Shown piece after piece: positions 1-64,000 of a stretch of DNA of 64,000 bases (position 1 is its first letter; each line of letters opens with the position of its first letter). The position numbers were made by a program, and so were the translations under genes. The stretch spans positions 1-64,000 of the forward strand of contig NZ_CAMLHC010000005.1 of the NCBI RefSeq assembly GCF_946479755.1, in the 5' to 3' direction. This DNA comes from an uncultured Chitinophaga sp. Its GTDB lineage: Bacteria; Bacteroidota; Bacteroidia; Chitinophagales; Chitinophagaceae. The notes under the pieces were generated by a model. That model searched no databases and was not told the DNA's origin. It was given only the letters and a program-made list of their open reading frames with translations.

Positions 1-16
1 CCGCTCCTTTGCGCTC

Positions 17-1555
17 TTACTTATTTTGTAAAACCTCTGCGCGCTCTGCGTGAAAGAACTCCGTGGCCGGCAGCCGGGAGAAGTAAAATATACCGTTCTG
101 CAGTTGCCCGTCGCAGGCTTTTGTCAGCTCCCGCTTGAGCGAGTCCACCTTTTGGGGATATTGAGCAGATAAATCTTTCATCTCCTTATAATCTGTTGGC
201 AGATGGTATAGTTGGAAGATATTTTTATTATCCAGCAGGTAGGTGCGTAGTTTCCAGCCATCGCGGGTTACCAGCGCCGGCCCCATGAACGAGGAGAACA
301 CCACTTTATCACGCATTGCGGACTTTTTCCCTAACAGCGATGGCAGATAGGAACGGCCGTCCTTGCGGTCGGGCACCTGTACCTGCAGCAGGTCCGCCAT
401 GGTGCTCAACAGATCATAATTGGCCACCAGGTTACGATTGACCGTACCTGCCGGTACTTTTCCCGGCCAGTAACAAATAAACGGCACCCTGACGCCGCCT
501 TCCCAGTTGGTTTCTTTCAGGCCTGCCAGCCCGTTATTACCATTAAAAACATCAACGCCATCATCGCTATAAAAGCGGGTGGTGATGTTGTCATACCGCG
601 CCTGTTTACCCTCATAGTACAACCAGTGCCCGTTGTCAGACCCGAAAATGATCAGGGTATTTTTGCTCAGGCCCAGCGAATCCACCAGGTGCACGAAGGT
701 GCCTACGTTGTCGTCTACCATTTTCACCATGGTGGCATACATCTTCTGCCGTTCGGTCAACCGGGGATTGTTGGCAAACACCGGATCGATAGCGGGTACC
801 GACACCGGCCCATGTGGCAGGTTGGTAGGATAATACAGGAAAAAAGGCTTGTCTTTGTTGCTGACGATAAAGCGGCGCGCCTTGTCCATGAACAGATGCT
901 CCGCATACTGCGGCTTTTCTTTGCCGTTCCGTAAAGCAGCGCTGTCGGGATATGAGTCCGGCCGCGTATTACCGGCGATACGTACCGGCTCCCCGTTTTC
1001 GAACATCACCATCGGGTAAAAGCCGTGGCACATGCGATGATCGAGATATCCGTAGTAGTAGTCCCACCCATGCGCGGCCATCTGCCGGCGCGACGTGGCG
1101 AAGCCCCATTCCAGTTTACCTATTTCGCCGGTCACGTAACCGGCTTTCTTAAATACCTGCGGCAGCACCATGCCCGGATGTTCCGACTGCTCAAACGGCG
1201 CAAGGTGTTCGTCTACTTCCGGCAGCGTGAGTTTGCCCTGCAGGTAATTGATATAGATCCCTGCGCGGTTGAGCGTAAATTTTCCTTTCCGCACATCGCT
1301 GTAACCGGTAAGCATACTGGCCCTGGCGGGCGCGCAGTACATGCTGCCGTAGATATTATCGAAGCGCATGCCGCCACGCGCCAGCCGGTCGATATTGGGT
1401 GTTTGGACAATCTGTTGTCCATACGCCGACAACATACCGCGTCCCATATCATCGGTGTAGATGAAGATGACATTGGGCCGGGGCGCTTTCCCCTGCTGCG
1501 CTTGCACGGTGGCAGCAACAAGGAAAGCGCTCAGGCATAACAGATACTTTTTCAT
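17..1555 (-). CDS. Secreted Cys-type sulfatase (first of pair)
   Basis: A 512-residue S1-type sulfatase that would hydrolyse sulfate esters, probably on a glycan, in the periplasm or outside the cell. It starts with a signal peptide ending near AQA/AQ (residues 1-20). The metal-binding Asp pair is in YTDDMG (D35-D36). The formylglycine signature C-A-P-A-R begins at Cys74 and is followed by SMLTG. A C-terminal SDNG motif also fits the fold. The length is normal for the family. It is the last visible gene of an operon running sigma, FecR, SusC, SusD, sulfatase, sulfatase, with a 12-base gap from the preceding sulfatase. The Cys-type active site must be matured to formylglycine, and no maturase gene is in the window. 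The substrate cannot be read from sequence. Confidence 0.9.
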   Translation of the reverse strand: MKKYLLCLSAFLVAATVQAQQGKAPRPNVIFIYTDDMGRGMLSAYGQQIVQTPNIDRLARGGMRFDNIYGSMYCAPARASMLTGYSDVRKGKFTLNRAGIYINYLQGKLTLPEVDEHLAPFEQSEHPGMVLPQVFKKAGYVTGEIGKLEWGFATSRRQMAAHGWDYYYGYLDHRMCHGFYPMVMFENGEPVRIAGNTRPDSYPDSAALRNGKEKPQYAEHLFMDKARRFIVSNKDKPFFLYYPTNLPHGPVSVPAIDPVFANNPRLTERQKMYATMVKMVDDNVGTFVHLVDSLGLSKNTLIIFGSDNGHWLYYEGKQARYDNITTRFYSDDGVDVFNGNNGLAGLKETNWEGGVRVPFICYWPGKVPAGTVNRNLVANYDLLSTMADLLQVQVPDRKDGRSYLPSLLGKKSAMRDKVVFSSFMGPALVTRDGWKLRTYLLDNKNIFQLYHLPTDYKEMKDLSAQYPQKVDSLKRELTKACDGQLQNGIFYFSRLPATEFFHAERAEVLQNK

Positions 1556-1567
1556 GACCGGTATTTT

Positions 1568-3100
1568 TTAGCGGCTGCGGCCACTGGTCCTGATGGTTTC
1601 CAGCATGGTAGCCATTTCTTTTACCATTTCAGGATGGGCGGCTGCCACGTTGTTCTTTTCTCCCAGGTCGGCTTTCAGGTTGTACAGCTGCGGGATGGTG
1701 TCCAGCCCTGATTCGATGTTCACGTCTTTCAGCAGTTTGGGCCCACGCTGTGGCACGATGTATTTCCAGTCGCCTTTTACCAGCGCCAGCGTGCCGGCCT
1801 GTTCCACCATGCTGCTGCGGCCCTGCTGCGATTTTCCGAGCAGTGTGCCCAGTATGTTCCAGCTGTCGGGCGCTTCATTTTCTTTCAACGGCTGACGGAG
1901 CATGGCTGCAAAAGACGCCAGCAGGTCGACCTGGTTTACCAGTGCACCCGAAACGCCGGGTTTTACGGTACCGGGCCAGCTAAGGATAAAAGGTACGCGG
2001 GTGCCGCCCTCGAGGATGCTGTATTTACCGCCGCGCATGGCGCCGGTGGGCTGGTGGCCGCTCTGTTGGGCCACGGCGCCGTCGATATAGCCGTCATCCA
2101 GCACGGGACCGTTGTCGCTGCTGAAAATAACGATGGTATTTTTTGCGATGCCGAGGTAGTTGAGCGTTTTCATGATCTCTCCTACCGACCAGTCCAGCTG
2201 CATGATCACATCGCCGCGGTAGCCCATTTCACTCTTTCCTTTGAAGCGGGTGCCCGGCATGCGGGGCACGTGGATATCGCTGAGCGAGAGATAGAGGAAG
2301 AAAGGTTTGCGGTGGTGTTCTTCGATAAAGAGCTGTGCCTGGTTGACAAAATCACCTGCCAGCGACTCGTCTGTCCAACGGGCGCGTTGTCCGCCGGTCA
2401 TCCAGCCGATGCGGCCGATGCCGTTGACGATCGTCTGGTTATGGCCCTGCCCGGGAGTGGAATGCATTTTCAGCAGTTCCGGATTTTCTTTGCCGGTAGG
2501 TTCGTTCCCTATTTTCTGGTGGTAGTTGACCTGTATGGTATCTTTCGGATCGAGGGCTACTACGCGGTGGTTTTCCACATATACGGTAGGCACCCTGTCG
2601 GCCGTGGCGGGAAAGAAAAAGGCGTAGTCAAAGCCTGTCTCCAGCGGACCGGGTTTCAGTTCCCCGTTCCAGTCCGGCTCTCCCTGGGCGCCGATGCCGA
2701 GGTGCCACTTACCGATGCAGGCGGTGCTGTAGCCGGCGCGCTGGAACACATTGCCCAGCGTGGTGCGGTCTGTAGGTATGATCAGCGACGCATTGCCGGG
2801 GAGGATGTTGGTGCCTTTTTTACGCCAGGCGTATTCACCCGTAAGGATGGAATAACGGGAAGGCGTACACGTAGCGGCGGTAGCATGACCGTTCGTGAAA
2901 CGGATACCTCCCGACGCGAGCCGGTCGATATGCGGTGTTTTCACGCGGGTGGCGCCATTACAGCTGATATCCCCATAACCCAGGTCATCTGCATAGATGA
3001 TGATCACATTGGGCTGTTGTCCTTTCTGTTGGCCTATTACCGCCGTATGGGCTATGCCCGTCAGGACGGCGGTAAACAATAATTTTTTCACGTAATGCAT
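1568..3100 (-). CDS. Secreted Cys-type sulfatase (second of pair)
   Basis: A 510-residue sulfatase with an N-terminal signal peptide (about residues 1-24), the metal motif YADDLGYGD (D38-D39) and the formylglycine signature C-T-P-S-R starting at Cys78, followed by YSILTGEYAWR. An SSDNGP motif lies in the middle part. It resembles arylsulfatase A-type enzymes and is clearly different in sequence from the neighbouring sulfatase, so the two probably attack different sulfate positions. The stop of the upstream susD gene and this start are only one base apart, which implies co-transcription and perhaps translational coupling. The substrate is unknown. The SusC/SusD context suggests a sulfated poly- or oligosaccharide. 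Confidence 0.92.
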   Translation of the reverse strand: MHYVKKLLFTAVLTGIAHTAVIGQQKGQQPNVIIIYADDLGYGDISCNGATRVKTPHIDRLASGGIRFTNGHATAATCTPSRYSILTGEYAWRKKGTNILPGNASLIIPTDRTTLGNVFQRAGYSTACIGKWHLGIGAQGEPDWNGELKPGPLETGFDYAFFFPATADRVPTVYVENHRVVALDPKDTIQVNYHQKIGNEPTGKENPELLKMHSTPGQGHNQTIVNGIGRIGWMTGGQRARWTDESLAGDFVNQAQLFIEEHHRKPFFLYLSLSDIHVPRMPGTRFKGKSEMGYRGDVIMQLDWSVGEIMKTLNYLGIAKNTIVIFSSDNGPVLDDGYIDGAVAQQSGHQPTGAMRGGKYSILEGGTRVPFILSWPGTVKPGVSGALVNQVDLLASFAAMLRQPLKENEAPDSWNILGTLLGKSQQGRSSMVEQAGTLALVKGDWKYIVPQRGPKLLKDVNIESGLDTIPQLYNLKADLGEKNNVAAAHPEMVKEMATMLETIRTSGRSR

Positions 3101-3101
3101 G

Positions 3102-4736
3102 TTATCTCAGATTAGGGTTTATGTCCTGTTCACTCTGCGGCACGGGCCACTTTTCATCGGTGCCGGCGCGGAAAGCCTTGGTGGTGACGAACCAACGGCT
3201 GTAAGGGTCCACGGAGGAACCTTTCTTGCGCAAATTTACGGCACCGGGAAATGGTGCGCCATAAAAATCTCCGTTCAGCACCTGTGCAATGTTGCCCCAG
3301 CGCAGCAGGTCCCAGTAGCGGAGACCTTCGCTGGCCAGCTCGTTCCGGCGCTCGCGACGCAGGATGGTGCGCAGCGCTACCGGATCGACGGTGGTCACCT
3401 TCGGCATTGCCACGGAGGCGCGGCCTCTCACCTGGTTGATGGTAGCGTCCAGCAGCGCCTGGTCGACAGGGCCGCCGGCTTCCAGCTTCGCTTCGAGGTA
3501 GCTGAGCAGTACTTCCGCATAACGTACCACCGGCATATCGATACCGGAGTTCTGTAAGTCACCGGAGAAATTGTCGGGCAGGTACTTACGGATACAGTAG
3601 CCGGTACGCGTAGCCTGACGGGTGAGCGTCAGCTGGTCGACCGATTTGGTGGAATCCGGATGTGAGACATACGTACGGCCGTTGAATGTCTGCATGTTAT
3701 AGAGCACGTTGTAACCCAGCCGCGGATCGCGGTTTTCGCCGACGTCTTTCGGGTTATAACGGGGATCAGTAAACGAAAAAGGTGTTCCATCTTTAAACTC
3801 ATAGCTCTCAACAAGGCTGCCTAGTGGGTTCATCAGGTGCCACCCGCTGTTGATGGCCGGGAAGAAATGCTGCAGCATCCCGTTGGGCACCAGGTTGGGC
3901 ACATACTGGATGGCGAAGATCAGCTCTTTGCTGGTTTCGTTGGTACCATCGAAAAGACTCTTATAGTTTGCATCGATGATATTGTCATTGTAGTCGATGA
4001 TGGTTTTGTAGGTAGCAGCCGCATCACCGTATTTTTTCTCTGCCAGCTGCAGGCGGCCCAGAAAGGCCAGTGCAGCCTGTTTGCTGGCGCGGCCTCTCTC
4101 GGATGCGGAGAGATCTTTGTACCTGGGCAGGTCCGCCGCGGCGGCGATCAGTTCTGCCATCACAAAATCAACCACCTGTTGTTTCGTCGCTTTTTTAATG
4201 GTGTTGGCTTCATCCACCGTCATAGTTTTGGTGGCGAGGGGCACGCCGCCGAAATACTGGGAGAGATAAAAATAGGTAGCAGCCCTGATAAAGCGGACTT
4301 CCGCCGTCATCCTTTTGATTTTATCGGGCGATGCCGGCACCCTGTTTACATTCTCGAGGAAATAATTACACCGGGCGATGCGGGTGTAACCACCGCTCCA
4401 GTAGTTGGTGATCTGGGAGTTGGTGGCTGTCAGCCCACCGCTGGTCAGCTTGTTCACATCGGAGTTGTCCCCTCTCCTGTCGTAGAGGTTGTCGGTAGAC
4501 ATGTCCAGGAACACGATGCCCACGTAAGACCACCAGTCGGACAGGGTGAACTCTGTGCCGCCGGTGATATTGCCACGGTACACTGCCGCCAGCGCCAGCA
4601 TGGCGTCGCCCTCGGATTTCCAGAAGTTCTCGTTGGAGAACTGCGACAGCGGCGCTTTATCCAGTTTTTTGCTGCAACCGCTGCCTAGTAGTAACAACAG
4701 GCAGGCGGCTATTATATATCTGTAAGGTACTCGCAT
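3102..4736 (-). CDS. SusD/RagB family outer-membrane lipoprotein
   Basis: A 544-residue surface glycan-binding lipoprotein. The N-terminus carries a lipoprotein signal with lipobox LGSGC (Cys21), followed by the usual SusD opening KLDKAPLSQFSNENFW. The C-terminal part has the RagB signature RRERRNELASEGLRYWDLLRW. SusD proteins form the lid over the SusC barrel and capture oligosaccharide. The gene sits 18 bases after the susC stop and one base before a sulfatase, so the whole group is a sulfated-glycan utilisation operon by context. The ligand cannot be deduced. Confidence 0.93.
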   Translation of the reverse strand: MRVPYRYIIAACLLLLLGSGCSKKLDKAPLSQFSNENFWKSEGDAMLALAAVYRGNITGGTEFTLSDWWSYVGIVFLDMSTDNLYDRRGDNSDVNKLTSGGLTATNSQITNYWSGGYTRIARCNYFLENVNRVPASPDKIKRMTAEVRFIRAATYFYLSQYFGGVPLATKTMTVDEANTIKKATKQQVVDFVMAELIAAAADLPRYKDLSASERGRASKQAALAFLGRLQLAEKKYGDAAATYKTIIDYNDNIIDANYKSLFDGTNETSKELIFAIQYVPNLVPNGMLQHFFPAINSGWHLMNPLGSLVESYEFKDGTPFSFTDPRYNPKDVGENRDPRLGYNVLYNMQTFNGRTYVSHPDSTKSVDQLTLTRQATRTGYCIRKYLPDNFSGDLQNSGIDMPVVRYAEVLLSYLEAKLEAGGPVDQALLDATINQVRGRASVAMPKVTTVDPVALRTILRRERRNELASEGLRYWDLLRWGNIAQVLNGDFYGAPFPGAVNLRKKGSSVDPYSRWFVTTKAFRAGTDEKWPVPQSEQDINPNLR

Positions 4737-4754
4737 TATTCAGTCATTTGAAGA

Positions 4755-7700
4755 TTAGAAACTAACATTTACGCCCAGCGTATAGTTACGCAGAATGGGA
4801 TAGTAGGCACCGCCGGTATTGACTTCCGGGTCCCATCCTTTACGGTAACGGCTAAACGTAAATAAATTCTCTGCCGCCAGACTTACCCGCAGCCCGTCGA
4901 TGCCAATACGGCGGGTGGCAGCAGGTGACAACGTATAACCCAACTGTATGTTTTTGACACGGACATAGGAGCCGTTCAGCATCCAGTAGGAAGACTGCAC
5001 CGTATTACCGGTACCGGTATTGGGCACCAGCTCCATGCGCGGGTATTTGGCGTTGCGGTCAGGGTTTTCCGGCGTCCAGCGTTCGTCGAACTGCCAGCGC
5101 TGCACCGTAGCGGTATTGTTCAGCGCAATACCAGCATAGCCTTCCAGGTAACCTTTTACATCTGCCACTCCCTGCATCAGCACATTGAGATCAAAATTGC
5201 TGTACTTGCCGCCGAGATTAAGCCCGAAAGTATAGCGCGGAATACGGCTGCCCAGCACCACCCGGTCGTAAGCCGGGGTGATTTTACCATCCGGTTTTCC
5301 GTCGGGGCCGCTGATATCTTTATAGCGGATATCGCCCGGTTTTTTCTGGGAGCCCAGTGCGGACTGGTCTGGCCAGGAAGCGCCTTCGCTGGCATCTACA
5401 AACAGACCGTCGGCCACATAACCATAGTAGAGGTTCACAGGATAACCAATGAATAAAGGTGATCCGGCGTTGCCCACATTGCCTATCAGTCCGTTGGGTT
5501 GTAATACATTGCCCACGCCCACATCCAGTACTTTGTTGTTGATGATGCTGAAGTTAGCATCGATGTTATAGCTAAACTTACCCACGGTATTGCGGTGCCC
5601 CATGGTAAATTCCCAACCGGTATTTTTCAGTTTACCGGAGTTTTTCACGCCTACATTGAAGCCCAACACCCTGGACACGCTGCCACCGGGGCTAACGAGG
5701 ATGTCATACGTATATTTATCGAAGTAGGTAGCACTACCAGTAAGCAGTCCGCGCAAGAGGGTAAAGTCCACGCCCACATCGGTAGAGCGGGTAGACTCCC
5801 AGCGGAGCGTAGGATCTGCGAGGTCTACCAGTGTCACGCCGGTAGCCACCTGGTCGCCGAAGCTATAATTGTATTTCGTGCCCGTGTTCATAATATTCTG
5901 CCAACCGTAGTTAGCGATGTTCTGGTTGCCCAACGTGCCACGGGAGGCTTTTATTTTCAGTTCGTCCACCCATTTTACATTATCCTTCATAAATGGTTCT
6001 TCGGAGATGCGCCATCCGAGGGCCATTGCGGGGAAGAACGCATATTTTTTGGTGGCAGGGAAACGGGAAGAGCCATCATAACGCAGCACGCCTTCTACGA
6101 AATATTTACTGTTGAAGTTGTACTGCAGACGGCCAAAGAAAGAGGACAAAGCCCAGGCAGCAGCGCCGCCGTCATTAGTCTGGCCATCGGCAGATCCCAG
6201 GTTAATAGACGTCAGCGTATTACCGGGGAAGTTCCTGCGGAAAGCGCTCACGGAGTCGATCACAAACTCTTCAAAAGAATAGCCGGCCAGCAAGGTAAAG
6301 CTGTGCTTATCGAGCCGCTTATTATATTCCGCCAGCGCCTGCATGGTTTTATAGTTGGAATTGCGGTTGCCCTGCGTTAAGGTAGATGGTCCCAGGGTGG
6401 TAATGTTATTGAGATACTGCGTGGCGAGAAAACGTTTGTTATCGCCGTAGTTGATATATCCGCCGCCTACCGCAGAGAGTTTCAGCCCTTCGGCTACGTT
6501 CCAGTCCAACCGCAGGTTACCGTTCAGGTCTATGCCTTTTTCCTTGTAGAAAGATTCACTTTCCAGGTTGGACACCGGCGTGCCTTTGCCGTTGATGCCC
6601 ACGCCCCAGTCGCCGTTACTCATGCGGATAGGATATATCGGGGAATACCGCACTACCTGGCCAATCATGTCGAGCATATTGTTGAAGTCCAGCGTAGCCG
6701 GGGGCGCCGGCTCGTTGGTGGTGGACAGCGAAGAGGCGATACGCGTGGTGAGCTTCAGCTTGCGGGTAATATTGGTGAGCAGGTTTAAGCGCACGTTATA
6801 GCGGTCGTAGCTATTGCGGGCCACGATACCGTTCTGCCGGATATACCCGAAAGAAAGCTGGTACTGGCTGACCTGGTTACCATTGGCCAGGGAGATGTTA
6901 TGCCCTGTTTGTATGCCGTAGGGTTTAAAGAAGTCCTTGTAGAAATTGGAATTGGGATAATTATCCGGATTACTGCCATCTTTAAACTGTTGTATCTCCG
7001 CTTCCGAATAAGATCCTGGTACTGCTTCGTTCATGGCCTGTGCAAACTCCCATGAGTTCACTGATTGCGGCAGGGCCGTCGGTTTCTGCGTACCCACGTA
7101 ACCGTTATAGTTCAGTTTCAGTTTGCCGATGGCGCTGCCGGATTTGGTGGTAATGAGTATCACCCCGTTGGCCGCGCGGGCGCCGTAGATAGCGGCGGAA
7201 GACGCATCTTTCAGTACGGACACCGCTTCCACATCGTTGGGGTTTACGTCGTTGAACGAGTTGACCGGCATACCATCCACGAGGATGAGGGCGCCGGGGC
7301 CTGCGCCGAAGGAGCCTACGCCGCGCACCTGTATTTCACCGCCGGCGGCGCCGGGCCTGCCGGAGCGCTGTATCACCGTTACGCCGGGCATCTGGCCGGT
7401 GAGGGCGTTGGACAGCTGTGGTACCGTCCGGTTATTGACTTTTTCCGCGTTGATCTGCGATACCGATCCGATGAGTTGTGATTTTTTCTGGGTGCCGTAG
7501 CCTACCACCACCACTTCGCTGATGGCGCTGGCTTCGGGATGCAGCACTACATTGAGCGTGTTGTCGGTTCCTACCTGGACGGTATAAGGCTTGTAGCCAA
7601 GGATGCTGAATTTCAGCGTTTCGCCGGCGGAGGCCCTGAGCACAAAGGCACCTTTGGCGTCGGTGATGGTACCGCGGGCGGTGCCTGCCACGCCGACGGA

Positions 7701-8156
7701 TACGCCGGGAATGGGGTTGCCCTGTTCATCTTTTACCGTACCGCGGATATCGGCGGGCACTGCTGCCGACGGCGCAGGAGCGGCCGGAGGTTCCGGTTTG
7801 CGGGAGACAACGATCATTTTATCTTCGATCGTAAAGGTAAAGGGCTGGCCTTTCAGGATGGCGGTAAGCACTTCCTGGAGGGAGGCCTTGCGAAAATCAG
7901 CGTCTATAGGCGATGACGCTTTCAGCTCCCGGTAATCGTAAAAGAACCGGTAGTTGCTTTGGTGTTCGATGGCCCTGAAGACTTTGTCCAGCGGCATCTT
8001 TTTTCCCGAGAGGCTGATGGACTGGGAATAACCGGTGGCATTTACCTGTAGAAAGGCCACCAGTAGTAACAGTGCGGTCAATTTCATAATAAGCAGACTT
8101 TTACTGACTAAAAGCCCCTTTGGTGGCGAAGCTTTTGCATAACGAAGGGAATGCAT
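4755..8156 (-). CDS. SusC/RagA TonB-dependent receptor with STN domain
   Basis: A 1133-residue TonB-linked outer-membrane importer. Seen in order: a signal region (a strong hydrophobic stretch starts at Met24, an alternative start), an STN/secretin-like domain at about residues 50-115 that talks to FecR, a carboxypeptidase-D-like beta-sandwich at about 135-210, the SusC signature around SEVVVVGYGTQKK, a plug with GARAANGVILITTKSG, and a C-terminal beta-barrel ending in Phe. The STN domain and the FecR/sigma genes just upstream point to substrate-induced transcription. It pairs with the SusD gene downstream. The start at 8156 is taken because SusC proteins of this phylum often have a short extra N-terminus before the hydrophobic core. 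Confidence 0.94.
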   Translation of the reverse strand: MHSLRYAKASPPKGLLVSKSLLIMKLTALLLLVAFLQVNATGYSQSISLSGKKMPLDKVFRAIEHQSNYRFFYDYRELKASSPIDADFRKASLQEVLTAILKGQPFTFTIEDKMIVVSRKPEPPAAPAPSAAVPADIRGTVKDEQGNPIPGVSVGVAGTARGTITDAKGAFVLRASAGETLKFSILGYKPYTVQVGTDNTLNVVLHPEASAISEVVVVGYGTQKKSQLIGSVSQINAEKVNNRTVPQLSNALTGQMPGVTVIQRSGRPGAAGGEIQVRGVGSFGAGPGALILVDGMPVNSFNDVNPNDVEAVSVLKDASSAAIYGARAANGVILITTKSGSAIGKLKLNYNGYVGTQKPTALPQSVNSWEFAQAMNEAVPGSYSEAEIQQFKDGSNPDNYPNSNFYKDFFKPYGIQTGHNISLANGNQVSQYQLSFGYIRQNGIVARNSYDRYNVRLNLLTNITRKLKLTTRIASSLSTTNEPAPPATLDFNNMLDMIGQVVRYSPIYPIRMSNGDWGVGINGKGTPVSNLESESFYKEKGIDLNGNLRLDWNVAEGLKLSAVGGGYINYGDNKRFLATQYLNNITTLGPSTLTQGNRNSNYKTMQALAEYNKRLDKHSFTLLAGYSFEEFVIDSVSAFRRNFPGNTLTSINLGSADGQTNDGGAAAWALSSFFGRLQYNFNSKYFVEGVLRYDGSSRFPATKKYAFFPAMALGWRISEEPFMKDNVKWVDELKIKASRGTLGNQNIANYGWQNIMNTGTKYNYSFGDQVATGVTLVDLADPTLRWESTRSTDVGVDFTLLRGLLTGSATYFDKYTYDILVSPGGSVSRVLGFNVGVKNSGKLKNTGWEFTMGHRNTVGKFSYNIDANFSIINNKVLDVGVGNVLQPNGLIGNVGNAGSPLFIGYPVNLYYGYVADGLFVDASEGASWPDQSALGSQKKPGDIRYKDISGPDGKPDGKITPAYDRVVLGSRIPRYTFGLNLGGKYSNFDLNVLMQGVADVKGYLEGYAGIALNNTATVQRWQFDERWTPENPDRNAKYPRMELVPNTGTGNTVQSSYWMLNGSYVRVKNIQLGYTLSPAATRRIGIDGLRVSLAAENLFTFSRYRKGWDPEVNTGGAYYPILRNYTLGVNVSF

Positions 8157-8235
8157 ACATTTGTTGTGTTAGGGAATTAAATAATCAATTGATCTTAGCG
8201 GAAACATTGGTTGATAATCTCCCGGCAATAGTCCA

Positions 8236-8261
8236 CCAGGGGCGGGTCCAAGCGCTCCTGG
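8236..8261 (-). promoter_or_regulatory. Stem-loop in susC leader (FecR-SusC gap)
   Basis: On the minus-strand transcript the bases form a 5-bp stem, one A-C mismatch, 3 more pairs and an 8-base loop. It lies 79 bases before the susC start. There is no U-run after it in the direction of transcription, so it is not a classic terminator. Similar hairpins sit at nearly the same distance before the two other STN-type receptor genes in this window. A role in partial read-through or RNA stability is inference. Confidence 0.35.
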
Positions 8262-8333
8262 TTTTTATTTTCCGGGCAGTTCATTGTTCACGGACTTTTG
8301 TTCATAACTGCCGGTTTGGTTGATGTTTTTTAT

Positions 8334-9539
8334 TTAAGAGACGACAATAATTTTCCTTCCTTCCACTTTAAAGTGCACATGACTTAACTCCAGCAGGCGT
8401 AATACTTTCGACAAAGACTCCTGCCGGCTGATGGTACCTACGAACTCCCGGGCAGTGGGCGTACCTTCATAGGCGACCTCCACATCGTACCAGCGGGCTA
8501 TCTGCCGCATAACGGTTTGTATATCTGCCTTATCAAAAAGAAAATACCCGTTTTTCCAGGCCAGCACTTCCTCCACGTTGGCCGGCACCACCTTAAAAGC
8601 GGCGGCGTTGTTGTCCAGGATACCCTGGTCACCGGGACGTATCATGGTGCTGGCGCTGCCTTTCACCAGTTTCACCGATCCTTCGGTGAGGGTGGTCCTG
8701 ATAGCGTGTTCGTCGCTATAACCTGCGATGTTAAAGTGGGTACCCAGCACCTCCACGGCCATATCGCCTGTTTTCACGCGGAAAGGGCGTTTATGCGTGC
8801 CGCCGTTTTTTGAAGCGGCGGTGATGCCGGCGATTTCAAAATAAGCTTCTCCGCTGAGCTCCACCTCACGGCTGTCTTCCCGGAAGCTGACAGGGAAACG
8901 CAGGGAGGACGCGGCATTGAGCCACACCTTACTACCGTCGGGCAGTACCACCTGGTATTGGCCACCGCGGGGCGTGGCGATGGTATTGTATAATATCTTT
9001 CCGTCGGCCGCTGCTCCGGCGCCGGCGTAGGCCAGCTGACCGTTATTGAGTTTGATGACTTTTACAGCGCCCTGCTGGCCGATGGTCCCGTTGGCCGCGT
9101 CGTCCAGCACCACGGTGCTGCCGTTGGCCAGGGTGAGTACCGCTTTGTTGCCGCCCGGCGCAATATCCTGCCGGGCCAGCTGATCTGCCTGTGGGATATT
9201 ATCAGCAGCCTGGTGGCGGTTACTCAGAAAGTACCATCCGGCGGTGAATATCCCTACCAGCACGGCAGCCGCCGCGGCGTAGCGCCACCAGCGTATTACC
9301 GTCCGGGGCTCCGTTTCCAGTGCGGCTATTTTCTCCCGCACCTGCGACAGCAACTGCTGGTCGGGCTCCGGAGTGGACTGCGCCAGCAGCACCACCTGTT
9401 CGTAGCGGTCCATCAGTGCATGATACTGCTCTTCCGGCAAGGTGGCCATGTATTGTGTCCAGGCCTGTTGCTCCTGCTCCGTCAGCGTAATGCCGGCGGC
9501 AAATTTCTCCAGTAAGGCTGTTATTTGTTCCTGTTCCAT
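8334..9539 (-). CDS. FecR-family anti-sigma factor
   Basis: A 401-residue inner-membrane regulator. The cytosolic N-terminal region (about 1-85) would bind the sigma factor. One transmembrane helix follows at about 90-107, then a periplasmic FecR domain with DIAPGGNKAVLTL and PRGGQYQVVLPDGSKVWLNAASSL-type segments, and a C-terminal DUF4974-like part (YFLFDKADIQTVMRQIARWYDVEV) that interacts with the STN domain of the receptor. It lies between the sigma gene (68 bases upstream) and susC, the standard order for trans-envelope signalling in this phylum. Confidence 0.93.
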   Translation of the reverse strand: MEQEQITALLEKFAAGITLTEQEQQAWTQYMATLPEEQYHALMDRYEQVVLLAQSTPEPDQQLLSQVREKIAALETEPRTVIRWWRYAAAAAVLVGIFTAGWYFLSNRHQAADNIPQADQLARQDIAPGGNKAVLTLANGSTVVLDDAANGTIGQQGAVKVIKLNNGQLAYAGAGAAADGKILYNTIATPRGGQYQVVLPDGSKVWLNAASSLRFPVSFREDSREVELSGEAYFEIAGITAASKNGGTHKRPFRVKTGDMAVEVLGTHFNIAGYSDEHAIRTTLTEGSVKLVKGSASTMIRPGDQGILDNNAAAFKVVPANVEEVLAWKNGYFLFDKADIQTVMRQIARWYDVEVAYEGTPTAREFVGTISRQESLSKVLRLLELSHVHFKVEGRKIIVVS

Positions 9540-9607
9540 AGTGCTGTTACTAATAAGACTGCCCGGAGTCCGGAAAGGACACCTGCGAAAAAATATTTTT
9601 TTGAGGG

Positions 9608-10204
9608 TTATTTCAGGGAGGTAAAGAGGAGGGTCAGCAGCGCTGCATCGAGGCCGGCATGTTTTTTCAGGTAGGTCTTTACATCCCGTACCGCTTCGTA
9701 CAACTGTTTTTTTACGGCAAATTTGGAGATATGGAGCTCCATGGCGATGTCATCGAGCGAAAGGCCGCTTTCATTACGGAGCAGGAAGATCCGGCGACGC
9801 TGCGGCGTAAGCCCGGCGATAGCCCGGCGGGCTATTTCATGGTATTCGTTGAACTGCACTTTTTCCTGTACATCGGTGTGGGCGTCGTCCTGTTGCTGCG
9901 CCAGCACATCCCGGGCTTTCGACTGCCGGGCGGCGGCCATGCGAAGGTCGTACAGCCGGTTTTTGGCCATCATAAAAAGATAGGCCTGCAGCGACTGCAC
10001 CGTTACCAGTGTTTCTTTCCTTAACCACAGTTTTACAAAAATATCCTGGACCACCTCGTCGGTGTCCTGCCTGGAAAAACCCGTCAGCGGGTAGACAAAA
10101 AGGAACAGTTTTGGTTGATAATGTTCGTACAGCCAGGTAAATGCATCCCCGTCTCCCGCCGCCAAGCGCTCACATATGACAGTTTCTGATGGCATGCTGC
10201 TCAT
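9608..10204 (-). CDS. ECF RNA polymerase sigma factor
   Basis: A sigma-70 family extracytoplasmic-function factor of about 198 residues. Region 2 includes YEHYQPKLFLFVYPLT and the DTDEVVQDIFVKLW segment. Region 4 holds the helix-turn-helix GLSLDDIAMELHISKFAVKKQLYEA. The frame is open upstream to 10399, but that extension has low-complexity, non-conserved sequence and overlaps the preceding terminator, so the start is placed at Met 10204. Met 10195 is an alternative. It is the first gene of the sigma-FecR-SusC-SusD-sulfatase operon and would direct transcription of it when FecR is signalled. Confidence 0.9.
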   Translation of the reverse strand: MSSMPSETVICERLAAGDGDAFTWLYEHYQPKLFLFVYPLTGFSRQDTDEVVQDIFVKLWLRKETLVTVQSLQAYLFMMAKNRLYDLRMAAARQSKARDVLAQQQDDAHTDVQEKVQFNEYHEIARRAIAGLTPQRRRIFLLRNESGLSLDDIAMELHISKFAVKKQLYEAVRDVKTYLKKHAGLDAALLTLLFTSLK

Positions 10205-10349
10205 GTAGCTTCGATCATTGTTCCCCGTAAAACTAAGGAGTTGACGGCAAAGAATCATAAGGAGGCCCGCAGAAATAGCGATTTTTTTTGCCACCGGAGG
10301 GAAAACGGCCGTCCTAAAACAGTCCCGGAGCGGCGGCCGCCCTGTCATA

Positions 10350-10388
10350 TAAAAACAATCCGTTCCGGGAAAAGCCTCCCGGAACGGA
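10350..10388 (-). terminator. Rho-independent terminator of the esterase gene
   Basis: A perfect 12-bp inverted repeat (10359-10370 with 10377-10388) with a 6-base loop. On the minus strand it is followed by TTGTTTTTAT. It begins about 30 bases past the stop of the erythromycin-esterase-family gene and separates it from the sigma operon. Confidence 0.8.
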
Positions 10389-10418
10389 CCACACATCAAA
10401 CTATAATTTTTTACAATA

Positions 10419-11627
10419 TCAGGGCAGGTAATCAGGAGCGCTGGTATAATCCAGAAAGAAATATCCGTCGAACAAATCCTTTAAACGAACAGGATCGCTG
10501 TAAGAGATGGACTCCGGCGGTCCGTACCCCACGAGCCGCAAAGGCCGGAGCGTAGTGTCAGCGGACGTCTTGTGCAAATCGATATAAAACGCCGGGAGCC
10601 CCTGCTGATGGAAAAAACCGTCCCAGCTGGGTGTGATAACGGCGGGCAAAGGGTATGCCTGCATCACATTCCGTTTGGTATCGAAGCGGTCTGCTGTTCC
10701 TCCGTAGGTACCGGCGGCCATCCCGGAGCCCAGCACGTAATAGGCTGGCACTTTCTTTTTAATATACCCGCCGCAGCCGCCTACCGCATGGTCGTTGAAC
10801 GGCGACTGGAGCGCCAGGTGAACGGCGTGCGCCCATACGATCATTTTACGATCGCCGGCGATGCTGACCGCCATATTCGCCATGCCGCTGTCACGGTTGG
10901 CCTCTCCGGTGGTCCAGCAAAGGCCGTTCAGCAGCGCACGCCGGAACGTTTCAGTGACCGGCAGCCGGTCGGCCTTCACCAGGCTGTCTACCTGGTGTAT
11001 CTGCGTACGACCACGGGTAATGACCGATATAAAGTCCTTCCGGCCAACGCCTTTCATCTGACAGTTCCAGATGGAGTCAAACGTCTGCGCCGTAACGTGC
11101 AGGTCCTGCGCGTACTGCGTCAGCAGCCGGTGCTGTAGTGGTTTTGCTTCCTCCCGGATCATAGCTGCCGTATTTGCGAGATAGTTGAAATCCATCCCGG
11201 CGACCGTTATTTTGTCGGCATGTTGCTGGTTAAACCGTCGCACCCATTCGAATAGCGCTTCCAGCTCCCGGGTTTGCCAGAGGGCAATCAGGTATTGTTT
11301 CATACCTTCTCTGACCGCCTTGTTCGTATTCAGCCACTGGTTGAAATAATAGCTATCGCCGAAAGCGTTCTCAAAACACAGAACGCGGAACCCTTTCTTT
11401 TCTATTAGCTCTTTGACGATAGCGATCCGGATGTTGTTCCACTCTTTGGTGCCGTGGGTGCCCTCTCCCAGCCCTACGATGTTGTACTTTCCCATTTCGA
11501 GGACCAGGGGCTGCAGTTGCGCTACGGGGAGATGCCCACCTTTTATTTTCAATGGCCGGAAGTCGGACTGCGCCCACAGCCGGGTGGAGAGTAACAGGAA
11601 AAGCGATAAGCTGATAAATCGGTTCAT
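10419..11627 (-). CDS. Exported erythromycin esterase family protein
   Basis: A 402-residue protein of the erythromycin-esterase (EreA/EreB-like) superfamily with a signal peptide ending at about LWAQ (residue 20). Seen motifs include GLGEGTHGT with E55 and H58, the following FENAFGDSYYFNQW stretch (E86), and a WAHAVHL motif later on, all matching the family's active-site glutamates and histidines. Characterised members open the macrolide lactone ring, but many family members in environmental Bacteroidota have unknown substrates and an export signal like this one. A resistance role is therefore only possible, not shown. The gene is alone, with a strong terminator behind it. Confidence 0.85.
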   Translation of the reverse strand: MNRFISLSLFLLLSTRLWAQSDFRPLKIKGGHLPVAQLQPLVLEMGKYNIVGLGEGTHGTKEWNNIRIAIVKELIEKKGFRVLCFENAFGDSYYFNQWLNTNKAVREGMKQYLIALWQTRELEALFEWVRRFNQQHADKITVAGMDFNYLANTAAMIREEAKPLQHRLLTQYAQDLHVTAQTFDSIWNCQMKGVGRKDFISVITRGRTQIHQVDSLVKADRLPVTETFRRALLNGLCWTTGEANRDSGMANMAVSIAGDRKMIVWAHAVHLALQSPFNDHAVGGCGGYIKKKVPAYYVLGSGMAAGTYGGTADRFDTKRNVMQAYPLPAVITPSWDGFFHQQGLPAFYIDLHKTSADTTLRPLRLVGYGPPESISYSDPVRLKDLFDGYFFLDYTSAPDYLP

Positions 11628-11802
11628 ATTTTTGTATTTAACGTGGGTACAAAACTATTGCCCGCAGCTGCCACGGGCAATTCTATGCTTCCAGTCGCCT
11701 GTTTTTTCCGATCAAAAAGGAAACGCTTTATTTCATCGCAAAAGGAGGCTGTTTCATCGCAAAAAATATTACATGCCTATATTTTAAATAGATTTACAGC
11801 AT

Positions 11803-12894
11803 ATGAAACCGCATGAAGCTACCAGCAGGCGTAAACTCTCACTGATCTACGAATTGACCATCTGGCTATTGTATGCCGGCGCCTATAAGTACGCCTGGTA
11901 TCTTAACCTGACGGAAACGGACCAGGCGACCGGTTTATTCCCGCATCCGGCGATTGTGCTGTATGCCATCGTTTCGTCTTTGTACTGGGTGTTATATTAC
12001 CGGCTGGCCGTTCCCCGGATACTACAGTATAAAAAGTACTGGTTACTGTTTCCGGTGATTCTCCTTTTTGTCTTTGTACTTTCTATACCCAACAACTACG
12101 TCGTCAGCTGGATTTTTATGCAGACAGCCGGCGATGGCGGGCTGCAGCAATTCTACACAGCAGAATTTACCGTAAATGCCCGCCGGATGGCCTATTGGAA
12201 AGGATGGTCGTTCGGTATCCTGGTTCCCGACCTGGTGGCTTTCAGTTCCATTGCGTTCTGGCGATACGCCATAGAAAGCGAGTACCGCAACTGGCAGATG
12301 GAGCGGCAAAACTACCAGTTGAAAATAGATTCGCTGCGGGCAACTATCAACCCGCATTTCCTGTTTAATACGTTGAACAGCGTTTATGGCATGACGTTAC
12401 TGGGGAAAAAAGAAGCGCCGGACTTCATTCTGCAGATGTCTGACGCTATGCGTTACATCCTGTACGAAAGCAATGCAGAGAAAGTGCTGCTCGAAAAAGA
12501 AGTGGCCTTCATAGAAAGTTACTTCGCCATAGAAGACCGGCGCCTGGGGAATGTGCACATACAGTTTTCGGCGGAAGGCGTGGACAGCACCACGATGGTG
12601 GCGCCCCTCCTGCTGCTGCCCTTCATCGAGAATTCCATTAAACATGGGGCGCATCATTTCCGGGAAAGCGCTCACATAAACACCACTATCGTTTTAAAAG
12701 ACAAGCAACTATATTTTGAAATCGTGAATGATGTACATTCCCATCCTACTCCCCTTCCCCGCAGTGGCGGTGTAGGGATCGAAAACGTAAAAGCGAGGCT
12801 GGCGCTGTATTATCCCGGCAAGCATACCTTAAAGATGGACGAAGGGAATAGTGTGTACAAAGTATATTTATCAATTGACCTGACTGCCTCATGA
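11803..12894 (+). CDS. LytS-type sensor histidine kinase
   Basis: A 363-residue membrane kinase. Four hydrophobic segments span about residues 12-145 without a recognisable extracellular sensor domain. A short coiled linker (about 160-180) leads to the His_kinase domain with the motif INPHFLFNTLNS, whose His is the phospho-acceptor of this family. The ATPase part has an N-box FIENSIKHG and a GVGIENVKARL glycine motif. The stop overlaps the start of the LytTR regulator gene by four bases (ATGA), so the two are translationally coupled and form a two-component system. The signal and targets are unknown. Confidence 0.92.
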   Translation: MKPHEATSRRKLSLIYELTIWLLYAGAYKYAWYLNLTETDQATGLFPHPAIVLYAIVSSLYWVLYYRLAVPRILQYKKYWLLFPVILLFVFVLSIPNNYVVSWIFMQTAGDGGLQQFYTAEFTVNARRMAYWKGWSFGILVPDLVAFSSIAFWRYAIESEYRNWQMERQNYQLKIDSLRATINPHFLFNTLNSVYGMTLLGKKEAPDFILQMSDAMRYILYESNAEKVLLEKEVAFIESYFAIEDRRLGNVHIQFSAEGVDSTTMVAPLLLLPFIENSIKHGAHHFRESAHINTTIVLKDKQLYFEIVNDVHSHPTPLPRSGGVGIENVKARLALYYPGKHTLKMDEGNSVYKVYLSIDLTAS

Positions 12895-13568
12895 TACACT
12901 GCCTGATCATAGATGATGAGCCTATTGCTCACGAAATCCTGGAAGAATATGTAATGCGGTGCGGCCGGATCGCTATTGTGGGTCATTGCCGCAACGCCAT
13001 GGAAGCTATCGCTATGCTGGAAACGTATTCCGTGGACCTGCTTTTTTTAGATATACAAATGCCTTTGGTGAGCGGACTTACTTTCTTAAAAAACCTGGAG
13101 CATCCGCCGCAGGTGATCTTCACCACGGCTTACCAGGAATATGCGCTGGATGGCTTCGAACTGAATGCGGTGGATTACCTGTTGAAACCTTTTTCCTATG
13201 ATAGGTTTCTGAAGGCTGTTTCCAAAGTAAAAACGGCCACAGAAAGCGATCCTGTCCGCAGTTATTTTTTTGTTGACAATAACCGTAGTACGGAAAAGGT
13301 TTACCATGACGACATCCGCTATATCGAAGCGGTGGGCGACTATATGAAAATCTACCTGGAAGACAGGTATATACTGCGTCGCAGTACTTTAAAGGCGTTC
13401 GAAGAGCAGTTGCCGGCAACCGATTTTGTGAGGGTACATAAGTCGTACATAGTGCCGGTGAAGAAGATCGTTGCCATTAAAAAAGATACTGTATATCTCT
13501 CTAAAACCCAGACGGTGCCTGTCAGCCAGTCTTATAAGGAGCAGTTGGTCCGCAGGTTTAAAGCATAA
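12891..13568 (+). CDS. LytTR-family response regulator
   Basis: A 225-residue regulator. The receiver domain occupies about residues 1-120, with the acidic pair in IIDDEP and the phospho-acceptor Asp54 in LFLDIQMP, followed by the conserved Lys in LLKPFSYDRF. The C-terminal LytTR DNA-binding domain (about 130-225) has the typical ARVHKSYIV-like motif (FVRVHKSYIVPVKKI). It is co-transcribed with the LytS kinase just upstream and followed by a bidirectional terminator. Confidence 0.93.
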   Translation: MIHCLIIDDEPIAHEILEEYVMRCGRIAIVGHCRNAMEAIAMLETYSVDLLFLDIQMPLVSGLTFLKNLEHPPQVIFTTAYQEYALDGFELNAVDYLLKPFSYDRFLKAVSKVKTATESDPVRSYFFVDNNRSTEKVYHDDIRYIEAVGDYMKIYLEDRYILRRSTLKAFEEQLPATDFVRVHKSYIVPVKKIVAIKKDTVYLSKTQTVPVSQSYKEQLVRRFKA

Positions 13569-13610
13569 AAAAGGCAGCCTGGTGTACGGCTGCCTTCTAC
13601 GTTATTATAA
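13567..13610. terminator. Bidirectional terminator between convergent genes
   Basis: A 9-bp perfect stem (13571-13579 with 13588-13596) with an 8-base loop. An A-run lies to the left and a T-rich, imperfect tail to the right. It sits between the convergent LytTR regulator and diheme cytochrome genes and can serve both. Confidence 0.7.
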
Positions 13611-13618
13611 ATTCATTA

Positions 13619-14674
13619 TTAATCTATCAGCGGCATTTGTGCCACCCATTGCCTGATGAGGGCTACGCCTTCCTTGTGGATCACGGTGCGGGCCAGTTCC
13701 GGCATGGCGGTACCTGGTTCGGCGCTGTTCATGCGGTGTACCAGTATGGAGTGCAGCGGGTCGCCGGGGATCACGTCGTAGTTGAGCCCTCCTGCGCCAC
13801 CGCCGGCAGATACGGGTTGTTTCATGATGCCGAGGTGGTCGCTGCCTTTCTGTTCATATTCGAGGAACAGGCCTGTATTAAACGCATCGCCGCCTTTGGT
13901 ATGGCAATGGGCGCAGTTGATATCGAGGTAGGCCCGTGCGCGTTCGTTGACCGTATAATGCACGCTGTCTTTCCAATCCGGCAGTTGCGGGATGTCCGCT
14001 GCGGGCAGGCCTTGCAACATGCCGGCGGAGGCCCATTGCTGCAGCTGTCCGGTGGTTTGTCCTGCCAGTGTGAAATTGAGGTTACGTGCTTTCGGACCGA
14101 TGGGCGTCAGCACGCTGTTGTTGATATGGCAACGTTTACAGTCGTTGGTATTGGGCATCTGGTATACGGTGGAGATCTTTTCTCCGCTGTCGTCCAGCAG
14201 GGTGATCGGGATTTTTTTGCCCAGTATCCATTTTACGGCTTCGGTCTGCTGGTCGTTCCAGAGGTAGTTCATCACCTTCCAGTTTTTATCTGCCGGGTCT
14301 TTGAACAACAGGCGTGTTTCTATCATCACCTTTTTATGTTCCGGGCTGGTGTAAGCGAAGTTTTTAATGATGAACGTGGAGTCCGGGAAATCCAGCGGTC
14401 CCTGGGCCGTGTATTGCGCTGCTTTACCGTCGGGCAGCACCACAAAGCGGTCTTTCACCGCGTAGTCGGTAAACAGCGGCGTTGACAGGTCGTAAGGTAC
14501 TACGCCTTTGCGGGGCGTCAGCGTTTTCAGGTCACCGGTAAAAAATCCATAGTCAGACAGTTTTTCTTTAAACTGAAAACCGGCGTTGTCCTGCCGGGCA
14601 GGTTGCTGCTGGCAGCCGTTGAGCCACGCCAGCAGAGAAACAAACATCAATAACAGCAAACAAGGCTTCCTCAT
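13619..14674 (-). CDS. SO2930-family diheme c-type cytochrome lipoprotein
   Basis: A 351-residue lipoprotein (lipobox before Cys21) with two c-type heme motifs, C179-K-R-C-H183 and C254-A-H-C-H258. Its opening LSDYGFFTGDLKTLTPRKGVVPYDLSTPLFTDYA matches in style the conserved HNE_0200/SO2930 family (TIGR03806), which is found next to a parallel beta-helix protein, as here. It is the last gene of a three-gene operon (TonB receptor, beta-helix lipoprotein, cytochrome). The family's reaction is unknown. Two hemes suggest electron transfer or peroxidase-like chemistry outside the inner membrane. Confidence 0.85.
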   Translation of the reverse strand: MRKPCLLLLMFVSLLAWLNGCQQQPARQDNAGFQFKEKLSDYGFFTGDLKTLTPRKGVVPYDLSTPLFTDYAVKDRFVVLPDGKAAQYTAQGPLDFPDSTFIIKNFAYTSPEHKKVMIETRLLFKDPADKNWKVMNYLWNDQQTEAVKWILGKKIPITLLDDSGEKISTVYQMPNTNDCKRCHINNSVLTPIGPKARNLNFTLAGQTTGQLQQWASAGMLQGLPAADIPQLPDWKDSVHYTVNERARAYLDINCAHCHTKGGDAFNTGLFLEYEQKGSDHLGIMKQPVSAGGGAGGLNYDVIPGDPLHSILVHRMNSAEPGTAMPELARTVIHKEGVALIRQWVAQMPLID

Positions 14675-14700
14675 CTCGCTAAAAAATTAATCAAAAAAAA

Positions 14701-15981
14701 TTACTTGCACAAAAACGGTGTCACCACGGTATCGGGGCGCCAGTCTTTGGAGCCCATCTGTAAGGCATGCACATTCACAAACAGGTTGGACTGCTTTTGA
14801 TTGATGCAGAGGGAATCGGGGTTGGCGGCGGTACCTTTTGTCAGCACGTTGCTGGTAATACCGTCGTAGGTAATGAAAGGCAGGCGGGCATTTTTACGGG
14901 CGGGGTCCTGCGCGTTGAGCTGTTGCTCGAGCGCTACCAGTATTTTACCGGTATGGTGCTCATAGACAGCTGGTGGAAAGCTGTCACCCACCTGCATTTC
15001 ATTGTCATGGATGCGAATGTTCTTAGGTATAGGGTCATAGTGATCATTTATTTTAGCGCCGGCATTAGCGTCAATAAAAAATCCGGACACGACGGAGATA
15101 GCGCTGGAATTGTTATTGATGATGCGGTTGTTGTACAGTTCAATATCGGAGGCCGCCAATATCACCACTCCACTGCCGGGAGCTGCGTTACCGACGCCCC
15201 AGGTGGAACCGAAACTGCCTGCTTTGGCGAAGTTGCGTTCGTTGTTGTCGTGCAGGTGGTTGTTATAGGCTTTCACGTGGCCGCCGCGCTGTGACAGGTC
15301 GGGCAGGTCAAAAATGAGGAAGCCGGCGGTGTTGCCGTAAAAGTCGTTGTCGTACACCTGTGCGTTGGAGGTGTTTTCAATTTCGCAGCCGGCCACGTTT
15401 TTATAGGCTTTACAGTTACGCACGATGGCGCTGTCGGTTTGTCCTACGTATATACCTGCGTCGGAAGCGCCTTCCGCGTAGCAATGTTCTATCAGCACAT
15501 TTTTACACATCACCGGGTAGATGGCGTAGCCCCCGCTGGTAGAATCAGCTTTTGACCAAATGGCATTCAGGTGGGTGATGACCACCTTTTCACTTTTATT
15601 TATTTTGATGAGGTCTCCTTTGGAATCCTTCAGTGTCATGTTGTGGATAGCGAAGCCTTTCACGTCCGTTACGCGGATACCTTCGCCGCCCTGGCTCTGG
15701 GAGGAGAAGTCCAGCACTGTTTTATCGGGGCCGGCGCCTTCTATGCGGATGTGGTTTACCTGGGCGATGCTCAGGTTATCGAATTTATAGGTGCCTTCTT
15801 TCAGGAAGATGCTGCTGCTGTCTTTAATGGAGAGGAAGGCTTCGGTTATTTTGGTTTCTTCACCGGGGCCGAAGGTGAGTTTGGTCTTGTATCCGTCCCT
15901 GTCTTCCTGCGACGAGTGGCATGCCGCCAGCAGGCCCGCCAGGGCGAGGGCCAGGATAGAATAACTGTTGTGTCGTTTCAT
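14701..15981 (-). CDS. Parallel beta-helix lipoprotein (SO2930 partner)
   Basis: A right-handed beta-helix protein of about 426 residues. The start at 15981 gives MKRHNSYSILALALAGLLAAC, a clear lipoprotein signal. The frame stays open upstream to 16119 but that part overlaps the receptor gene. Beta-helix rungs with repeated N/D-rich turns are seen in the middle (NVLIEHCYAEGASDAGIYVGQ, IVRNCKAYKNVAGCEIENTSN, VYDNDFYGNTAG). It fits TIGR03805, which regularly pairs with the diheme cytochrome family encoded 26 bases downstream. Beta-helix proteins often bind or cleave carbohydrates, but the function of this pair is not known. Confidence 0.87.
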   Translation of the reverse strand: MKRHNSYSILALALAGLLAACHSSQEDRDGYKTKLTFGPGEETKITEAFLSIKDSSSIFLKEGTYKFDNLSIAQVNHIRIEGAGPDKTVLDFSSQSQGGEGIRVTDVKGFAIHNMTLKDSKGDLIKINKSEKVVITHLNAIWSKADSTSGGYAIYPVMCKNVLIEHCYAEGASDAGIYVGQTDSAIVRNCKAYKNVAGCEIENTSNAQVYDNDFYGNTAGFLIFDLPDLSQRGGHVKAYNNHLHDNNERNFAKAGSFGSTWGVGNAAPGSGVVILAASDIELYNNRIINNNSSAISVVSGFFIDANAGAKINDHYDPIPKNIRIHDNEMQVGDSFPPAVYEHHTGKILVALEQQLNAQDPARKNARLPFITYDGITSNVLTKGTAANPDSLCINQKQSNLFVNVHALQMGSKDWRPDTVVTPFLCK

Positions 15982-16004
15982 ATGATTTCCATTTTTAAAA
16001 ATGA

Positions 16005-18755
16005 TTAAAATACGTTGTAGGCAAAGCTCACATAGTACATAGCGCCTATGGCCGGGCTGCCGAAGCCGTTGCGGTAATACACATTGGTGATATTGGTGCC
16101 GCCCAGTTTGATCCTGCAATGCGCCTGCAGCAGCCGGTAGCTGATCTGCGCGTCGATCACGGAAGAGGCTGGCACGTTGCCGCTACCGAACCCTATCTGA
16201 TAGAAATAACCCGGGCGGTAACGGAAAGTTGTGCTGAAAGCGAAACGTTCTTTGTTGCCGAAGCCGGTATTGCCAAAGTCGATATTGAATTTGTAGTTAG
16301 GTGTATTAAAATTATTGACCTGACTGTTGTTCCTGTTTTTGAGGAAGTCGGAGGAGAAGTTCACTTTCGCCATGAAGTTGTGCGACATGTCTACCGCCAC
16401 GCTGGCGGCATAGCCGTAGGTGTTCACCTTCTCAGCGCCGTTGTACGCGATATTATAGGCCATGTAAGTGCTATGGTCTTTAAAGGCGGCAGGGTCGTCG
16501 GTGCCGGGTGTATTGGCCACGTTGACGTAGCCGATGAAATTTTTCCAGGTAGCGTAGTAGCCCAGTACGTCTATCAGTACACATTTAGCGATCAGGGAGG
16601 AGTACCCTAACTCGAAGGCATCTACGGACTGTGGTTTGATATCGCTGAGGGTAAATTTCTGCAGGTCGGTGGGGTTGTTGCTTTGCTGGTATTTGGCGAC
16701 GCTTTCCAGGGTATAGGCCGGATAGCGGTCGAACTGGTATACGCCGTAGAGCAGCCGGGAGGAGCCGCCGGAGGCGAAGCTGTTATAGTCCACCGGGGTG
16801 CTTTGCAGCGCCTGGATATTGGAGGGGAAGCTATAGGCGTTCTGGTAGGAGAAGCGGATAAAGCTTTCCCTGTTCACCTCTGCTACCGCCGATGCACGGG
16901 TGGTGATGCGGGGTTTTTCGAAGAGGGTGTTTTTATCATAGCGGAAAGCGGCGCTGAGGCTCAGTTTCTCTTTCAGCACTTTTTTGGTGGCGTGGACGTA
17001 GGCGCTGTATTCCGCCACATCGATGGGTCCGTCGTTATCGGGGAACAGGGTGCCTTTGGAATCGAGGCGGTACAGGCGGTAGTTGAGGCCTGCGATCAGT
17101 TCCGCGAATTTTACGAGGTGGGTGAAATTGTATTGTCCTTCTACGTTATACAGTTTGCTTTTATCGAGGAAGAGCGTACCTCCTTTGGAGGTAGGCAGGG
17201 AAGAGATGCTGTCTTTCAGGTGTTGGAACAGGGGGCTGGAGGCGTCGGGGCGGCCCTGGTCTGCGAAGGCGCGGGCGATGTTACCGGCGTCGGTGTAGCT
17301 TTTACCGCCGGCCATGGCTTCCAGCAGGGCGCCGGTGTACTGCGGGTACCAGCCGTCGCCAGTGGCGGGGTTGAAGCTGGGCTTCCAGGCTTCGTTGATC
17401 AGTTGGGCCGTAGGGCTGGCGATGATGGTGTTACCGGAGTTCTCGCGGGTGGTATAGCCTCTGAGGAACCAGTGTTCCGCCTTCAGTTCCGCACGGTACT
17501 GGCCCAGCTGGAAATTGGTGAGGGCGTAGCGGGTATCGTTGCTGTATACCGCGTTGCCTTTTCCGAAGGTGCCGGAGATAATGGCTTCCAGCTGTGGCCT
17601 GATCTTATACCGCAGCTCTACGTTGGCCTTCAGTAATTTGGCGTCGTTGCTCAGGTAGCCGTATTCGGGGTAGCCGGTGCGGGCTACATAGTTGCTGCCT
17701 TTTTCCAGCAGCGGGTTGATGATGGGCGCCAGCTCCGGTGTTTGGGCCAGGGCTGCCTGGAGGAACGGGTTGATGTCTACCGATGTTTTGCTGCCGTACA
17801 TATTCACCCCGTTGTAGTTGGGGTCGGTGAGCGGGCCGCCGGGGCCGTTGGTATTGGTGGTGTCGGTGGCCATCCATTCTTTGGCCTGTATGTACTGCAT
17901 ATTGATTTTAAAAGCGAATTTGTCGTTCACTTTTTTGGCCCAGCGGATGGTCCAGTCGTAATAAGGTGATGGTCCGAAGGGGTCGTTGGACTTGCCTTTA
18001 CTGACGTGGTTCACCCCCTGGGTGATCTGGGCGCTGAGGCCCTGGTATTTGAACGGGTCTTTGCCGGTCATGACGAGGGTGCCGTTGAGGCCGCGGGAGC
18101 CGTAGAGGGCGGAGGAGGCGCCGGACAGCACCTCGAGGTTGTCCACATCGAGTTCGGTGAGGCCGATGGCGGTGCCGAGGGGGAAGTTGAGCCCGGGGGC
18201 CTGGTTGTCCATCCCGTCTACGATCTGGGTGAAGTTGGTGTTACCGCTGGTATTGAAACCGCGGGTGGTGATGGTCGTGAAGGTGAGGCTGGAGGTGGTC
18301 ACGTCTACTCCTTTGAGGCCCTGTATCATATTAAAATAGCTGGGCTGGGGGGAGTTGATGATTTCTTTGGTGCTGATCCGTTCGATGGTGACCGGCGATT
18401 CGATTTTTTTCTGGGTGAAGCGGCTGGCGGAGACCACCACTTCGCGTCCGAGCACTGATACCGGGGTGAGTTCTACTTTCAGTGCACCGGCTGCGGTGAC
18501 GGTGACTTCTTTGGTTTCAAAGCCAAGGGATGAAAAAATCAGGGTGACGGGGTACTGTTTCTTGGAAGAAAAGCGGAAGTTACCCTGGTCATTGGTATAG
18601 TCGCCGTTAGGTGCTCCTTTCATGGTGACGGATACGGCGGGGACCACCTCTTTGGTGTCCGCATTGCGCACGTTGCCCGAGACGGTGATCTGGGCCTGCG
18701 CCGGATGGATAAAACCCATCAGACAAATAATGGTTGATAATAAGACTTTGAACAT
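16005..18755 (-). CDS. TonB-dependent outer-membrane receptor
   Basis: A TonB receptor of about 916 residues without an STN domain. With the start at 18755 it has a clean signal peptide (MFKVLLSTIICLMGFIHPAQAQ). The frame opens further to 18812, but that adds only a non-signal extension. A carboxypeptidase-regulatory-like domain (about 25-105) is followed by a plug (EVVVSASRFTQKKIESPVTIERIS, then GASSALYGSRGLNGTLVM) and a long barrel ending YYVSFAYNVF. It is the first gene of an operon with the beta-helix lipoprotein and diheme cytochrome, so it may import a substrate or cofactor for that pair. No SusD partner is present. Confidence 0.92.
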   Translation of the reverse strand: MFKVLLSTIICLMGFIHPAQAQITVSGNVRNADTKEVVPAVSVTMKGAPNGDYTNDQGNFRFSSKKQYPVTLIFSSLGFETKEVTVTAAGALKVELTPVSVLGREVVVSASRFTQKKIESPVTIERISTKEIINSPQPSYFNMIQGLKGVDVTTSSLTFTTITTRGFNTSGNTNFTQIVDGMDNQAPGLNFPLGTAIGLTELDVDNLEVLSGASSALYGSRGLNGTLVMTGKDPFKYQGLSAQITQGVNHVSKGKSNDPFGPSPYYDWTIRWAKKVNDKFAFKINMQYIQAKEWMATDTTNTNGPGGPLTDPNYNGVNMYGSKTSVDINPFLQAALAQTPELAPIINPLLEKGSNYVARTGYPEYGYLSNDAKLLKANVELRYKIRPQLEAIISGTFGKGNAVYSNDTRYALTNFQLGQYRAELKAEHWFLRGYTTRENSGNTIIASPTAQLINEAWKPSFNPATGDGWYPQYTGALLEAMAGGKSYTDAGNIARAFADQGRPDASSPLFQHLKDSISSLPTSKGGTLFLDKSKLYNVEGQYNFTHLVKFAELIAGLNYRLYRLDSKGTLFPDNDGPIDVAEYSAYVHATKKVLKEKLSLSAAFRYDKNTLFEKPRITTRASAVAEVNRESFIRFSYQNAYSFPSNIQALQSTPVDYNSFASGGSSRLLYGVYQFDRYPAYTLESVAKYQQSNNPTDLQKFTLSDIKPQSVDAFELGYSSLIAKCVLIDVLGYYATWKNFIGYVNVANTPGTDDPAAFKDHSTYMAYNIAYNGAEKVNTYGYAASVAVDMSHNFMAKVNFSSDFLKNRNNSQVNNFNTPNYKFNIDFGNTGFGNKERFAFSTTFRYRPGYFYQIGFGSGNVPASSVIDAQISYRLLQAHCRIKLGGTNITNVYYRNGFGSPAIGAMYYVSFAYNVF

Positions 18756-19017
18756 CAGGGTGGAATTTAGACAGGTTGATAAAGGCGATATTACCAAAAA
18801 CACCCGTGGCAATATGCCTGCGGCGGCGGGTTTGGGGCGAAATCAGGCACATATGGGGCGAAAACCGGATTTACGGACCTGGTTATTTGAGACGGGGTGA
18901 CTAACTGAGAGACAGGCTGTTGGCCGATGGTTAAGGCTGGCGGTTATCTGTTATTATCAAGCTGAGTTATACTTCGGGAAAATCATCTTCGGGGATCAAT
19001 TTTATCGCAGCCGGTCA

Positions 19018-19962
19018 TCAGCCGAAGGCTGACTGAAATACCGGCAGGTAAGTTCCCGATACGGGAACGGGGGTGTCTTCCATTCCTTCCACCTGTAAAA
19101 AGTACCCTTTTGAATTTTTCTTAAAAAGTACCACTTTTGACAGGTTGACCAGGTAGGAGCGATGTGCGCGGGCGAAGCCGTTGGCCGTGAGTTGTGTTTC
19201 CAGTTTTTTGAGGGGCACCCGTACCAGTTCTTTACTGACGGCGGTACCGTTGCGGTAAAACACCTGCACGTAATTATCTTCCGCTTTGATCATGAGTAGT
19301 TTGGCAGGATGAACCGACAGGGCGGTTTTACCTTGTTCGTCCCTGATCTGCAGGCAGTTGTCCGGTAAAATGACGGGGGGCGCCGGCATGGCGGCTACCG
19401 GGGCGGGTGCTTCCGGTATTTGCGACACCCTGTTTTCCAGCGATTTCAGCTGCCGGTATTTCTCGCGGGAGAAAAACCAGAGCAGGGAGATCATATACGG
19501 GAGGGGCATGATCAGCGCGGTATATCGCAGGGTGCTGACAAACTCGCTCCAGGTAAAGAAGAAGGTGTCGGTGAGCAGTACGTCTACCAGGGTAACGATG
19601 GAGGCTACCAGTACTATTTCGCCCAGCAGCCAGCAGAGGTAGGTGGCGTTGGTGAGGCGGCGGCGTATTTTCCAGCCTGCCAGCAGGAACTGGGAGATGG
19701 TGAGGCCCAGTATGCCGCATCCGGTAAAAATGCCGAAGAACGTCACCAGCGGCAGGTGCTGTCCTTCATACCACATATTGATATTAAAGGGCAGGAAAAT
19801 GTACATGAAGCAAAAACTGAAAACACTGCAGAAAATGATCAGTTCAATCCTGTTCCGCACCGGGTCCAGTAGACTGAAGCGGGGCTGGTCTGCGATCAGC
19901 GGGAGTGTTGGCAAGCTTTTCATACCATGATGGATTTCGAAAATTAAGATACGAAATTGCAC
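19018..19962 (-). CDS. Membrane-anchored LytTR DNA-binding protein
   Basis: A 314-residue orphan regulator. About four hydrophobic segments lie at residues 40-165, then a Pro/Ala-rich linker (EAPAPVAAMPAPP), and a C-terminal LytTR domain (about 205-310) with the ARAHRSYLVNL motif. It has no receiver or kinase domain, so it probably senses a signal through its membrane part and binds DNA directly. Met14 (19923) is an equally good start. It is read in the same direction as the TonB-receptor/beta-helix/cytochrome operon 260 bases downstream and could regulate it, which is inference. Confidence 0.85.
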   Translation of the reverse strand: MQFRILIFEIHHGMKSLPTLPLIADQPRFSLLDPVRNRIELIIFCSVFSFCFMYIFLPFNINMWYEGQHLPLVTFFGIFTGCGILGLTISQFLLAGWKIRRRLTNATYLCWLLGEIVLVASIVTLVDVLLTDTFFFTWSEFVSTLRYTALIMPLPYMISLLWFFSREKYRQLKSLENRVSQIPEAPAPVAAMPAPPVILPDNCLQIRDEQGKTALSVHPAKLLMIKAEDNYVQVFYRNGTAVSKELVRVPLKKLETQLTANGFARAHRSYLVNLSKVVLFKKNSKGYFLQVEGMEDTPVPVSGTYLPVFQSAFG

Positions 19963-20078
19963 GCAAAGAAAATAAGGAGCGCGAAGAAAACAAAGACAAC
20001 GTCTTTAAGTTTTTGGGGGATGACTGAAACCGGCACAGAAGCAGGAAAACTTTATTTTCTTTGTGAAGAATCTTCTAT

Positions 20079-20540
20079 ATGCAGGAAACATTTACCCTTC
20101 CGCGGTGGTTCCGGATCTTTTGTTATGTATGCGCCATCGTGATGTTATGTACGGGCGCCGAAATGGTTTACCTGGAGTTTACGGAGATCAAAGGGCAGAA
20201 CATCATTTTCATGGGTTTAGCCTTCTTTTTCCTGGCCTGGTCCATGTACGCCTATACGCGGCTGAAGCTGGTCCTGGACCCTAAGACCGTGCGTTTTACC
20301 GGTGGCTGGCGGCCGCATCATTTCAGTTGGACCGACATCACCAGTATCGACATGGCGCATGTAGGACGTTACAGTGAACCGCAGTTAACCATCTGTTATG
20401 GTGATCGTAAATTAAGGCTGGGCCGCAGTTTTTTCCGGAAGAAGCCTTTCCTTGAGATCCTGGACAGGATGGATCGTTATGCGCCGGCAGGTGTATTCAC
20501 GGCTGGCTACAGGCAGATAAAAGCGGAGCTATCGGTTTAG
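20079..20540 (+). CDS. Small membrane protein, PH-like, function unknown
   Basis: A 153-residue protein with two close transmembrane helices (about residues 12-30 and 42-60) and a basic, mainly beta-rich C-terminal part beginning LVLDPKTVRFTGGWRPHHFSWTDITSID. This architecture resembles bacterial PH-domain-like membrane proteins. I do not recognise a specific family. Its last four bases overlap the end of the convergent gene at 20537-21034. Confidence 0.6.
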   Translation: MQETFTLPRWFRIFCYVCAIVMLCTGAEMVYLEFTEIKGQNIIFMGLAFFFLAWSMYAYTRLKLVLDPKTVRFTGGWRPHHFSWTDITSIDMAHVGRYSEPQLTICYGDRKLRLGRSFFRKKPFLEILDRMDRYAPAGVFTAGYRQIKAELSV

Positions 20541-21034
20541 AAGACAGGCTCCTCTCCTGCTTTCAGTTCCTTTCCTTTTTGTTGTACCGCTTTGGCAAAT
20601 ACCGCTTCCGGCAATGCTTTAAAGCCTTTAGGCGCTTTATGTGCCGGTCCTTCGTAGATGCCGACAAAACGTTTGTTGTAGGTGCGGCGGCTCACGGGGT
20701 CGGTCATACGAAAATATTGCGGGAACCATCCTTTCACGGCCCTAGTATCTTTTGCCGGTTGTTGCCTGCCTGCCAGCAGCTGTGCCAGTGTTATCTTTTC
20801 CACGGCTGCCGGTGAAAAGAAATAAATCTTTCTTCCTTTGAGCGTGTTGCCGGCTTTGAATACGCCGGCGTGGTGCCATTCCGTTGCGAAAGGCGTCAGT
20901 TCCTTCGCTGAAATTTTCTCATTGAATTTCTTTGTCAGTATACGGGCCACGTCACCGGCTTTCAGCAGCCCTTTCTCTTCTGCCTCCTGGTAGTTTTCGG
21001 ATTTCCCCTGCCGCAGATATTGGCTCATTTTCAT
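20537..21034 (-). CDS. Hypothetical protein, 165 residues
   Basis: Not recognised. It is a soluble, basic, Lys-rich protein with no signal peptide or membrane helix. The first half (LLKAGDVARILTKKFNEKISAKEL) looks like a winged-helix or helix-turn-helix type segment. The second half (GWFPQYFRMTDPVSRRTYNKRFVGIYEGPAHKAPKGFKALPEAVFAKA) is rich in aromatic and basic residues. A nucleic-acid-binding role is possible but unsupported. It lies 17 bases from the peptide deformylase gene, which is read in the same direction upstream of it, so the two may be co-transcribed. Confidence 0.6.
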   Translation of the reverse strand: MKMSQYLRQGKSENYQEAEEKGLLKAGDVARILTKKFNEKISAKELTPFATEWHHAGVFKAGNTLKGRKIYFFSPAAVEKITLAQLLAGRQQPAKDTRAVKGWFPQYFRMTDPVSRRTYNKRFVGIYEGPAHKAPKGFKALPEAVFAKAVQQKGKELKAGEEPVF

Positions 21035-21050
21035 GGCGGCAAGGTACGAT

Positions 21051-21623
21051 TTATTTCATCGGATAACCAGTCCTGTACCGGCCTTTGCGCACTTTTTCGA
21101 GTTTGCCGGCCAGCAGTTTCCGCTGCAGGGGCGACAGGTGATCGAGGTAAAGGCGACCTTCCAGGTGGTCGTATTCATGCTGTATCATCCGGGCCGTGAG
21201 GCCGGCATAGGTGCGGCGCTGCGGTTGCAGGTCTGCGTCCAGGTATTCGATGCTAACGCTCCATGGGCGGCGTACCCGCGCCCAAAGGCCGGGGATGCTG
21301 AGGCAGCCTTCCTCATCTTCCCAGTGCTCCGCGGAGACAGCCGTTATCCGCGGGTTGATGAACGTTTCCCGGATGCCGGCGCCGCCCGGGAAAAGCCGGG
21401 CGCGTTCTTCCGGAGCCAGCTGCTCAAAGGTGGACCGGCTTTCCACGATAAACAGCCGCAGCGGCTGATGGACTTGCGGCGCTGCGAGTCCCACCCCACG
21501 GGCGCCTGCCAGCGTCTGCCACATATTTTCCACCAGCGCCCGCAGACCGGGAAAGTCAGCCGGCACCTCGTTACAGGGTGTACGCAGCATCGTGTGTCCA
21601 TAAGCGATAATAGGAAGTATCAT
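21051..21623 (-). CDS. def: Peptide deformylase
   Basis: A 190-residue metalloenzyme that removes the formyl group from nascent polypeptides. All three family motifs are intact: GVGLAAPQ (43-50), EGCLS (105-109, metal ligand Cys107) and HEYDH (149-153, two His ligands and catalytic Glu150). The start at 21623 gives MILPIIAYGH, the normal deformylase N-terminus. The frame is open to 21800 but that stretch runs into the divergent AraC gene. A basic tail (KLEKVRKGRYRTGYPMK) closes it. It may be a second deformylase copy, which cannot be told from this window. Confidence 0.93.
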   Translation of the reverse strand: MILPIIAYGHTMLRTPCNEVPADFPGLRALVENMWQTLAGARGVGLAAPQVHQPLRLFIVESRSTFEQLAPEERARLFPGGAGIRETFINPRITAVSAEHWEDEEGCLSIPGLWARVRRPWSVSIEYLDADLQPQRRTYAGLTARMIQHEYDHLEGRLYLDHLSPLQRKLLAGKLEKVRKGRYRTGYPMK

Positions 21624-21711
21624 GTTTTTTAACACAAAAATGCGCCGGTATCGCCTGGCCACGTAGTAAATATTAGACATTAATTTATTTCCCGAACCCA
21701 CGCTCCGCCTG

Positions 21712-21719
21712 TACTTTTG
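21712..21719 (+). promoter_or_regulatory. Promoter -7 element before AraC regulator
   Basis: TACTTTTG is a perfect match to the Bacteroidota -7 consensus TAnnTTTG. A T-run at 21687-21690 stands about 21 bases upstream in the place of the -33 element. Transcription would begin at about 21724-21726, right at the first ATG of the gene, so either the message is leaderless or translation begins at a later Met (21748 or 21763). Confidence 0.5.
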
Positions 21720-21723
21720 CACT

Positions 21724-22560
21724 ATGCCCGTAACGTTGTACCAATACATGCAAAACCTGGAGATGATCCGCCCCGCCGCCGCACTGGCGCGGCTGATCAC
21801 CGGTTTTTATGTACTGCCCGCCTCGCGGCTGCAGGAAGGATGCCTCGCCGTCAGCGACGGCATGCCGGCCATCGCGTTTCTCCCGCACCCGGAAGACTGC
21901 ATCACTTTCACCACCCGCCACCATACCGTTACCCTTACCGGTGCCTGGATCAACAGTCAATACCTGGAAAAGACAACGCTGCAGCTGCAGCAGCCGGAAG
22001 GCGACCTGCTCGTCGTCCGCTTCAACCCCGTGCTCTTTTACCAGCGCTGGCCCCTGCTACCCGCACGCCTGCAACAGGGCGCCGCCTGGAGCCTGCCGGA
22101 ATTGCTGGGCCGGGAAGGCGCCGCGCTGTTACAACACGTAGCCGCAGCTGCCTCCACGACCGCTAAGATCCGCGCCACAGAAGCCTGGATGGCCACGCAG
22201 CTGCCGAAACAGCCGGGGCATAACGGCCTGCTGGAAGCCGCCTTTTCGTATATCAGTCAGCGTAAGGGCCTTACGACCGTCAAAGCGTTAACTTCCCTCC
22301 TGGGCGTTAACTACAAATGGCTGGAACGGAACTTCCGGTATTATACCGGTCTGCCTCCCAAGCTATTCCTGCGGCAGCACCGCTTCGTGCAGGCCTGCCT
22401 GGCGCTGCTGCATTCCCGCCCCGTGGATTTTATGGCTATCGCGCTGGAACATGGGTACTATGATCAGAATCACCTCATCAAAGAGTTCAGGCAGTTTACC
22501 GGCGTGGCGCCGGGGCGTTTCCTGGAGGGGCTTTGTGAGCCGCTTCGGGAGCACCGCTGA
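21724..22560 (+). CDS. AraC-family transcriptional regulator
   Basis: A 278-residue regulator. The N-terminal half (about 10-150) is a beta-rich sensor of the type common in Bacteroidota AraC proteins ([21 protein letters not shown]). The C-terminal AraC helix-turn-helix pair occupies about 170-270, with [30 protein letters not shown] and the second helix motif [27 protein letters not shown]. It is divergent from peptide deformylase by 100 bases. The true start may be Met9 (21748) or Met14 (21763), because the likely promoter overlaps the first ATG. Effector and targets are unknown. Confidence 0.88.
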
Positions 22561-22605
22561 TGACAGGGAGGCTTGCCATTCCAAGGTTTTGCCGGCAAAA
22601 AAAAA

Positions 22606-22636
22606 TTGGATTTTTAAAAAAATCGTGTTTACTTTG
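22606..22636 (+). promoter_or_regulatory. Probable tRNA-Pro promoter
   Basis: TTG at 22606-22608 and TACTTTG at 22630-22636 are spaced 21 bases apart and end 16 bases before the mature tRNA. They resemble the -33/-7 pair of Bacteroidota promoters, with the -7 box one base shorter than the consensus. Confidence 0.4.
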
Positions 22637-22652
22637 TGGCCCCGAACAAAAA

Positions 22653-22726
22653 CGGGATGTAGCGCAGCCCGGTAGCGCGCTTCGTTCGGGACGAAGAGGC
22701 CGCTGGTTCGAATCCAGTCATCCCGA
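22653..22726 (+). tRNA. tRNA-Pro (anticodon CGG)
   Basis: A complete cloverleaf can be folded. The acceptor stem is CGGGATG with CATCCCG plus discriminator A. The D-arm is GCGC/GCGC, the anticodon stem CTTCG/CGAAG has loop TTCGGGA, and the T-arm loop is TTCGAAT. The anticodon at 22687-22689 is CGG, which reads the proline codon CCG. The 3' CCA is not encoded. A terminator follows directly. Confidence 0.96.
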
Positions 22727-22732
22727 CAAAAA

Positions 22733-22760
22733 AGTCTTACATCAGTAAGGCTTTTTTTTT
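22733..22760 (+). terminator. Terminator after tRNA-Pro
   Basis: An 8-bp stem (22733-22740 with 22745-22752, one G-U pair) with a 4-base loop is followed by eight T residues, directly behind the tRNA. Confidence 0.9.
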
Positions 22761-22875
22761 ACATTAAGGTTAGTAGCTATCCAAATTTGAAATAAATAGT
22801 TTTTATTTGGGAGATAAATACTAAGTTTATTTTTTTTGGAGCCCTTTTCTATCAGTCAAAAGTAGTGCATGCGGT

Positions 22876-24315
22876 ATGTTATTTAATTCTATTCAGTTTC
22901 TTATCTTCTTTCCAATAGTCACCTTACTTTATTTTTTACTCCCACATAGATTCAGGTGGTTTCACCTGTTGATGGCAAGCTGCATATTCTATGCTGCATT
23001 TGTGCCCGTTTACATCTTAATCCTGTTCCTTACAATTATTATCGATTATGTGGCAGGGCTTATGATTGAAAAGTCAGAGGGAAAAACGCGGAAGCTATAT
23101 TTAACGTTAAGCATTGTTGCCAACGTCAGCGTACTGGCAGTATTTAAATATTATAATTTCTTTATTGGGAATATCAATGAATTGCTTTCACAATTAAATA
23201 TAACCGCACATTCACTCCCTCTTTTAAATATGATACTTCCTATAGGGCTTTCGTTTCATACTTTTCAGGCGATGAGCTACACCATTGAAGTATACCGAGG
23301 AAAGCAGAAAGCCGAAAAACACTTTGGGATATACGCGTTATATGTCATGTTCTACCCTCAACTGGTGGCTGGCCCTATTGAAAGACCGCAAAACATACTA
23401 CATCAGTTTTATGAAAAACATGCCTTTGTTTTTACGCGAGTCACAAGTGGGTTAAAACTGATGTTGTGGGGACTTTTGATGAAAGTGGTGATTGCCGACA
23501 GGCTGGCCATATATGTAAATGCGGTTTATAACAATGCAGAGAGACATAATGGAAATACACTGATCTTAGCTTCGGTATTTTTTGCGTTTCAGATATACTG
23601 CGACTTTGCCGGGTACTCCTATATAGCAATTGGCAGTGCGAGAGTAATGGGCTTTGACCTTATGACCAATTTCAACCATCCCTATTTTGCCACTTCTGTT
23701 GATGAATTCTGGAAACGTTGGCATATTTCCCTTTCAACCTGGTTTAGAGACTATGTATACATTCCTTTGGGAGGGAATCGGGTTGCTGTGCCAAGATGGT
23801 ATTTTAATCTCTTCTTTGTGTTTCTCCTAAGCGGTCTGTGGCATGGAGCTAACTGGACCTATGTTGCCTGGGGTGCACTTAACGGGCTCTATCTTATTTT
23901 TGCTATAATTACCAAAGACTGGCGGGCGCAACTCAATCGATTAACGGGGCTTAGTAAGCATCCTACGCTCCTCAAAGCAGTACAGATAGTTATCACATTT
24001 GCGTTGATCACCATTGCCTGGGTCTTTTTCAGGGCTAATAACATCTCAGAGGCATTCCTGATTCTTAAAAAAATGGCATTTGAAAGAGGCCCTGTTTACT
24101 TTGAACTGAGCTCACTTCCCACTATGGTGTATTCCTTTATGGGTATACTGGGCTTGTGCATTATTGAGTATAAAAGAGAGTTTTGGGCAGGGAAGCTTGT
24201 ATTCTTTAATAGTCCGAACATATATATCAGATACGCTACTTATTCTTTAGCCATTATTATAATATTACTTTTCGGAGTATTCGATGGTGGGCAATTTATC
24301 TACTTTCAATTCTAG
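22876..24315 (+). CDS. MBOAT-family O-acyltransferase
   Basis: A 479-residue polytopic membrane enzyme of the AlgI/DltB branch of MBOAT. It shows about ten hydrophobic helices, the conserved region VDEFWKRWHISLSTWFRDYVYIPLGGNR, and the MBOAT histidine in SGLWHGANWTYVAWG. Such proteins move acyl (usually acetyl) groups across the inner membrane onto an exported polymer. The gene lies 6 bases before an SGNH-type partner that would complete the transfer, as in alginate acetylation. No polysaccharide synthesis genes are adjacent, so the acceptor is unknown. Codon and base use are visibly more AT-rich than in the flanks. Confidence 0.92.
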   Translation: MLFNSIQFLIFFPIVTLLYFLLPHRFRWFHLLMASCIFYAAFVPVYILILFLTIIIDYVAGLMIEKSEGKTRKLYLTLSIVANVSVLAVFKYYNFFIGNINELLSQLNITAHSLPLLNMILPIGLSFHTFQAMSYTIEVYRGKQKAEKHFGIYALYVMFYPQLVAGPIERPQNILHQFYEKHAFVFTRVTSGLKLMLWGLLMKVVIADRLAIYVNAVYNNAERHNGNTLILASVFFAFQIYCDFAGYSYIAIGSARVMGFDLMTNFNHPYFATSVDEFWKRWHISLSTWFRDYVYIPLGGNRVAVPRWYFNLFFVFLLSGLWHGANWTYVAWGALNGLYLIFAIITKDWRAQLNRLTGLSKHPTLLKAVQIVITFALITIAWVFFRANNISEAFLILKKMAFERGPVYFELSSLPTMVYSFMGILGLCIIEYKREFWAGKLVFFNSPNIYIRYATYSLAIIIILLFGVFDGGQFIYFQF

Positions 24316-24321
24316 TTTAAC

Positions 24322-25293
24322 ATGAAGAACAAATCATTCTCATTGTTTTTCAAAAAAGCATTCATACTTATCGTTATCCTTTTTGTAGCAGATTATGCAG
24401 TCGGCAAGATAATGGAGCGCTTTTTCCTGCAGATAAAAGCAGGAGAGACAGGTCGAGGGCTTTATGCATTCAATCAGACAAAAGAAGATATTATCGTTGT
24501 TGGTTCTTCCAGGGCCAATCACCATTATGTCAGCAAAATACTAGAGGATAGCCTAAAGATGTCATGCTATAATGCCGGACGTGATGGACAGGGAATTTTA
24601 TATCACACAGCATTATTGAAAGCTATCGCAACAAGAAAACCTCCAAAACTGGTAATATTTGATTTTAATCCCTCTGAGTTTGTAGAAGGAGGATTTGACA
24701 GGATCGCACTGTTATCCCCATACTACGGTCTACATCCAGAAATACAATCCATTTTAAATTTAAGAGGCCCATTTGAACAAATCAAGCAGTGTTCCGGCGC
24801 CTATCGGTATAATTCACTGATGTTAACCATCCTGGCCAATAACTTGATAAAAAGAGAAGAAACCAGCATTGCTGGATATATGCCCTTGTTCGGGCAAACG
24901 AAAGATTCATTATCTGAATACCCTGTCAGTGAGTTATCCCAACCGATAGATACCTTAAAGGTTAATCTGTTCGAGAATCTAGTAACCGAGTTGCAGGCAA
25001 GTAACACCAAACTGGTCGTTTGTGTTTCACCTATTTATCTCAAAATAGGTGATAGCAGTACTCCATCCATTAATATAGGTAAAGAGATATGCCAGAGATA
25101 TAAGATTCCGTTCCTCGATGATTCACAGATGGGCACCTTTTTAAATGACAGAGCATGGTTTACTGACAGCCGGCACCTGAATGATAAAGGAGCTCACAAA
25201 TTTTCAGAGATATTCCTACAACAATTGAATACCGGATTACAGGAATACTTTCAAGGGGCAGTCATCCCTACTAAAAAGCCTGATGTACAGTAA
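24322..25293 (+). CDS. SGNH-like membrane-anchored acyl-transfer partner
   Basis: A 323-residue protein with a single N-terminal transmembrane helix (about residues 8-28) and an extracytoplasmic SGNH-hydrolase-like domain. The block I Ser is in VVGSSRANHHY. An Asn/Gly-containing stretch YNAGRDGQG follows, and the block V Asp-His pair is seen as DSRHLNDKGAHKF. Together with the MBOAT gene 6 bases upstream it makes a two-gene O-acetylation module similar in logic to AlgI with AlgJ/AlgX or to DltB/DltD. Its stop codon lies inside the loop of the terminator hairpin. Confidence 0.78.
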   Translation: MKNKSFSLFFKKAFILIVILFVADYAVGKIMERFFLQIKAGETGRGLYAFNQTKEDIIVVGSSRANHHYVSKILEDSLKMSCYNAGRDGQGILYHTALLKAIATRKPPKLVIFDFNPSEFVEGGFDRIALLSPYYGLHPEIQSILNLRGPFEQIKQCSGAYRYNSLMLTILANNLIKREETSIAGYMPLFGQTKDSLSEYPVSELSQPIDTLKVNLFENLVTELQASNTKLVVCVSPIYLKIGDSSTPSINIGKEICQRYKIPFLDDSQMGTFLNDRAWFTDSRHLNDKGAHKFSEIFLQQLNTGLQEYFQGAVIPTKKPDVQ

Positions 25294-25309
25294 CATCAGG
25301 CTTTTGTTT
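25274..25309 (+). terminator. Terminator overlapping the SGNH gene stop
   Basis: A perfect 13-bp stem (25274-25286 with 25293-25305) has a 6-base loop that contains the start of the TAA stop codon. Four T residues end the stem, followed by GTTTATT. The A-run on the left may let it also serve the convergent lipoprotein gene. Confidence 0.85.
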
Positions 25310-25335
25310 ATTGATTTCAGGCGCTTACTCCTTAT

Positions 25336-26181
25336 CTAATTCGCAAAAAGCACACTCGTCGCCACCTCATAAAAATCATCTCCTTTCTTTATAAACGGGG
25401 GTGCTTCGCCCCATGTTTTATTGGAGACCATGTATAAGGTGAACACATTTTTCACCGGCAGCGGGTTTATATTTGCAGGGGAAAATGCCATATTGGAATA
25501 ATTCGTTCCTCCATAGTTAAGCAGTGGCTGCCCGGTGTCGCTGTTGATAAATTCAAATACATAGTTACAACCCAATTCGGGGACAGGATCCGGCAGGCCA
25601 TCCGGCAGGACCTGGTATTCAGCTTTGTCGACCGCGTTTTTCACATCTTTGATCACACCGACAGGTGTGACGACCTCATTCCAGTCTGCATCGAAATAAC
25701 TTACGGACACCTTGATGTCTGTATGTTCGAAAGGAATAAGGTCTTTCGCATAATTGGCGACCTTCACTTTGATATGTCCGGCAGGAGCAGCGCTTACGGT
25801 ATCCTGTCCGGCGGGGTCGACAAAAGCCACAGGGGCGTCCATCGTAGGCTGGAACAGCGTATACATTTCTTTGGAACCCGCTTTTACATCGATCATTTTC
25901 TCGGCGACCACCTTTCCGTTGCGGGTATCGTAGAACTCAAATTTACCCTCGCCGGCAACGACCTTAATCTTTTTCGAGTTTACATCCCATGCGATCGGGT
26001 GACCGTTGTATTTAACAGCGATAAAAACTCCTTCCCCGTTACTCCGCAACGCGGTTTTATCTGCGTCAAAATAGACATCAACAAATGTTACGAACGGATT
26101 TTCATACTCCGCTTTCTGACAGGCGCACAAGCCTGCTAACACCAGCATGACAGCGATTATATTCCTAGTATAGTTTTTCAT
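25336..26181 (-). CDS. Lipoprotein following TonB receptor, unknown
   Basis: An outer-membrane-type lipoprotein of about 281 residues. Start 26181 gives MKNYTRNIIAVMLVLAGLCAC, a clear lipobox. The open frame to 26205 adds eight unlikely residues. The body looks beta-rich (FVTFVDVYFDADKTALRSNGEGVF, HIKVKVANYAKDLIPFEHTDIKVSVSYFD), suggesting two or three Ig-like domains. I do not recognise the family. It is 31 bases after the TonB receptor stop and takes the position SusD has in other loci, so it may be that receptor's surface partner (inference). Confidence 0.75.
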   Translation of the reverse strand: MKNYTRNIIAVMLVLAGLCACQKAEYENPFVTFVDVYFDADKTALRSNGEGVFIAVKYNGHPIAWDVNSKKIKVVAGEGKFEFYDTRNGKVVAEKMIDVKAGSKEMYTLFQPTMDAPVAFVDPAGQDTVSAAPAGHIKVKVANYAKDLIPFEHTDIKVSVSYFDADWNEVVTPVGVIKDVKNAVDKAEYQVLPDGLPDPVPELGCNYVFEFINSDTGQPLLNYGGTNYSNMAFSPANINPLPVKNVFTLYMVSNKTWGEAPPFIKKGDDFYEVATSVLFAN

Positions 26182-26212
26182 TGAAAGAAGATTTAATAAA
26201 ACCAACAGGTGA

Positions 26213-29200
26213 TTAGAAGTTATAGCTAACGCTCATACTGAATCGCTGGCCATCTTTTCTGCGATAGGTGATGATATCACCATCTTCCTTACGGTATTTG
26301 ATGGATTTTCCTGCTTTTAAAACATCGAACTTGGTCTCATCCTGTACATAGTCATGAATATTCATATAATAGCGCGTCCAATCATTCAGCAGGTTTGTCA
26401 GGTTCAGCTTCACCTCCATCTTCTTCTTTAAAAACCGGGCATACAGCTGCGCGTCCAATTGTTTGGGCGCCAGCTCATATTCCACCCGCGCCATATTCAC
26501 GTTGGCTAAATTCGTGCGGGGGCCACGGTGGTTGTAGCTTACCGTAGCACCGAAATAGTCGCCCCAATAGCCAATTCCCAGGTTCAGCAACCAGGGGGAC
26601 TGGCCGATCAATGGCCGGTCCTGGTTGGGATAGCGCATCTGCACCCGCTCAGCTTTCTGTGTTTCGGGGTTATTGATCCATTGCCAGTGACTCAATACAT
26701 TCACCTTCGACTTGAGCAATGTCCCGTTGGCATATATGAACAGATTTTTTGCCCAGTCCCTGGCGGACAGAAATGCCAGATTCTTCCGGATCTCCAGTTC
26801 CAATCCAAGATTAGTGGCATTCTCCATATTGGCAAAAGTATAGTTGGAGGCTTCCGAATGCACCAGCTCAATGGGCTTGTCCAGCTTTTTATAGTAACCC
26901 GTCAAGGAAAGGATTTCACCGGGCGACGGATACCATTCAAACCGCAGGTCCATATTGTCGATCAAGGTAGATTGGACGTGCTCACCATAGACGTAACCAT
27001 TTAGTTCAAAATCATACATCCCAAACATACCTATCTCCCGGAAATCCGGACGGATAACGGTCTTCGAATAACTTCCCCTGATATTGATCGCCTGGGTTAA
27101 ACTATAGGTGGCATTCAGCGAAGGCAGGAAGCGCCAGTTATTCTCTTTAACACCAAACCGGTGTCTTTGTACATCATTGGGGTCCGGTTCGTCCCGGTAA
27201 GATCGCCTGTATAGTTCCTCCTGCTTCGAGGTCAAATCAAAATATTCGGCCCGGACACCATATACCAGCCGCAGTTTGCTCCAGAGCTTTTGATCGGCCA
27301 TCAGGTATACTGCGTGTGACGCCATCCGGCCATCATAAAACCTCCCTCCCAGCGCATCTGCATAATAGTAAGCCTGCCCATCGCCATTGCCTATATTCTC
27401 CCGCGACAACAACTGATCATAACTTATTTCTATCGGAGGCGCCTTTTGATTGGCGGTACCAGAAGCCCAGGCCCTTGTCCAGGGCGCCATTTTGTGTATA
27501 TCCAGCGATCGCCTTTTTGTCCATGCCTGATAACCCAATTTTACCAGTGTGGAAACAGCTTTCTTTTCGCCAAATTTACGCGAAAAGGCCGCGCTCCAGT
27601 TGTAATCCGTTTCGTCTATACGCGTCCACATACGCCAGTCCTGGAAGGCGCTGTTATTGGAGGCCGCACTTTGGGTCATCAAACCAGGGGTCTGAAAATA
27701 GGGCACGTCACCAATGATGGTCGTCAGCCGGTAAGAGAGCTTACGCTCATCCAGGATCTGCTGCCTGATTTTATTCACGGTCAACGTTCCTTCGGCCTTT
27801 ATCTGCCAGGGCAACTGATATTCACCTGTCAATTGATGCTGCTGCAGGGACATGGCCTCCGGCAATTGGTAAATAAGTTTACTGGCCATCGGCTGCGAGT
27901 CGTCGTGGGGTGTCTGCACCGACTCGTTATAATTATCACTGTAGGTAGTCGCATAGATATTCTTCAGGACAACCTTAAAGTGCTTCCCCTGCCATCCCAT
28001 ATTCGCAACCAGCCCGGCGTTACTATTGAACCGGTAGGAAGTGCCGGCCCCTTTATCACCAATACCGGTACTGTCCAGGTAATTCCCACTGGTGGAAGAT
28101 CTCAGGTTATTAAATTGTACAATGTTCTGTTCATTTCTGAAATTCACAGAAGTGACAAACCCGAAGCGGCTCCCGTTTTTAAAATCATAGACACGCCCGA
28201 GTGACAAACGCATATTCTGATTGGGAGCGGCTTTGTACTTATAAGGCTTCAGCGCATCACTGTTTAATTTTTTGGATTGGGCGATGCCATCCAGGTCATT
28301 GTATTTTACGTTATCGCCAAATTCCATCGGATTGAGCGGCGTACCGTTCAGTTCGGGATCGTTTAAATGATATCCCGGAGGCGCATCTAACTGCGACGCC
28401 CGGTTGTTCCACTGCCAGGTTTTGATACCCTCCGGCATCTTCGATGATTTGTCAAAGAAACCGAAATACTCGCTGGTATGGCGTTTTCCCAGCCGATAGA
28501 AGTCTTTGCCGGTAGTTTGTGAGTTTCCACCTACACCATATTGAATCGTTGCGAAATTCTGTTCCGGAATATCGATGGTATTCACAGAGACCTGTCCGCC
28601 GGAAAATTCAGCCGAAACGTCCGGTGTCGCTGTCTTATTCACCACCACGGAACTCACCATCTCTGTGGGGATAATATCAAAAGAAAAATCACGCCTGTTT
28701 TGAGAAATACTCGGTATCACCACGCCATCCAGCATCGCCTGGTTATAGCGATCGGACATGCCACGTACCACCACATTCCGGTTATTGACGGTCGTCAACC
28801 CCGTGACACGCTTCAACACCTGCCCCATGTCATTATCGGGCGTGCGGGCTATTTGCTCGGAAGAGATGCCATCGGTAACGGAAGCGGCGTTCTTCTGGCG
28901 CGCATATAAACCCGCGACGCTCTCTTTCTTGTAGCTGCCGGTAACAACCACCTGGCCCAGTGTCTTCGTGGATGGCGCCAGCGTGATGTGAAGGCTGGTC
29001 AGCTGTCCTTCTTTCACCTCTACCTGCGTAACACGCTTGGTCTGAAAAGAGATATAGGTAACTTCTACGGTGTAAGTGCCCGGCGCTACGCTGAAGCTGT
29101 AACTACCGTCTACCCCGCTTTGTACCGCCTGGTTACGTTGCAAAATCTTTACGGTTGCTCCGGGAAGAGGCTGGCCCCTGTCGTCCAGCACTTTGCCGCC

Positions 29201-29593
29201 GATACGGCCAGGTTGCTGGCGGACAGCCCCGGGCAGGCTTGCTGTCACTGGTGGACTTACCGCCGCATTCGTTTCGGCTTCGGTAATGACCACCATCTTA
29301 TTATCAATGGCATAGCGATAAGGCAGCCCCTTAAAAAGCGTGTTGAGCACCTGTTCCAGGGTGGCATCTTTCACCTGTATGCTGACAGGCTTTGCCCTGC
29401 TGAACAGGTCCATATCGTAAAAAAAATCATACTTCGCCTGTTTCCTGATGTCCTCCAGTACGGCGTGAATAGTACTGTTCTGCCTGTTCATATTAATGCG
29501 CTGGGCAAACGTACGGGCACTCACCTGCATCAGCAAACAGGTAAGTAATAACATGGTGATCTTCATAGCACGCATGCATTGAGAAAAATTCAT
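26213..29593 (-). CDS. TonB-dependent receptor with STN domain
   Basis: A receptor of about 1126 residues. Start Met at 29593 is chosen because the longer frame (29638) adds a non-signal stretch. Met 29575 is also possible. Signal peptide ends near RTFAQ, and an STN domain (INMNRQNSTIHAVLEDIRKQAKYDFFYD) follows. A carboxypeptidase-like domain (GKVLDDRGQPLPGATVKILQ) leads to a plug with SGSYKKESVAGLYARQKNAAS- and VNTIDIPEQ-type segments, and a barrel ends MSVSYNF. The plug differs from SusC (no VVVGYGTQ signature) and is closer to FecA/CirA-type receptors. The upstream FecR and sigma genes indicate trans-envelope control. Ligand unknown. Confidence 0.92.
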   Translation of the reverse strand: MNFSQCMRAMKITMLLLTCLLMQVSARTFAQRINMNRQNSTIHAVLEDIRKQAKYDFFYDMDLFSRAKPVSIQVKDATLEQVLNTLFKGLPYRYAIDNKMVVITEAETNAAVSPPVTASLPGAVRQQPGRIGGKVLDDRGQPLPGATVKILQRNQAVQSGVDGSYSFSVAPGTYTVEVTYISFQTKRVTQVEVKEGQLTSLHITLAPSTKTLGQVVVTGSYKKESVAGLYARQKNAASVTDGISSEQIARTPDNDMGQVLKRVTGLTTVNNRNVVVRGMSDRYNQAMLDGVVIPSISQNRRDFSFDIIPTEMVSSVVVNKTATPDVSAEFSGGQVSVNTIDIPEQNFATIQYGVGGNSQTTGKDFYRLGKRHTSEYFGFFDKSSKMPEGIKTWQWNNRASQLDAPPGYHLNDPELNGTPLNPMEFGDNVKYNDLDGIAQSKKLNSDALKPYKYKAAPNQNMRLSLGRVYDFKNGSRFGFVTSVNFRNEQNIVQFNNLRSSTSGNYLDSTGIGDKGAGTSYRFNSNAGLVANMGWQGKHFKVVLKNIYATTYSDNYNESVQTPHDDSQPMASKLIYQLPEAMSLQQHQLTGEYQLPWQIKAEGTLTVNKIRQQILDERKLSYRLTTIIGDVPYFQTPGLMTQSAASNNSAFQDWRMWTRIDETDYNWSAAFSRKFGEKKAVSTLVKLGYQAWTKRRSLDIHKMAPWTRAWASGTANQKAPPIEISYDQLLSRENIGNGDGQAYYYADALGGRFYDGRMASHAVYLMADQKLWSKLRLVYGVRAEYFDLTSKQEELYRRSYRDEPDPNDVQRHRFGVKENNWRFLPSLNATYSLTQAINIRGSYSKTVIRPDFREIGMFGMYDFELNGYVYGEHVQSTLIDNMDLRFEWYPSPGEILSLTGYYKKLDKPIELVHSEASNYTFANMENATNLGLELEIRKNLAFLSARDWAKNLFIYANGTLLKSKVNVLSHWQWINNPETQKAERVQMRYPNQDRPLIGQSPWLLNLGIGYWGDYFGATVSYNHRGPRTNLANVNMARVEYELAPKQLDAQLYARFLKKKMEVKLNLTNLLNDWTRYYMNIHDYVQDETKFDVLKAGKSIKYRKEDGDIITYRRKDGQRFSMSVSYNF

Positions 29594-29666
29594 ACTTTTG
29601 TTAGTGTTAAATCGTATTGATGATAATTGTTGTCGCAATGTCTCCGATAAGCATTTAACGAATCCG

Positions 29667-29692
29667 GCCAGAGGTGTTCCACCACCTTTGGC
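29667..29692 (-). promoter_or_regulatory. Stem-loop in TonB-receptor leader
   Basis: On the minus-strand RNA the bases form 4 pairs, one A-C mismatch, 5 pairs and a 6-base loop. The element ends 73 bases before the receptor start and lacks a following U-run. Its position and shape match the hairpins before the other two STN-receptor genes in this window. Confidence 0.35.
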
Positions 29693-29727
29693 TATTTTGT
29701 TTATAGCCTATCCGTAATTAGTTTGTA

Positions 29728-30891
29728 TCAATCTGTCACGATTAACCTCCTTTTTTTAACGGTTACGGTTGCCTTCTTAGTCGATTGTATCATTTTTACG
29801 ATAGCGGATAGTGGCTGTGAGCGGGACACCATACCGTTGAAACGCAGCTTGCCGATATGCGAAGGATATTCCACCTCGACATCATACCAACGCTCCACCT
29901 GACGCAGGATGCTTTCGAGTGTTTCACCCCGGAAAACAAAATCCCCGTTTACCCACGCCAGTTGCTGTTGTATGTCTGCCGGTTGTACGTCGAGTTGCTT
30001 TGCCAGAACGGCCTGTTGCCCCGGCTTTAATAAGGCAGACTGTCCGCCGGCCGATCTTATTTTAACGCTGCCCTCCACCAGTGTTGTTCTGATGGCCGTT
30101 TCATCGCCGTAGGCATTGATATTAAAATGTGTCCCCAATACCTGCACTTCCTGTCCGGCCGTTTCCACGAAAAAGGGTACATTTCCTTTTCCACCGGGCA
30201 GGCGCATTTTTTCAATTTCGAAGTAAACCTCACCCGTCATTTTTACCCGGCGTTCCTTATCCGAAAACCGTACGGGATAAATCAGGGAAGATGCTGCGTT
30301 GAGCATAGCGACAGAGCCGTCCGGCAAAGTTACCCGGTATTGGCCGCCGTTGGGAGTCGTAATGGTATTGACCGCCGGGGATGTAGCCTCCGGTCTTTTG
30401 CCAGCGTTGTAACGGATATGGCCCTCCGTATCTTTTTCGATGCGTACGCCTCCCTCCGTGGCGATAATCCCTTTTTGCGCATCACCAAGCGTAATTACTG
30501 AGCCATCTGCCAGCGTCAGGCGGGCCTTGCGCTCGCCGGGCAGGATATCTTCCCGTTGCGCAAGTTGGCCGTTGTTGATTTTCCTGCCTGCCCAAAACCA
30601 ATACATACCGGCCGACAGGGAAAATCCTATTAAAAGCGCCGCTGCTACGCGCCGCATATTACCGAAACGGAAACGCTTTGCCGGACGGGCTGTTATGTGT
30701 TCGTTTATCCTTTGACGTATATCAACGCCCAGTTGCCCGTCCGGGCCAGGCGATGCCTCTTCGGCCGTGGCCGCGAGTTCTTCTTTCAGAAGATCATCAT
30801 ACGCCTGCCTGAGCGCCGCCGCTTCATCAGGACTGAGGGCTTGTCCGCTGGCATGTTTCTGTAATAGTTTGCTGAATATATCGTTGTCCAT
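29728..30891 (-). CDS. FecR-family anti-sigma factor
   Basis: A 387-residue FecR protein with a cytosolic N-terminus (KLLQKHASGQALSPDEAAALRQAY), a transmembrane helix at about 85-105 (AALLIGFSLSAGMYWFW), a FecR domain (DILPGERKARLTLADGSVITL, TTPNGGQYRVTLPDGSVAMLNA) and a C-terminal STN-interacting part (DFVFRGETLESILRQVERWYDVEVEYP). It relays receptor occupancy to the sigma factor encoded upstream. Confidence 0.93.
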   Translation of the reverse strand: MDNDIFSKLLQKHASGQALSPDEAAALRQAYDDLLKEELAATAEEASPGPDGQLGVDIRQRINEHITARPAKRFRFGNMRRVAAALLIGFSLSAGMYWFWAGRKINNGQLAQREDILPGERKARLTLADGSVITLGDAQKGIIATEGGVRIEKDTEGHIRYNAGKRPEATSPAVNTITTPNGGQYRVTLPDGSVAMLNAASSLIYPVRFSDKERRVKMTGEVYFEIEKMRLPGGKGNVPFFVETAGQEVQVLGTHFNINAYGDETAIRTTLVEGSVKIRSAGGQSALLKPGQQAVLAKQLDVQPADIQQQLAWVNGDFVFRGETLESILRQVERWYDVEVEYPSHIGKLRFNGMVSRSQPLSAIVKMIQSTKKATVTVKKRRLIVTD

Positions 30892-31047
30892 CTTTCCATT
30901 TTGTACAAGGATGATGCATCCCGCTATATATACAATCCAAAAACAGGGAGGAACCCTTGGTTGACAGGGTTACTTTTTTTAAAAAAGTTGTAACAAGATA
31001 ATTTTCAGTCAGACAGATCACTTATATCAGCTGAATGGAGATATCGC

Positions 31048-31614
31048 TTAAAAGAGAAAGAACAGCAGGAAGAGCGTTGCCCTGCTGATACCCTGACGGA
31101 TGCGCCTGAGCGCTGTAGACACGTGGTATTCTACGGTTTTGGGAGAAATGCCAAGCTCCGTGGCAATACGTTTGATGGAAAATTCTTCCCGTCTGCTCAT
31201 GGTGTATACCCTGCGGCATTGGTCGGGCAGGTTGTCCACGCAGGTTTCCACCTGCAGCTGTAATTGTCTTGTTCTGATGGGTTCATCTGCTTCTCCGGCA
31301 AGCGGTTCGGGGAAGCCGGCCTGCTCTATGCTTTCTTTTGCCTGTAGCTGTTTCAGGTTTTTGAGCACCAGGTGGTAGGAGGTGGTGAACAGCCAGCCTT
31401 TAATATTGATAGGTAAGATGGTGTCCCAGTTTTCCCAGAGGCGCACAAACGTATCCTGTACAACGTCCTCGGCAGCCTGTTCATCTTTTAAGATGCGAAA
31501 AGCGGTCCGGTACAAAGGTTTCCAATAGCGGTCATAGAGCTGATCAAACGTAACGGCATCTTCGCGCTGAGATGTTGCTGCTGATCGGGAATATGCCGTA
31601 TTGCTCGTTTCCAC
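31048..31614 (-). CDS. ECF RNA polymerase sigma factor
   Basis: A 188-residue sigma-70 family factor starting with GTG. Region 2 is FDQLYDRYWKPLYRTAFRILKDEQAAEDVVQDTFVRLWENW. Region 4 contains FSIKRIATELGISPKTVEYHVSTALRRIRQG, the helix-turn-helix. A C-terminal hydrophobic tail (ATLFLLFFLF) is seen, as in several Bacteroidota FecI-like sigmas. It heads the sigma-FecR-receptor-lipoprotein group. A good -7 promoter box lies 23 bases upstream. Confidence 0.92.
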   Translation of the reverse strand: METSNTAYSRSAATSQREDAVTFDQLYDRYWKPLYRTAFRILKDEQAAEDVVQDTFVRLWENWDTILPINIKGWLFTTSYHLVLKNLKQLQAKESIEQAGFPEPLAGEADEPIRTRQLQLQVETCVDNLPDQCRRVYTMSRREEFSIKRIATELGISPKTVEYHVSTALRRIRQGISRATLFLLFFLF

Positions 31615-31636
31615 TGCTTTTGCCTTTGGTCAGCGT

Positions 31637-31644
31637 CAAAATTA
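31637..31644 (-). promoter_or_regulatory. Promoter -7 element of the sigma gene
   Basis: On the minus strand TAATTTTG is a perfect match to TAnnTTTG. A TTATG about 21 bases upstream may be the -33 element. The expected start of transcription is about 17 bases before the GTG start codon. Confidence 0.5.
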
Positions 31645-31845
31645 TCAGTTAGATCTCAGGCATTACATAATATGCTATTAAGTTTATATTAATTCACGGG
31701 CAGGCCCCTCCTTATTATACGGATCTTCCATATTCCGGCGCAGGATATGCTCCGGAATTCTATAGCGCGCAGATCTCCCCTTATGATACCAGGCCTCTAA
31801 TCAAACTCCCGGTAACCAGGGATACCACGGCCACCCTAATTTGTT

Positions 31846-31853
31846 TATTTTTG
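31846..31853 (+). promoter_or_regulatory. Promoter -7 element before hydrolase gene
   Basis: TATTTTTG fits TAnnTTTG and lies 44 bases before the start codon of the alpha/beta hydrolase. No clear -33 TTTG is seen at the usual distance. Confidence 0.35.
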
Positions 31854-31897
31854 ACCTATTTAGCAGCTGTAAGGCAGCATTACACAAAACACCCGAT

Positions 31898-32839
31898 ATG
31901 AAAAAATCATTCATTGCGTTGAGCCTTGTCACAGGGTTATTTATTGCCTGTGGCCCTACTTCTAAGCCACCGGTGGAAGCTACTGCGGAGGTTTCTTTAA
32001 AAGAAGCCCGCAAAGGTTTCACCACAAAAATTGTGAAAATAAATGAGCTGAGGGACCCGGTGGAGGAACCACCAAAAGCGCTTTTCAGTACCGTGACCTT
32101 TCCTTCGCCTATCGGTAATATGCGGGCGTATGTAGGTACCATCCCGCAAGACGGCAAACTGCATCCCGCGATGATATGGATAAGCGGCGGCTGGGGAAAC
32201 ACCATCGACAACCTCTGCTGGACGCCCCAGGAGCCGAACAACGACCAGTCTGCCGCAGCCATCCGGGAAGCCGGTATAGTCATGATGTATCCTTCGCAAA
32301 GAGGCGCGCACGACAACCCCGGATCAGACGAAGCCATGTACGGTGAAGTAGATGATATTATCGCCGCGGCAAACTGGCTGGCGAGCCAACCCGGTATCGA
32401 CCCCAAACGCATCTACCTTGGCGGACACAGCACCGGCGGTACCAAAGTATTGCTCGCCGCCGAATATGGACATCCTTTCCGTGCTGTCTTCAGCCTCGGC
32501 CCTATCGCCGATATCAGCGGCCTAAGCCCGGAAAACCTGACCTTCGATACCCATAACAAAAAGGAATTTGAAATGCGTTCACCGATCTACTGGCTGAACG
32601 GTATCGCCAGCCCGGTGTTTGCTTTTGAAGGGACAGGTGGTAACTACGAAGAATTAAAAAGCCTGGAGACCGCGGCCGCAGAACAGAAAATTTCACGCCT
32701 GCATTGTTACCCCCTGGCCGGCCATGATCACTTTACGGTAGTTGGGCCAGCATGCAGGATCATCGGCAAAAAAGTGGCAGCCGATACTGCCAGCCAGGTC
32801 AATATTGCTTTCACGAAAGAGGAACTCGATAATTTGTAA
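31898..32839 (+). CDS. Alpha/beta hydrolase lipoprotein
   Basis: An exported hydrolase of about 313 residues. Start 31898 gives a lipoprotein signal ending LFIAC. The upstream frame to 31841 carries no signal. The nucleophile elbow GGHSTGG (Ser178), a preceding oxyanion-type segment MIWISGGWGNT and a late His in LAGHDHFTVV match the prolyl-oligopeptidase/dienelactone-hydrolase group of alpha/beta hydrolases. It is probably an esterase or peptidase on the cell envelope; the substrate is unknown. It is a single gene with its own promoter-like box and a hairpin after the stop. Confidence 0.82.
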   Translation: MKKSFIALSLVTGLFIACGPTSKPPVEATAEVSLKEARKGFTTKIVKINELRDPVEEPPKALFSTVTFPSPIGNMRAYVGTIPQDGKLHPAMIWISGGWGNTIDNLCWTPQEPNNDQSAAAIREAGIVMMYPSQRGAHDNPGSDEAMYGEVDDIIAAANWLASQPGIDPKRIYLGGHSTGGTKVLLAAEYGHPFRAVFSLGPIADISGLSPENLTFDTHNKKEFEMRSPIYWLNGIASPVFAFEGTGGNYEELKSLETAAAEQKISRLHCYPLAGHDHFTVVGPACRIIGKKVAADTASQVNIAFTKEELDNL

Positions 32840-32842
32840 TCA

Positions 32843-32880
32843 TAAGCCTTGCAACTTTTGCAAGGCTTACATTTCATTCC
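32843..32880 (+). terminator. Probable terminator after hydrolase gene
   Basis: A perfect 12-bp stem (32843-32854 with 32858-32869) with a 3-base loop starts four bases behind the stop. The T-tail is weak (CATTTCATTCC). Confidence 0.65.
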
Positions 32881-32967
32881 CCGCCGTTAAAACCACGATC
32901 AGAACACCTCAGTCCCCATTTTGCTCATTTCGCACGCTGTTGAACGCCGCCAAAGGAAATACCCCCT

Positions 32968-32974
32968 TACTTTG
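32968..32974 (+). promoter_or_regulatory. Possible promoter -7 element before P460 gene
   Basis: TACTTTG, the same seven-base box as before tRNA-Pro, lies 17 bases before the start codon of the heme-binding/P460 gene. A -33 element at the usual spacing is not evident. Confidence 0.3.
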
Positions 32975-32991
32975 TATCAAACAAAGCGTTC

Positions 32992-33933
32992 ATGAAAAAT
33001 AAAAAAACGAAGGTAATCGTGGTGGTCGTTGCTGTTTTGCTGCTCCTGCAATTTGTCAGGCCCAACATCAGTAACCGGTCAACCGAAACGTCGCCGGACA
33101 CCTTCCCGGATGAGGTGGCTGCTATCCTCCAACGGTCCTGCTACGACTGTCACTCCAATACCGTCCATCTCCGCTGGTTCGATCGTATCACACCCGTCAA
33201 CTGGCTGGTGGCCGATCACATACAACGTGGCAGAAGCGTTTTAAATTTCTCCCTGTGGGACCAAATACCCAAACCGGAACAGGCGGCCAAACTCTGGGAA
33301 TCGGTGAACCAGGTCATTGCCGGCGTGATGCCCCTGGAGAGCTATACCTCCCTGCATCCTGAAGCAAAAATTACGGCCAGCGATCTGCAGGTACTCAAAA
33401 AATACGTTGTCACGCTTGCCCCGAAACAACAGCCGGACACCGCTAAAAACAAAGCACTGGATGCCCAGTACGCTCAATGGACTACCTCCACGGAAAATAT
33501 GCCGGTGCAGTTACCCGTAGCACTCAACGGCGTGCCGTATATCCCTGAATACAAAGACTGGGCACCTATCAGCACCACCCTGCGGGTGGACAATGGTACC
33601 ATCAGGATCATCTATGGAAATGCTATCGCTGTTGAAGCTATCCGGCAACATGAAACCAACCCATGGCCCAACGGCAGCATCCTCGCGAAGGTAGCGTGGG
33701 ACCAGCTGACTACCGCAGAAGGGAACATTACCGCCGGCGCATTTAAACAGGTGGAATATATGATCAAGGACAAGGAAAAATATGCTTCGACAGAAGGCTG
33801 GGGATGGGCGCGGTTTAAAACACCCGCGTTAAAACCTTATGGTACCAATGCCCTGTTTACAACAGAATGTATCAACTGCCACCGCCCCGTTAAAAACAAT
33901 GACTTCGTTTTCACCGCACCCATCCAACATTAA
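32992..33933 (+). CDS. Heme-binding domain / cytochrome P460 fusion
   Basis: A 313-residue exported cytochrome. An N-terminal membrane anchor (about residues 7-22) is followed by a heme-binding domain with C50-Y-D-C-H54 and the typical VNWLVADHIQRGRSVLNFSLW segment. The C-terminal half (about 165-313) is cytochrome P460-like, with a second heme motif C293-I-N-C-H297 near the end. P460 proteins in other bacteria act on hydroxylamine or NO, but most Bacteroidota members are uncharacterised. A small lipoprotein gene follows one base after the stop, so the two are translated together. Confidence 0.85.
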   Translation: MKNKKTKVIVVVVAVLLLLQFVRPNISNRSTETSPDTFPDEVAAILQRSCYDCHSNTVHLRWFDRITPVNWLVADHIQRGRSVLNFSLWDQIPKPEQAAKLWESVNQVIAGVMPLESYTSLHPEAKITASDLQVLKKYVVTLAPKQQPDTAKNKALDAQYAQWTTSTENMPVQLPVALNGVPYIPEYKDWAPISTTLRVDNGTIRIIYGNAIAVEAIRQHETNPWPNGSILAKVAWDQLTTAEGNITAGAFKQVEYMIKDKEKYASTEGWGWARFKTPALKPYGTNALFTTECINCHRPVKNNDFVFTAPIQH

Positions 33934-33934
33934 T

Positions 33935-34408
33935 ATGAAAAATACACTCATTATTTGCCTGTTGCTGCTCTCCGCCTGCCGGCAAAAACCGGCCGAAAAC
34001 CGGAACGATCCCGCTGCCATCCCCGCTTCCTTTGGGCTGGAGGCTATGCATCTTAAAACAATCACCACTTTTATAAACCTCAAAGAAGGGAAAACCAGCA
34101 CCCTCTTCGGAAATTCCGCCGCGTACGAAACCATGAAGGATACCACCGCCATCGTGGAAGGTGAAAAGAAACTGGTACTGGTAACCTGGAAGCTGGCCGA
34201 CGATCCCGTATGGTTTGGAGCGATGACGCCCGGCGAATTCCTTTCGATAGAAACACTCACCACGCTCAACCTGCGAAGCCCTGACCCGGCTGCAGATTAT
34301 CAGAAGCTCAACGGTAAGTCCTTAACCAGGGACAACACCATCAATGAGCAACAGCAGACAGAAAGGGTCCATTTGATAATATCGCAGCAACCAGCGATCA
34401 CACCATAA
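33935..34408 (+). CDS. Small lipoprotein, P460-associated, unknown
   Basis: A 157-residue lipoprotein. Start 33935 gives MKNTLIICLLLLSAC, a clear lipobox. The open frame before it overlaps the P460 gene and is ignored. The body has no motif I recognise (NLKEGKTSTLFGNSAAYETM, KKLVLVTWKLADDPVWFGAMTPGEFLSIETL). Its start lies one base past the P460 stop, so it may be a partner or folding factor of that cytochrome. Confidence 0.72.
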   Translation: MKNTLIICLLLLSACRQKPAENRNDPAAIPASFGLEAMHLKTITTFINLKEGKTSTLFGNSAAYETMKDTTAIVEGEKKLVLVTWKLADDPVWFGAMTPGEFLSIETLTTLNLRSPDPAADYQKLNGKSLTRDNTINEQQQTERVHLIISQQPAITP

Positions 34409-34459
34409 TCAGAAAAAGAGACTACCTTTCATCGCTGTAACATTAAACACCGGCATCCA

Positions 34460-35488
34460 ATGAGATGGAATAACCATATTTTCCAGGTATCAACCAGCAT
34501 CATCTGGTTAAGCTCCCTCTTTATGGGGATACTGGCTTCCATACCTAAAATCCTGCAGCTGAACATCACCTTCACGGAGCTGGCGGTAGACGCGTCCATC
34601 GCGTTTTTATTCTCCCTTTTTGTATGGTATGTCAACCTGTGTTCTTTACCTACGTTCTCCATCGTCACCATGGCCAAAGCGAAGATCATCAGGAAACTGG
34701 CCTTAAGCCTGCTGCTGGGCATGGTGGTGATGGCCATCCTGGTGCTTTTTCATCAGCTGGCATTTCCCCGTTATTCTTTCTCTTCTATGTTGATGATGTA
34801 CCAGTTCAGAGGCATTCTCATCAATCTCACCATATCGATGGTCGTCTTTTTCCTTTATCAGAATTTCGACGCCCAACAGGTGAAGCTTCAAATGGAGAGA
34901 TTAAAATCGGAAAATATCCATGCACAGTATGCATTGCTTAAACAACAGATCGATCCGCATTTTCTGTTCAACAGCCTGAACACTTTAAAATCCATGATCG
35001 ACATCCAGGACACCGAAGCCGGCGAATTCGTCGTTAAACTTTCAGACTTCTATCGATTCTCGCTGGAAAGCAGGAAAGAAGACCTGATCGCCTTATCCCG
35101 GGAAACGGAAGTGCTGGAGGCATACCTGTTTCTGCTGCATTCACGCTATGAGGACAGTATCGTAGTCCACCTCGGAATCAACGAGCAGTCCATGCACAGC
35201 TTCATCCCTCCCTTTACGCTGCAGCTGCTCGTGGAAAACTGTATCAAACACAATGCGTTTACCCAAAAGAAACCTTTATTTATAGATATTTACACCGAAG
35301 ATGATCACCTGATCGTTAAAAACAATTACCAGTTCCGGGAAAATGAACAATCGGCCGGCGTGGGGCTGGACAACATCAAAGGGAGATACGGCTTCATCAG
35401 TCAACAGGAAGTAGCTGTCATTAAATCAGACAGTCATTTTATCGTTAAACTACCGCTGATATATGAAAATACTGATCATAGAAGATGA
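34460..35488 (+). CDS. LytS-type sensor histidine kinase
   Basis: A 342-residue membrane kinase with about four transmembrane segments (residues 10-135), a short coiled linker (VKLQMERLKSENIHAQYALL) and a His_kinase domain with IDPHFLFNSLNTLKSM. The ATPase N-box is VENCIKHN and the glycine motif AGVGLDNIKGRYG. The last 26 bases overlap the LytTR regulator gene in another frame, so the two are tightly coupled. Signal unknown. The operon could include the P460 and lipoprotein genes, as only 51 bases separate them. Confidence 0.92.
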   Translation: MRWNNHIFQVSTSIIWLSSLFMGILASIPKILQLNITFTELAVDASIAFLFSLFVWYVNLCSLPTFSIVTMAKAKIIRKLALSLLLGMVVMAILVLFHQLAFPRYSFSSMLMMYQFRGILINLTISMVVFFLYQNFDAQQVKLQMERLKSENIHAQYALLKQQIDPHFLFNSLNTLKSMIDIQDTEAGEFVVKLSDFYRFSLESRKEDLIALSRETEVLEAYLFLLHSRYEDSIVVHLGINEQSMHSFIPPFTLQLLVENCIKHNAFTQKKPLFIDIYTEDDHLIVKNNYQFRENEQSAGVGLDNIKGRYGFISQQEVAVIKSDSHFIVKLPLIYENTDHRR

Positions 35489-36233
35489 AGTGAAAACGGC
35501 CGGTGCGCTAACGCGGCATTTACAGGCAGTGCGGCCCGACACCCTCATCGCCGGCACTATCCAAAGTGTGGAAGAAGCGATTGCATGGTTCAGCCGGAAA
35601 GAGGCCGTTGATCTGATCTTTATGGACATACAGTTAACCGACGGCGCCTGTTTCGACATCTTCAAATCAGTGAAAGTAGAAGCGCCCGTTATCTTCTGTA
35701 CCGCCTACAGCGAATACACCACACAAGCCTTTAAAAATAACGGTATCGACTATATTCTCAAGCCCTTTACCAGGGCTGACATAGAAAGCGCTCTGCTCAA
35801 AGTGGAACATTTCAGCAGTTTCTTTCAACGCACGACGCAGGCAGATACCCAGCTGCTGGACCTCTTGAAATCTATCTCCGGAGAAAAGCAGGGAAAAACC
35901 AGCTTTCTTGTATTTCATCAACACAGTTACATCAACCTTTCCACCAGTGAGATAAAATACTTTTATAAATCCCTGAACGGCGTTTTCGCGGTCACGCACG
36001 AAAGTCTTGAATACCCGATGAAAGAGCCGCTGGATGAAATACAACGCCTGCTGTCGCCACCGGACTTCTACCGGATCAATCGCCAGTACATCATCGCTTT
36101 CAAAGCGATCCGGGAAGTACAACATTACTTTGACCGGAGATTAACCGTCACCCTGGAAGTTAAAACATCCGAAAAACTCATCGTTGGCAGGGAGAAAGCC
36201 ACCTCTTTTTTACACTGGCTGGGCGACCGATAA
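35463..36233 (+). CDS. LytTR-family response regulator
   Basis: A 256-residue regulator with a receiver (IIEDEV; phospho-acceptor Asp55 in IFMDIQL; Lys in ILKPFTRADIE) and a C-terminal LytTR DNA-binding domain (about 150-250; FYRINRQYIIAFKAIREV). The start overlaps the kinase gene by 26 bases. It is the output of the kinase encoded upstream. Confidence 0.92.
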   Translation: MKILIIEDEVKTAGALTRHLQAVRPDTLIAGTIQSVEEAIAWFSRKEAVDLIFMDIQLTDGACFDIFKSVKVEAPVIFCTAYSEYTTQAFKNNGIDYILKPFTRADIESALLKVEHFSSFFQRTTQADTQLLDLLKSISGEKQGKTSFLVFHQHSYINLSTSEIKYFYKSLNGVFAVTHESLEYPMKEPLDEIQRLLSPPDFYRINRQYIIAFKAIREVQHYFDRRLTVTLEVKTSEKLIVGREKATSFLHWLGDR

Positions 36234-36364
36234 AACGCGTCATACGCAGTACTGTGGCCTCCGGCCAGTTTACCCCGAAAAACAAAAAACTGGACCATAA
36301 ACCCGCCGGCCAGGCACACTATTTTTACATCGACAATCATTCCTAACAACAAAAGTCAAGAAAA

Positions 36365-36598
36365 ATGGAAAAGTCGATTTTCTACCATGCAGGATGCCCT
36401 GTTTGCGTAAGCGCTGAGCAAGATATCATTCATTTAATCGGTGCGCAAAAAGTGGAAGTCGTGCACCTCGGCACCGACAGAGCACGTATCGCCGAAGCGG
36501 AAGCCGCAGGCGTAAAATCAGTACCGGCATTGTTAACACCGGCCGGCCATGTACTGCATATCAATTTCGGCGCATCCATGGCGGACGTAAAAGGTTAA
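36365..36598 (+). CDS. Small thioredoxin/glutaredoxin-like protein
   Basis: A 77-residue protein beginning with a beta strand and a redox-type C-P-V-C motif (Cys11, Cys14) in FYHAGCPVCVSAEQD, then GVKSVPALLTPAGHVLHINFGA, where the cis-Pro of the thioredoxin fold is seen in SVPAL. It is a minimal glutaredoxin-like fold, cytoplasmic by lack of a signal. The partner is unknown. A strong terminator follows 29 bases after the stop. Confidence 0.8.
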   Translation: MEKSIFYHAGCPVCVSAEQDIIHLIGAQKVEVVHLGTDRARIAEAEAAGVKSVPALLTPAGHVLHINFGASMADVKG

Positions 36599-36627
36599 TC
36601 CACATTGTTCACCGATAGTAAGACCCT

Positions 36628-36661
36628 TAGCCCAACCTGCGAAGGCAGGTTGGGCTATTTT
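36628..36661. terminator. Bidirectional terminator
   Basis: A perfect 13-bp stem (36628-36640 with 36645-36657) with a GAAG loop, then TTTTG. It separates the convergent thioredoxin-like and MocR genes. Confidence 0.85.
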
Positions 36662-36677
36662 GACGGGCAAACCGCTA

Positions 36678-38084
36678 TCAGAGCAATGTAGACAACGCCC
36701 TGATACCGTCGCGCAACTGTTCTTCGGAGAGGGCTGCGTAACCGAGCCGGAGCCCGTTGACCGGCGTTCCGTAACTAAAACTCTCCGGCGTGATAATACA
36801 AACGCCCTTCGCCTTCAGGCTCTCAGACAGTGTAACCCAGTCCACTTTCTTTTTCGGCACCAGCCAGAACGCCAGTCCCCCTTCCGGAATGGTATAATGT
36901 ACCTTTTCCGCTAAGTACTCCTCCAGCAAACCGGCAGCGATGTCCCGGACCATTTTGTAGTAATGAGAGGCCTTTTTTATATGCCGTCTGATCGTTCCGT
37001 CTTTGATCAGCTGCAGCACGGCATGCTCCATAATAGTATCGCCCTGCACGTCGATGATCTTACGAAGGGCGCCCACGCGCTCCATCAATGCGCGGTCCTT
37101 ACTCACCATATAGCCTATACGTAAAGCCGGCGCCACCACCTTGCTAAGGGTGCCGATGTACACATAGTGCTGCAGTTCGGGGAAACTGCACAATGGCAAT
37201 ACGGGGCGCTCTCCGAAATGAAACTCATTATCATAATCATCCTCCAGGATATTGAAGCCATACTCGTTGGAAAGCCTGATCAGCTCCTGCCGCCGCCGCT
37301 GGCTTAATGTCACTGTGGTAGGATATTGCCGGTGCGGCGTGATATACACCGCCTTTATCTTGCGGGAGCGGAGATGTTTCACCACCTCCGCTATTACCAG
37401 CCCTTCTCCGTCAACCGTCACCGGCAGCAGCTTTGCCCCGGCGCTTTCAAAGGCGCTCCAGGCCGGCTTGTAGCCCGGGTTCTCCACCAGCACGTTGTCT
37501 CCTTTACTGAACAGGCAATGAGCCGTCAGGTACATCGCCATCTGGCTGCCCCGGGTGATACAGAGATCGTTTTCCTGTACACGCATGCCACGCTGATGAT
37601 TGAGCATTAAAGCGATTTCTTTTCTGAACGGCACCTCTCCATAGGGGTTTACATATGACATAGCCTGCCACTTCGCTTTCCGCTGAAAAATTTCCCGGTA
37701 TGCCCTTGCCAATGATGCTACCGGCGCTATTTTACTGCTGGGGTGACCGTCGTCGAACTGTATGCCGCATCGTTGCGGCTGTACGGCGGCTGACAGCGTC
37801 TCCGCTTTCGGCTCACAGCCCCGGGGAAAATGTGCTGCCACAAAAGTGCCCTTCCTTTCTTTTGACACAATCCATCCTTCTGCCAGCAGATCATTCAACG
37901 CATCTACGATCGTGTTCCTGTTCACCTTCAGCAGCTGGGCCAGGTCACGGCTTCCCGGCAGGGCATCTCCCGGCTGCAGTCTCCCTGACCGGATATCTTT
38001 AATGATCGCATCCGCAATCTGCAGATAGATGGCCCTGCCGGCTTTTTTATCCCATTGGATGGCTATTTTCCATCGTCTTAACAT
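36678..38084 (-). CDS. MocR-type GntR/aminotransferase regulator
   Basis: A 468-residue fusion of a GntR winged-helix domain (about 12-80; GDALPGSRDLAQLLKVNRNTIVDALNDLLAEGW) and a fold-type-I aminotransferase domain (about 110-465) with the PLP lysine in GTLSKVVAPALRIGYM. Proteins of this family usually act as PLP-dependent transcription factors. It is divergent from the pxpB-pxpC-pxpA-transporter operon with a 158-base gap holding a perfect palindrome and a direct repeat, so it probably controls that operon (inference). In B. subtilis the same catabolic genes are under an IclR-type regulator instead. Confidence 0.9.
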   Translation of the reverse strand: MLRRWKIAIQWDKKAGRAIYLQIADAIIKDIRSGRLQPGDALPGSRDLAQLLKVNRNTIVDALNDLLAEGWIVSKERKGTFVAAHFPRGCEPKAETLSAAVQPQRCGIQFDDGHPSSKIAPVASLARAYREIFQRKAKWQAMSYVNPYGEVPFRKEIALMLNHQRGMRVQENDLCITRGSQMAMYLTAHCLFSKGDNVLVENPGYKPAWSAFESAGAKLLPVTVDGEGLVIAEVVKHLRSRKIKAVYITPHRQYPTTVTLSQRRRQELIRLSNEYGFNILEDDYDNEFHFGERPVLPLCSFPELQHYVYIGTLSKVVAPALRIGYMVSKDRALMERVGALRKIIDVQGDTIMEHAVLQLIKDGTIRRHIKKASHYYKMVRDIAAGLLEEYLAEKVHYTIPEGGLAFWLVPKKKVDWVTLSESLKAKGVCIITPESFSYGTPVNGLRLGYAALSEEQLRDGIRALSTLL

Positions 38085-38145
38085 GTACGCACTATTTAAA
38101 AGTAAAGACGGTGCAACCTACCGGAAAAACTTATCTGTGGCCACC

Positions 38146-38175
38146 GGACCAGCTGTATTTATTAATTCTGGACCA
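38146..38175. promoter_or_regulatory. Direct repeat GGACCA, possible MocR site
   Basis: GGACCA occurs at 38146-38151 and again at 38170-38175 in the same orientation, 24 bases from start to start. Known MocR regulators such as GabR bind direct repeats of this size, so this is a candidate operator. It is not otherwise supported. Confidence 0.25.
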
Positions 38176-38185
38176 TCATTGCCTG

Positions 38186-38201
38186 CCGATAAATTTATCG
38201 G
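38186..38201. promoter_or_regulatory. 16-bp perfect palindrome in regulator-pxpB gap
   Basis: CCGATAAATTTATCGG reads the same on both strands and lies 41 bases before the pxpB start, just upstream of a T-run (38210-38214) and TATCTTG (38231-38237) that may be the pxpB promoter. It is a candidate operator for the divergent MocR-type regulator. Confidence 0.4.
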
Positions 38202-38242
38202 TACCGCCGTTTTTCCCGCTCTAAAAGTATTATCTTGTTACC

Positions 38243-38953
38243 ATGAAGCCTGGCTATGTCATACATCCCCTTGGAGACAGTGCTGCTATCCTGAAATGGC
38301 AGCAGGAAATAAGCATGGCGGTACATGAGGAAGTGATGAAAGTCTATCATGGTCTCCGCACTTCATCTTCTACCTATATCCTTGATCTGGTACCGGCTTA
38401 TGCCTCATTAACGATCGTATATGATGCGGCGCAGATCAGGAATAAAGAGCGGGTGCCGGGATTACAATGGCTGAAGGCCTATGTCGCCACCAAAATAAAA
38501 ACGCAGGAAGCCACCACCATGCCAGCTCCCCGCGAGCTGCGCATCCCGGTGTGTTATGATCCTTCATTAGGTCCGGACATCACAGCGATGGCCGCTTCCC
38601 GGAAGGTGAGCATCGCGGATATCATCGCGTGGCATTCCGAAACAGTATATACGGTATACCTGACAGGTTTCCTGCCTGGATTTCCCTACATGGGGAAAGT
38701 CTGTGCCGCGCTGGAGACCCCGCGCAGGCAGCAGCCACGGCTACAGGTACCTGCCGGCAGCGTGGGCATCGCAGGCGCGCAAACGGGCATCTATCCGCTG
38801 GCCTCCCCCGGCGGCTGGAATATAATAGGGCAAACCCCTTTGCGGATGTTTGATGCCGCCAATGCCGATCCTTGTTATTGCCACCCCGGCGACCGGGTAC
38901 AGTTCGTACCGGTCACCCTCGAAGTTTTCAGACAGATACAACAGGAGCAATGA
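38243..38953 (+). CDS. pxpB: 5-oxoprolinase subunit PxpB (KipI family)
   Basis: A 236-residue cytosolic protein with the KipI/PxpB core WHSETVYTVYLTGFLPGFPYM and the later SPGGWNIIGQTPLRMFD motif. With PxpC and PxpA it forms the prokaryotic ATP-dependent 5-oxoprolinase that opens 5-oxoproline to glutamate. It is the first gene of a four-gene operon with overlapping starts and stops. Its stop overlaps the pxpC start (ATGA). Confidence 0.94.
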   Translation: MKPGYVIHPLGDSAAILKWQQEISMAVHEEVMKVYHGLRTSSSTYILDLVPAYASLTIVYDAAQIRNKERVPGLQWLKAYVATKIKTQEATTMPAPRELRIPVCYDPSLGPDITAMAASRKVSIADIIAWHSETVYTVYLTGFLPGFPYMGKVCAALETPRRQQPRLQVPAGSVGIAGAQTGIYPLASPGGWNIIGQTPLRMFDAANADPCYCHPGDRVQFVPVTLEVFRQIQQEQ

Positions 38954-39942
38954 GCATCGTAGTCGTACAACAGGGCATTATGGACACCATACAGGACAAA
39001 GGCAGATATGGTTTTCAACACCTGGGTATCAATCCCGGCGGTGTGATGGACCGTATAGCCATGGCCGTTGCCAACGGGCTGACCGGCAATCCCGCCGCCG
39101 AAGCACTGCTGGAATTACATTTCCCCGCAGGCAAATACCTGTTTGAAACACCGGCGCTGATTGCCTTATCAGGCGCCGATTTCGGCGCTGCGGTCAACGG
39201 TCGTGCCGTGCCGCTGCATACGCCGCTGTATGTTCCTGCTGGCGCTACGCTCGCTTTTGAGAAACTACGCAGTGGGGCACGCTGCTACCTCGCCGTCCGC
39301 CACGGCTTTTCTCTGACACCCTGGCTCGGCAGCTGCAGCACGCACCTTAAAGTGGCCCAGGGCGGTTTTCAGGGCAGGGCGCTCCGTAAGGGGGACAGGC
39401 TCCCGCTTCACAAAACGCCGCAGCCTGCCAGTGGCCAGTCGGTGGAAATATTTCCCTGGACAGCCGCCACCGGTCACCTGTATAATAAACAGGACACCAT
39501 CCGTATTTTGCCCGGCGCCTGCTGGGACCTGCTGGACGCCCCCTCGCAGCAACAATTCCAGACCGGCAGTTTCCGGGTAGGGCCGCACAGCGACCGTATG
39601 GGCTTCCGCCTGAGCGGGACACCGCTGCATACCAGCAGGAAAGAGGAGCTGTTGTCAGCCGGCATATGCAAAGGAGCCATACAGCTCCTCCCCGACGGCC
39701 AGCTGATCGTACTGATGGCCGACCACCAAACGACCGGCGGCTACCCGGTCGTTGCCCATGTTATCACCGCCGATATGCCCTCGCTGGCGCAATACCAGGT
39801 GGGACAGCCGGTACAGTTCAGCATTGCCGGCATGGAAACAGCAGAAGCGCTGTTGTGGCAACAGGAAAGGGCGCTGCGTTACCTGCAGCATGCAACACAG
39901 TTACGTTTGGAAAAATGGTTATCACCATATGCATTATATTGA
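38950..39942 (+). CDS. pxpC: 5-oxoprolinase subunit PxpC (KipA family)
   Basis: A 330-residue protein starting MSIVVVQQGIMDTIQD, with the family segment GRYGFQHLGINPGGVMDRIAM and later RVGPHSDRMGFRLSG and LPDGQLIVLMADHQTTGGYP. It is the KipA/biotin-dependent carboxyltransferase-like subunit of 5-oxoprolinase. The start at 38950 overlaps the pxpB stop, which excludes the longer open frame beginning at 38872. The end overlaps pxpA by 14 bases. Confidence 0.94.
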   Translation: MSIVVVQQGIMDTIQDKGRYGFQHLGINPGGVMDRIAMAVANGLTGNPAAEALLELHFPAGKYLFETPALIALSGADFGAAVNGRAVPLHTPLYVPAGATLAFEKLRSGARCYLAVRHGFSLTPWLGSCSTHLKVAQGGFQGRALRKGDRLPLHKTPQPASGQSVEIFPWTAATGHLYNKQDTIRILPGACWDLLDAPSQQQFQTGSFRVGPHSDRMGFRLSGTPLHTSRKEELLSAGICKGAIQLLPDGQLIVLMADHQTTGGYPVVAHVITADMPSLAQYQVGQPVQFSIAGMETAEALLWQQERALRYLQHATQLRLEKWLSPYALY

Positions 39943-40669
39943 CCTTAATTGTGACATGGGCGAAGGGCTGGACAACGACGCGGCCATTATGCCTTTTATC
40001 AGCAGCGCCAATATCGCCTGCGGCTATCACGCCGGCGATACCGACACCATGAAAAAAACCGTGTCGCTGGCAGCAGCACATAACGTAGCCGTCGGCGCGC
40101 ATCCCGGTTTTGCAGACCTGGAGAACTTCGGTCGCAGCGAGCAACAGCTTTCAGATGCTGCGCTGTACGACCTGGTGTCCACACAGGTATATGCCCTGCA
40201 GATCATCTGCCGCGCACAGGGCGTGCTGCTGCATCATGTAAAGCCGCACGGCGCCCTGTATAACATGGCCGCCCGTACGCCGGCGATGGCAACCGTTATC
40301 GCAAAAGCCGTAAAGGATGCCGACAGCCGCTTAAAGCTCTTCGGCCTCAGTAACAGCGCCCTGATCAGCGCAGCAGCTGCCGCCGGACTGAAGCCGGTGA
40401 GCGAAGTATTTGCAGACAGGACCTACCAGGATGACGGCTCGCTGACACCCCGCTCCCAACCCAGCGCCATGATTGAAAATGAAACGCTGGCCATCCGGCA
40501 GGTGCTGCAAATGGTCACCCGCCAGGAGGTGACCGCCGTGTCGGGAAAAACGATTCCACTGAAAGCAGAAACGATCTGTATACATGGCGATGGCCCCCAT
40601 GCACTGGAATACGCCCGTGCCATCCATGCCGCCCTGCTTCATCATCATTTAACGATCCAACATCCGTGA
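39929..40669 (+). CDS. pxpA: 5-oxoprolinase subunit PxpA (LamB/YcsF family)
   Basis: A 246-residue protein with the LamB/YcsF opening MHYIDLNCDMGEG and the motifs ISSANIACGYHAGD, VGAHPGFAD and LHHVKPHGALYN. It is the catalytic-barrel subunit of 5-oxoprolinase. The start at 39929 fits the family. The open frame further upstream lies inside pxpC. Its TGA stop overlaps the GTG start of the transporter gene. Confidence 0.95.
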   Translation: MHYIDLNCDMGEGLDNDAAIMPFISSANIACGYHAGDTDTMKKTVSLAAAHNVAVGAHPGFADLENFGRSEQQLSDAALYDLVSTQVYALQIICRAQGVLLHHVKPHGALYNMAARTPAMATVIAKAVKDADSRLKLFGLSNSALISAAAAAGLKPVSEVFADRTYQDDGSLTPRSQPSAMIENETLAIRQVLQMVTRQEVTAVSGKTIPLKAETICIHGDGPHALEYARAIHAALLHHHLTIQHP

Positions 40670-41841
40670 GTAAACAAAAATCTTCCGCCATCATGGGCGC
40701 CGCTTTTCTGATGGCTACCTCCGCTATCGGTCCGGGCTTCCTCACACAAACCACTGTTTTTACCTGGCAGCTGGGCGCCGCCTTCGGCTTTGTGGTGCTG
40801 ATCTCCATCTTACTGGATATCGGCGCGCAGCTCAACATATGGCGCGTGCTGGCGATTACGGAACGCCGCGCACAGGACCTGGCCAACGACCTGCTGCCGG
40901 GATTGGGTTACCTGCTCGCCGCACTGGTGGTACTTGGCGGACTGGCATTCAACATCGGCAATATAGGCGGATGCGGACTGGGCATACAGGTGATCACCGG
41001 CATGGACACTATGTATGGCGCATTGCTTAGCTGCGGCATTGCCTTGTTTATTTTCTGGATAAAAGAGATGGGGTATATGCTCGATCAGTTCACCCGCTGG
41101 CTGGGTCTACTGATGGTATTACTGACCGTCTACATCGCTGTCAGCTCCGCCCCTCCGCTCGGAGAAGCTATCCGGCAGACTTTCTGGCCTTCCGTGATCG
41201 ACACCAAAGCCATCGTTACGCTGGTAGGTGGTACCGTCGGCGGGTACATCAGTTTCGCCGGCGCACACCGGTTGCTCGATGCCGGCATCAGCGGAAAAGG
41301 CCAGCTAAAAATGGTCAACAAAAGCGCCGTCAGCGGCATCATCATCACCGGCATTATGCGTTCCGTGTTATTCCTCGCTACCCTCGGCGTAGTGGCCAAA
41401 GGCTTTACGCTAGACAGCAGCAATCCACCTGCTTCCGTCTTCCGCATTGTGGCCGGCATGGCTGGCTATCGTTTTTTTGGTGTGGTAATGTGGTGTGCAG
41501 CGATTACCTCCGTAGTAGGCGCCGCCTATACCTCTGTATCTTTTCTCAAAACATTCCATCCGCTGATACAGGTATATGAACGCTGGATTATTTCTTTTTT
41601 CATTGTTTTTTCCACCGTCGTTTTCGTTTTCGTCGGTAACCCGGTACGGCTCCTAATTACAGCCGGCGCACTCAATGGTCTTATCCTGCCGGTAGCACTG
41701 GCGGTCATCCTGGTTGCTTCGCTAAAGAAGAAACTGATGGGCGGCTACCAATATCCGGTGTGGATGCAGGCGGCGGGATGGTGCGTGGTGCTGATCATGG
41801 GATGGCTCAGCGTTGTTACCCTGAAGGCATGGCTGCAGTAA
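40666..41841 (+). CDS. NRAMP-related transporter of the pxp operon
   Basis: A 391-residue membrane protein with about eleven helices and a GTG start that overlaps the pxpA stop. It keeps the GPGFL signature of NRAMP helix 1 (22-26), but the metal-binding DPGN that should follow is replaced by about F32-T33-W34-Q35. The helix-6 MPH is replaced by G192-G193-Y194 in GGTVGGYISF. A similar gene (ycsG) accompanies ycsF/kipIA in Bacillus. The loss of both metal motifs and the operon position make 5-oxoproline or a related organic acid a likelier substrate than manganese or iron (inference). Confidence 0.85.
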   Translation: MSKQKSSAIMGAAFLMATSAIGPGFLTQTTVFTWQLGAAFGFVVLISILLDIGAQLNIWRVLAITERRAQDLANDLLPGLGYLLAALVVLGGLAFNIGNIGGCGLGIQVITGMDTMYGALLSCGIALFIFWIKEMGYMLDQFTRWLGLLMVLLTVYIAVSSAPPLGEAIRQTFWPSVIDTKAIVTLVGGTVGGYISFAGAHRLLDAGISGKGQLKMVNKSAVSGIIITGIMRSVLFLATLGVVAKGFTLDSSNPPASVFRIVAGMAGYRFFGVVMWCAAITSVVGAAYTSVSFLKTFHPLIQVYERWIISFFIVFSTVVFVFVGNPVRLLITAGALNGLILPVALAVILVASLKKKLMGGYQYPVWMQAAGWCVVLIMGWLSVVTLKAWLQ

Positions 41842-41860
41842 CTACAGCCCTCAACAGCAT

Positions 41861-43135
41861 TTAATATTTCAGTGACTTGGTCAGGTTCAGCCAGATCCGC
41901 CAGAAAATAGACTGGTCTTCGGTAATAATCTCTGCATCCGCCAGGATCCCCGGCTTCAGCTTAATCACAGAATCAGCCGCTGTTCTTACCAACGCCACCC
42001 TGGAGAAAAAAAGGCTGTCTTTGACCGGTATGTCCGAGATATAATCTACTTTCCCTCTCAGGTATCCATATTCCTGGTAGGGATAACTACGCACCCTGAT
42101 CATCACCTGCTGCTCTTTTTTTACCCTCGACGACGCTGCCTGCGGGATCAGCACTTCTCCGTAATAATCGTTTTTTCCGGCATTGATATAAAACAGGATA
42201 TCGCCTGTTTTATGCAGCTGGTTTTCCTGCAGGAAATCCCCATAAACCAAAAATCCGGCGGAGGGAGTAGTGATGACATATTGTTTTTTCCAGTTCTCCG
42301 CATCGCTGATGAAAGTATTCAGCGACTGGTAGAATTTCTTTTCTTCTTCGATAATCTGGTTATCTATCTCGGAGAGTTCTTTGTCTTTTGCAGACAACGC
42401 GCTCCTGTTACTGATAAGCGTATTCTCCATCTGCGGGATCACCTGCCGCTTGGCAAGCAGCACGGCCTTTTTCCGCTGCAGTTCCAGCGGGCTGATGATC
42501 CTTTTTTCCGCCAGCAGCCGGTATTTTTCATACTCTGCTTCCGCCAGGGCCAGCTCATCTTTCTGCAGTTTGTAGATCTCCTCGGTACGGGCGGTCTGGT
42601 CGTTTACATACTGTACCTCGTTCTGTATAAAATGTTTTCGTTTTTGCAATATTCCTTCCCTGTTGACCGCCTTGTAGTTGAGGTAAGCCGTATAGAAATT
42701 CTGATAACTGGCCTGCAGCTCCCCCAGGTCCAGCTCTGTAGGGGCTACGAGATGGGTCAGCTCCTGCATGGAAGCCCCGCTGTTGCGTATTTCCTTCAGC
42801 CTGTCCAGGATGTCGATGGCTTGCTGGTGCTCCGCGATACTTTCCACATAGGCGATGTCCGTATTTTTCTCCACCCATTGCCCTTCTTTGGCCAATATCT
42901 TCACGAGATTACCATTCACCTTGCTGATGAGCGCTTTGGGCGCGTCGCTGGTACTGAACCGCATGGATACCTGTACCATTTCAGGATACCGGATAAACAC
43001 CGAAAGGCCGATGATGAGCAGTACCGTCAGCAACACAAAGGAAATACCCCTTTTCATGAGCCAGGATGGTGGCTTGGTGATGATCTCCTGGAGATCTTCC
43101 GAATGGATATCTTCCTGATAATTTTTCTTTGCCAT
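41861..43135 (-). CDS. HlyD-family membrane-fusion protein
   Basis: A 424-residue periplasmic adaptor of a type I exporter. It has a short cytosolic N-terminus, one transmembrane helix (about 30-48), a biotinyl-lipoyl-like half-motif (ISKVNGNLVKILAKEGQWVEKNTDIAYVES), a long coiled-coil hairpin (about 105-285) and a beta-barrel end (GEVLIPQAASSRVKKEQQVMIRVRSYPYQEYGYLRGKV). It is of the kind used with C39-peptidase ABC exporters of double-glycine peptides. It lies four bases after the ABC transporter gene and ends the operon. Confidence 0.92.
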   Translation of the reverse strand: MAKKNYQEDIHSEDLQEIITKPPSWLMKRGISFVLLTVLLIIGLSVFIRYPEMVQVSMRFSTSDAPKALISKVNGNLVKILAKEGQWVEKNTDIAYVESIAEHQQAIDILDRLKEIRNSGASMQELTHLVAPTELDLGELQASYQNFYTAYLNYKAVNREGILQKRKHFIQNEVQYVNDQTARTEEIYKLQKDELALAEAEYEKYRLLAEKRIISPLELQRKKAVLLAKRQVIPQMENTLISNRSALSAKDKELSEIDNQIIEEEKKFYQSLNTFISDAENWKKQYVITTPSAGFLVYGDFLQENQLHKTGDILFYINAGKNDYYGEVLIPQAASSRVKKEQQVMIRVRSYPYQEYGYLRGKVDYISDIPVKDSLFFSRVALVRTAADSVIKLKPGILADAEIITEDQSIFWRIWLNLTKSLKY

Positions 43136-43139
43136 GATC

Positions 43140-45326
43140 TTAATTTCCCAGTTCCAGCTGGTTTTTTACCAGCTCAAAATATTTTCCCCGTTTGGCCGTC
43201 AGCTCCTGGTGCGTCCCCTGTTCAACGATATTCCCTTTCTCCAGTACGATGATATTATCGGCATTTTTTACGGTGCTGAGGCGATGCGCCACTACAATCA
43301 CCGTACGCTGGTCAAAAAACTGGTCCAGCCTTTCCACGATGGCTTTTTCATTGTTGGCGTCCAGCGAATTGGTAGCTTCGTCGAGAAAGATAAAAGTGGG
43401 GGCTTTATAGACGGCGCGGGCTATCATCAACCGCTGCCGCTGGCCCTGACTGATACCTTTTCCGGCCGTGCCGATTTTTGTTGCCAGCCCAAAGGGCTCT
43501 CCGGCAATAAAATCTTCCATGTTGGCTATATGTACCGCGTTCTGTAACCTCTCCTCATCGGGAAGCTCATCATTGATAGCAATGTTTCGCTCTATCGTAT
43601 CCGCATATACGTAGTTGTCCTGCAGCACAAAACCACAACTATCTCTCCAGAGCCCAAAATCAATCTGATCCAGCCGTTTACCGCCTACCAGTATCTCTCC
43701 TTCTTCCGGGTTATAATAGCGTAATAACAGCTTCAGGATGGTTGTCTTCCCGCTGCCGCTGGCCCCGACGATCGCTGTTGTTTTACCGGCAGGAAAACTC
43801 ATGTTCAGTTTGGTAAATATCGGTTCGTTGCCTGCGCCATAATAGCGGAAGGTAACGTTGCGCAGCTCTATCGAGGTATTGTCGGGCAACCTGGTCAGGT
43901 AGTCTTTCCGGACGTCCACCTCTTCTTCTGTTTCATAGATTTCGTTGAGGCGTTCGAGGCTTATTTTTGCATCCTGGTAAGATTGCAGGAAGCTGAGCAA
44001 CGATTCTACCGGGTTGCTGACCATGCCTACGATATACTGAACGGCCATCATCCCTCCCAGTGTTATTTCGCCGTCGATCACCGCTTTGGCTGATATGTAA
44101 GTGATGAGGATGCCCTTGGCCTGGTTGATGGCCATCGATCCGACGGACTGGTACTGGGACAGCGCCAGGCTCTGCACCCGGAAACGGAACAGTTTGGCCT
44201 GCAATGTTTCCCATCCCCACCGTCTGCGCTTTTCGGCGTTGTTCAGTTTAATGTCCTGCATGCTCTGTATCATCTCCACCATGTAAGTCTGGTTTTCGGA
44301 AGATATCTTAAAGCGCTTGTTGTCCAGCTCCCGCCGGTAGCGCATAAAAGCCAGTATCCACGCCGTGTATAGCGCTGTAGATATGAGAAAGACCAGGAAA
44401 ATAGCTTTGTTGTAGATGATCAGCAGGCTGCCGAAGATAAGCATGTTCACCAATGAAAAGAGGGTGTTCAGCGTACTGCCTGTCAGGAACGCCTCGATGC
44501 GTTGCTGATCGGCCATCCGCTGCATAATATCACCGTGTGTTTTAAGATCGAAGAACCCCATCGGCAGCTTCATGATCTTGATCAGCAGGTCTGTCAGGAT
44601 AGAGATATTGACCCTGGTACTGATGTGCAACATGATCCACGACCGGATGAAAGACACGGCGGTACTGCCTGCAAAAAGCATCAGTTGGGCAATCAGGATG
44701 AGGTTAATAAAGCTGATGTTTTTTGTGTTGATCCCGATGTCCACCACGGACTGCGCCAGGAAAGGCGCTATCAGCGATAACAGCGTACCGAGCACCATGC
44801 CCAGTATCAGCTGAATAAACAACCGCCGGTACTTATAGAAATAGGTAAATACCTTGCTCCATCCTAAAGCCCGGACTGGCTCCTCCTCATCGATCTGGTA
44901 AAAATCGGGACCGGGGCTGAGTATCAGCGAGAGCCCGTCATGCTGATCTTTCACAGAGAACCAGTGTGTTTTGAACTCCCGCTCATCGTAGGAAGTCAGC
45001 CCACTGGCCGGATCGGATATATAATATTTATCTTTCCTGATCTTATACAGTACCACAAAGTGCTTCTGGTCCCAGTGCAGGATACAGGGCAGCTCTACCT
45101 GGTGAAGCTGTTCCAGGTTCAGGCGGGCGCCCAGTGTCCGGAATCCCAGCTTTTCAGCGGCTTCAGAGATACCCAGCAGGTTAACGCCATTTTTCGTTGT
45201 CTGACAGAGCTTCCGTATTTTATGGATGGACACCAGCTGTCCGTAGTATTTAAATACAATACGCAGACAGGTGGCGCCGCAGTCCATCATGTCCATTTGC
45301 TTGTAATGTGGGAAACGTTTCAGCAT
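43140..45326 (-). CDS. C39-peptidase ABC exporter (PCAT type)
   Basis: A 728-residue peptidase-containing ABC transporter. The N-terminal C39 domain has an intact catalytic set: Gln10, Cys16 in MDCGATCL, His89 in KHFVVL and Asp105 in YISDPA. Six transmembrane helices follow at about 165-450. The nucleotide-binding domain has Walker A GASGSGKTT, signature ISQGQRQR and Walker B FIFLDEAT. It should cut double-glycine leaders and export the mature peptide. The obvious client is the 129-residue GG-leader protein in the same operon. An HlyD gene follows at once, and a TolC gene is divergent nearby. Confidence 0.95.
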   Translation of the reverse strand: MLKRFPHYKQMDMMDCGATCLRIVFKYYGQLVSIHKIRKLCQTTKNGVNLLGISEAAEKLGFRTLGARLNLEQLHQVELPCILHWDQKHFVVLYKIRKDKYYISDPASGLTSYDEREFKTHWFSVKDQHDGLSLILSPGPDFYQIDEEEPVRALGWSKVFTYFYKYRRLFIQLILGMVLGTLLSLIAPFLAQSVVDIGINTKNISFINLILIAQLMLFAGSTAVSFIRSWIMLHISTRVNISILTDLLIKIMKLPMGFFDLKTHGDIMQRMADQQRIEAFLTGSTLNTLFSLVNMLIFGSLLIIYNKAIFLVFLISTALYTAWILAFMRYRRELDNKRFKISSENQTYMVEMIQSMQDIKLNNAEKRRRWGWETLQAKLFRFRVQSLALSQYQSVGSMAINQAKGILITYISAKAVIDGEITLGGMMAVQYIVGMVSNPVESLLSFLQSYQDAKISLERLNEIYETEEEVDVRKDYLTRLPDNTSIELRNVTFRYYGAGNEPIFTKLNMSFPAGKTTAIVGASGSGKTTILKLLLRYYNPEEGEILVGGKRLDQIDFGLWRDSCGFVLQDNYVYADTIERNIAINDELPDEERLQNAVHIANMEDFIAGEPFGLATKIGTAGKGISQGQRQRLMIARAVYKAPTFIFLDEATNSLDANNEKAIVERLDQFFDQRTVIVVAHRLSTVKNADNIIVLEKGNIVEQGTHQELTAKRGKYFELVKNQLELGN

Positions 45327-45379
45327 GTTTTAATTTGTCTCACTTCAGATCTGTATAATTACTATTACTTTCAGCTGGC

Positions 45380-46504
45380 TTAACGTCGATCTAATGTATA
45401 CTGGCGGATCGTCTTTTCAAGATTGGCAAAATCGATATCTTTCTCCACAATGATTTTATCAGCAGTTCTTATCAACAGGTATCTTGGAATGCCAATAAGT
45501 TTCAGTTTTCCAGCCAGCTTTTCCCCTTGTTTTTCATCGAGCCAATACTGCTGATAGCCGGAGGGCTTTTCTTTTAAGTATTTCTCCCAATCCGCTTTCC
45601 GGCTGGAGATGGCCAGTCCCGCTATGGCAAAGGATTTGTCATGACTGTTTTCCATTGCCAGCTTATCCAGGAAAGGATGCTGCCGGATACAGGGTCCGCA
45701 CCAGGTGGCCCAGACATCAATGAGCAGATACGGATACAGGGAGGCTAGTTTGTCGAAAGCCATCGTTCCTGCCATTGTTTCGAACTCCAGTGCAGGAAAC
45801 AGATGCTCGTTCAGGAGTGCCTGATTCACTGCCACATAATCCGAGAACCGTCTTAAAATATCATCGCGTTCTGCGCGGGAAAACCGGAGCGTGTCCAGCT
45901 TCTTTATGGCAGCCAGGATACTATCGCTGACAGTGTACGCCGAAGGTCTCAGTAACGACTTAATCCGCTGAAATGCTACATAAGCACTGTTGTGTTCTTT
46001 TATCAGCGAAAGCTCTTTGAGGTACCCAGCTGTGTTAATGCTGTCTGCGGTATAGAACATCAGGTCTTTTACCCGGATATTTTCGGGATACTGCAGGGTG
46101 ATATCTCTGAAAAGATCCTGCAGCCGGTTTTCCTTTCCCCCTTTTACGGCTATTTCACCTGATGCAGGGTCGAGCCGTAGCGTGATCAGCGGGGTATCCA
46201 ATACAAAATGTCTTTTTATAGCGGGGGTAACAGCGTTATTCTCCTGGTATTCCAGGCAAACAGATAAAGGCCGCGCGAAGTCAAAAGTACCATTCATTAT
46301 TCTGGAAAAAAAACCGGCGCTGTCCACAGACAGTCTGAAAGTATCATTAACCATTGTTAATACAAGGCAAGATGCTTTAGTACCGGGAGAAGGCTTTATA
46401 TATCCTTGTATGATGACATGGCTTCTCTCTTGTCCGTAGAACGGTAAGGGAAAAAGCACCAGCAGCAACACCATTCTGTATACTAACACTATCTTTGTCA
46501 TCAT
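45380..46504 (-). CDS. TlpA-like thioredoxin with DUF4369-like N-terminus
   Basis: A 374-residue exported protein with a signal peptide (ending about PFYGQ), an N-terminal beta-rich domain like those found before TlpA modules in Bacteroidota (about 25-125), a helical middle and a C-terminal thioredoxin domain with W-C-G-P-C in VWATWCGPCIRQHPFLDKL and the cis-Pro in GIPRYLL. It probably reduces or reshuffles disulfides in the periplasm. The start overlaps the stop of the preceding gene by four bases. It lies between the cysteine-rich peptide and its exporter, which points to a role in folding that cargo or keeping it export-ready. Confidence 0.88.
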   Translation of the reverse strand: MMTKIVLVYRMVLLLVLFPLPFYGQERSHVIIQGYIKPSPGTKASCLVLTMVNDTFRLSVDSAGFFSRIMNGTFDFARPLSVCLEYQENNAVTPAIKRHFVLDTPLITLRLDPASGEIAVKGGKENRLQDLFRDITLQYPENIRVKDLMFYTADSINTAGYLKELSLIKEHNSAYVAFQRIKSLLRPSAYTVSDSILAAIKKLDTLRFSRAERDDILRRFSDYVAVNQALLNEHLFPALEFETMAGTMAFDKLASLYPYLLIDVWATWCGPCIRQHPFLDKLAMENSHDKSFAIAGLAISSRKADWEKYLKEKPSGYQQYWLDEKQGEKLAGKLKLIGIPRYLLIRTADKIIVEKDIDFANLEKTIRQYTLDRR

Positions 46505-47214
46505 TTATTTTTTTTATCCATTAGCCGGTTATATAGGTTCCTGCCGTAAAAACTGTTCCTGACGCTGTCCGGAAGCTCATGGTAGAAGCTAATGTAGCGG
46601 TCATAGGAAAAGTCCGGCGCCGCTGGCAGCAGGTAAGTCATTTCGTACGATCCACGGTGGGTGACAGACGCGGTATAATAGAGGTCCGACAATGCTTTCC
46701 TAACCACAGACAGTTCCTCTTCGTACCTGTTCAATTCATAACCCGGTCCGCTACCCTCGACAAGCGTCATCAATTCTTCCTGTTTACCCAGCAGTACCGC
46801 TTTCCTTTGCGAGAGCGACTTCCAAAGATTATAAAAGGGAGATTCGGTAGTGATCACCACGTCATATCCTACTTTATTATTGCTGAACTTTTTTTGCACA
46901 AAAGAGCAGACATACCTGCTGTTGTCCAGCAGGATAAATCCACCCGCGCTATATATGTTGATCATGGCAATAGAAGGTGTATCAATCCGGTTTTCAAATG
47001 TAAAACTGCCCTCTTTTATAACGGTTTTACAGACATCGGTGGTGTTAATAAACTGCAGTGTAACTGTATCGCCATTTTTCAAACTGAAAGAATGCGCATC
47101 TCCCAATATGCTGTTATCTATCTTACCCGTTATCACATAGTGATATTGGGCTGTGGCAAAACCGGGGCCCAGCAATAGAAAGAACAGACCAACCCAATGG
47201 AGATACTGTTTCAT
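46501..47214 (-). CDS. Exported DUF4369-like protein without thioredoxin domain
   Basis: A 237-residue protein with a signal peptide (ending near GFATAQ) and a beta-rich domain (YVITGKIDNSILGDAHSFSLKNGDTVTLQF) similar in layout to the N-terminal part of the next gene, then a helical region (LSQRKAVLLGKQEELMTLVE). It has no C-x-x-C motif, and the only cysteines are scattered. It may be a paralogue of the TlpA-like protein that lost, or never had, the thioredoxin part. Both genes have their own signal peptide, so a simple frameshift split is unlikely. Confidence 0.7.
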   Translation of the reverse strand: MKQYLHWVGLFFLLLGPGFATAQYHYVITGKIDNSILGDAHSFSLKNGDTVTLQFINTTDVCKTVIKEGSFTFENRIDTPSIAMINIYSAGGFILLDNSRYVCSFVQKKFSNNKVGYDVVITTESPFYNLWKSLSQRKAVLLGKQEELMTLVEGSGPGYELNRYEEELSVVRKALSDLYYTASVTHRGSYEMTYLLPAAPDFSYDRYISFYHELPDSVRNSFYGRNLYNRLMDKKNK

Positions 47215-47229
47215 GGTATTATTTTAATA

Positions 47230-47278
47230 GCGGAATGAGTCTTAGCTAAGCGACACGTTTAGGCAAGGCTCATTCCGC
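47230..47278 (-). promoter_or_regulatory. Long stem-loop behind the GG-leader peptide gene
   Basis: On the minus-strand RNA a 10-bp perfect stem is extended by 4 and 4 more pairs with two single mismatches and a 9-base loop. It fills most of the 80-base gap between the GG-peptide stop and the next gene. No U-run follows, so it is more likely an RNA-stability or attenuation element that would let the peptide be made in excess of the machinery genes. Confidence 0.55.
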
Positions 47279-47294
47279 ATGTTCATTTTAAGAT

Positions 47295-47684
47295 TTAGTT
47301 AGACCCAAACACCGCCAGGTAGCTGGCACAATCCCCTCCAATGCGCCTCGCTTCGGCGCAAGCATTGCTACAACCGGAGTCGCATAATGCCGCTGTATTC
47401 CAGCCAGAAGAAGTTGGAATATTAAGCGTTACGCCTGTTGATGATTTCAGGGTACATGTACAGGAAGTGGTTCCTCCTCCTTCTCCAGGGTCCTGCTGCT
47501 CATCCCATCCGTCCATGCAGTCCATTACGCCGTCCATTACCTTATACTTGGGAATACATGTACCGTCGTGGCATGCAAATTCGTTGAAGCCACACAGGCC
47601 ACCGCCGGTTACGTCTTTCAGGCTCTCTCTGGACAGTTTTTCGATACCTAATGCATCTAAGTTTTTCAGCGAAATTTTTTTCAT
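47295..47684 (-). CDS. Double-glycine-leader, LDLa-like cysteine-rich peptide
   Basis: A 129-residue small protein. Residues 1-28 form a leader of the Bacteroidota type (KKISLKNLDALGIEKLSRES, then LKDVTGG), with Gly27-Gly28 as the predicted C39 cleavage site. The mature part of about 101 residues has ten cysteines (31, 38, 43, 56, 75, 77, 101, 105, 109, 119). Residues 31-62 match the LDL-receptor class A pattern C-x4-F-x-C-x2-G-x-C-I-P ... D-G-x2-D-C-x-D-x2-D-E. The Ca-ligand acids D51, D55, D61 and E62 are kept, while cysteines 4 and 6 of the canonical module are M50 and D65. Its function is unknown. A bacteriocin, adhesin or toxin-like secreted peptide is possible. It is encoded within its own export operon. 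Confidence 0.85.
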   Translation of the reverse strand: MKKISLKNLDALGIEKLSRESLKDVTGGGLCGFNEFACHDGTCIPKYKVMDGVMDCMDGWDEQQDPGEGGGTTSCTCTLKSSTGVTLNIPTSSGWNTAALCDSGCSNACAEARRIGGDCASYLAVFGSN

Positions 47685-47803
47685 AGCTGTGAAATTGAAG
47701 GTTATAACATGATACCCGCTTTCTCCGGGGCATCTTCAGAGGACCTTTTGCAGGGAGCCTTCTGTTGCCCTGAATCGTTTGCAACCGGCCTGGGCTATTT
47801 TTT

Positions 47804-49444
47804 CTAGAAAAAGTTTTTTAATTCTGTTACGCGGTAACTGTCGGGCAGCTCCCTTCCATTGATATAAATCGTTGGGGTAGCTCTTATTTTCATTGTTTCG
47901 CACCAGTCGCGCATCGCCAGTATCTTTCCTGACTGCTCGCTGAGCTCTCCGTTCATGGGATATTTTTGGGCAAAGGTGTCATAGTTCTTCACGGGCGCGA
48001 GATACCAGTCATCCAGGGCAGACTGCATGCTTACGGTATCGTATTTTTGTTGGATCGCCATCAGGTGTGCCACCACGCGTGTCCTGATATCACCTCCCTC
48101 TCCTGATACGGCGAATATTATGCGCAACCTTACATCCGGGTTAGTATGGATAATATGCTCCAGCTCCGGATGGGCTTTGGCACAGGGACCGCAGAAAGGA
48201 TTGCATACCTTGATAATCTCATGGGTAGCATGAGGATTTCCCACCACGATACCTAATCCGTCCACAGGAGCAATAACCCGGTCACTTTTGTCCAGCAGCG
48301 CTTCAAATATTTCCGGGTTATAACGCAGCTTCTTCCATTTCTTTTCATAGTCTCTGCCATCGCGGGCGCTCTTCAATTCAGGAATAACGGCATTGGTCAG
48401 CAATAAAAAAGATAGCCCTCCCAGTATCACCACCGCCACCGGGTAGCGTGTGAAACCTTCGCTGAGCACAACATTGCCGGACAGGCAAAAAGCAGCGATC
48501 GTTGTATTGGCCGCCAGCACAACCTGCACAGCGAGGCACAGCGGGCACCATTGCTTCACTACTTTCCATTGATAGAAGACAGAAAACAACACGTAAGGAG
48601 CTACTAACAACGATACCACAGACCATAGCAGCAAAAAGCGCATGTTCCCGGGAAACAATATCTGCGTAGTGAAAAAAACAGCAAAAAAAGAAAAGCCCCA
48701 TACAGCCCAGCTGATTCCCATAAAAGAAGCCCGGGAAGAAGACAGCACGGCATCACAGTTGACTTTTTTACCCTTGCCGCCACATACTTCTTTAATGAAA
48801 GGATTATGCGCGTCGATCTCATTCCAGATCAGCAGCGAAGAAACGGCAAGTCCGAGGAAGGAAAAAAGGAGAAAGCCCGTTCCAATCCAGGTATACATTC
48901 CGACAGGTAGTGAAAACAGATGGCCAGCTGCGAACAATATGGCCGCCAAAGCAAGGCATAGCGGGACTCGCTTTAACAGCATGCGGTCTCTTTGCTTTTT
49001 CCTGTTGGCAGCAAGATTGAGTTCGTTCTTTGGGTTAGCCGTATCCATCAGCAGGATGATATGCTTATCCATTTTTTCAAACTCATCCAAAGGCAATTGC
49101 GTAAGGCGGTCTGTCAGTGGATCGAGATATTCTATTTGCCCGTTCTCCGCGCGTGTCACAATAGTGAAACCTGCCCGGGGCCAGTCATCCTGCTGAATGG
49201 AACAGATAAAAGGCGTCTCAAATGCTTCATAGCTATGCGGTCCTTTTTCGATAGCGGCAGATGCTATACCGTATTCGAAAAGCACGTCCTTTATAGAAAG
49301 CAGGGAAGGATATGCTACGTGGTTATGCAGTGCTTCCGACAATCCACTGTTCGTAAAGTTGACTTTCAGGTTTCCTAGCAAATAACGACAGGTATTAAAG
49401 AGATCGTGCTCTCTCCTGTGGGCAAACATGGTAAATAGGGTCAT
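47804..49444 (-). CDS. C39-like / VKOR / thioredoxin fusion protein
   Basis: A 546-residue membrane thiol-oxidase fusion. The N-terminal ~130 residues resemble a C39-like domain (YPSLLSIKDVLFEYGI; IEYLDPL) but lack the catalytic Cys and His, so it should not cut. A VKOR domain with several helices follows (about 155-355), with loop cysteines C221 and C230 (VNCDAVLSS) and the active pair C300-P-L-C303. The C-terminal DsbA/thioredoxin domain carries C418-G-P-C421 in NPFCGPCAKAHPEL. This set would make disulfides in the periplasm using quinone. It is the first gene of the operon that encodes the ten-cysteine GG-leader peptide, 119 bases upstream of it. Confidence 0.9.
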   Translation of the reverse strand: MTLFTMFAHRREHDLFNTCRYLLGNLKVNFTNSGLSEALHNHVAYPSLLSIKDVLFEYGIASAAIEKGPHSYEAFETPFICSIQQDDWPRAGFTIVTRAENGQIEYLDPLTDRLTQLPLDEFEKMDKHIILLMDTANPKNELNLAANRKKQRDRMLLKRVPLCLALAAILFAAGHLFSLPVGMYTWIGTGFLLFSFLGLAVSSLLIWNEIDAHNPFIKEVCGGKGKKVNCDAVLSSSRASFMGISWAVWGFSFFAVFFTTQILFPGNMRFLLLWSVVSLLVAPYVLFSVFYQWKVVKQWCPLCLAVQVVLAANTTIAAFCLSGNVVLSEGFTRYPVAVVILGGLSFLLLTNAVIPELKSARDGRDYEKKWKKLRYNPEIFEALLDKSDRVIAPVDGLGIVVGNPHATHEIIKVCNPFCGPCAKAHPELEHIIHTNPDVRLRIIFAVSGEGGDIRTRVVAHLMAIQQKYDTVSMQSALDDWYLAPVKNYDTFAQKYPMNGELSEQSGKILAMRDWCETMKIRATPTIYINGRELPDSYRVTELKNFF

Positions 49445-49680
49445 AGTAACGGGACAGAATAATTTTTCTCAATATAGAAAACTTTTTATTCTAAATTCGT
49501 TTTTACTCAACAAATAAATAACATGAAAAATTCCTAAACAATCATTTCGTTAAAACCTATAACAGTACTAAGTTTACAGCGAAATATTTTTTCCCGGATA
49601 AAAAAAATCAGTTATAAAAACAACCTGTTACCATCCTTAAAGAAGAAGAATTTAATGCTGAACATAAATAATGTGAACAG

Positions 49681-50997
49681 ATGCGAAACACCCCTTTGTT
49701 AACCGTCCTTTGTTGCGTCATCAACAGCGCCGCTGTTTGCCAGACAAAGCTGAACCTGGACCAGTCCTTCTCATTATTGCTAACACAAAATGAAGATGTG
49801 CGCCAGGCCAACATCACCGTATTGCTTGCACGTGTGGAAGTGAAAGATGCGCGTAACGGCTTTCTTCCCACGCTGTCATTCGGCGCAGGACATACCTATA
49901 ACCTCGGTCTTGCCTTCGACCAGATCGCCGGGCAACTGGTAACCGGCAATAAATGGACAAATACCGCCAATGCGACTATCAGCACACGCGCCACCGTATT
50001 CCAGGGATTCAGCCAGATCAATAAACTCAAGCAGTCCTTACTGAGCCTGGAAAGTAAAGAACTACAAAAAAGTCAGCTTAACCAGTCGCTGAAACTGGAA
50101 CTGCTGTCCAGGTATTTCGATGCTACCGCCAGCCGCTCGCTGTATGAAGTCAACCTGAAACAGTTACATTTTTCACAACAACAACTGGAAGAGGAACGCA
50201 CGAAATACGAACTGGAGACCAACACATTGGTAGATGTCACGCAGGCTGAAAGCCAGGTGGCCAATAATGAGCTGAACAGCATCGTCAGCAATACGGCTTA
50301 CAACAGCAGTCTTATTTCCCTCAAGCAGGTACTGGGCATACCATTGACCGACTCGGTATTCCTGGAAACACCTAACCTGGAAATAGCGGCGCCAGGGGAA
50401 AAACTATCCAGTGGTACGCCCACACAGGACCCATCCGTTCAACTGGCCGAGCTGTCTGTCCGCCAATCTGCATTGAACTTAAAATATGCAAAAGCGCCCT
50501 ATTACCCTACCCTGAGTTTCTTCGGCGCATACGGTACCAACTACTCCTCCGTTCGCAGGGATTTTGGAAGCGATCACTACATGCCTTTCTGGACGCAGGC
50601 CGATCAGAACAGGTCGTTGAACTTCGGTTTGTCGCTCTCCATACCCGTCTTCGATGGTTTTAAAACACGCAATAACATCAGCAGGTTAAAACTCGACCTG
50701 GAAAACAAACAATCGGTGCTGAATAAAGTAAAGACGGAGCGGGAGAAAGTATTGTTACTTGCCATACAGGAATATCAGAAGTCTGTAAAGGAATACCAGG
50801 TATTGCAGGTACAGCATCATGCGCTGGAAAAAAATTTTTATGCCATGAAAGAACGGTATGACATTGGCGAGACCAGCGCGATGGAATACAATAAAGCCCT
50901 GCTGGATTACAACGTGGCCGAAACCAATCTGATCAAAGCCAAATACACCCTGATGTACAATATGGAAGTTATCAGGGTGTTAAAAGGAGAACGATAA
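49681..50997 (+). CDS. TolC-family outer-membrane efflux protein
   Basis: A 438-residue outer-membrane channel protein with a signal peptide (ending about AAVCQ) and two repeats of the TolC alpha-helical barrel (LNLDQSFSLLLTQNEDVRQANI, NGFLPTLSFGAGHTY; second repeat LNLKYAKAPYYPTLSFFGAYG, ERYDIGETSAMEYNKALLDYNVAETNLIKAKY). It is divergent from the GG-peptide operon with a 236-base AT-rich gap. It would complete the ABC-HlyD-TolC type I export path for that operon. Confidence 0.92.
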   Translation: MRNTPLLTVLCCVINSAAVCQTKLNLDQSFSLLLTQNEDVRQANITVLLARVEVKDARNGFLPTLSFGAGHTYNLGLAFDQIAGQLVTGNKWTNTANATISTRATVFQGFSQINKLKQSLLSLESKELQKSQLNQSLKLELLSRYFDATASRSLYEVNLKQLHFSQQQLEEERTKYELETNTLVDVTQAESQVANNELNSIVSNTAYNSSLISLKQVLGIPLTDSVFLETPNLEIAAPGEKLSSGTPTQDPSVQLAELSVRQSALNLKYAKAPYYPTLSFFGAYGTNYSSVRRDFGSDHYMPFWTQADQNRSLNFGLSLSIPVFDGFKTRNNISRLKLDLENKQSVLNKVKTEREKVLLLAIQEYQKSVKEYQVLQVQHHALEKNFYAMKERYDIGETSAMEYNKALLDYNVAETNLIKAKYTLMYNMEVIRVLKGER

Positions 50998-51016
50998 CCC
51001 TCATGTCTATTTAATA

Positions 51017-51048
51017 TTTTTCATATATATAAAACTGTTGTACATTCG
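51017..51048 (+). promoter_or_regulatory. Probable promoter of the GT10 gene
   Basis: A TTTTT run (51017-51021) and TACATTCG (51041-51048) are spaced 19 bases apart, close to the Bacteroidota -33/-7 layout. The message would have a leader of about 60 bases. Confidence 0.4.
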
Positions 51049-51111
51049 CGCCGCTGTATTATTACAGGGCATTATCCCTGTTGCCGGCAACCATAACCTT
51101 GCAACTGTCAC

Positions 51112-52071
51112 ATGAAATTGAATTTTTGGAATCATCTGTTTAAAACAGATGACCACTACACCTACAACCCTTTTGAAAACGGCGTGGAAGTACTGAATTT
51201 CTGGCCCGGCCAGGCTTCCAAAGATTTATGGCTGTATCAATTCGTCACCACCAGGTTCGGGGACATGCTGAACAAAGAAAATTCGCTATTACTGGCTTCC
51301 CTCTTCGGGCGAAAATCACATATCCGGAAAAGCCCTTCCAGGACCAAAGTATTTTTCTCCGGTGAAAACCTGGCCAGATTTCCTAAATACAAAGATTACT
51401 GTGCCGACGTCGTTGATCTTGCTATCGGGTTCGATGATATCCGGCGGCCCGGTTATGTCAGGTTTCCGCTGTGGCTACTGTTCCTGTTTGAGCCAGAAAG
51501 CACCTATGATACTATTAAAGCCAGGGTGGAAAACATTTCGCGGGACATACCAAACATTATTCCCGGTAAACAACAGTTTTGTTCACTGATTTGCAGTCAC
51601 GATAAAAACGGGAACAGGGAAAAGTTGTTTCACCTTATCAATGCAGTCGGCAAGGTAGACAGCGCGGGAAAATATCTGAATAATACCAACGCGCTGAAAC
51701 AGGACTACCATGATAACAAAGTGGATTTTCTCCGGCAGTACCGGTTCAACATATGCCCGGAGAACACTAACAGGCACGGCTATGTGACGGAGAAGGTTTT
51801 TGAAGCCATTATGTGTGGCTGCATCCCGATCTATTGGGGAGCCGGTAACCATCCGGAACCGCAGATCCTTAACAGGGAAGCGATCCTGTTTTACGACGAA
51901 AGAAATCCGCAGGCGCTTTCTGATAGGGTGAAAACATTGCAGGGCAACACTCAAGCCTATACGGATTTTGCGATGCAGGACAGGTTTCTGCCAGGGGCAG
52001 CAGACCGTATCCATGAGATGTTCGTTGCCTTGGAACAAGGGATCAGGGAGAGATTGGCGAAGCATGGTTAA
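51112..52071 (+). CDS. GT10-family (alpha-1,3-fucosyl) transferase
   Basis: A 319-residue glycosyltransferase of family GT10. The donor-binding block FNICPENTNRHGYVTEKVFEAIMCGCIPIYWGA is complete, with the Glu of TEK and the following IPIYWG, and FFSGENLARFPKYKDYCADVVDLAIGFDD fits the N-terminal acceptor half. Such enzymes transfer fucose from GDP-fucose to GlcNAc or glucose. It is a single gene with a terminator behind it and no glycan-synthesis neighbours, so its acceptor is not evident. It has no signal peptide and should act in the cytosol. Confidence 0.9.
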   Translation: MKLNFWNHLFKTDDHYTYNPFENGVEVLNFWPGQASKDLWLYQFVTTRFGDMLNKENSLLLASLFGRKSHIRKSPSRTKVFFSGENLARFPKYKDYCADVVDLAIGFDDIRRPGYVRFPLWLLFLFEPESTYDTIKARVENISRDIPNIIPGKQQFCSLICSHDKNGNREKLFHLINAVGKVDSAGKYLNNTNALKQDYHDNKVDFLRQYRFNICPENTNRHGYVTEKVFEAIMCGCIPIYWGAGNHPEPQILNREAILFYDERNPQALSDRVKTLQGNTQAYTDFAMQDRFLPGAADRIHEMFVALEQGIRERLAKHG

Positions 52072-52094
52072 AAGACCGTTCGCACTTACGCACA

Positions 52095-52137
52095 TAAAAA
52101 AGCGGGTCTGTATTGTTACAGACCCGCTTCCTTTTTG
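52095..52137. terminator. Bidirectional terminator (GT10 / YceI)
   Basis: A perfect 13-bp stem (52100-52112 with 52117-52129) with a TTGT loop, an A-run before it and CCTTTTTG after it, between two convergent genes. Confidence 0.9.
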
Positions 52138-52145
52138 ACAATAAC

Positions 52146-52820
52146 TTAGTGTTTGGCCGCTTTCAGGCTAAAACCAATTTCAACATCTTTGCTGATCATC
52201 CAGTTTTCGGGGCTACCTTCTGTTTTGTAGCTGATACCCCAGGCAGATCTGTCGATCACAAACTTCGCGTTGGCTACAACGTCGTTTGCGCCCACGGTAA
52301 TCTGTGCAGGGAAAGTAATGTTCAGGGTACTGTCTTTCAGGGTCAGGTTGCCGCTGATCAGGTTAGTAGCGCCCGGAAGCAGACTTTTCTGTTTGGTGCT
52401 GTCGTAAGGAGCAACACCGGTAATCACGAATTTTGCAGACGGGTACTTTGCCACGTCGAAAAAGTCAGCGCTTTTCAGATGGCCTTCCAGGTCGGCAGGT
52501 TTCTTTTCCGGCTCAGTAATAGAGGCGGGATCTACTGCCAGCGCATTCAGGTCAACATTGAAGCTACCACTGCTGATAGCACCGTTTTCAACATTGAGTG
52601 TGCCATCAGTTACTTTGATAGTACCAAAACGGGGAGCAAATCCACCTTTGTGGGTAGCACGCCATTGAACGGCAGTTGTAGCGGTGTCAATTACATAGGC
52701 TGCGCCGGTGGCTACAGCCGCTTCTTTTTTTTCTTCGGTCTTCGCCTGGTCGGTAGAGGCGCCGCCGCCACAGGCAGCCAGCGTCAGCAGCAAAGCAATT
52801 GCAGGTACTGTTTGTTTCAT
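52146..52820 (-). CDS. YceI-family lipoprotein
   Basis: A 224-residue lipoprotein (lipobox LTLAAC at about residue 18, followed by a GGG-rich linker). The body is a YceI lipocalin-like beta-barrel (YVIDTATTAVQWRATHKGGFAPRFGTIKV, FSLKAAKH end). YceI proteins bind polyisoprenoid-type lipids. Here it would sit on the periplasmic or outer-membrane surface. It is a single gene, and no clear partner is nearby. Confidence 0.92.
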   Translation of the reverse strand: MKQTVPAIALLLTLAACGGGASTDQAKTEEKKEAAVATGAAYVIDTATTAVQWRATHKGGFAPRFGTIKVTDGTLNVENGAISSGSFNVDLNALAVDPASITEPEKKPADLEGHLKSADFFDVAKYPSAKFVITGVAPYDSTKQKSLLPGATNLISGNLTLKDSTLNITFPAQITVGANDVVANAKFVIDRSAWGISYKTEGSPENWMISKDVEIGFSLKAAKH

Positions 52821-52917
52821 AAATAAATTAAGTTAAAACTATAAACGCCTCAATTTAATAGATTAGATTCAAATAGCGACCAAATACATCGAAAAATATC
52901 AATATCTAACAATTTCA

Positions 52918-53292
52918 TTACATTCTTTTCCTGTAAGCCATCAGGGCTGCCTCGACCAGTTTTTTCAGGGAAGCGCTCTGCAACACGCCTTCATCATGGA
53001 TTTCCACGTAGCGGGATAGTTTACCGGTACCTTGCAGTATCCCGGCCGGATCGGGCAGTTCGTTGCCCTTGTAGAAACCCAGCTTCACCCCTTTTTGCGA
53101 GGGAATAATGGTACATACCATCTCTGTATACCGCTGGCCGTAGGTGAAAGCGATCATTCTGGCCGGCAAATCCAGTTGTTCTGTAATATCCGGCAGCATC
53201 TTTTTCAGCATTCCCCGCAGGGCCTGCACACGACCCGCTACCGATGCCGGATAACCGTCCAGAAAGGATAATATGTCCGTGTCAGTCTTCAT
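52918..53292 (-). CDS. DUF1801-domain protein
   Basis: A 124-residue small cytosolic protein with the DUF1801 pattern (ILSFLDGYPASVAGRVQALRGMLKKMLPDI, GVKLGFYKGNELPDPAGILQGTGKLSRYVEI). Its molecular role is unknown. It is divergent from a Crp/Fnr regulator with a 59-base gap that has to hold both promoters. Confidence 0.88.
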   Translation of the reverse strand: MKTDTDILSFLDGYPASVAGRVQALRGMLKKMLPDITEQLDLPARMIAFTYGQRYTEMVCTIIPSQKGVKLGFYKGNELPDPAGILQGTGKLSRYVEIHDEGVLQSASLKKLVEAALMAYRKRM

Positions 53293-53324
53293 GAAATGTA
53301 AGTTACCTTAAAAAATTATAATGC

Positions 53325-53332
53325 TATATTCG
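53325..53332 (+). promoter_or_regulatory. Probable promoter -7 element of Crp/Fnr gene
   Basis: TATATTCG, close to TAnnTTTG, lies 19 bases before the start codon. The -33 element is not clear. Confidence 0.35.
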
Positions 53333-53351
53333 CGCCGAACGCATCATAGCT

Positions 53352-53939
53352 ATGGATGAGATAACAGCTTTCCTGCAAACAAAGGCCGGACCGTCTTTTC
53401 AGCCGGATGATCCGGAATGGGCCAGTCTTATCGATAATGCCGATGTTCACACCTATAAAAAGAACACCGTCATTCTTAAAAGAGGCAAATGCAGCGAAGC
53501 AGTATTGCTGGCAGCAGCAGGTATTATGGCCTCGGCATTCAGTGCGGAAGACAAAACCGTTATAGGCCGTTTCTTTCTTCCGGGTACCCTGTGCACCAAT
53601 TTTGACAGCCTGCTGACGCAGGTTCCCTCCCGGTTTCAGATCGTCAGCGTCACCCCCTGTACCGTCATCAGTATCCCCGCTGTTGAATTTCTGCGGCACT
53701 ACTACCGGAGCAACGGCCCCGGCGTGCTGTTCAGAAAAATGATACTGGAGATCATGGCGGAAGATATCTGGCTGACAGACATGAAACTCCTCTACAGCAA
53801 AGAAGAAATGGTACATCACCTACGGGAGCACTATCCCGACATTATCCGGCTGGTACCGTATAGATACATCGCTATGTACCTTGGCATCACCGCCGAAGCC
53901 TACAGCCGCATACTTAAAAAGAGCCGGCATAAAACCTAG
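53352..53939 (+). CDS. Crp/Fnr-family transcriptional regulator
   Basis: A 195-residue regulator. A cyclic-nucleotide-binding-like beta-barrel spans about 20-115 (KKNTVILKRGKCSEAVLLAAAG), a dimer helix follows, and a short C-terminal winged-helix ends the protein (LVPYRYIAMYLGITAEAYSRILKK). The residues that bind cAMP in Crp are not obvious, as is usual in Bacteroidota members. Target and effector are unknown. The divergent DUF1801 gene is a possible target. Confidence 0.88.
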   Translation: MDEITAFLQTKAGPSFQPDDPEWASLIDNADVHTYKKNTVILKRGKCSEAVLLAAAGIMASAFSAEDKTVIGRFFLPGTLCTNFDSLLTQVPSRFQIVSVTPCTVISIPAVEFLRHYYRSNGPGVLFRKMILEIMAEDIWLTDMKLLYSKEEMVHHLREHYPDIIRLVPYRYIAMYLGITAEAYSRILKKSRHKT

Positions 53940-54059
53940 CCGGTGCGGGGCTTTCATACGCTCCCTCCATTCCATCCGGCCATCCGGGCCCTCCCCGCCA
54001 AGAAAATCCGGCAAAGAACTCCTTATTTCACTACTTTTATCCTTCTTTTTAAATGAGAC

Positions 54060-54650
54060 GTGACGCGATATAGTTCCTATACAGATAAAGACTTATGTGA
54101 GTTGTTGAAACACGGCGATGAAGCGGCGTTCACTACCCTCTACGATCGTTACTGGGCAGGCATCTACCGCAACGCCATGAAAATCCTCGGCGACGGCAAC
54201 GATGCGGAAGACGTGGTGCAGGAACTGTTCGAGTCCATCTGGAAACGCCGCGAGACCCTGCAGATCAATGGTACCCTTGCTGCATACCTCCACACCAGCG
54301 CCAGGTATATTGCCCTCCACCTGATAGAAAAAAATGTTACCAAAGCGGAATATGGCGACGCAGTGGCCACCGCCCTCCCCCTCGTGGAAAACCCCGTCAT
54401 AGAATCCCACATGGATGCCCGGGCCCTGGAATCGGCCATAGACCAAATCGTGGCTACCTTACCCGATAAAATGAAAACCGTCTTCCTGCTGAGCCGTCGC
54501 GAACATCTTACCCATAAGGAAATCGCCGAAAAACTCCGGATCTCCGAAGAAACCGTAAAAAAGCAGGTTTACAACGCGCTGAAGGCGATCAGGCAACAGC
54601 TAGGCCCGGTGCCGCTGGGCATTATGATCGCCGTTATTTATACCGTTTAA
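54060..54650 (+). CDS. ECF RNA polymerase sigma factor
   Basis: A 196-residue sigma-70 family factor starting with GTG (the nearby ATG at 54053 is out of frame). Region 2 is FTTLYDRYWAGIYRNAMKILGDGNDAEDVVQELFESIWKR. Region 4 is LTHKEIAEKLRISEETVKKQVYNALKAIRQQ. A hydrophobic C-terminal tail ends the protein. It heads a sigma-FecR-SusC-SusD operon and is followed by fecR after 79 bases. Confidence 0.92.
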   Translation: MTRYSSYTDKDLCELLKHGDEAAFTTLYDRYWAGIYRNAMKILGDGNDAEDVVQELFESIWKRRETLQINGTLAAYLHTSARYIALHLIEKNVTKAEYGDAVATALPLVENPVIESHMDARALESAIDQIVATLPDKMKTVFLLSRREHLTHKEIAEKLRISEETVKKQVYNALKAIRQQLGPVPLGIMIAVIYTV

Positions 54651-54729
54651 AAAAAATTCCTGTTTCATCTACCACCACGCTGCTTTTTTTCACACATACT
54701 CATACAGGCATTCTTAACAACCTGTTTGT

Positions 54730-55899
54730 ATGGCCGACAGCGAAAAAGTCAGGATACTGCTACAGCGCTACCGGGAGGGACGATGTACCCCGGAGGAAAT
54801 CCAGTTTATCGAAAACTGGTACCAGCAGCTGCTGGACAAGTCGCAGTGGGATTTTCAGCCCGGCGAAGAGGCCCTCATCGGCGCCCGCATCAAAGCCCGG
54901 ATGATGGAACGGCTGCAGCGTTCTGGTACGGGGCCCGCTGTAAAAACGCTACCGCTGTACCGGAGAAAATGGTACCGCAGGGCCGCTGCCGCCGGGTTAG
55001 CACTGCTGCTGGCTGCCGGCGCCCGGTACTGGATGGGCATTTCATCGCCCCCACCCGCCCCCGGAATAGCGGCCGTAACACAGGATGCACTGCCGGGAGG
55101 CAACAAAGCCATCCTCACGCTGTCGAACGGCGAACAGGTAGTGCTGGACAGCGCCGCCAACGGCCAGCTGCCGCCCCAGGGCAATGCACAGGTGCAAAAG
55201 GTGGTCAACGGCCAGCTGGTCTACCAGTCAGCCCCGGAAAATACCGGCAGCAGCGTATACAACACCCTTACCACACCCCGTGGCGGACAATACCAGCTGC
55301 AACTGCCCGACGGCACACGGATATGGCTCAACGCCGCCTCCTCCGTTACCTATCCTACTTCCTTTGCCGGAAAAGAACGGCAGGTAAGCATTACCGGAGA
55401 AGCATATTTTGAAGTGGCGGCCGATGCGCAGCATCCTTTCCGGGTAACCACCGGCAGCATGGCCGTAGAAGTACTGGGCACCCATTTTAACGTAAACGCC
55501 TACCCGGACGAAGCCGGCATCAGCACCACGCTGCTGGAAGGAAGCGTAAAAATAGTCCGGGGAAAAAATACCCGCCTGCTGGCGCCGGGGGAACAAGCCA
55601 ACCTATCGCCCGAAGGGCAGATAACACATGTTAAAAACGTAGACCTGGACCAGGTGATGGCCTGGAAAAACGGCAAATTCATTTTCGGCGATAGAGCGGA
55701 CATCCATACCGTTATGCGCCAGATCGCCCGCTGGTACGACCTGGAAGTCGTTTACCAGGGCAACGTACAGCAACATTTCTGGGGATCTATGCCACGCGAA
55801 GCCAACGCCTCCCAGGTGTTCAAACTGCTGGAAGCTACCGGCGGCGTACGTTTTATGCTGGAAGGGAAAAAAGTAACTGTCATGCCCACATCCAAATAA
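54730..55899 (+). CDS. FecR-family anti-sigma factor
   Basis: A 389-residue FecR protein with a cytosolic N-terminus (LLQRYREGRCTPEEIQFIENWY), a transmembrane helix at about 80-97 (AAAAGLALLLAAGARYW), the FecR domain (DALPGGNKAILTLSNGEQVVL; TTPRGGQYQLQLPDGTRIWLNAASS) and a C-terminal part (GKFIFGDRADIHTVMRQIARWYDLEVVY) that meets the receptor's STN domain. The long overlapping frame at 54726-55412 is a shadow of this gene. Confidence 0.93.
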   Translation: MADSEKVRILLQRYREGRCTPEEIQFIENWYQQLLDKSQWDFQPGEEALIGARIKARMMERLQRSGTGPAVKTLPLYRRKWYRRAAAAGLALLLAAGARYWMGISSPPPAPGIAAVTQDALPGGNKAILTLSNGEQVVLDSAANGQLPPQGNAQVQKVVNGQLVYQSAPENTGSSVYNTLTTPRGGQYQLQLPDGTRIWLNAASSVTYPTSFAGKERQVSITGEAYFEVAADAQHPFRVTTGSMAVEVLGTHFNVNAYPDEAGISTTLLEGSVKIVRGKNTRLLAPGEQANLSPEGQITHVKNVDLDQVMAWKNGKFIFGDRADIHTVMRQIARWYDLEVVYQGNVQQHFWGSMPREANASQVFKLLEATGGVRFMLEGKKVTVMPTSK

Positions 55900-55926
55900 C
55901 AAGAAAAAAGGCAACCAAAAACAAAA

Positions 55927-55953
55927 CCGCTCCGGGGGTCGAGACCGAAGCGG
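55927..55953 (+). promoter_or_regulatory. Stem-loop in susC leader
   Basis: The stem is 5 bp, one C-A mismatch and 3 bp, with a 9-base loop and no T-run after it. It ends 73 bases before the susC start at 56027. It is the third hairpin of the same shape and position in the window. Confidence 0.35.
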
Positions 55954-56026
55954 GAAATGTCCAGGTATGCCTACTGATACAATCTGTTCGGACTGCTCAA
56001 TTTATCAACCTAAACAATGCAAAGCT

Positions 56027-59000
56027 ATGCAATTTAAAGCTCTTTGTAACCCTGCCCGTGGCAGGACAATCACCAAAATGCTGATGATCATGAAACTCAC
56101 AGCCGTCCTATTATTATCGGTATGCCTCACGGTAAGCGCTGCCGGATATGGCCAGATATCGCTGTCAGCGCAACGCAGCCCCTTACAAAAAGTATTCAGG
56201 GAAATACAGCAACAAAGCGGCTATGACTTTCTATGTACCTACGAAGTGCTGGAAAAAGCAGGACCCGTGTCTGTCAACGTACACAACGTGTCCGTACCAC
56301 AAGCCATAGAAGCCGCCTTAAAAGGCAAAGGCCTCACCTATTATATGCAGGGTAAAACAGTGGTGATCCAGCCGCTACCACCTTCCACATCTGCGCCCGC
56401 AGACACCGCCCGTCCGGTGATGACTGTCCGTGGTATGATCACGGACGACAAAGGCGTGCCCGTTCCGGGAGCCACCATCATGGTCTCCGAACTCCGGAAA
56501 TCCGTGCCCGCCAACAGCAGCGGCGCTTTTGAGCTGAAAGAAATAAAAGCCGGGTATACCCTTGAAATATCCTGCATCGGGTATGAACCCCGGCGGATAT
56601 CCGTAAAAGACAACACGCCGCTGACCATCATCCTACAAACATCTACCATGAAATTAAAAGAAGTGGTCATGGTAGGATATGGTCAGCAGCAAAAAATAAA
56701 TCTCACCGGCGCCATCGCCACCGTTGGTGCTAAAGAACTGAGCGAAAACCACGCCACGCCGGCCGTTTCAGATATGCTGGCAGGCCGCATCTCCGGCCTC
56801 TATGTACAAAAAAGCAGCGGCGTGCCCGGAGCCGGCTCCGACCTGAAGATCCGCGGCCTCAGCACTTTTAACAACTCCAGCCCGCTCGTGATCGTAGACG
56901 GTATTCCCGGGCGTAACCTCGACGACCAGAACCCGGCCGATATACAATCCGTCTCCGTTCTGAAAGATGCCGCGGCCATCGCGGTATACGGCGCCAGGGC
57001 CGCCAACGGGGTTATCCTCATCACCACCAAAAAAGGCCTCGCCGGCAAACCGGAAATCACGTTCAGCGCCAACATGATCCAGCAAAAGCCGACGCATATC
57101 TACAAAAGAATGAACGCCTTCCAATATGCGGAGCTACGTAACGAGGCACTGCAAAATGAAGATACCTTCGACCCATCGCTGGGACTGGGCTATACACCCG
57201 AACAGCTGCAGAAATTTAAAGACGGGTCCGATCCCGATCGTTATCCGAATACCGACTGGTTAAAAACACTCACCAAAAGTTCTATCCTCCAGTCCAACTA
57301 TAACCTGTCCGCCTCCGGTGGCAATGAGAGCACCCGGTACTTCGTTTCGGTAGGGTATGTAAAAAACGGCGGACTGGTTCCTATCGAAGACTACAGCCGC
57401 TGGAACCTGCGCAGCAACCTCGCCGCCAACATCACCCGCAACCTGAAGCTGGAACTGAATGTCGCCGGTGTTTTCAGCAAACAGGAAGGACAGGACCTCT
57501 ATGGCGGCACCTACATCATGAAGCAGGCATATGGCACTCCGCCCATACGGGTCAACCGGTTCAGCAACGGTCAATATGCACAGGTGCCGGAACAACGCGG
57601 CAACTCTTACCTGCAGTCAATCGGCAAAGCAGGCTTCAATACGGCTACTACCAACACCCTGAACAGCACCTTGTCACTCCAGTACGATCTGCCCTGGATA
57701 AAAGGGCTGTCAGTGAAAGGTACCGCCGCCTACGACAAAGGCTATACGTTTGGGAAAAACTTCTCCGTTCCGTATGAAGTGTATACCATCAATAATGCGG
57801 GCGACTATACGAAAGTAGCTCCCAACCCGCCTGCCCCGGCGCTGAGCGAAAGCTTCAACCAGCCCAGATCGCTCACCCTGGAAGGGTCCGTGCGGTATGA
57901 ACGGGAAGTGAAAGAGCATCACTTCTCCGGCTTGCTGCTCTATACACAAACACAGTCCAACTATGATAACTTCAGCACCCAACGCAAGAACTTCGTTTCC
58001 GGCGCATTGCCGCAACTGAGCCTGGGTGATCCTACGCAGGCCACCAATGCCGGCGGCGCCACACAGTCGGCCCGCAGAGGCGTTGTAGGCAGGGCTTCGT
58101 ATGACTATGCCTCGCGCTACCTGCTGGAGTTTAACTTCCGCTACGACGGCTCCGACATCTTCCCGCCGGACCACCGCTATGGATTTTTCCCTTCTGTCTC
58201 CGGCGGATGGGTGATCTCTAACGAGCCTTTCTTCAAAGAACCTTTCAAAGGGCTGGACTTCCTCAAGGTCCGCGGCTCCTGGGGACAGCTGGGCAACGAC
58301 CGCGTAGCGCCTTACCAGTTCCTCTCCACCTATGCGCTGATCGGCGCTCCTTATTACGGCGGCGGCTATACGTTCGGAGGGCCCTCACCGGTATTCTACC
58401 CGTCTTTACAGGCAGGCGTACTGCCCAACCCGTCCTTTACCTGGGAACGGGCGGTAATGACCAACATCGGACTGGAAGCGCATTACAAGGGCGATCTGAT
58501 TGTTCTTGAAGCGGAGTATTTCCGCAAGCGCACGCGTGATATCCTCGCAGCTCCCGCATTACAGGTGCCTTCCGTGATCGGTCTGGGACTGCCCGATTAT
58601 AACAACGGCGTTGTAGATAACAGCGGTGTGGAAATCACGCTGACGCACAACCGCCGGCTGGGTGAATTCTCTTATTATATCAGTGGCAACATCAGCATCA
58701 ACCATAATAAAATCGTTTCGTTTCCCGAATCACTGAGTACGCCGGCATGGCAAAAGGTGACGGGAACTTCAGTGGCCAGTTATTCCGTGGTAGATCCACT
58801 GGTAGGCAGACTAGGGTACCAGTCGGACGGCCTGTATCAGTCACAGAAAGAAATAGACGAAGGCCCTACCCCGCTATACAGCACCGTAGCCCCCGGTGAT
58901 ATCCGGTATAAAGATATCGATGGTGATGGCGCCATTACGCCCAACGACCGTGTGGTATTGGGACAGCATTTCTTCCCCGGCATTCAGTATGGTGTCCGCT

Positions 59001-59428
59001 GGGGCGGCAGTTATAAAGGTCTCGAGTTAAACGTACTGTTGCAGGGCTCCGGCAATGTGCAGGCCTATAACTCCACGATCAATGCCCGCGTAGGGGTGAC
59101 CGGCAGCACGCAGCTATTGGACCGCTGGACACCGGAAAACACCGGCGCCTCTTATCCCCGTTTATGGGTGAACTATCAGAATAACGCAGAAGTGTCCGAC
59201 TACTGGGTAGTCAACGCCGCGTATATGCGCCTGAAAAACCTGGAGCTGGCATACAACGTACCCAAACGGCTGTTACAGCGTGCCGGCATCAAAAATCTGC
59301 GTTTATCCGTTTCCGCTAACAACCTGCTCACGTTTACCCACTTCAAACTGTTTGATCCGGAAAATGCCGGACTGATCACCGATCCGCTGATGAAATCCTA
59401 TTCAGCCGGCGCTTCGCTGCAGTTCTGA
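56027..59428 (+). CDS. SusC/RagA TonB-dependent receptor with STN domain
   Basis: A receptor of about 1133 residues. Start 56027 (MQFKALCNPARGRTITK) is chosen over 55967 because it gives the same short pre-signal extension as the other SusC and the same leader length. A signal core follows (MKLTAVLLLSVCLTVSAAGYG), then an STN domain, a carboxypeptidase-like domain (GMITDDKGVPVPGATIMVSE), the VVMVGYGQQQKINLTGAI signature, a plug with GARAANGVILITTKKG, and a barrel ending SAGASLQF. It pairs with the SusD protein encoded 44 bases downstream and is controlled by the upstream sigma/FecR pair. Confidence 0.94.
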   Translation: MQFKALCNPARGRTITKMLMIMKLTAVLLLSVCLTVSAAGYGQISLSAQRSPLQKVFREIQQQSGYDFLCTYEVLEKAGPVSVNVHNVSVPQAIEAALKGKGLTYYMQGKTVVIQPLPPSTSAPADTARPVMTVRGMITDDKGVPVPGATIMVSELRKSVPANSSGAFELKEIKAGYTLEISCIGYEPRRISVKDNTPLTIILQTSTMKLKEVVMVGYGQQQKINLTGAIATVGAKELSENHATPAVSDMLAGRISGLYVQKSSGVPGAGSDLKIRGLSTFNNSSPLVIVDGIPGRNLDDQNPADIQSVSVLKDAAAIAVYGARAANGVILITTKKGLAGKPEITFSANMIQQKPTHIYKRMNAFQYAELRNEALQNEDTFDPSLGLGYTPEQLQKFKDGSDPDRYPNTDWLKTLTKSSILQSNYNLSASGGNESTRYFVSVGYVKNGGLVPIEDYSRWNLRSNLAANITRNLKLELNVAGVFSKQEGQDLYGGTYIMKQAYGTPPIRVNRFSNGQYAQVPEQRGNSYLQSIGKAGFNTATTNTLNSTLSLQYDLPWIKGLSVKGTAAYDKGYTFGKNFSVPYEVYTINNAGDYTKVAPNPPAPALSESFNQPRSLTLEGSVRYEREVKEHHFSGLLLYTQTQSNYDNFSTQRKNFVSGALPQLSLGDPTQATNAGGATQSARRGVVGRASYDYASRYLLEFNFRYDGSDIFPPDHRYGFFPSVSGGWVISNEPFFKEPFKGLDFLKVRGSWGQLGNDRVAPYQFLSTYALIGAPYYGGGYTFGGPSPVFYPSLQAGVLPNPSFTWERAVMTNIGLEAHYKGDLIVLEAEYFRKRTRDILAAPALQVPSVIGLGLPDYNNGVVDNSGVEITLTHNRRLGEFSYYISGNISINHNKIVSFPESLSTPAWQKVTGTSVASYSVVDPLVGRLGYQSDGLYQSQKEIDEGPTPLYSTVAPGDIRYKDIDGDGAITPNDRVVLGQHFFPGIQYGVRWGGSYKGLELNVLLQGSGNVQAYNSTINARVGVTGSTQLLDRWTPENTGASYPRLWVNYQNNAEVSDYWVVNAAYMRLKNLELAYNVPKRLLQRAGIKNLRLSVSANNLLTFTHFKLFDPENAGLITDPLMKSYSAGASLQF

Positions 59429-59472
59429 GAAACAAACCATGACAAAGACATTCCAATTAAACCAGGCGTATC

Positions 59473-61113
59473 ATGATAAAAAATAATAGCATAACAGGCA
59501 TCCTGCTGTTGGGACTGGCGCTGCTGATGGGCGGTGCCTGCAACAAGGATTTTTTAAATAAAGGTCCGCTGGACCAGTACAGCGATGAAAATGTGTGGAA
59601 AGACAGTGCGCTGATCACCCGCTTTGTGGCAGACATCTACAGTAATCTCATCACCACCTATGACTATGTGGGGAGCTATAATTCCATCAACCAGGGTATG
59701 ATGCCGGCAGATATTACCGACGAAGCCCAGTCGAATTTTCCCGGCAGCTATGCGGACCTGATCAACCACGGCCAGTATAATGCGTCCACCAACCTGTTTG
59801 ACGCCTTCTGGTCCTTACCCAGCAGCGGCGGCTTCCATCAGAACGGCGCATATGAAAACATCCGTAAGTGCAATACGTTTCTGTCGCACCTCGACGAGAT
59901 GCCTTTAAGCGCCGCGATGAAGCAACGGCTTACCGGAGAAGTAAAATTCCTGCGGGCTTATAACTACCAGTTGCTGTATTCCATCTTCGGCCGTTTCCCC
60001 ATTATCGATAAAGTGCTGAACATGGCCGATGATCTCACTATCCAGAGAGGCACCGATGAAGCCTGCCGCGCCTTTATCATCAGCGACCTGGATGCCGCAG
60101 CTGCATCGCTACCGGTAAAATATGCCAGTCCCACGGACCTGGGCAGGATCACCAAAGGCGCCGCCATCGGCATGAAATGCCGCCTGCTGCTGAATGCCAA
60201 ACAGTATGAAGCGGCAGCCGCCGCCGCGCTGGAGGTTATCAACCTGAATACCTACCGGCTGTTTCGCGATTACGCCGGTATATTCTACCCTGAAAACGAT
60301 GACAACGAGGAAGTGATTTTCAACAAGGAATACGGCAGTGATCAGAGCGGCCAAACACATACGCTGGACCTCTATCAGAACTCTTCTTTCTTCACTGGTT
60401 TCTTCAGCCCGGAAGATGTGCCTACGCAGAACATGGTGGACCAGTACCTGATGACCGACGGCCTGTCGTGGGATAAATCCTCCCGCTATGATCCGGCGCA
60501 TCCGTATGCCAACAGAGACCCGCGCATGCAGGCCAGCATTATTTATGACGGCACCACGTGGAGAGGGCAGGTAATTGATATGCAGCTCGGATCAGCGTTC
60601 AATCCTGTTTCCGGCAGCCCGTCGCTGACAGGTTATATGTTCCGCAAGTTCCTGAACCCGAACTATGTATTTTATGGTAACAACGCCAACTATCAGAACT
60701 GTGTGGTGTTACGCCTCGCAGAAATATACCTGAACTACGCCGAATGCCAGCTGAAACTGGGCAACCCGGAGGAGGCCCGCAAGTATGTGAACCTGCTTCG
60801 CCGCAGGGTGCAGATGCCCGAGTTAAACGCCGGAGAGATGACCTGGGATGCTTACGTACGGGAACGTACGGTGGAGCTGGCGTTTGAAGGAGAGCGCCGC
60901 GCAGACATCCGCCGCTGGGACAAAGGCGCCGAACTGCTGGGCGGCACCATCTATGGCGTGTCTATTGAAACGGTCAACGGTGTACGTCAATACAAGCGGA
61001 AAGTCGTGGAGAAACGTGTATTTGAGACTAAAATGTATTATGTCCCTATTCCGCAGGCACAATTACAGAAGTATCCGGCAGGAAAAGTGTTAGAACAAAA
61101 CCCCGGTTGGTAA
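59473..61113 (+). CDS. SusD/RagB family outer-membrane lipoprotein
   Basis: A 546-residue SusD-type lipoprotein with a lipobox ending GGAC (Cys23), the opening NKDFLNKGPLDQYSDENVW, TPR-like helices and the C-terminal signature RERTVELAFEGERRADIRRWDKG. It would bind the oligosaccharide or peptide taken up by the adjacent SusC. Unlike the left-end locus, no enzymes follow in the operon, so the substrate class is open. A strong terminator stands 23 bases after the stop. Confidence 0.93.
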   Translation: MIKNNSITGILLLGLALLMGGACNKDFLNKGPLDQYSDENVWKDSALITRFVADIYSNLITTYDYVGSYNSINQGMMPADITDEAQSNFPGSYADLINHGQYNASTNLFDAFWSLPSSGGFHQNGAYENIRKCNTFLSHLDEMPLSAAMKQRLTGEVKFLRAYNYQLLYSIFGRFPIIDKVLNMADDLTIQRGTDEACRAFIISDLDAAAASLPVKYASPTDLGRITKGAAIGMKCRLLLNAKQYEAAAAAALEVINLNTYRLFRDYAGIFYPENDDNEEVIFNKEYGSDQSGQTHTLDLYQNSSFFTGFFSPEDVPTQNMVDQYLMTDGLSWDKSSRYDPAHPYANRDPRMQASIIYDGTTWRGQVIDMQLGSAFNPVSGSPSLTGYMFRKFLNPNYVFYGNNANYQNCVVLRLAEIYLNYAECQLKLGNPEEARKYVNLLRRRVQMPELNAGEMTWDAYVRERTVELAFEGERRADIRRWDKGAELLGGTIYGVSIETVNGVRQYKRKVVEKRVFETKMYYVPIPQAQLQKYPAGKVLEQNPGW

Positions 61114-61136
61114 CAGCCGGTACTATTCCAATCTGC

Positions 61137-61170
61137 AAGGCCACAAACGATTGTTTGTGGCCTTTTTTTT
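61137..61170 (+). terminator. Terminator of the third SusC/SusD operon
   Basis: A 12-bp stem (61137-61148 with 61153-61164) with a GATT loop followed by a run of T residues to 61170. Confidence 0.92.
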
Positions 61171-61218
61171 CGCTTCTATACGCAAAAAAAACCGGCATAA
61201 AACTTAACCCGGATCAAG

Positions 61219-61248
61219 TTTTCCAGCCTGCTATCGCATCTACATTTG
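61219..61248 (+). promoter_or_regulatory. Promoter of the PhlG-like/MFS cassette
   Basis: TACATTTG at 61241-61248 is a perfect TAnnTTTG box. TTTT at 61219-61222, 18 bases upstream, fits the -33 place. The start codon lies 37 bases downstream of the -7 box. Confidence 0.55.
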
Positions 61249-61285
61249 AGCTGTCAAATTCATCATTCCTTAAAAAGAAGATCAT

Positions 61286-61984
61286 ATGAACACAAGTACA
61301 GCGACAGAGAAAGAACTGTTTACGGATATTGATCAGTTATTGTCCGCCCGGCCGATGTCGCTGGAGACAGGCATCCGCCGGTTGCCCAACGGTATGCTGC
61401 AGGTGTCTGTCCGGACAGACCTCCACGGTTGCAGCGGCCGTATGGTCAACTGGTGGTTTACTTTTTTTGAGACCACCCAGCATATCAAATGGTGGCATCC
61501 GCATGACCATGTGTTACACGGCGGCTGGGACCGGCACTGGAAGCGGAATGAAAATTACATCGGTGCTACGATCCATGCTACCGAGTCGCTGGGCAGTATT
61601 CCGCCGGTGCCTGCCACGATCAAATTCCATCATCCGGCCGAGGTGTTCAACCCTCATCTGCTGGAAGTGGCCTATGCCCGCAATGAAGTATCTGCCGCCG
61701 TATATGCCCGTATCGGTTTCGGCAAAAGCACCCCGCTGGATGCTAACGGTGATCCGCTGGACGGGTACATGTTCCACATTCTGCGCGATACCCCCTGGGG
61801 TTGCGTGCTGCGGAGCCGTTTTTATCTTGGCGCCGCAGCAGATGCGCAACATGCTGTTCCTGACGAAACAGGTTTACAGCTGATGGTGCATTGTTATTCA
61901 GAATTCAGTTACCTCTCCCGCTTTCTGCCCTCACTGTATTATGCAGAAAACAAAAACGGCGACAGCGCTCCGCTGCCCTGGTAG
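61286..61984 (+). CDS. PhlG-like C-C hydrolase (DAPG hydrolase family)
   Basis: A 232-residue protein of the 2,4-diacetylphloroglucinol hydrolase family. The opening GRMVNWWFTFFETTQHIKWWHPHDHV matches the PhlG pattern. Residues placed like the PhlG zinc ligands are seen: His in H71-P-H-D-H75, Glu100 in HATESLG and the pair His202/Glu206 (H-C-Y-S-E). PhlG removes one acetyl group from diacetylphloroglucinol by carbon-carbon bond cleavage. The real substrate here is not known. It is the first gene of a cassette with an MFS transporter and a second family member. Confidence 0.8.
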   Translation: MNTSTATEKELFTDIDQLLSARPMSLETGIRRLPNGMLQVSVRTDLHGCSGRMVNWWFTFFETTQHIKWWHPHDHVLHGGWDRHWKRNENYIGATIHATESLGSIPPVPATIKFHHPAEVFNPHLLEVAYARNEVSAAVYARIGFGKSTPLDANGDPLDGYMFHILRDTPWGCVLRSRFYLGAAADAQHAVPDETGLQLMVHCYSEFSYLSRFLPSLYYAENKNGDSAPLPW

Positions 61985-62011
61985 CCTTCCTTTCATTCGT
62001 ATTTGAACATT

Positions 62012-63133
62012 ATGCAGAAACTATCTGTAGCGGGCACCGCTACCCTCCTGCTGACCAGTTGCCTCACTATTATGGTTGGCACGGCTATCGCCCCCTCGCT
62101 CCATATCATAGCACCACAGCTGCATATCGGCGCTATGGGCAGCTGGCTGATCACCCTGCCATCGCTCGGCGTGGTGGTGTTCTCTCCTTTCACCGGCGCT
62201 TTCATAGACAGGAGAGGCGCCTACACCGTTATGCAGGCGGGACTGGCGGGCTATGGCCTGTTGGGTATTGCAGCTATATTTCCTCTTCCGCCGGTGCTGG
62301 TACTGTGCATCCGTTTTCTGCTGGGCGGCGCTACCGCAGCGATCATGTCTGCCGGTACCGTGCTGCTGGCCCTCCATTTCCAGGGTGCGGCAAGGTTGAA
62401 GATCATGGCCGCACAGGGTATGGCCATTGAGCTGGGCGGCGCATTTTTCCTGGTCGCAGGCGGCATACTGGGCGATATTGACTGGCGGCTGCCTTTCTGC
62501 ATCTACCTGCTGGCATGGATATTATGGCTGCTGCTCGCACGTTATGTACCTGACCATCCGCAACCCGAAACAGCGGAGCATGCAGGTCGTCAGCCGGCGC
62601 CGCCGGCGGTGTATCCTGTTGTGGCCGGAGCAGCAGCCGCCATGTTACTTTTTTTCACCTGTATCCTTGCGTTACCCGGACTGCTACACCAGCGGGCGCA
62701 GTTCAGCGCCACGCAGACCGGCTGTTATATGGGTGCTATCTCCCTGTTGGCGGTAGTGGCAGCAGGCAGTCTAACGGTCATGGTAAAACGTACATCAGTA
62801 CGTTTCACGCTGGTCACCGGTTTCGCCCTCCTGGCTGCCGGCAACCTGCTGCTGAACAGCGCCGGTCACCTCGCACCACTGCTGCTGGCAGCGGTATGCC
62901 TTGGCAGCGGTTTCGGATTCACCATACCACTGCTAAATCATATAACCGTCAACGTGAGTACTGCCGAAAACCGGGGCGCCAGCCTGGGGTATTATGCCAT
63001 GGCCGTTTTCGGCGGACAGTTCCTCGCCGTCTTCGTCGTGATGTTGCCGCACCTGTTTCTGTTTACCGGCATCGGCGGACTTATTATCTCCCTGATGATC
63101 ATCATATCCACCAAAAAAATTAAACAATCCTGA
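62012..63133 (+). CDS. MFS transporter
   Basis: A 12-helix (by eye) major facilitator protein of about 373 residues. The start is placed at ATG 62012, as the longer frame would need a TTG three codons earlier. The helix 2-3 loop carries a DRRGAYTVM motif of the drug-exporter type. It stands between two PhlG-like genes, with gaps of 27 and 9 bases, so it likely exports the same compound or its product. In Pseudomonas an MFS exporter (PhlE) also accompanies phlG. Confidence 0.88.
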   Translation: MQKLSVAGTATLLLTSCLTIMVGTAIAPSLHIIAPQLHIGAMGSWLITLPSLGVVVFSPFTGAFIDRRGAYTVMQAGLAGYGLLGIAAIFPLPPVLVLCIRFLLGGATAAIMSAGTVLLALHFQGAARLKIMAAQGMAIELGGAFFLVAGGILGDIDWRLPFCIYLLAWILWLLLARYVPDHPQPETAEHAGRQPAPPAVYPVVAGAAAAMLLFFTCILALPGLLHQRAQFSATQTGCYMGAISLLAVVAAGSLTVMVKRTSVRFTLVTGFALLAAGNLLLNSAGHLAPLLLAAVCLGSGFGFTIPLLNHITVNVSTAENRGASLGYYAMAVFGGQFLAVFVVMLPHLFLFTGIGGLIISLMIIISTKKIKQS

Positions 63134-63142
63134 AATATTTTT

Positions 63143-63775
63143 ATGAAACCAGAAGAAGCAAATCAACTCCTGCAGCCCGGCTATCTGCCATTTGAAGCGG
63201 GCTACCAAAGGCTCGACAATGGCATACTGCTTGTTGCCGCCCGCAGCAGCCTCATGAACGTAAAAGGTCATATGATCGACTGGTGGTTCAGCTATGTCCA
63301 TACCACCGAACAATACAAACAATGGCATCCGCAGGACCATGTGTTCAGCGACTGGATCGGAGAGCGTGGCACCGGCAGGTATATCGGCGGCACCCACATC
63401 GCCTATGAGCGGCTGGGTGGTGACACCGTACACCGGCTGAAGATCAACTTCCTCCCTCCTTCTGAATTGCTGGACACCGATCGTTTTGCAGCAGCCGGTG
63501 TCAGCACCGCGGTACATGCGCGCCTGGGCGAGGCCGGCGCCCCCGGATGGACCGCCAAAATGGTCCACTTCGTCCGCGACACACCCTACGGATGTGAAAT
63601 GAGAAGCCGCTTCTGGCTCGGCTGCTTCGCTGAAAACAACCTGCAAAACGACTACGAAACACGGGTACGGATATATCCCGACGAAACCGGGAAAGGACTA
63701 CAACAACATTGTCATGAAGAAATGAGCATCCTCGGACAGTTTCTGCCGGAGCTATATAGGGCACATCACCGATGA
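63143..63775 (+). CDS. Second PhlG-like hydrolase
   Basis: A 210-residue protein similar to the 61286 gene product. It has WWFSYVHTTEQYKQWHPQDHV (H62, H66), Glu89 in IAYERLG and His189/Glu193 in H-C-H-E-E, so the same putative metal ligands are kept. It is shorter and diverged, which suggests an old duplication with a different substrate preference. The gap to the MFS gene is 9 bases, indicating one transcript. Confidence 0.8.
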   Translation: MKPEEANQLLQPGYLPFEAGYQRLDNGILLVAARSSLMNVKGHMIDWWFSYVHTTEQYKQWHPQDHVFSDWIGERGTGRYIGGTHIAYERLGGDTVHRLKINFLPPSELLDTDRFAAAGVSTAVHARLGEAGAPGWTAKMVHFVRDTPYGCEMRSRFWLGCFAENNLQNDYETRVRIYPDETGKGLQQHCHEEMSILGQFLPELYRAHHR

Positions 63776-63923
63776 TCCGCTGCCGGCTATAAACAGATAA
63801 CCCGCATGTCCGCTATCGTACACCACCGTGTACCGAAAGCGGACATTCCGACGATGCAATCCGCATAACTATTTAATCATCAATCCCTTTCAGGCTGGCA
63901 CTTTTTTCGACGGCCGGAATCGT

Positions 63924-64000
63924 ATGCTCAGGAATTATTTCAGTATCGCTATCCGGAACCTGTTCCGTAATAAGGGATTTTCGCTGATCAATATCGGCGG
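63924..64000 (+). CDS. ABC-type (MacB-like) permease, 5' end only
   Basis: The first 25 complete codons of a gene cut by the window edge. The visible protein MLRNYFSIAIRNLFRNKGFS, continuing LINIG, is the usual start of Bacteroidota MacB-like ABC transporter permeases (short amphipathic helix, then the first membrane helix). The start ATG at 63924 gives this family N-terminus directly. It may be unrelated to the PhlG cassette. Confidence 0.7.
   Translation, partial: MLRNYFSIAIRNLFRNKGFSLINIG

Follow-up and report, generated by a model that had tools for sequence, protein, structure and literature searches.

Why does an operon of a Chitinophaga bacterium that looks built for peptide export hold a gene whose product resembles a module of animal receptors? 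We looked into this in a stretch of 64,000 nucleotides from an uncultured Chitinophaga sp. (contig NZ_CAMLHC010000005.1, positions 1 to 64,000; hereafter the window), in which an earlier note, made from the letters alone, had described an open reading frame for a double-glycine (GG) peptide with an LDL-receptor class A (LDLa)-like part. The frame exists, on the minus strand, the plus-strand translation being interrupted by stops (Table 1). The leader, with glycines at positions 27 and 28, and the ten cysteines of the mature part, which is 101 aa long, are also as the note had them. The gene encodes a small protein that a soil bacterium probably exports.

Table 1. Coordinates of the peptide gene, its parts, and the neighboring genes in the window
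Feature	Positions	Strand	Remarks
Precursor gene	47295..47684	-	129 aa: GG leader + LDLa + C-terminal six-Cys module
Leader, residues 1-28	47601..47684	-	pattern ...L17-S18...L22..V25.G27-G28
LDLa module, residues 31-64	47493..47594	-	four Cys; Ca-ligand positions D51, D55, D61, E62
C-terminal part, residues 68-129	47298..47483	-	six Cys, predicted beta-beta-alpha-beta
VKOR + DsbA-like thioredoxin	47804..49444	-	VKOR 63.3, Thioredoxin_4 35.6 bits; N-terminal C39-like domain
DUF237, 237-aa protein	46501..47214	-	signal-peptide-like start (by eye); DUF4369-like
TlpA-like thioredoxin, 374 aa	45380..46504	-	Thioredoxin_8 34.0 bits; WCGPC
C39 peptidase-ABC exporter	43140..45326	-	Peptidase_C39 124.4 bits; DCGATC, HFVV, DPASG motifs (alignment)
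HlyD-family adaptor	41861..43135	-	HlyD_3 40.2 bits
TolC-like outer-membrane protein	49681..50997	+	OEP 154.1 bits; divergent neighbor
Exchanged cassette: mature peptide + DUF237 + TlpA	45345..47605		identity steps vs C. eiseniae L001

We found the residues L-12, L-7, V-4, G-2, and G-1, which we take to be the GG-leader motif, in the precursor by sequence and alignment, and both glycines are invariant across the seven aligned leader rows. Scores against three leader profiles stayed below the curated cut-offs (TIGR04149, 18.0 bits versus 25; NF047798, 16.9 versus 23.5; PF14406, 13.8 versus 25).

The likeness of residues 31 to 62 to LDLa, proposed from their spacing, holds in a profile comparison: the Pfam entry Ldl_recept_a (PF00057) matched residues 31 to 64 with 37.5 bits (E value of 2.7e-9, cut-off 24.1). 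LDL-receptor-family proteins were on top among the best 60 of 71 PDB sequence matches, the best-matching stretches of which cover residues 31 to 64 or close by. The predicted fold superposes on solved LDLa modules (Foldseek/VIA) and keeps the calcium-ligand residues in a model built without calcium, so that the modeled chain resembles PF00057 modules in spacing, in the DGxxDCxDxxDE calcium loop, and in fold. Of the ten cysteines that the earlier note had counted in the mature part, just four lie in the LDLa stretch; the remaining six are those of a distinct C-terminal module.

In an alignment with module 5 of the LDL receptor, with what we take to be its numbering and calcium-ligand positions, C31, C38, C43, and C56 correspond to C1, C2, C3, and C5; Met50 occupies the position of C4, and C6 is missing. 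The peptide thus lacks the six cysteines and three disulfides that define LDLa, and we name it an LDLa-derived four-Cys variant. Canonical LDLa modules pair C1-C3, C2-C5, and C4-C6, so exactly one disulfide is lost with C4 and C6, and two remain possible, unlike the three of PF00057 modules. This loss extends to the family. We counted C4 in the 120 listed matches, out of 165, of a second homologue search, leaving aside 15 that did not fit the pattern: C4 is absent from 23 of 24 leader-bearing LDLa precursors and present in all 132 LDLa modules of the 81 other matches, which, where named, are mostly animal. With the window added to the 24 precursors, the leader-bearing members number 25, with a cysteine at C4 in one; another, P0034, has a cysteine near the place of C6 without C4. 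All four calcium-ligand side chains are present in the window peptide. Residues at the positions of D51, D61, and E62 do not vary among the 25 members, and the position of D55 holds D in 21 of them, N in 2, and H in 2. The LDLa head is probably held by calcium.

The C-terminal module was modeled with a pLDDT of 85 from 8 sequences, and no known fold was found for this prediction. The two halves of the peptide also occur apart. In C. solisilvae (three precursors) and in genome G063 (one), leader and LDLa are followed directly by a stop, giving precursors of 64, 66, 70, and 70 aa, and in genome G052 a leader peptide (L063) carries the C-terminal module without LDLa (profile score of 36.2 bits, E value of 2.7e-9), its leader ending in Ala-Gly before a short Gly/Cys-rich stretch. 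Because each half occurs alone, the window peptide is a fusion of two modules. The C-terminal module of the window is nearer to the G052 copy (58% identity) than to those of the sister operon of C. eiseniae (52 and 45%). In Pedobacter, LDLa precedes a different C-terminal module, and that module is found behind a quite different head in Sphingobacterium (L008) and in P0102 (51 to 52 bits). These two (L008 8774-9136 and P0102) are GG-type peptides whose head looks EGF-like by eye. A third module (L076, L080, L085) occurs both with and without a front piece. One of the peptides with LDLa alone, P0013, carries the name of Chitinophaga sp. HK235, which is also the strain studied in the chitinocin paper; we considered this peptide as chitinocin and rejected this, as the mass does not fit.

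We then evaluated the genetic architecture around the precursor gene. The genes for the VKOR-thioredoxin, the peptide, DUF237, the TlpA-like protein, the C39 ABC exporter, and HlyD follow each other in this order on the same strand, and the TolC-like gene adjoins them in divergent orientation, which fits the C39/ABC machine that the note had supposed. The exporter motifs given in Table 1 presumably contain the catalytic Cys, His, and Asp of C39. The VKOR protein begins with a domain that hhalign aligns to C39 at a probability of 94; this domain lacks the catalytic Cys and His and may therefore only hold leaders. DUF237 scored 22.8 bits against DUF4369, below the cut-off of 25. The complete set of operon genes is present in the window, L001 (C. 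eiseniae), L019, and L021, and the TolC-like gene is kept in the latter three (94, 73, and 74% identical, respectively). The stretches of G034 and G063 that were read yielded only VKOR and the peptide, and none of five operon proteins was found at the threshold used in the neighborhoods L020 and L024. Farther out in the window, positions 51112-52071 encode a family 10 fucosyltransferase-like protein (50.3 bits) that is 87% identical in C. eiseniae.

Comparison with the C. eiseniae operon L001 revealed a sharply bounded difference. The VKOR, ABC, and HlyD proteins are 90, 97, and 96% identical, with dS values of 0.47, 0.52, and 0.49, and the peptide has a dS of 1.64. DUF237 and the TlpA-like protein are 53 and 51% identical, and their dS was not computable (-1), which we read as saturation. 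At the nucleotide level, 113 of 118 bases of the spacer between VKOR and peptide are identical (96%), as are 72 of the 84 leader-coding bases (86%) and 152 of the 270 bases of the mature part (56%); identity is 50 to 73% from DUF237 through TlpA and returns to 96 to 97% some 18 bases ahead of the ABC start. On either side of the cassette, steps of 100 bases are mostly 82 to 97% identical, with a minimum of 73% inside VKOR; within the C39-like part of the latter (window 49005-49205), identity falls to 73 to 82%. Faster protein change is not expected to saturate synonymous sites in just three adjacent genes, and the simplest reading of the sequences is that the cassette was replaced by recombination, with a boundary at the junction of leader and mature part. 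Neither this exchange nor the loss of C4 and C6, the separate C-terminal module, and the modular family had been noticed from the sequence at first.

To place the locus among its relatives, we looked at 79 Chitinophaga genomes. PF00057 gave 9 matches in 5 of them, and VKOR homologues are present in 39. Full-length VKOR proteins at 65 to 90% identity occur in exactly the 5 genomes having LDLa, the remaining homologues being at most 40% identical, short fragments excepted. Seven of the nine LDLa matches lie downstream of an intact VKOR gene, singly or in tandem pairs, and two lie after a VKOR fragment (contig C12 of G002); one operon holds two different tandem copies of the peptide. Hevein domains (PF00187) gave three matches in three genomes, each with a GG-leader sequence in front of it and a VKOR gene upstream, and a WAP-like head, just below its cut-off, was found in the slot shared with hevein. 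Hevein (chitin-binding type 1) heads occupy this VKOR-linked slot in L081 (6539-6850; 47.6 bits, cut-off 27.8), L090 (6522-6851; 27.0 bits in the protein scan, 29.2 in the genome scan), and L097. In G056 (L077, about 7089-7900), a transposase-like ORF, recognized by eye, lies between VKOR and the hevein peptide, and no Met precedes the leader in that frame, and this copy may therefore be damaged.

In a pattern scan of 54 loci, each picked on a match to VKOR, LDLa, or the leader, 46 loci carried Cys-rich leader peptides, 71 in all; these loci include 32 of the 40 neighborhoods of more distant VKOR genes. Seven consecutive GG peptides with six cysteines each adjoin a C39 ABC gene in L082 (3704-5871, G037); three tandem leader peptides in L087 (2494-3289) share one leader and resemble each other in their mature parts; and the leader peptide of L084 (7560-7760) scores only weakly against Toxin_7, at 15.2 bits with a cut-off of 27. 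We propose, in a reading whose chances we judge to be evenly poised, that Chitinophaga and its relatives have a modular secreted-peptide platform, in which one machine of leader, C39 exporter, and VKOR would serve heads of eukaryotic type that can replace one another (LDLa and hevein, perhaps also WAP- and EGF-like ones). These heads would stand alone or be joined to private Cys-rich modules, and the mature part would be exchanged together with its folding genes, as a cassette bounded by the leader junction, as the exporter stays.

For the window peptide, we infer cleavage, export, calcium binding, and folding roles as follows. The precursor would be cut after Gly28 and exported by the C39 ABC/HlyD/TolC-type exporter, the VKOR-thioredoxin would make its disulfides, and the DUF237 and TlpA pair probably assists the folding of the C-terminal module. 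Outside the cell, the peptide would consist of an N-terminal LDLa-derived four-Cys binding head, probably calcium-held, and the C-terminal six-Cys module. Its most likely role would be antagonism, either in the manner of a bacteriocin or directed at eukaryotic microbes, in which the LDLa head would serve as the exchangeable recognition part. As a whole, an exported two-module antagonistic peptide with an LDLa binding head is the explanation that we favor and consider fairly probable; antagonism is its least certain step, advanced tentatively.

Antagonism is suggested by the tandem copies, the patchy distribution, the cassette exchange, and a parallel with the bacteroidetocins (PMC6671954). These are the nearest tested parallel, being GG Cys peptides of Bacteroidota with an exporter and a thiol oxidoreductase. 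According to that paper, their locus comprises a GG Cys peptide, a C39 ABC protein, a TM protein, and a thiol oxidoreductase, a composition matched here if HlyD is counted as the TM protein. The paper reports that a search for an immunity protein found none, and no immunity gene was recognized at our locus. The bacteroidetocins have leaders of 15 to 16 aa and mature peptides of 42 aa with class IIa likeness (PMC6671954), unlike the 28-aa leader and 101-aa mature part of the window peptide, which further differs from what is described there by its eukaryote-type domain, the VKOR-thioredoxin, and the DUF237/TlpA pair.

The strongest competitor, which we nevertheless find less likely, is that the peptide is not a weapon but a secreted signal, an adhesin, or a calcium-dependent matrix- or ligand-binding protein, whose LDLa and hevein heads would tether cells or enzymes to surfaces. 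Chitinophaga are chitin-degrading bacteria, the family name of the hevein heads (3 of 79 genomes) marks them as chitin binders, and the lack of a recognized immunity gene suits this role. Two different tandem copies, presence in only 5 of 79 genomes, and a swapped cassette argue against it, such features being more usual in arms-race genes. The LDLa-only peptides fit a weapon and a signal or adhesin alike.

A toxic C-terminal module, with DUF237, TlpA, or both as immunity factors exchanged together with it, is rather unlikely. This would suit the co-divergence of DUF237 with the peptide and its position directly downstream of every C-module peptide found (window, L001, L019, L021, and L063); the DUF237 profile had no match near the LDLa peptides without a C-module (L020, L022, L023, and L024). 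Four of the five C-module loci are near relatives, so that the independent support is L063 alone, and the link is not strict, as a DUF237-thioredoxin fusion also occurs as an orphan in G048. The fusion of DUF237 to a WCGPC thioredoxin domain in G052, as in this orphan, is better suited to folding, and we therefore favor a cargo-specific folding role. That no immunity protein was found for the bacteroidetocins (PMC6671954) also speaks against this toxin/immunity reading.

We regard as improbable a eukaryote-directed decoy or mimic that would bind the ligands which LDL-receptor-type proteins recognize in soil animals or protists, an idea to which the animal receptors best known for LDLa modules lend themselves, as do the hevein heads and the nearly significant WAP-like head of the shared slot. 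The Trp of LDLa modules helps to clamp ligand lysines, and this position holds Trp in only 1 of 25 leader-bearing members (L, K, and others elsewhere), so the sequences make classical lysine capture by the LDLa head unlikely. Very improbable is convergence on a small Cys/Asp-rich calcium loop, which the loss of two of six cysteines in nearly all members and a domain of only about 34 residues might suggest, as against a score 13 bits above the cut-off in the window, 40 to 47 bits in several relatives, and 42.1 bits for P0029, an exception with a leader and all six LDLa cysteines that favors descent from canonical LDLa. With its GG leader and canonical module, P0029 is a possible ancestral form.

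Returning to the exported two-module peptide, the LDLa domain call itself is not new, because NCBI already auto-names members of the family (P0002, P0003, P0004, P0011, P0013, P0015, and P0019, from Chitinophaga and Pedobacter) LDL receptor class A proteins; for these we found the name only and no description of leader, export, or modules. The literature search, which covered long result lists in part and had most subscription papers outside its scope, gave no description of the class, which agrees with the supposition in the note. We know of no class II microcin with an LDLa or hevein module, and these peptides come from other genera. Class II microcins, the subject of PMC10233263, resemble the window peptide in their GG leader and in type-I-like export. 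What appears to be new is the leader, the two-disulfide form, the modularity, and the cassette exchange, with LDLa standing, unlike in known PF00057 proteins, alone or fused to a private module behind a bacterial GG leader.

LDLa and hevein, known chiefly from animal receptors and from plant lectins, respectively, are probably both carried by one kind of bacterial peptide exporter, and relatives of the bacterium appear to combine LDLa and Cys-rich pieces like building blocks. If true, this would provide naturally minimized modules, such as an LDLa of about 36 residues with two disulfides, and a test case for the ways in which bacteria acquire binding domains of eukaryotic type and recombine them. 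It would also define a set of candidates for weapons or signals that come with disulfide-making genes of their own.
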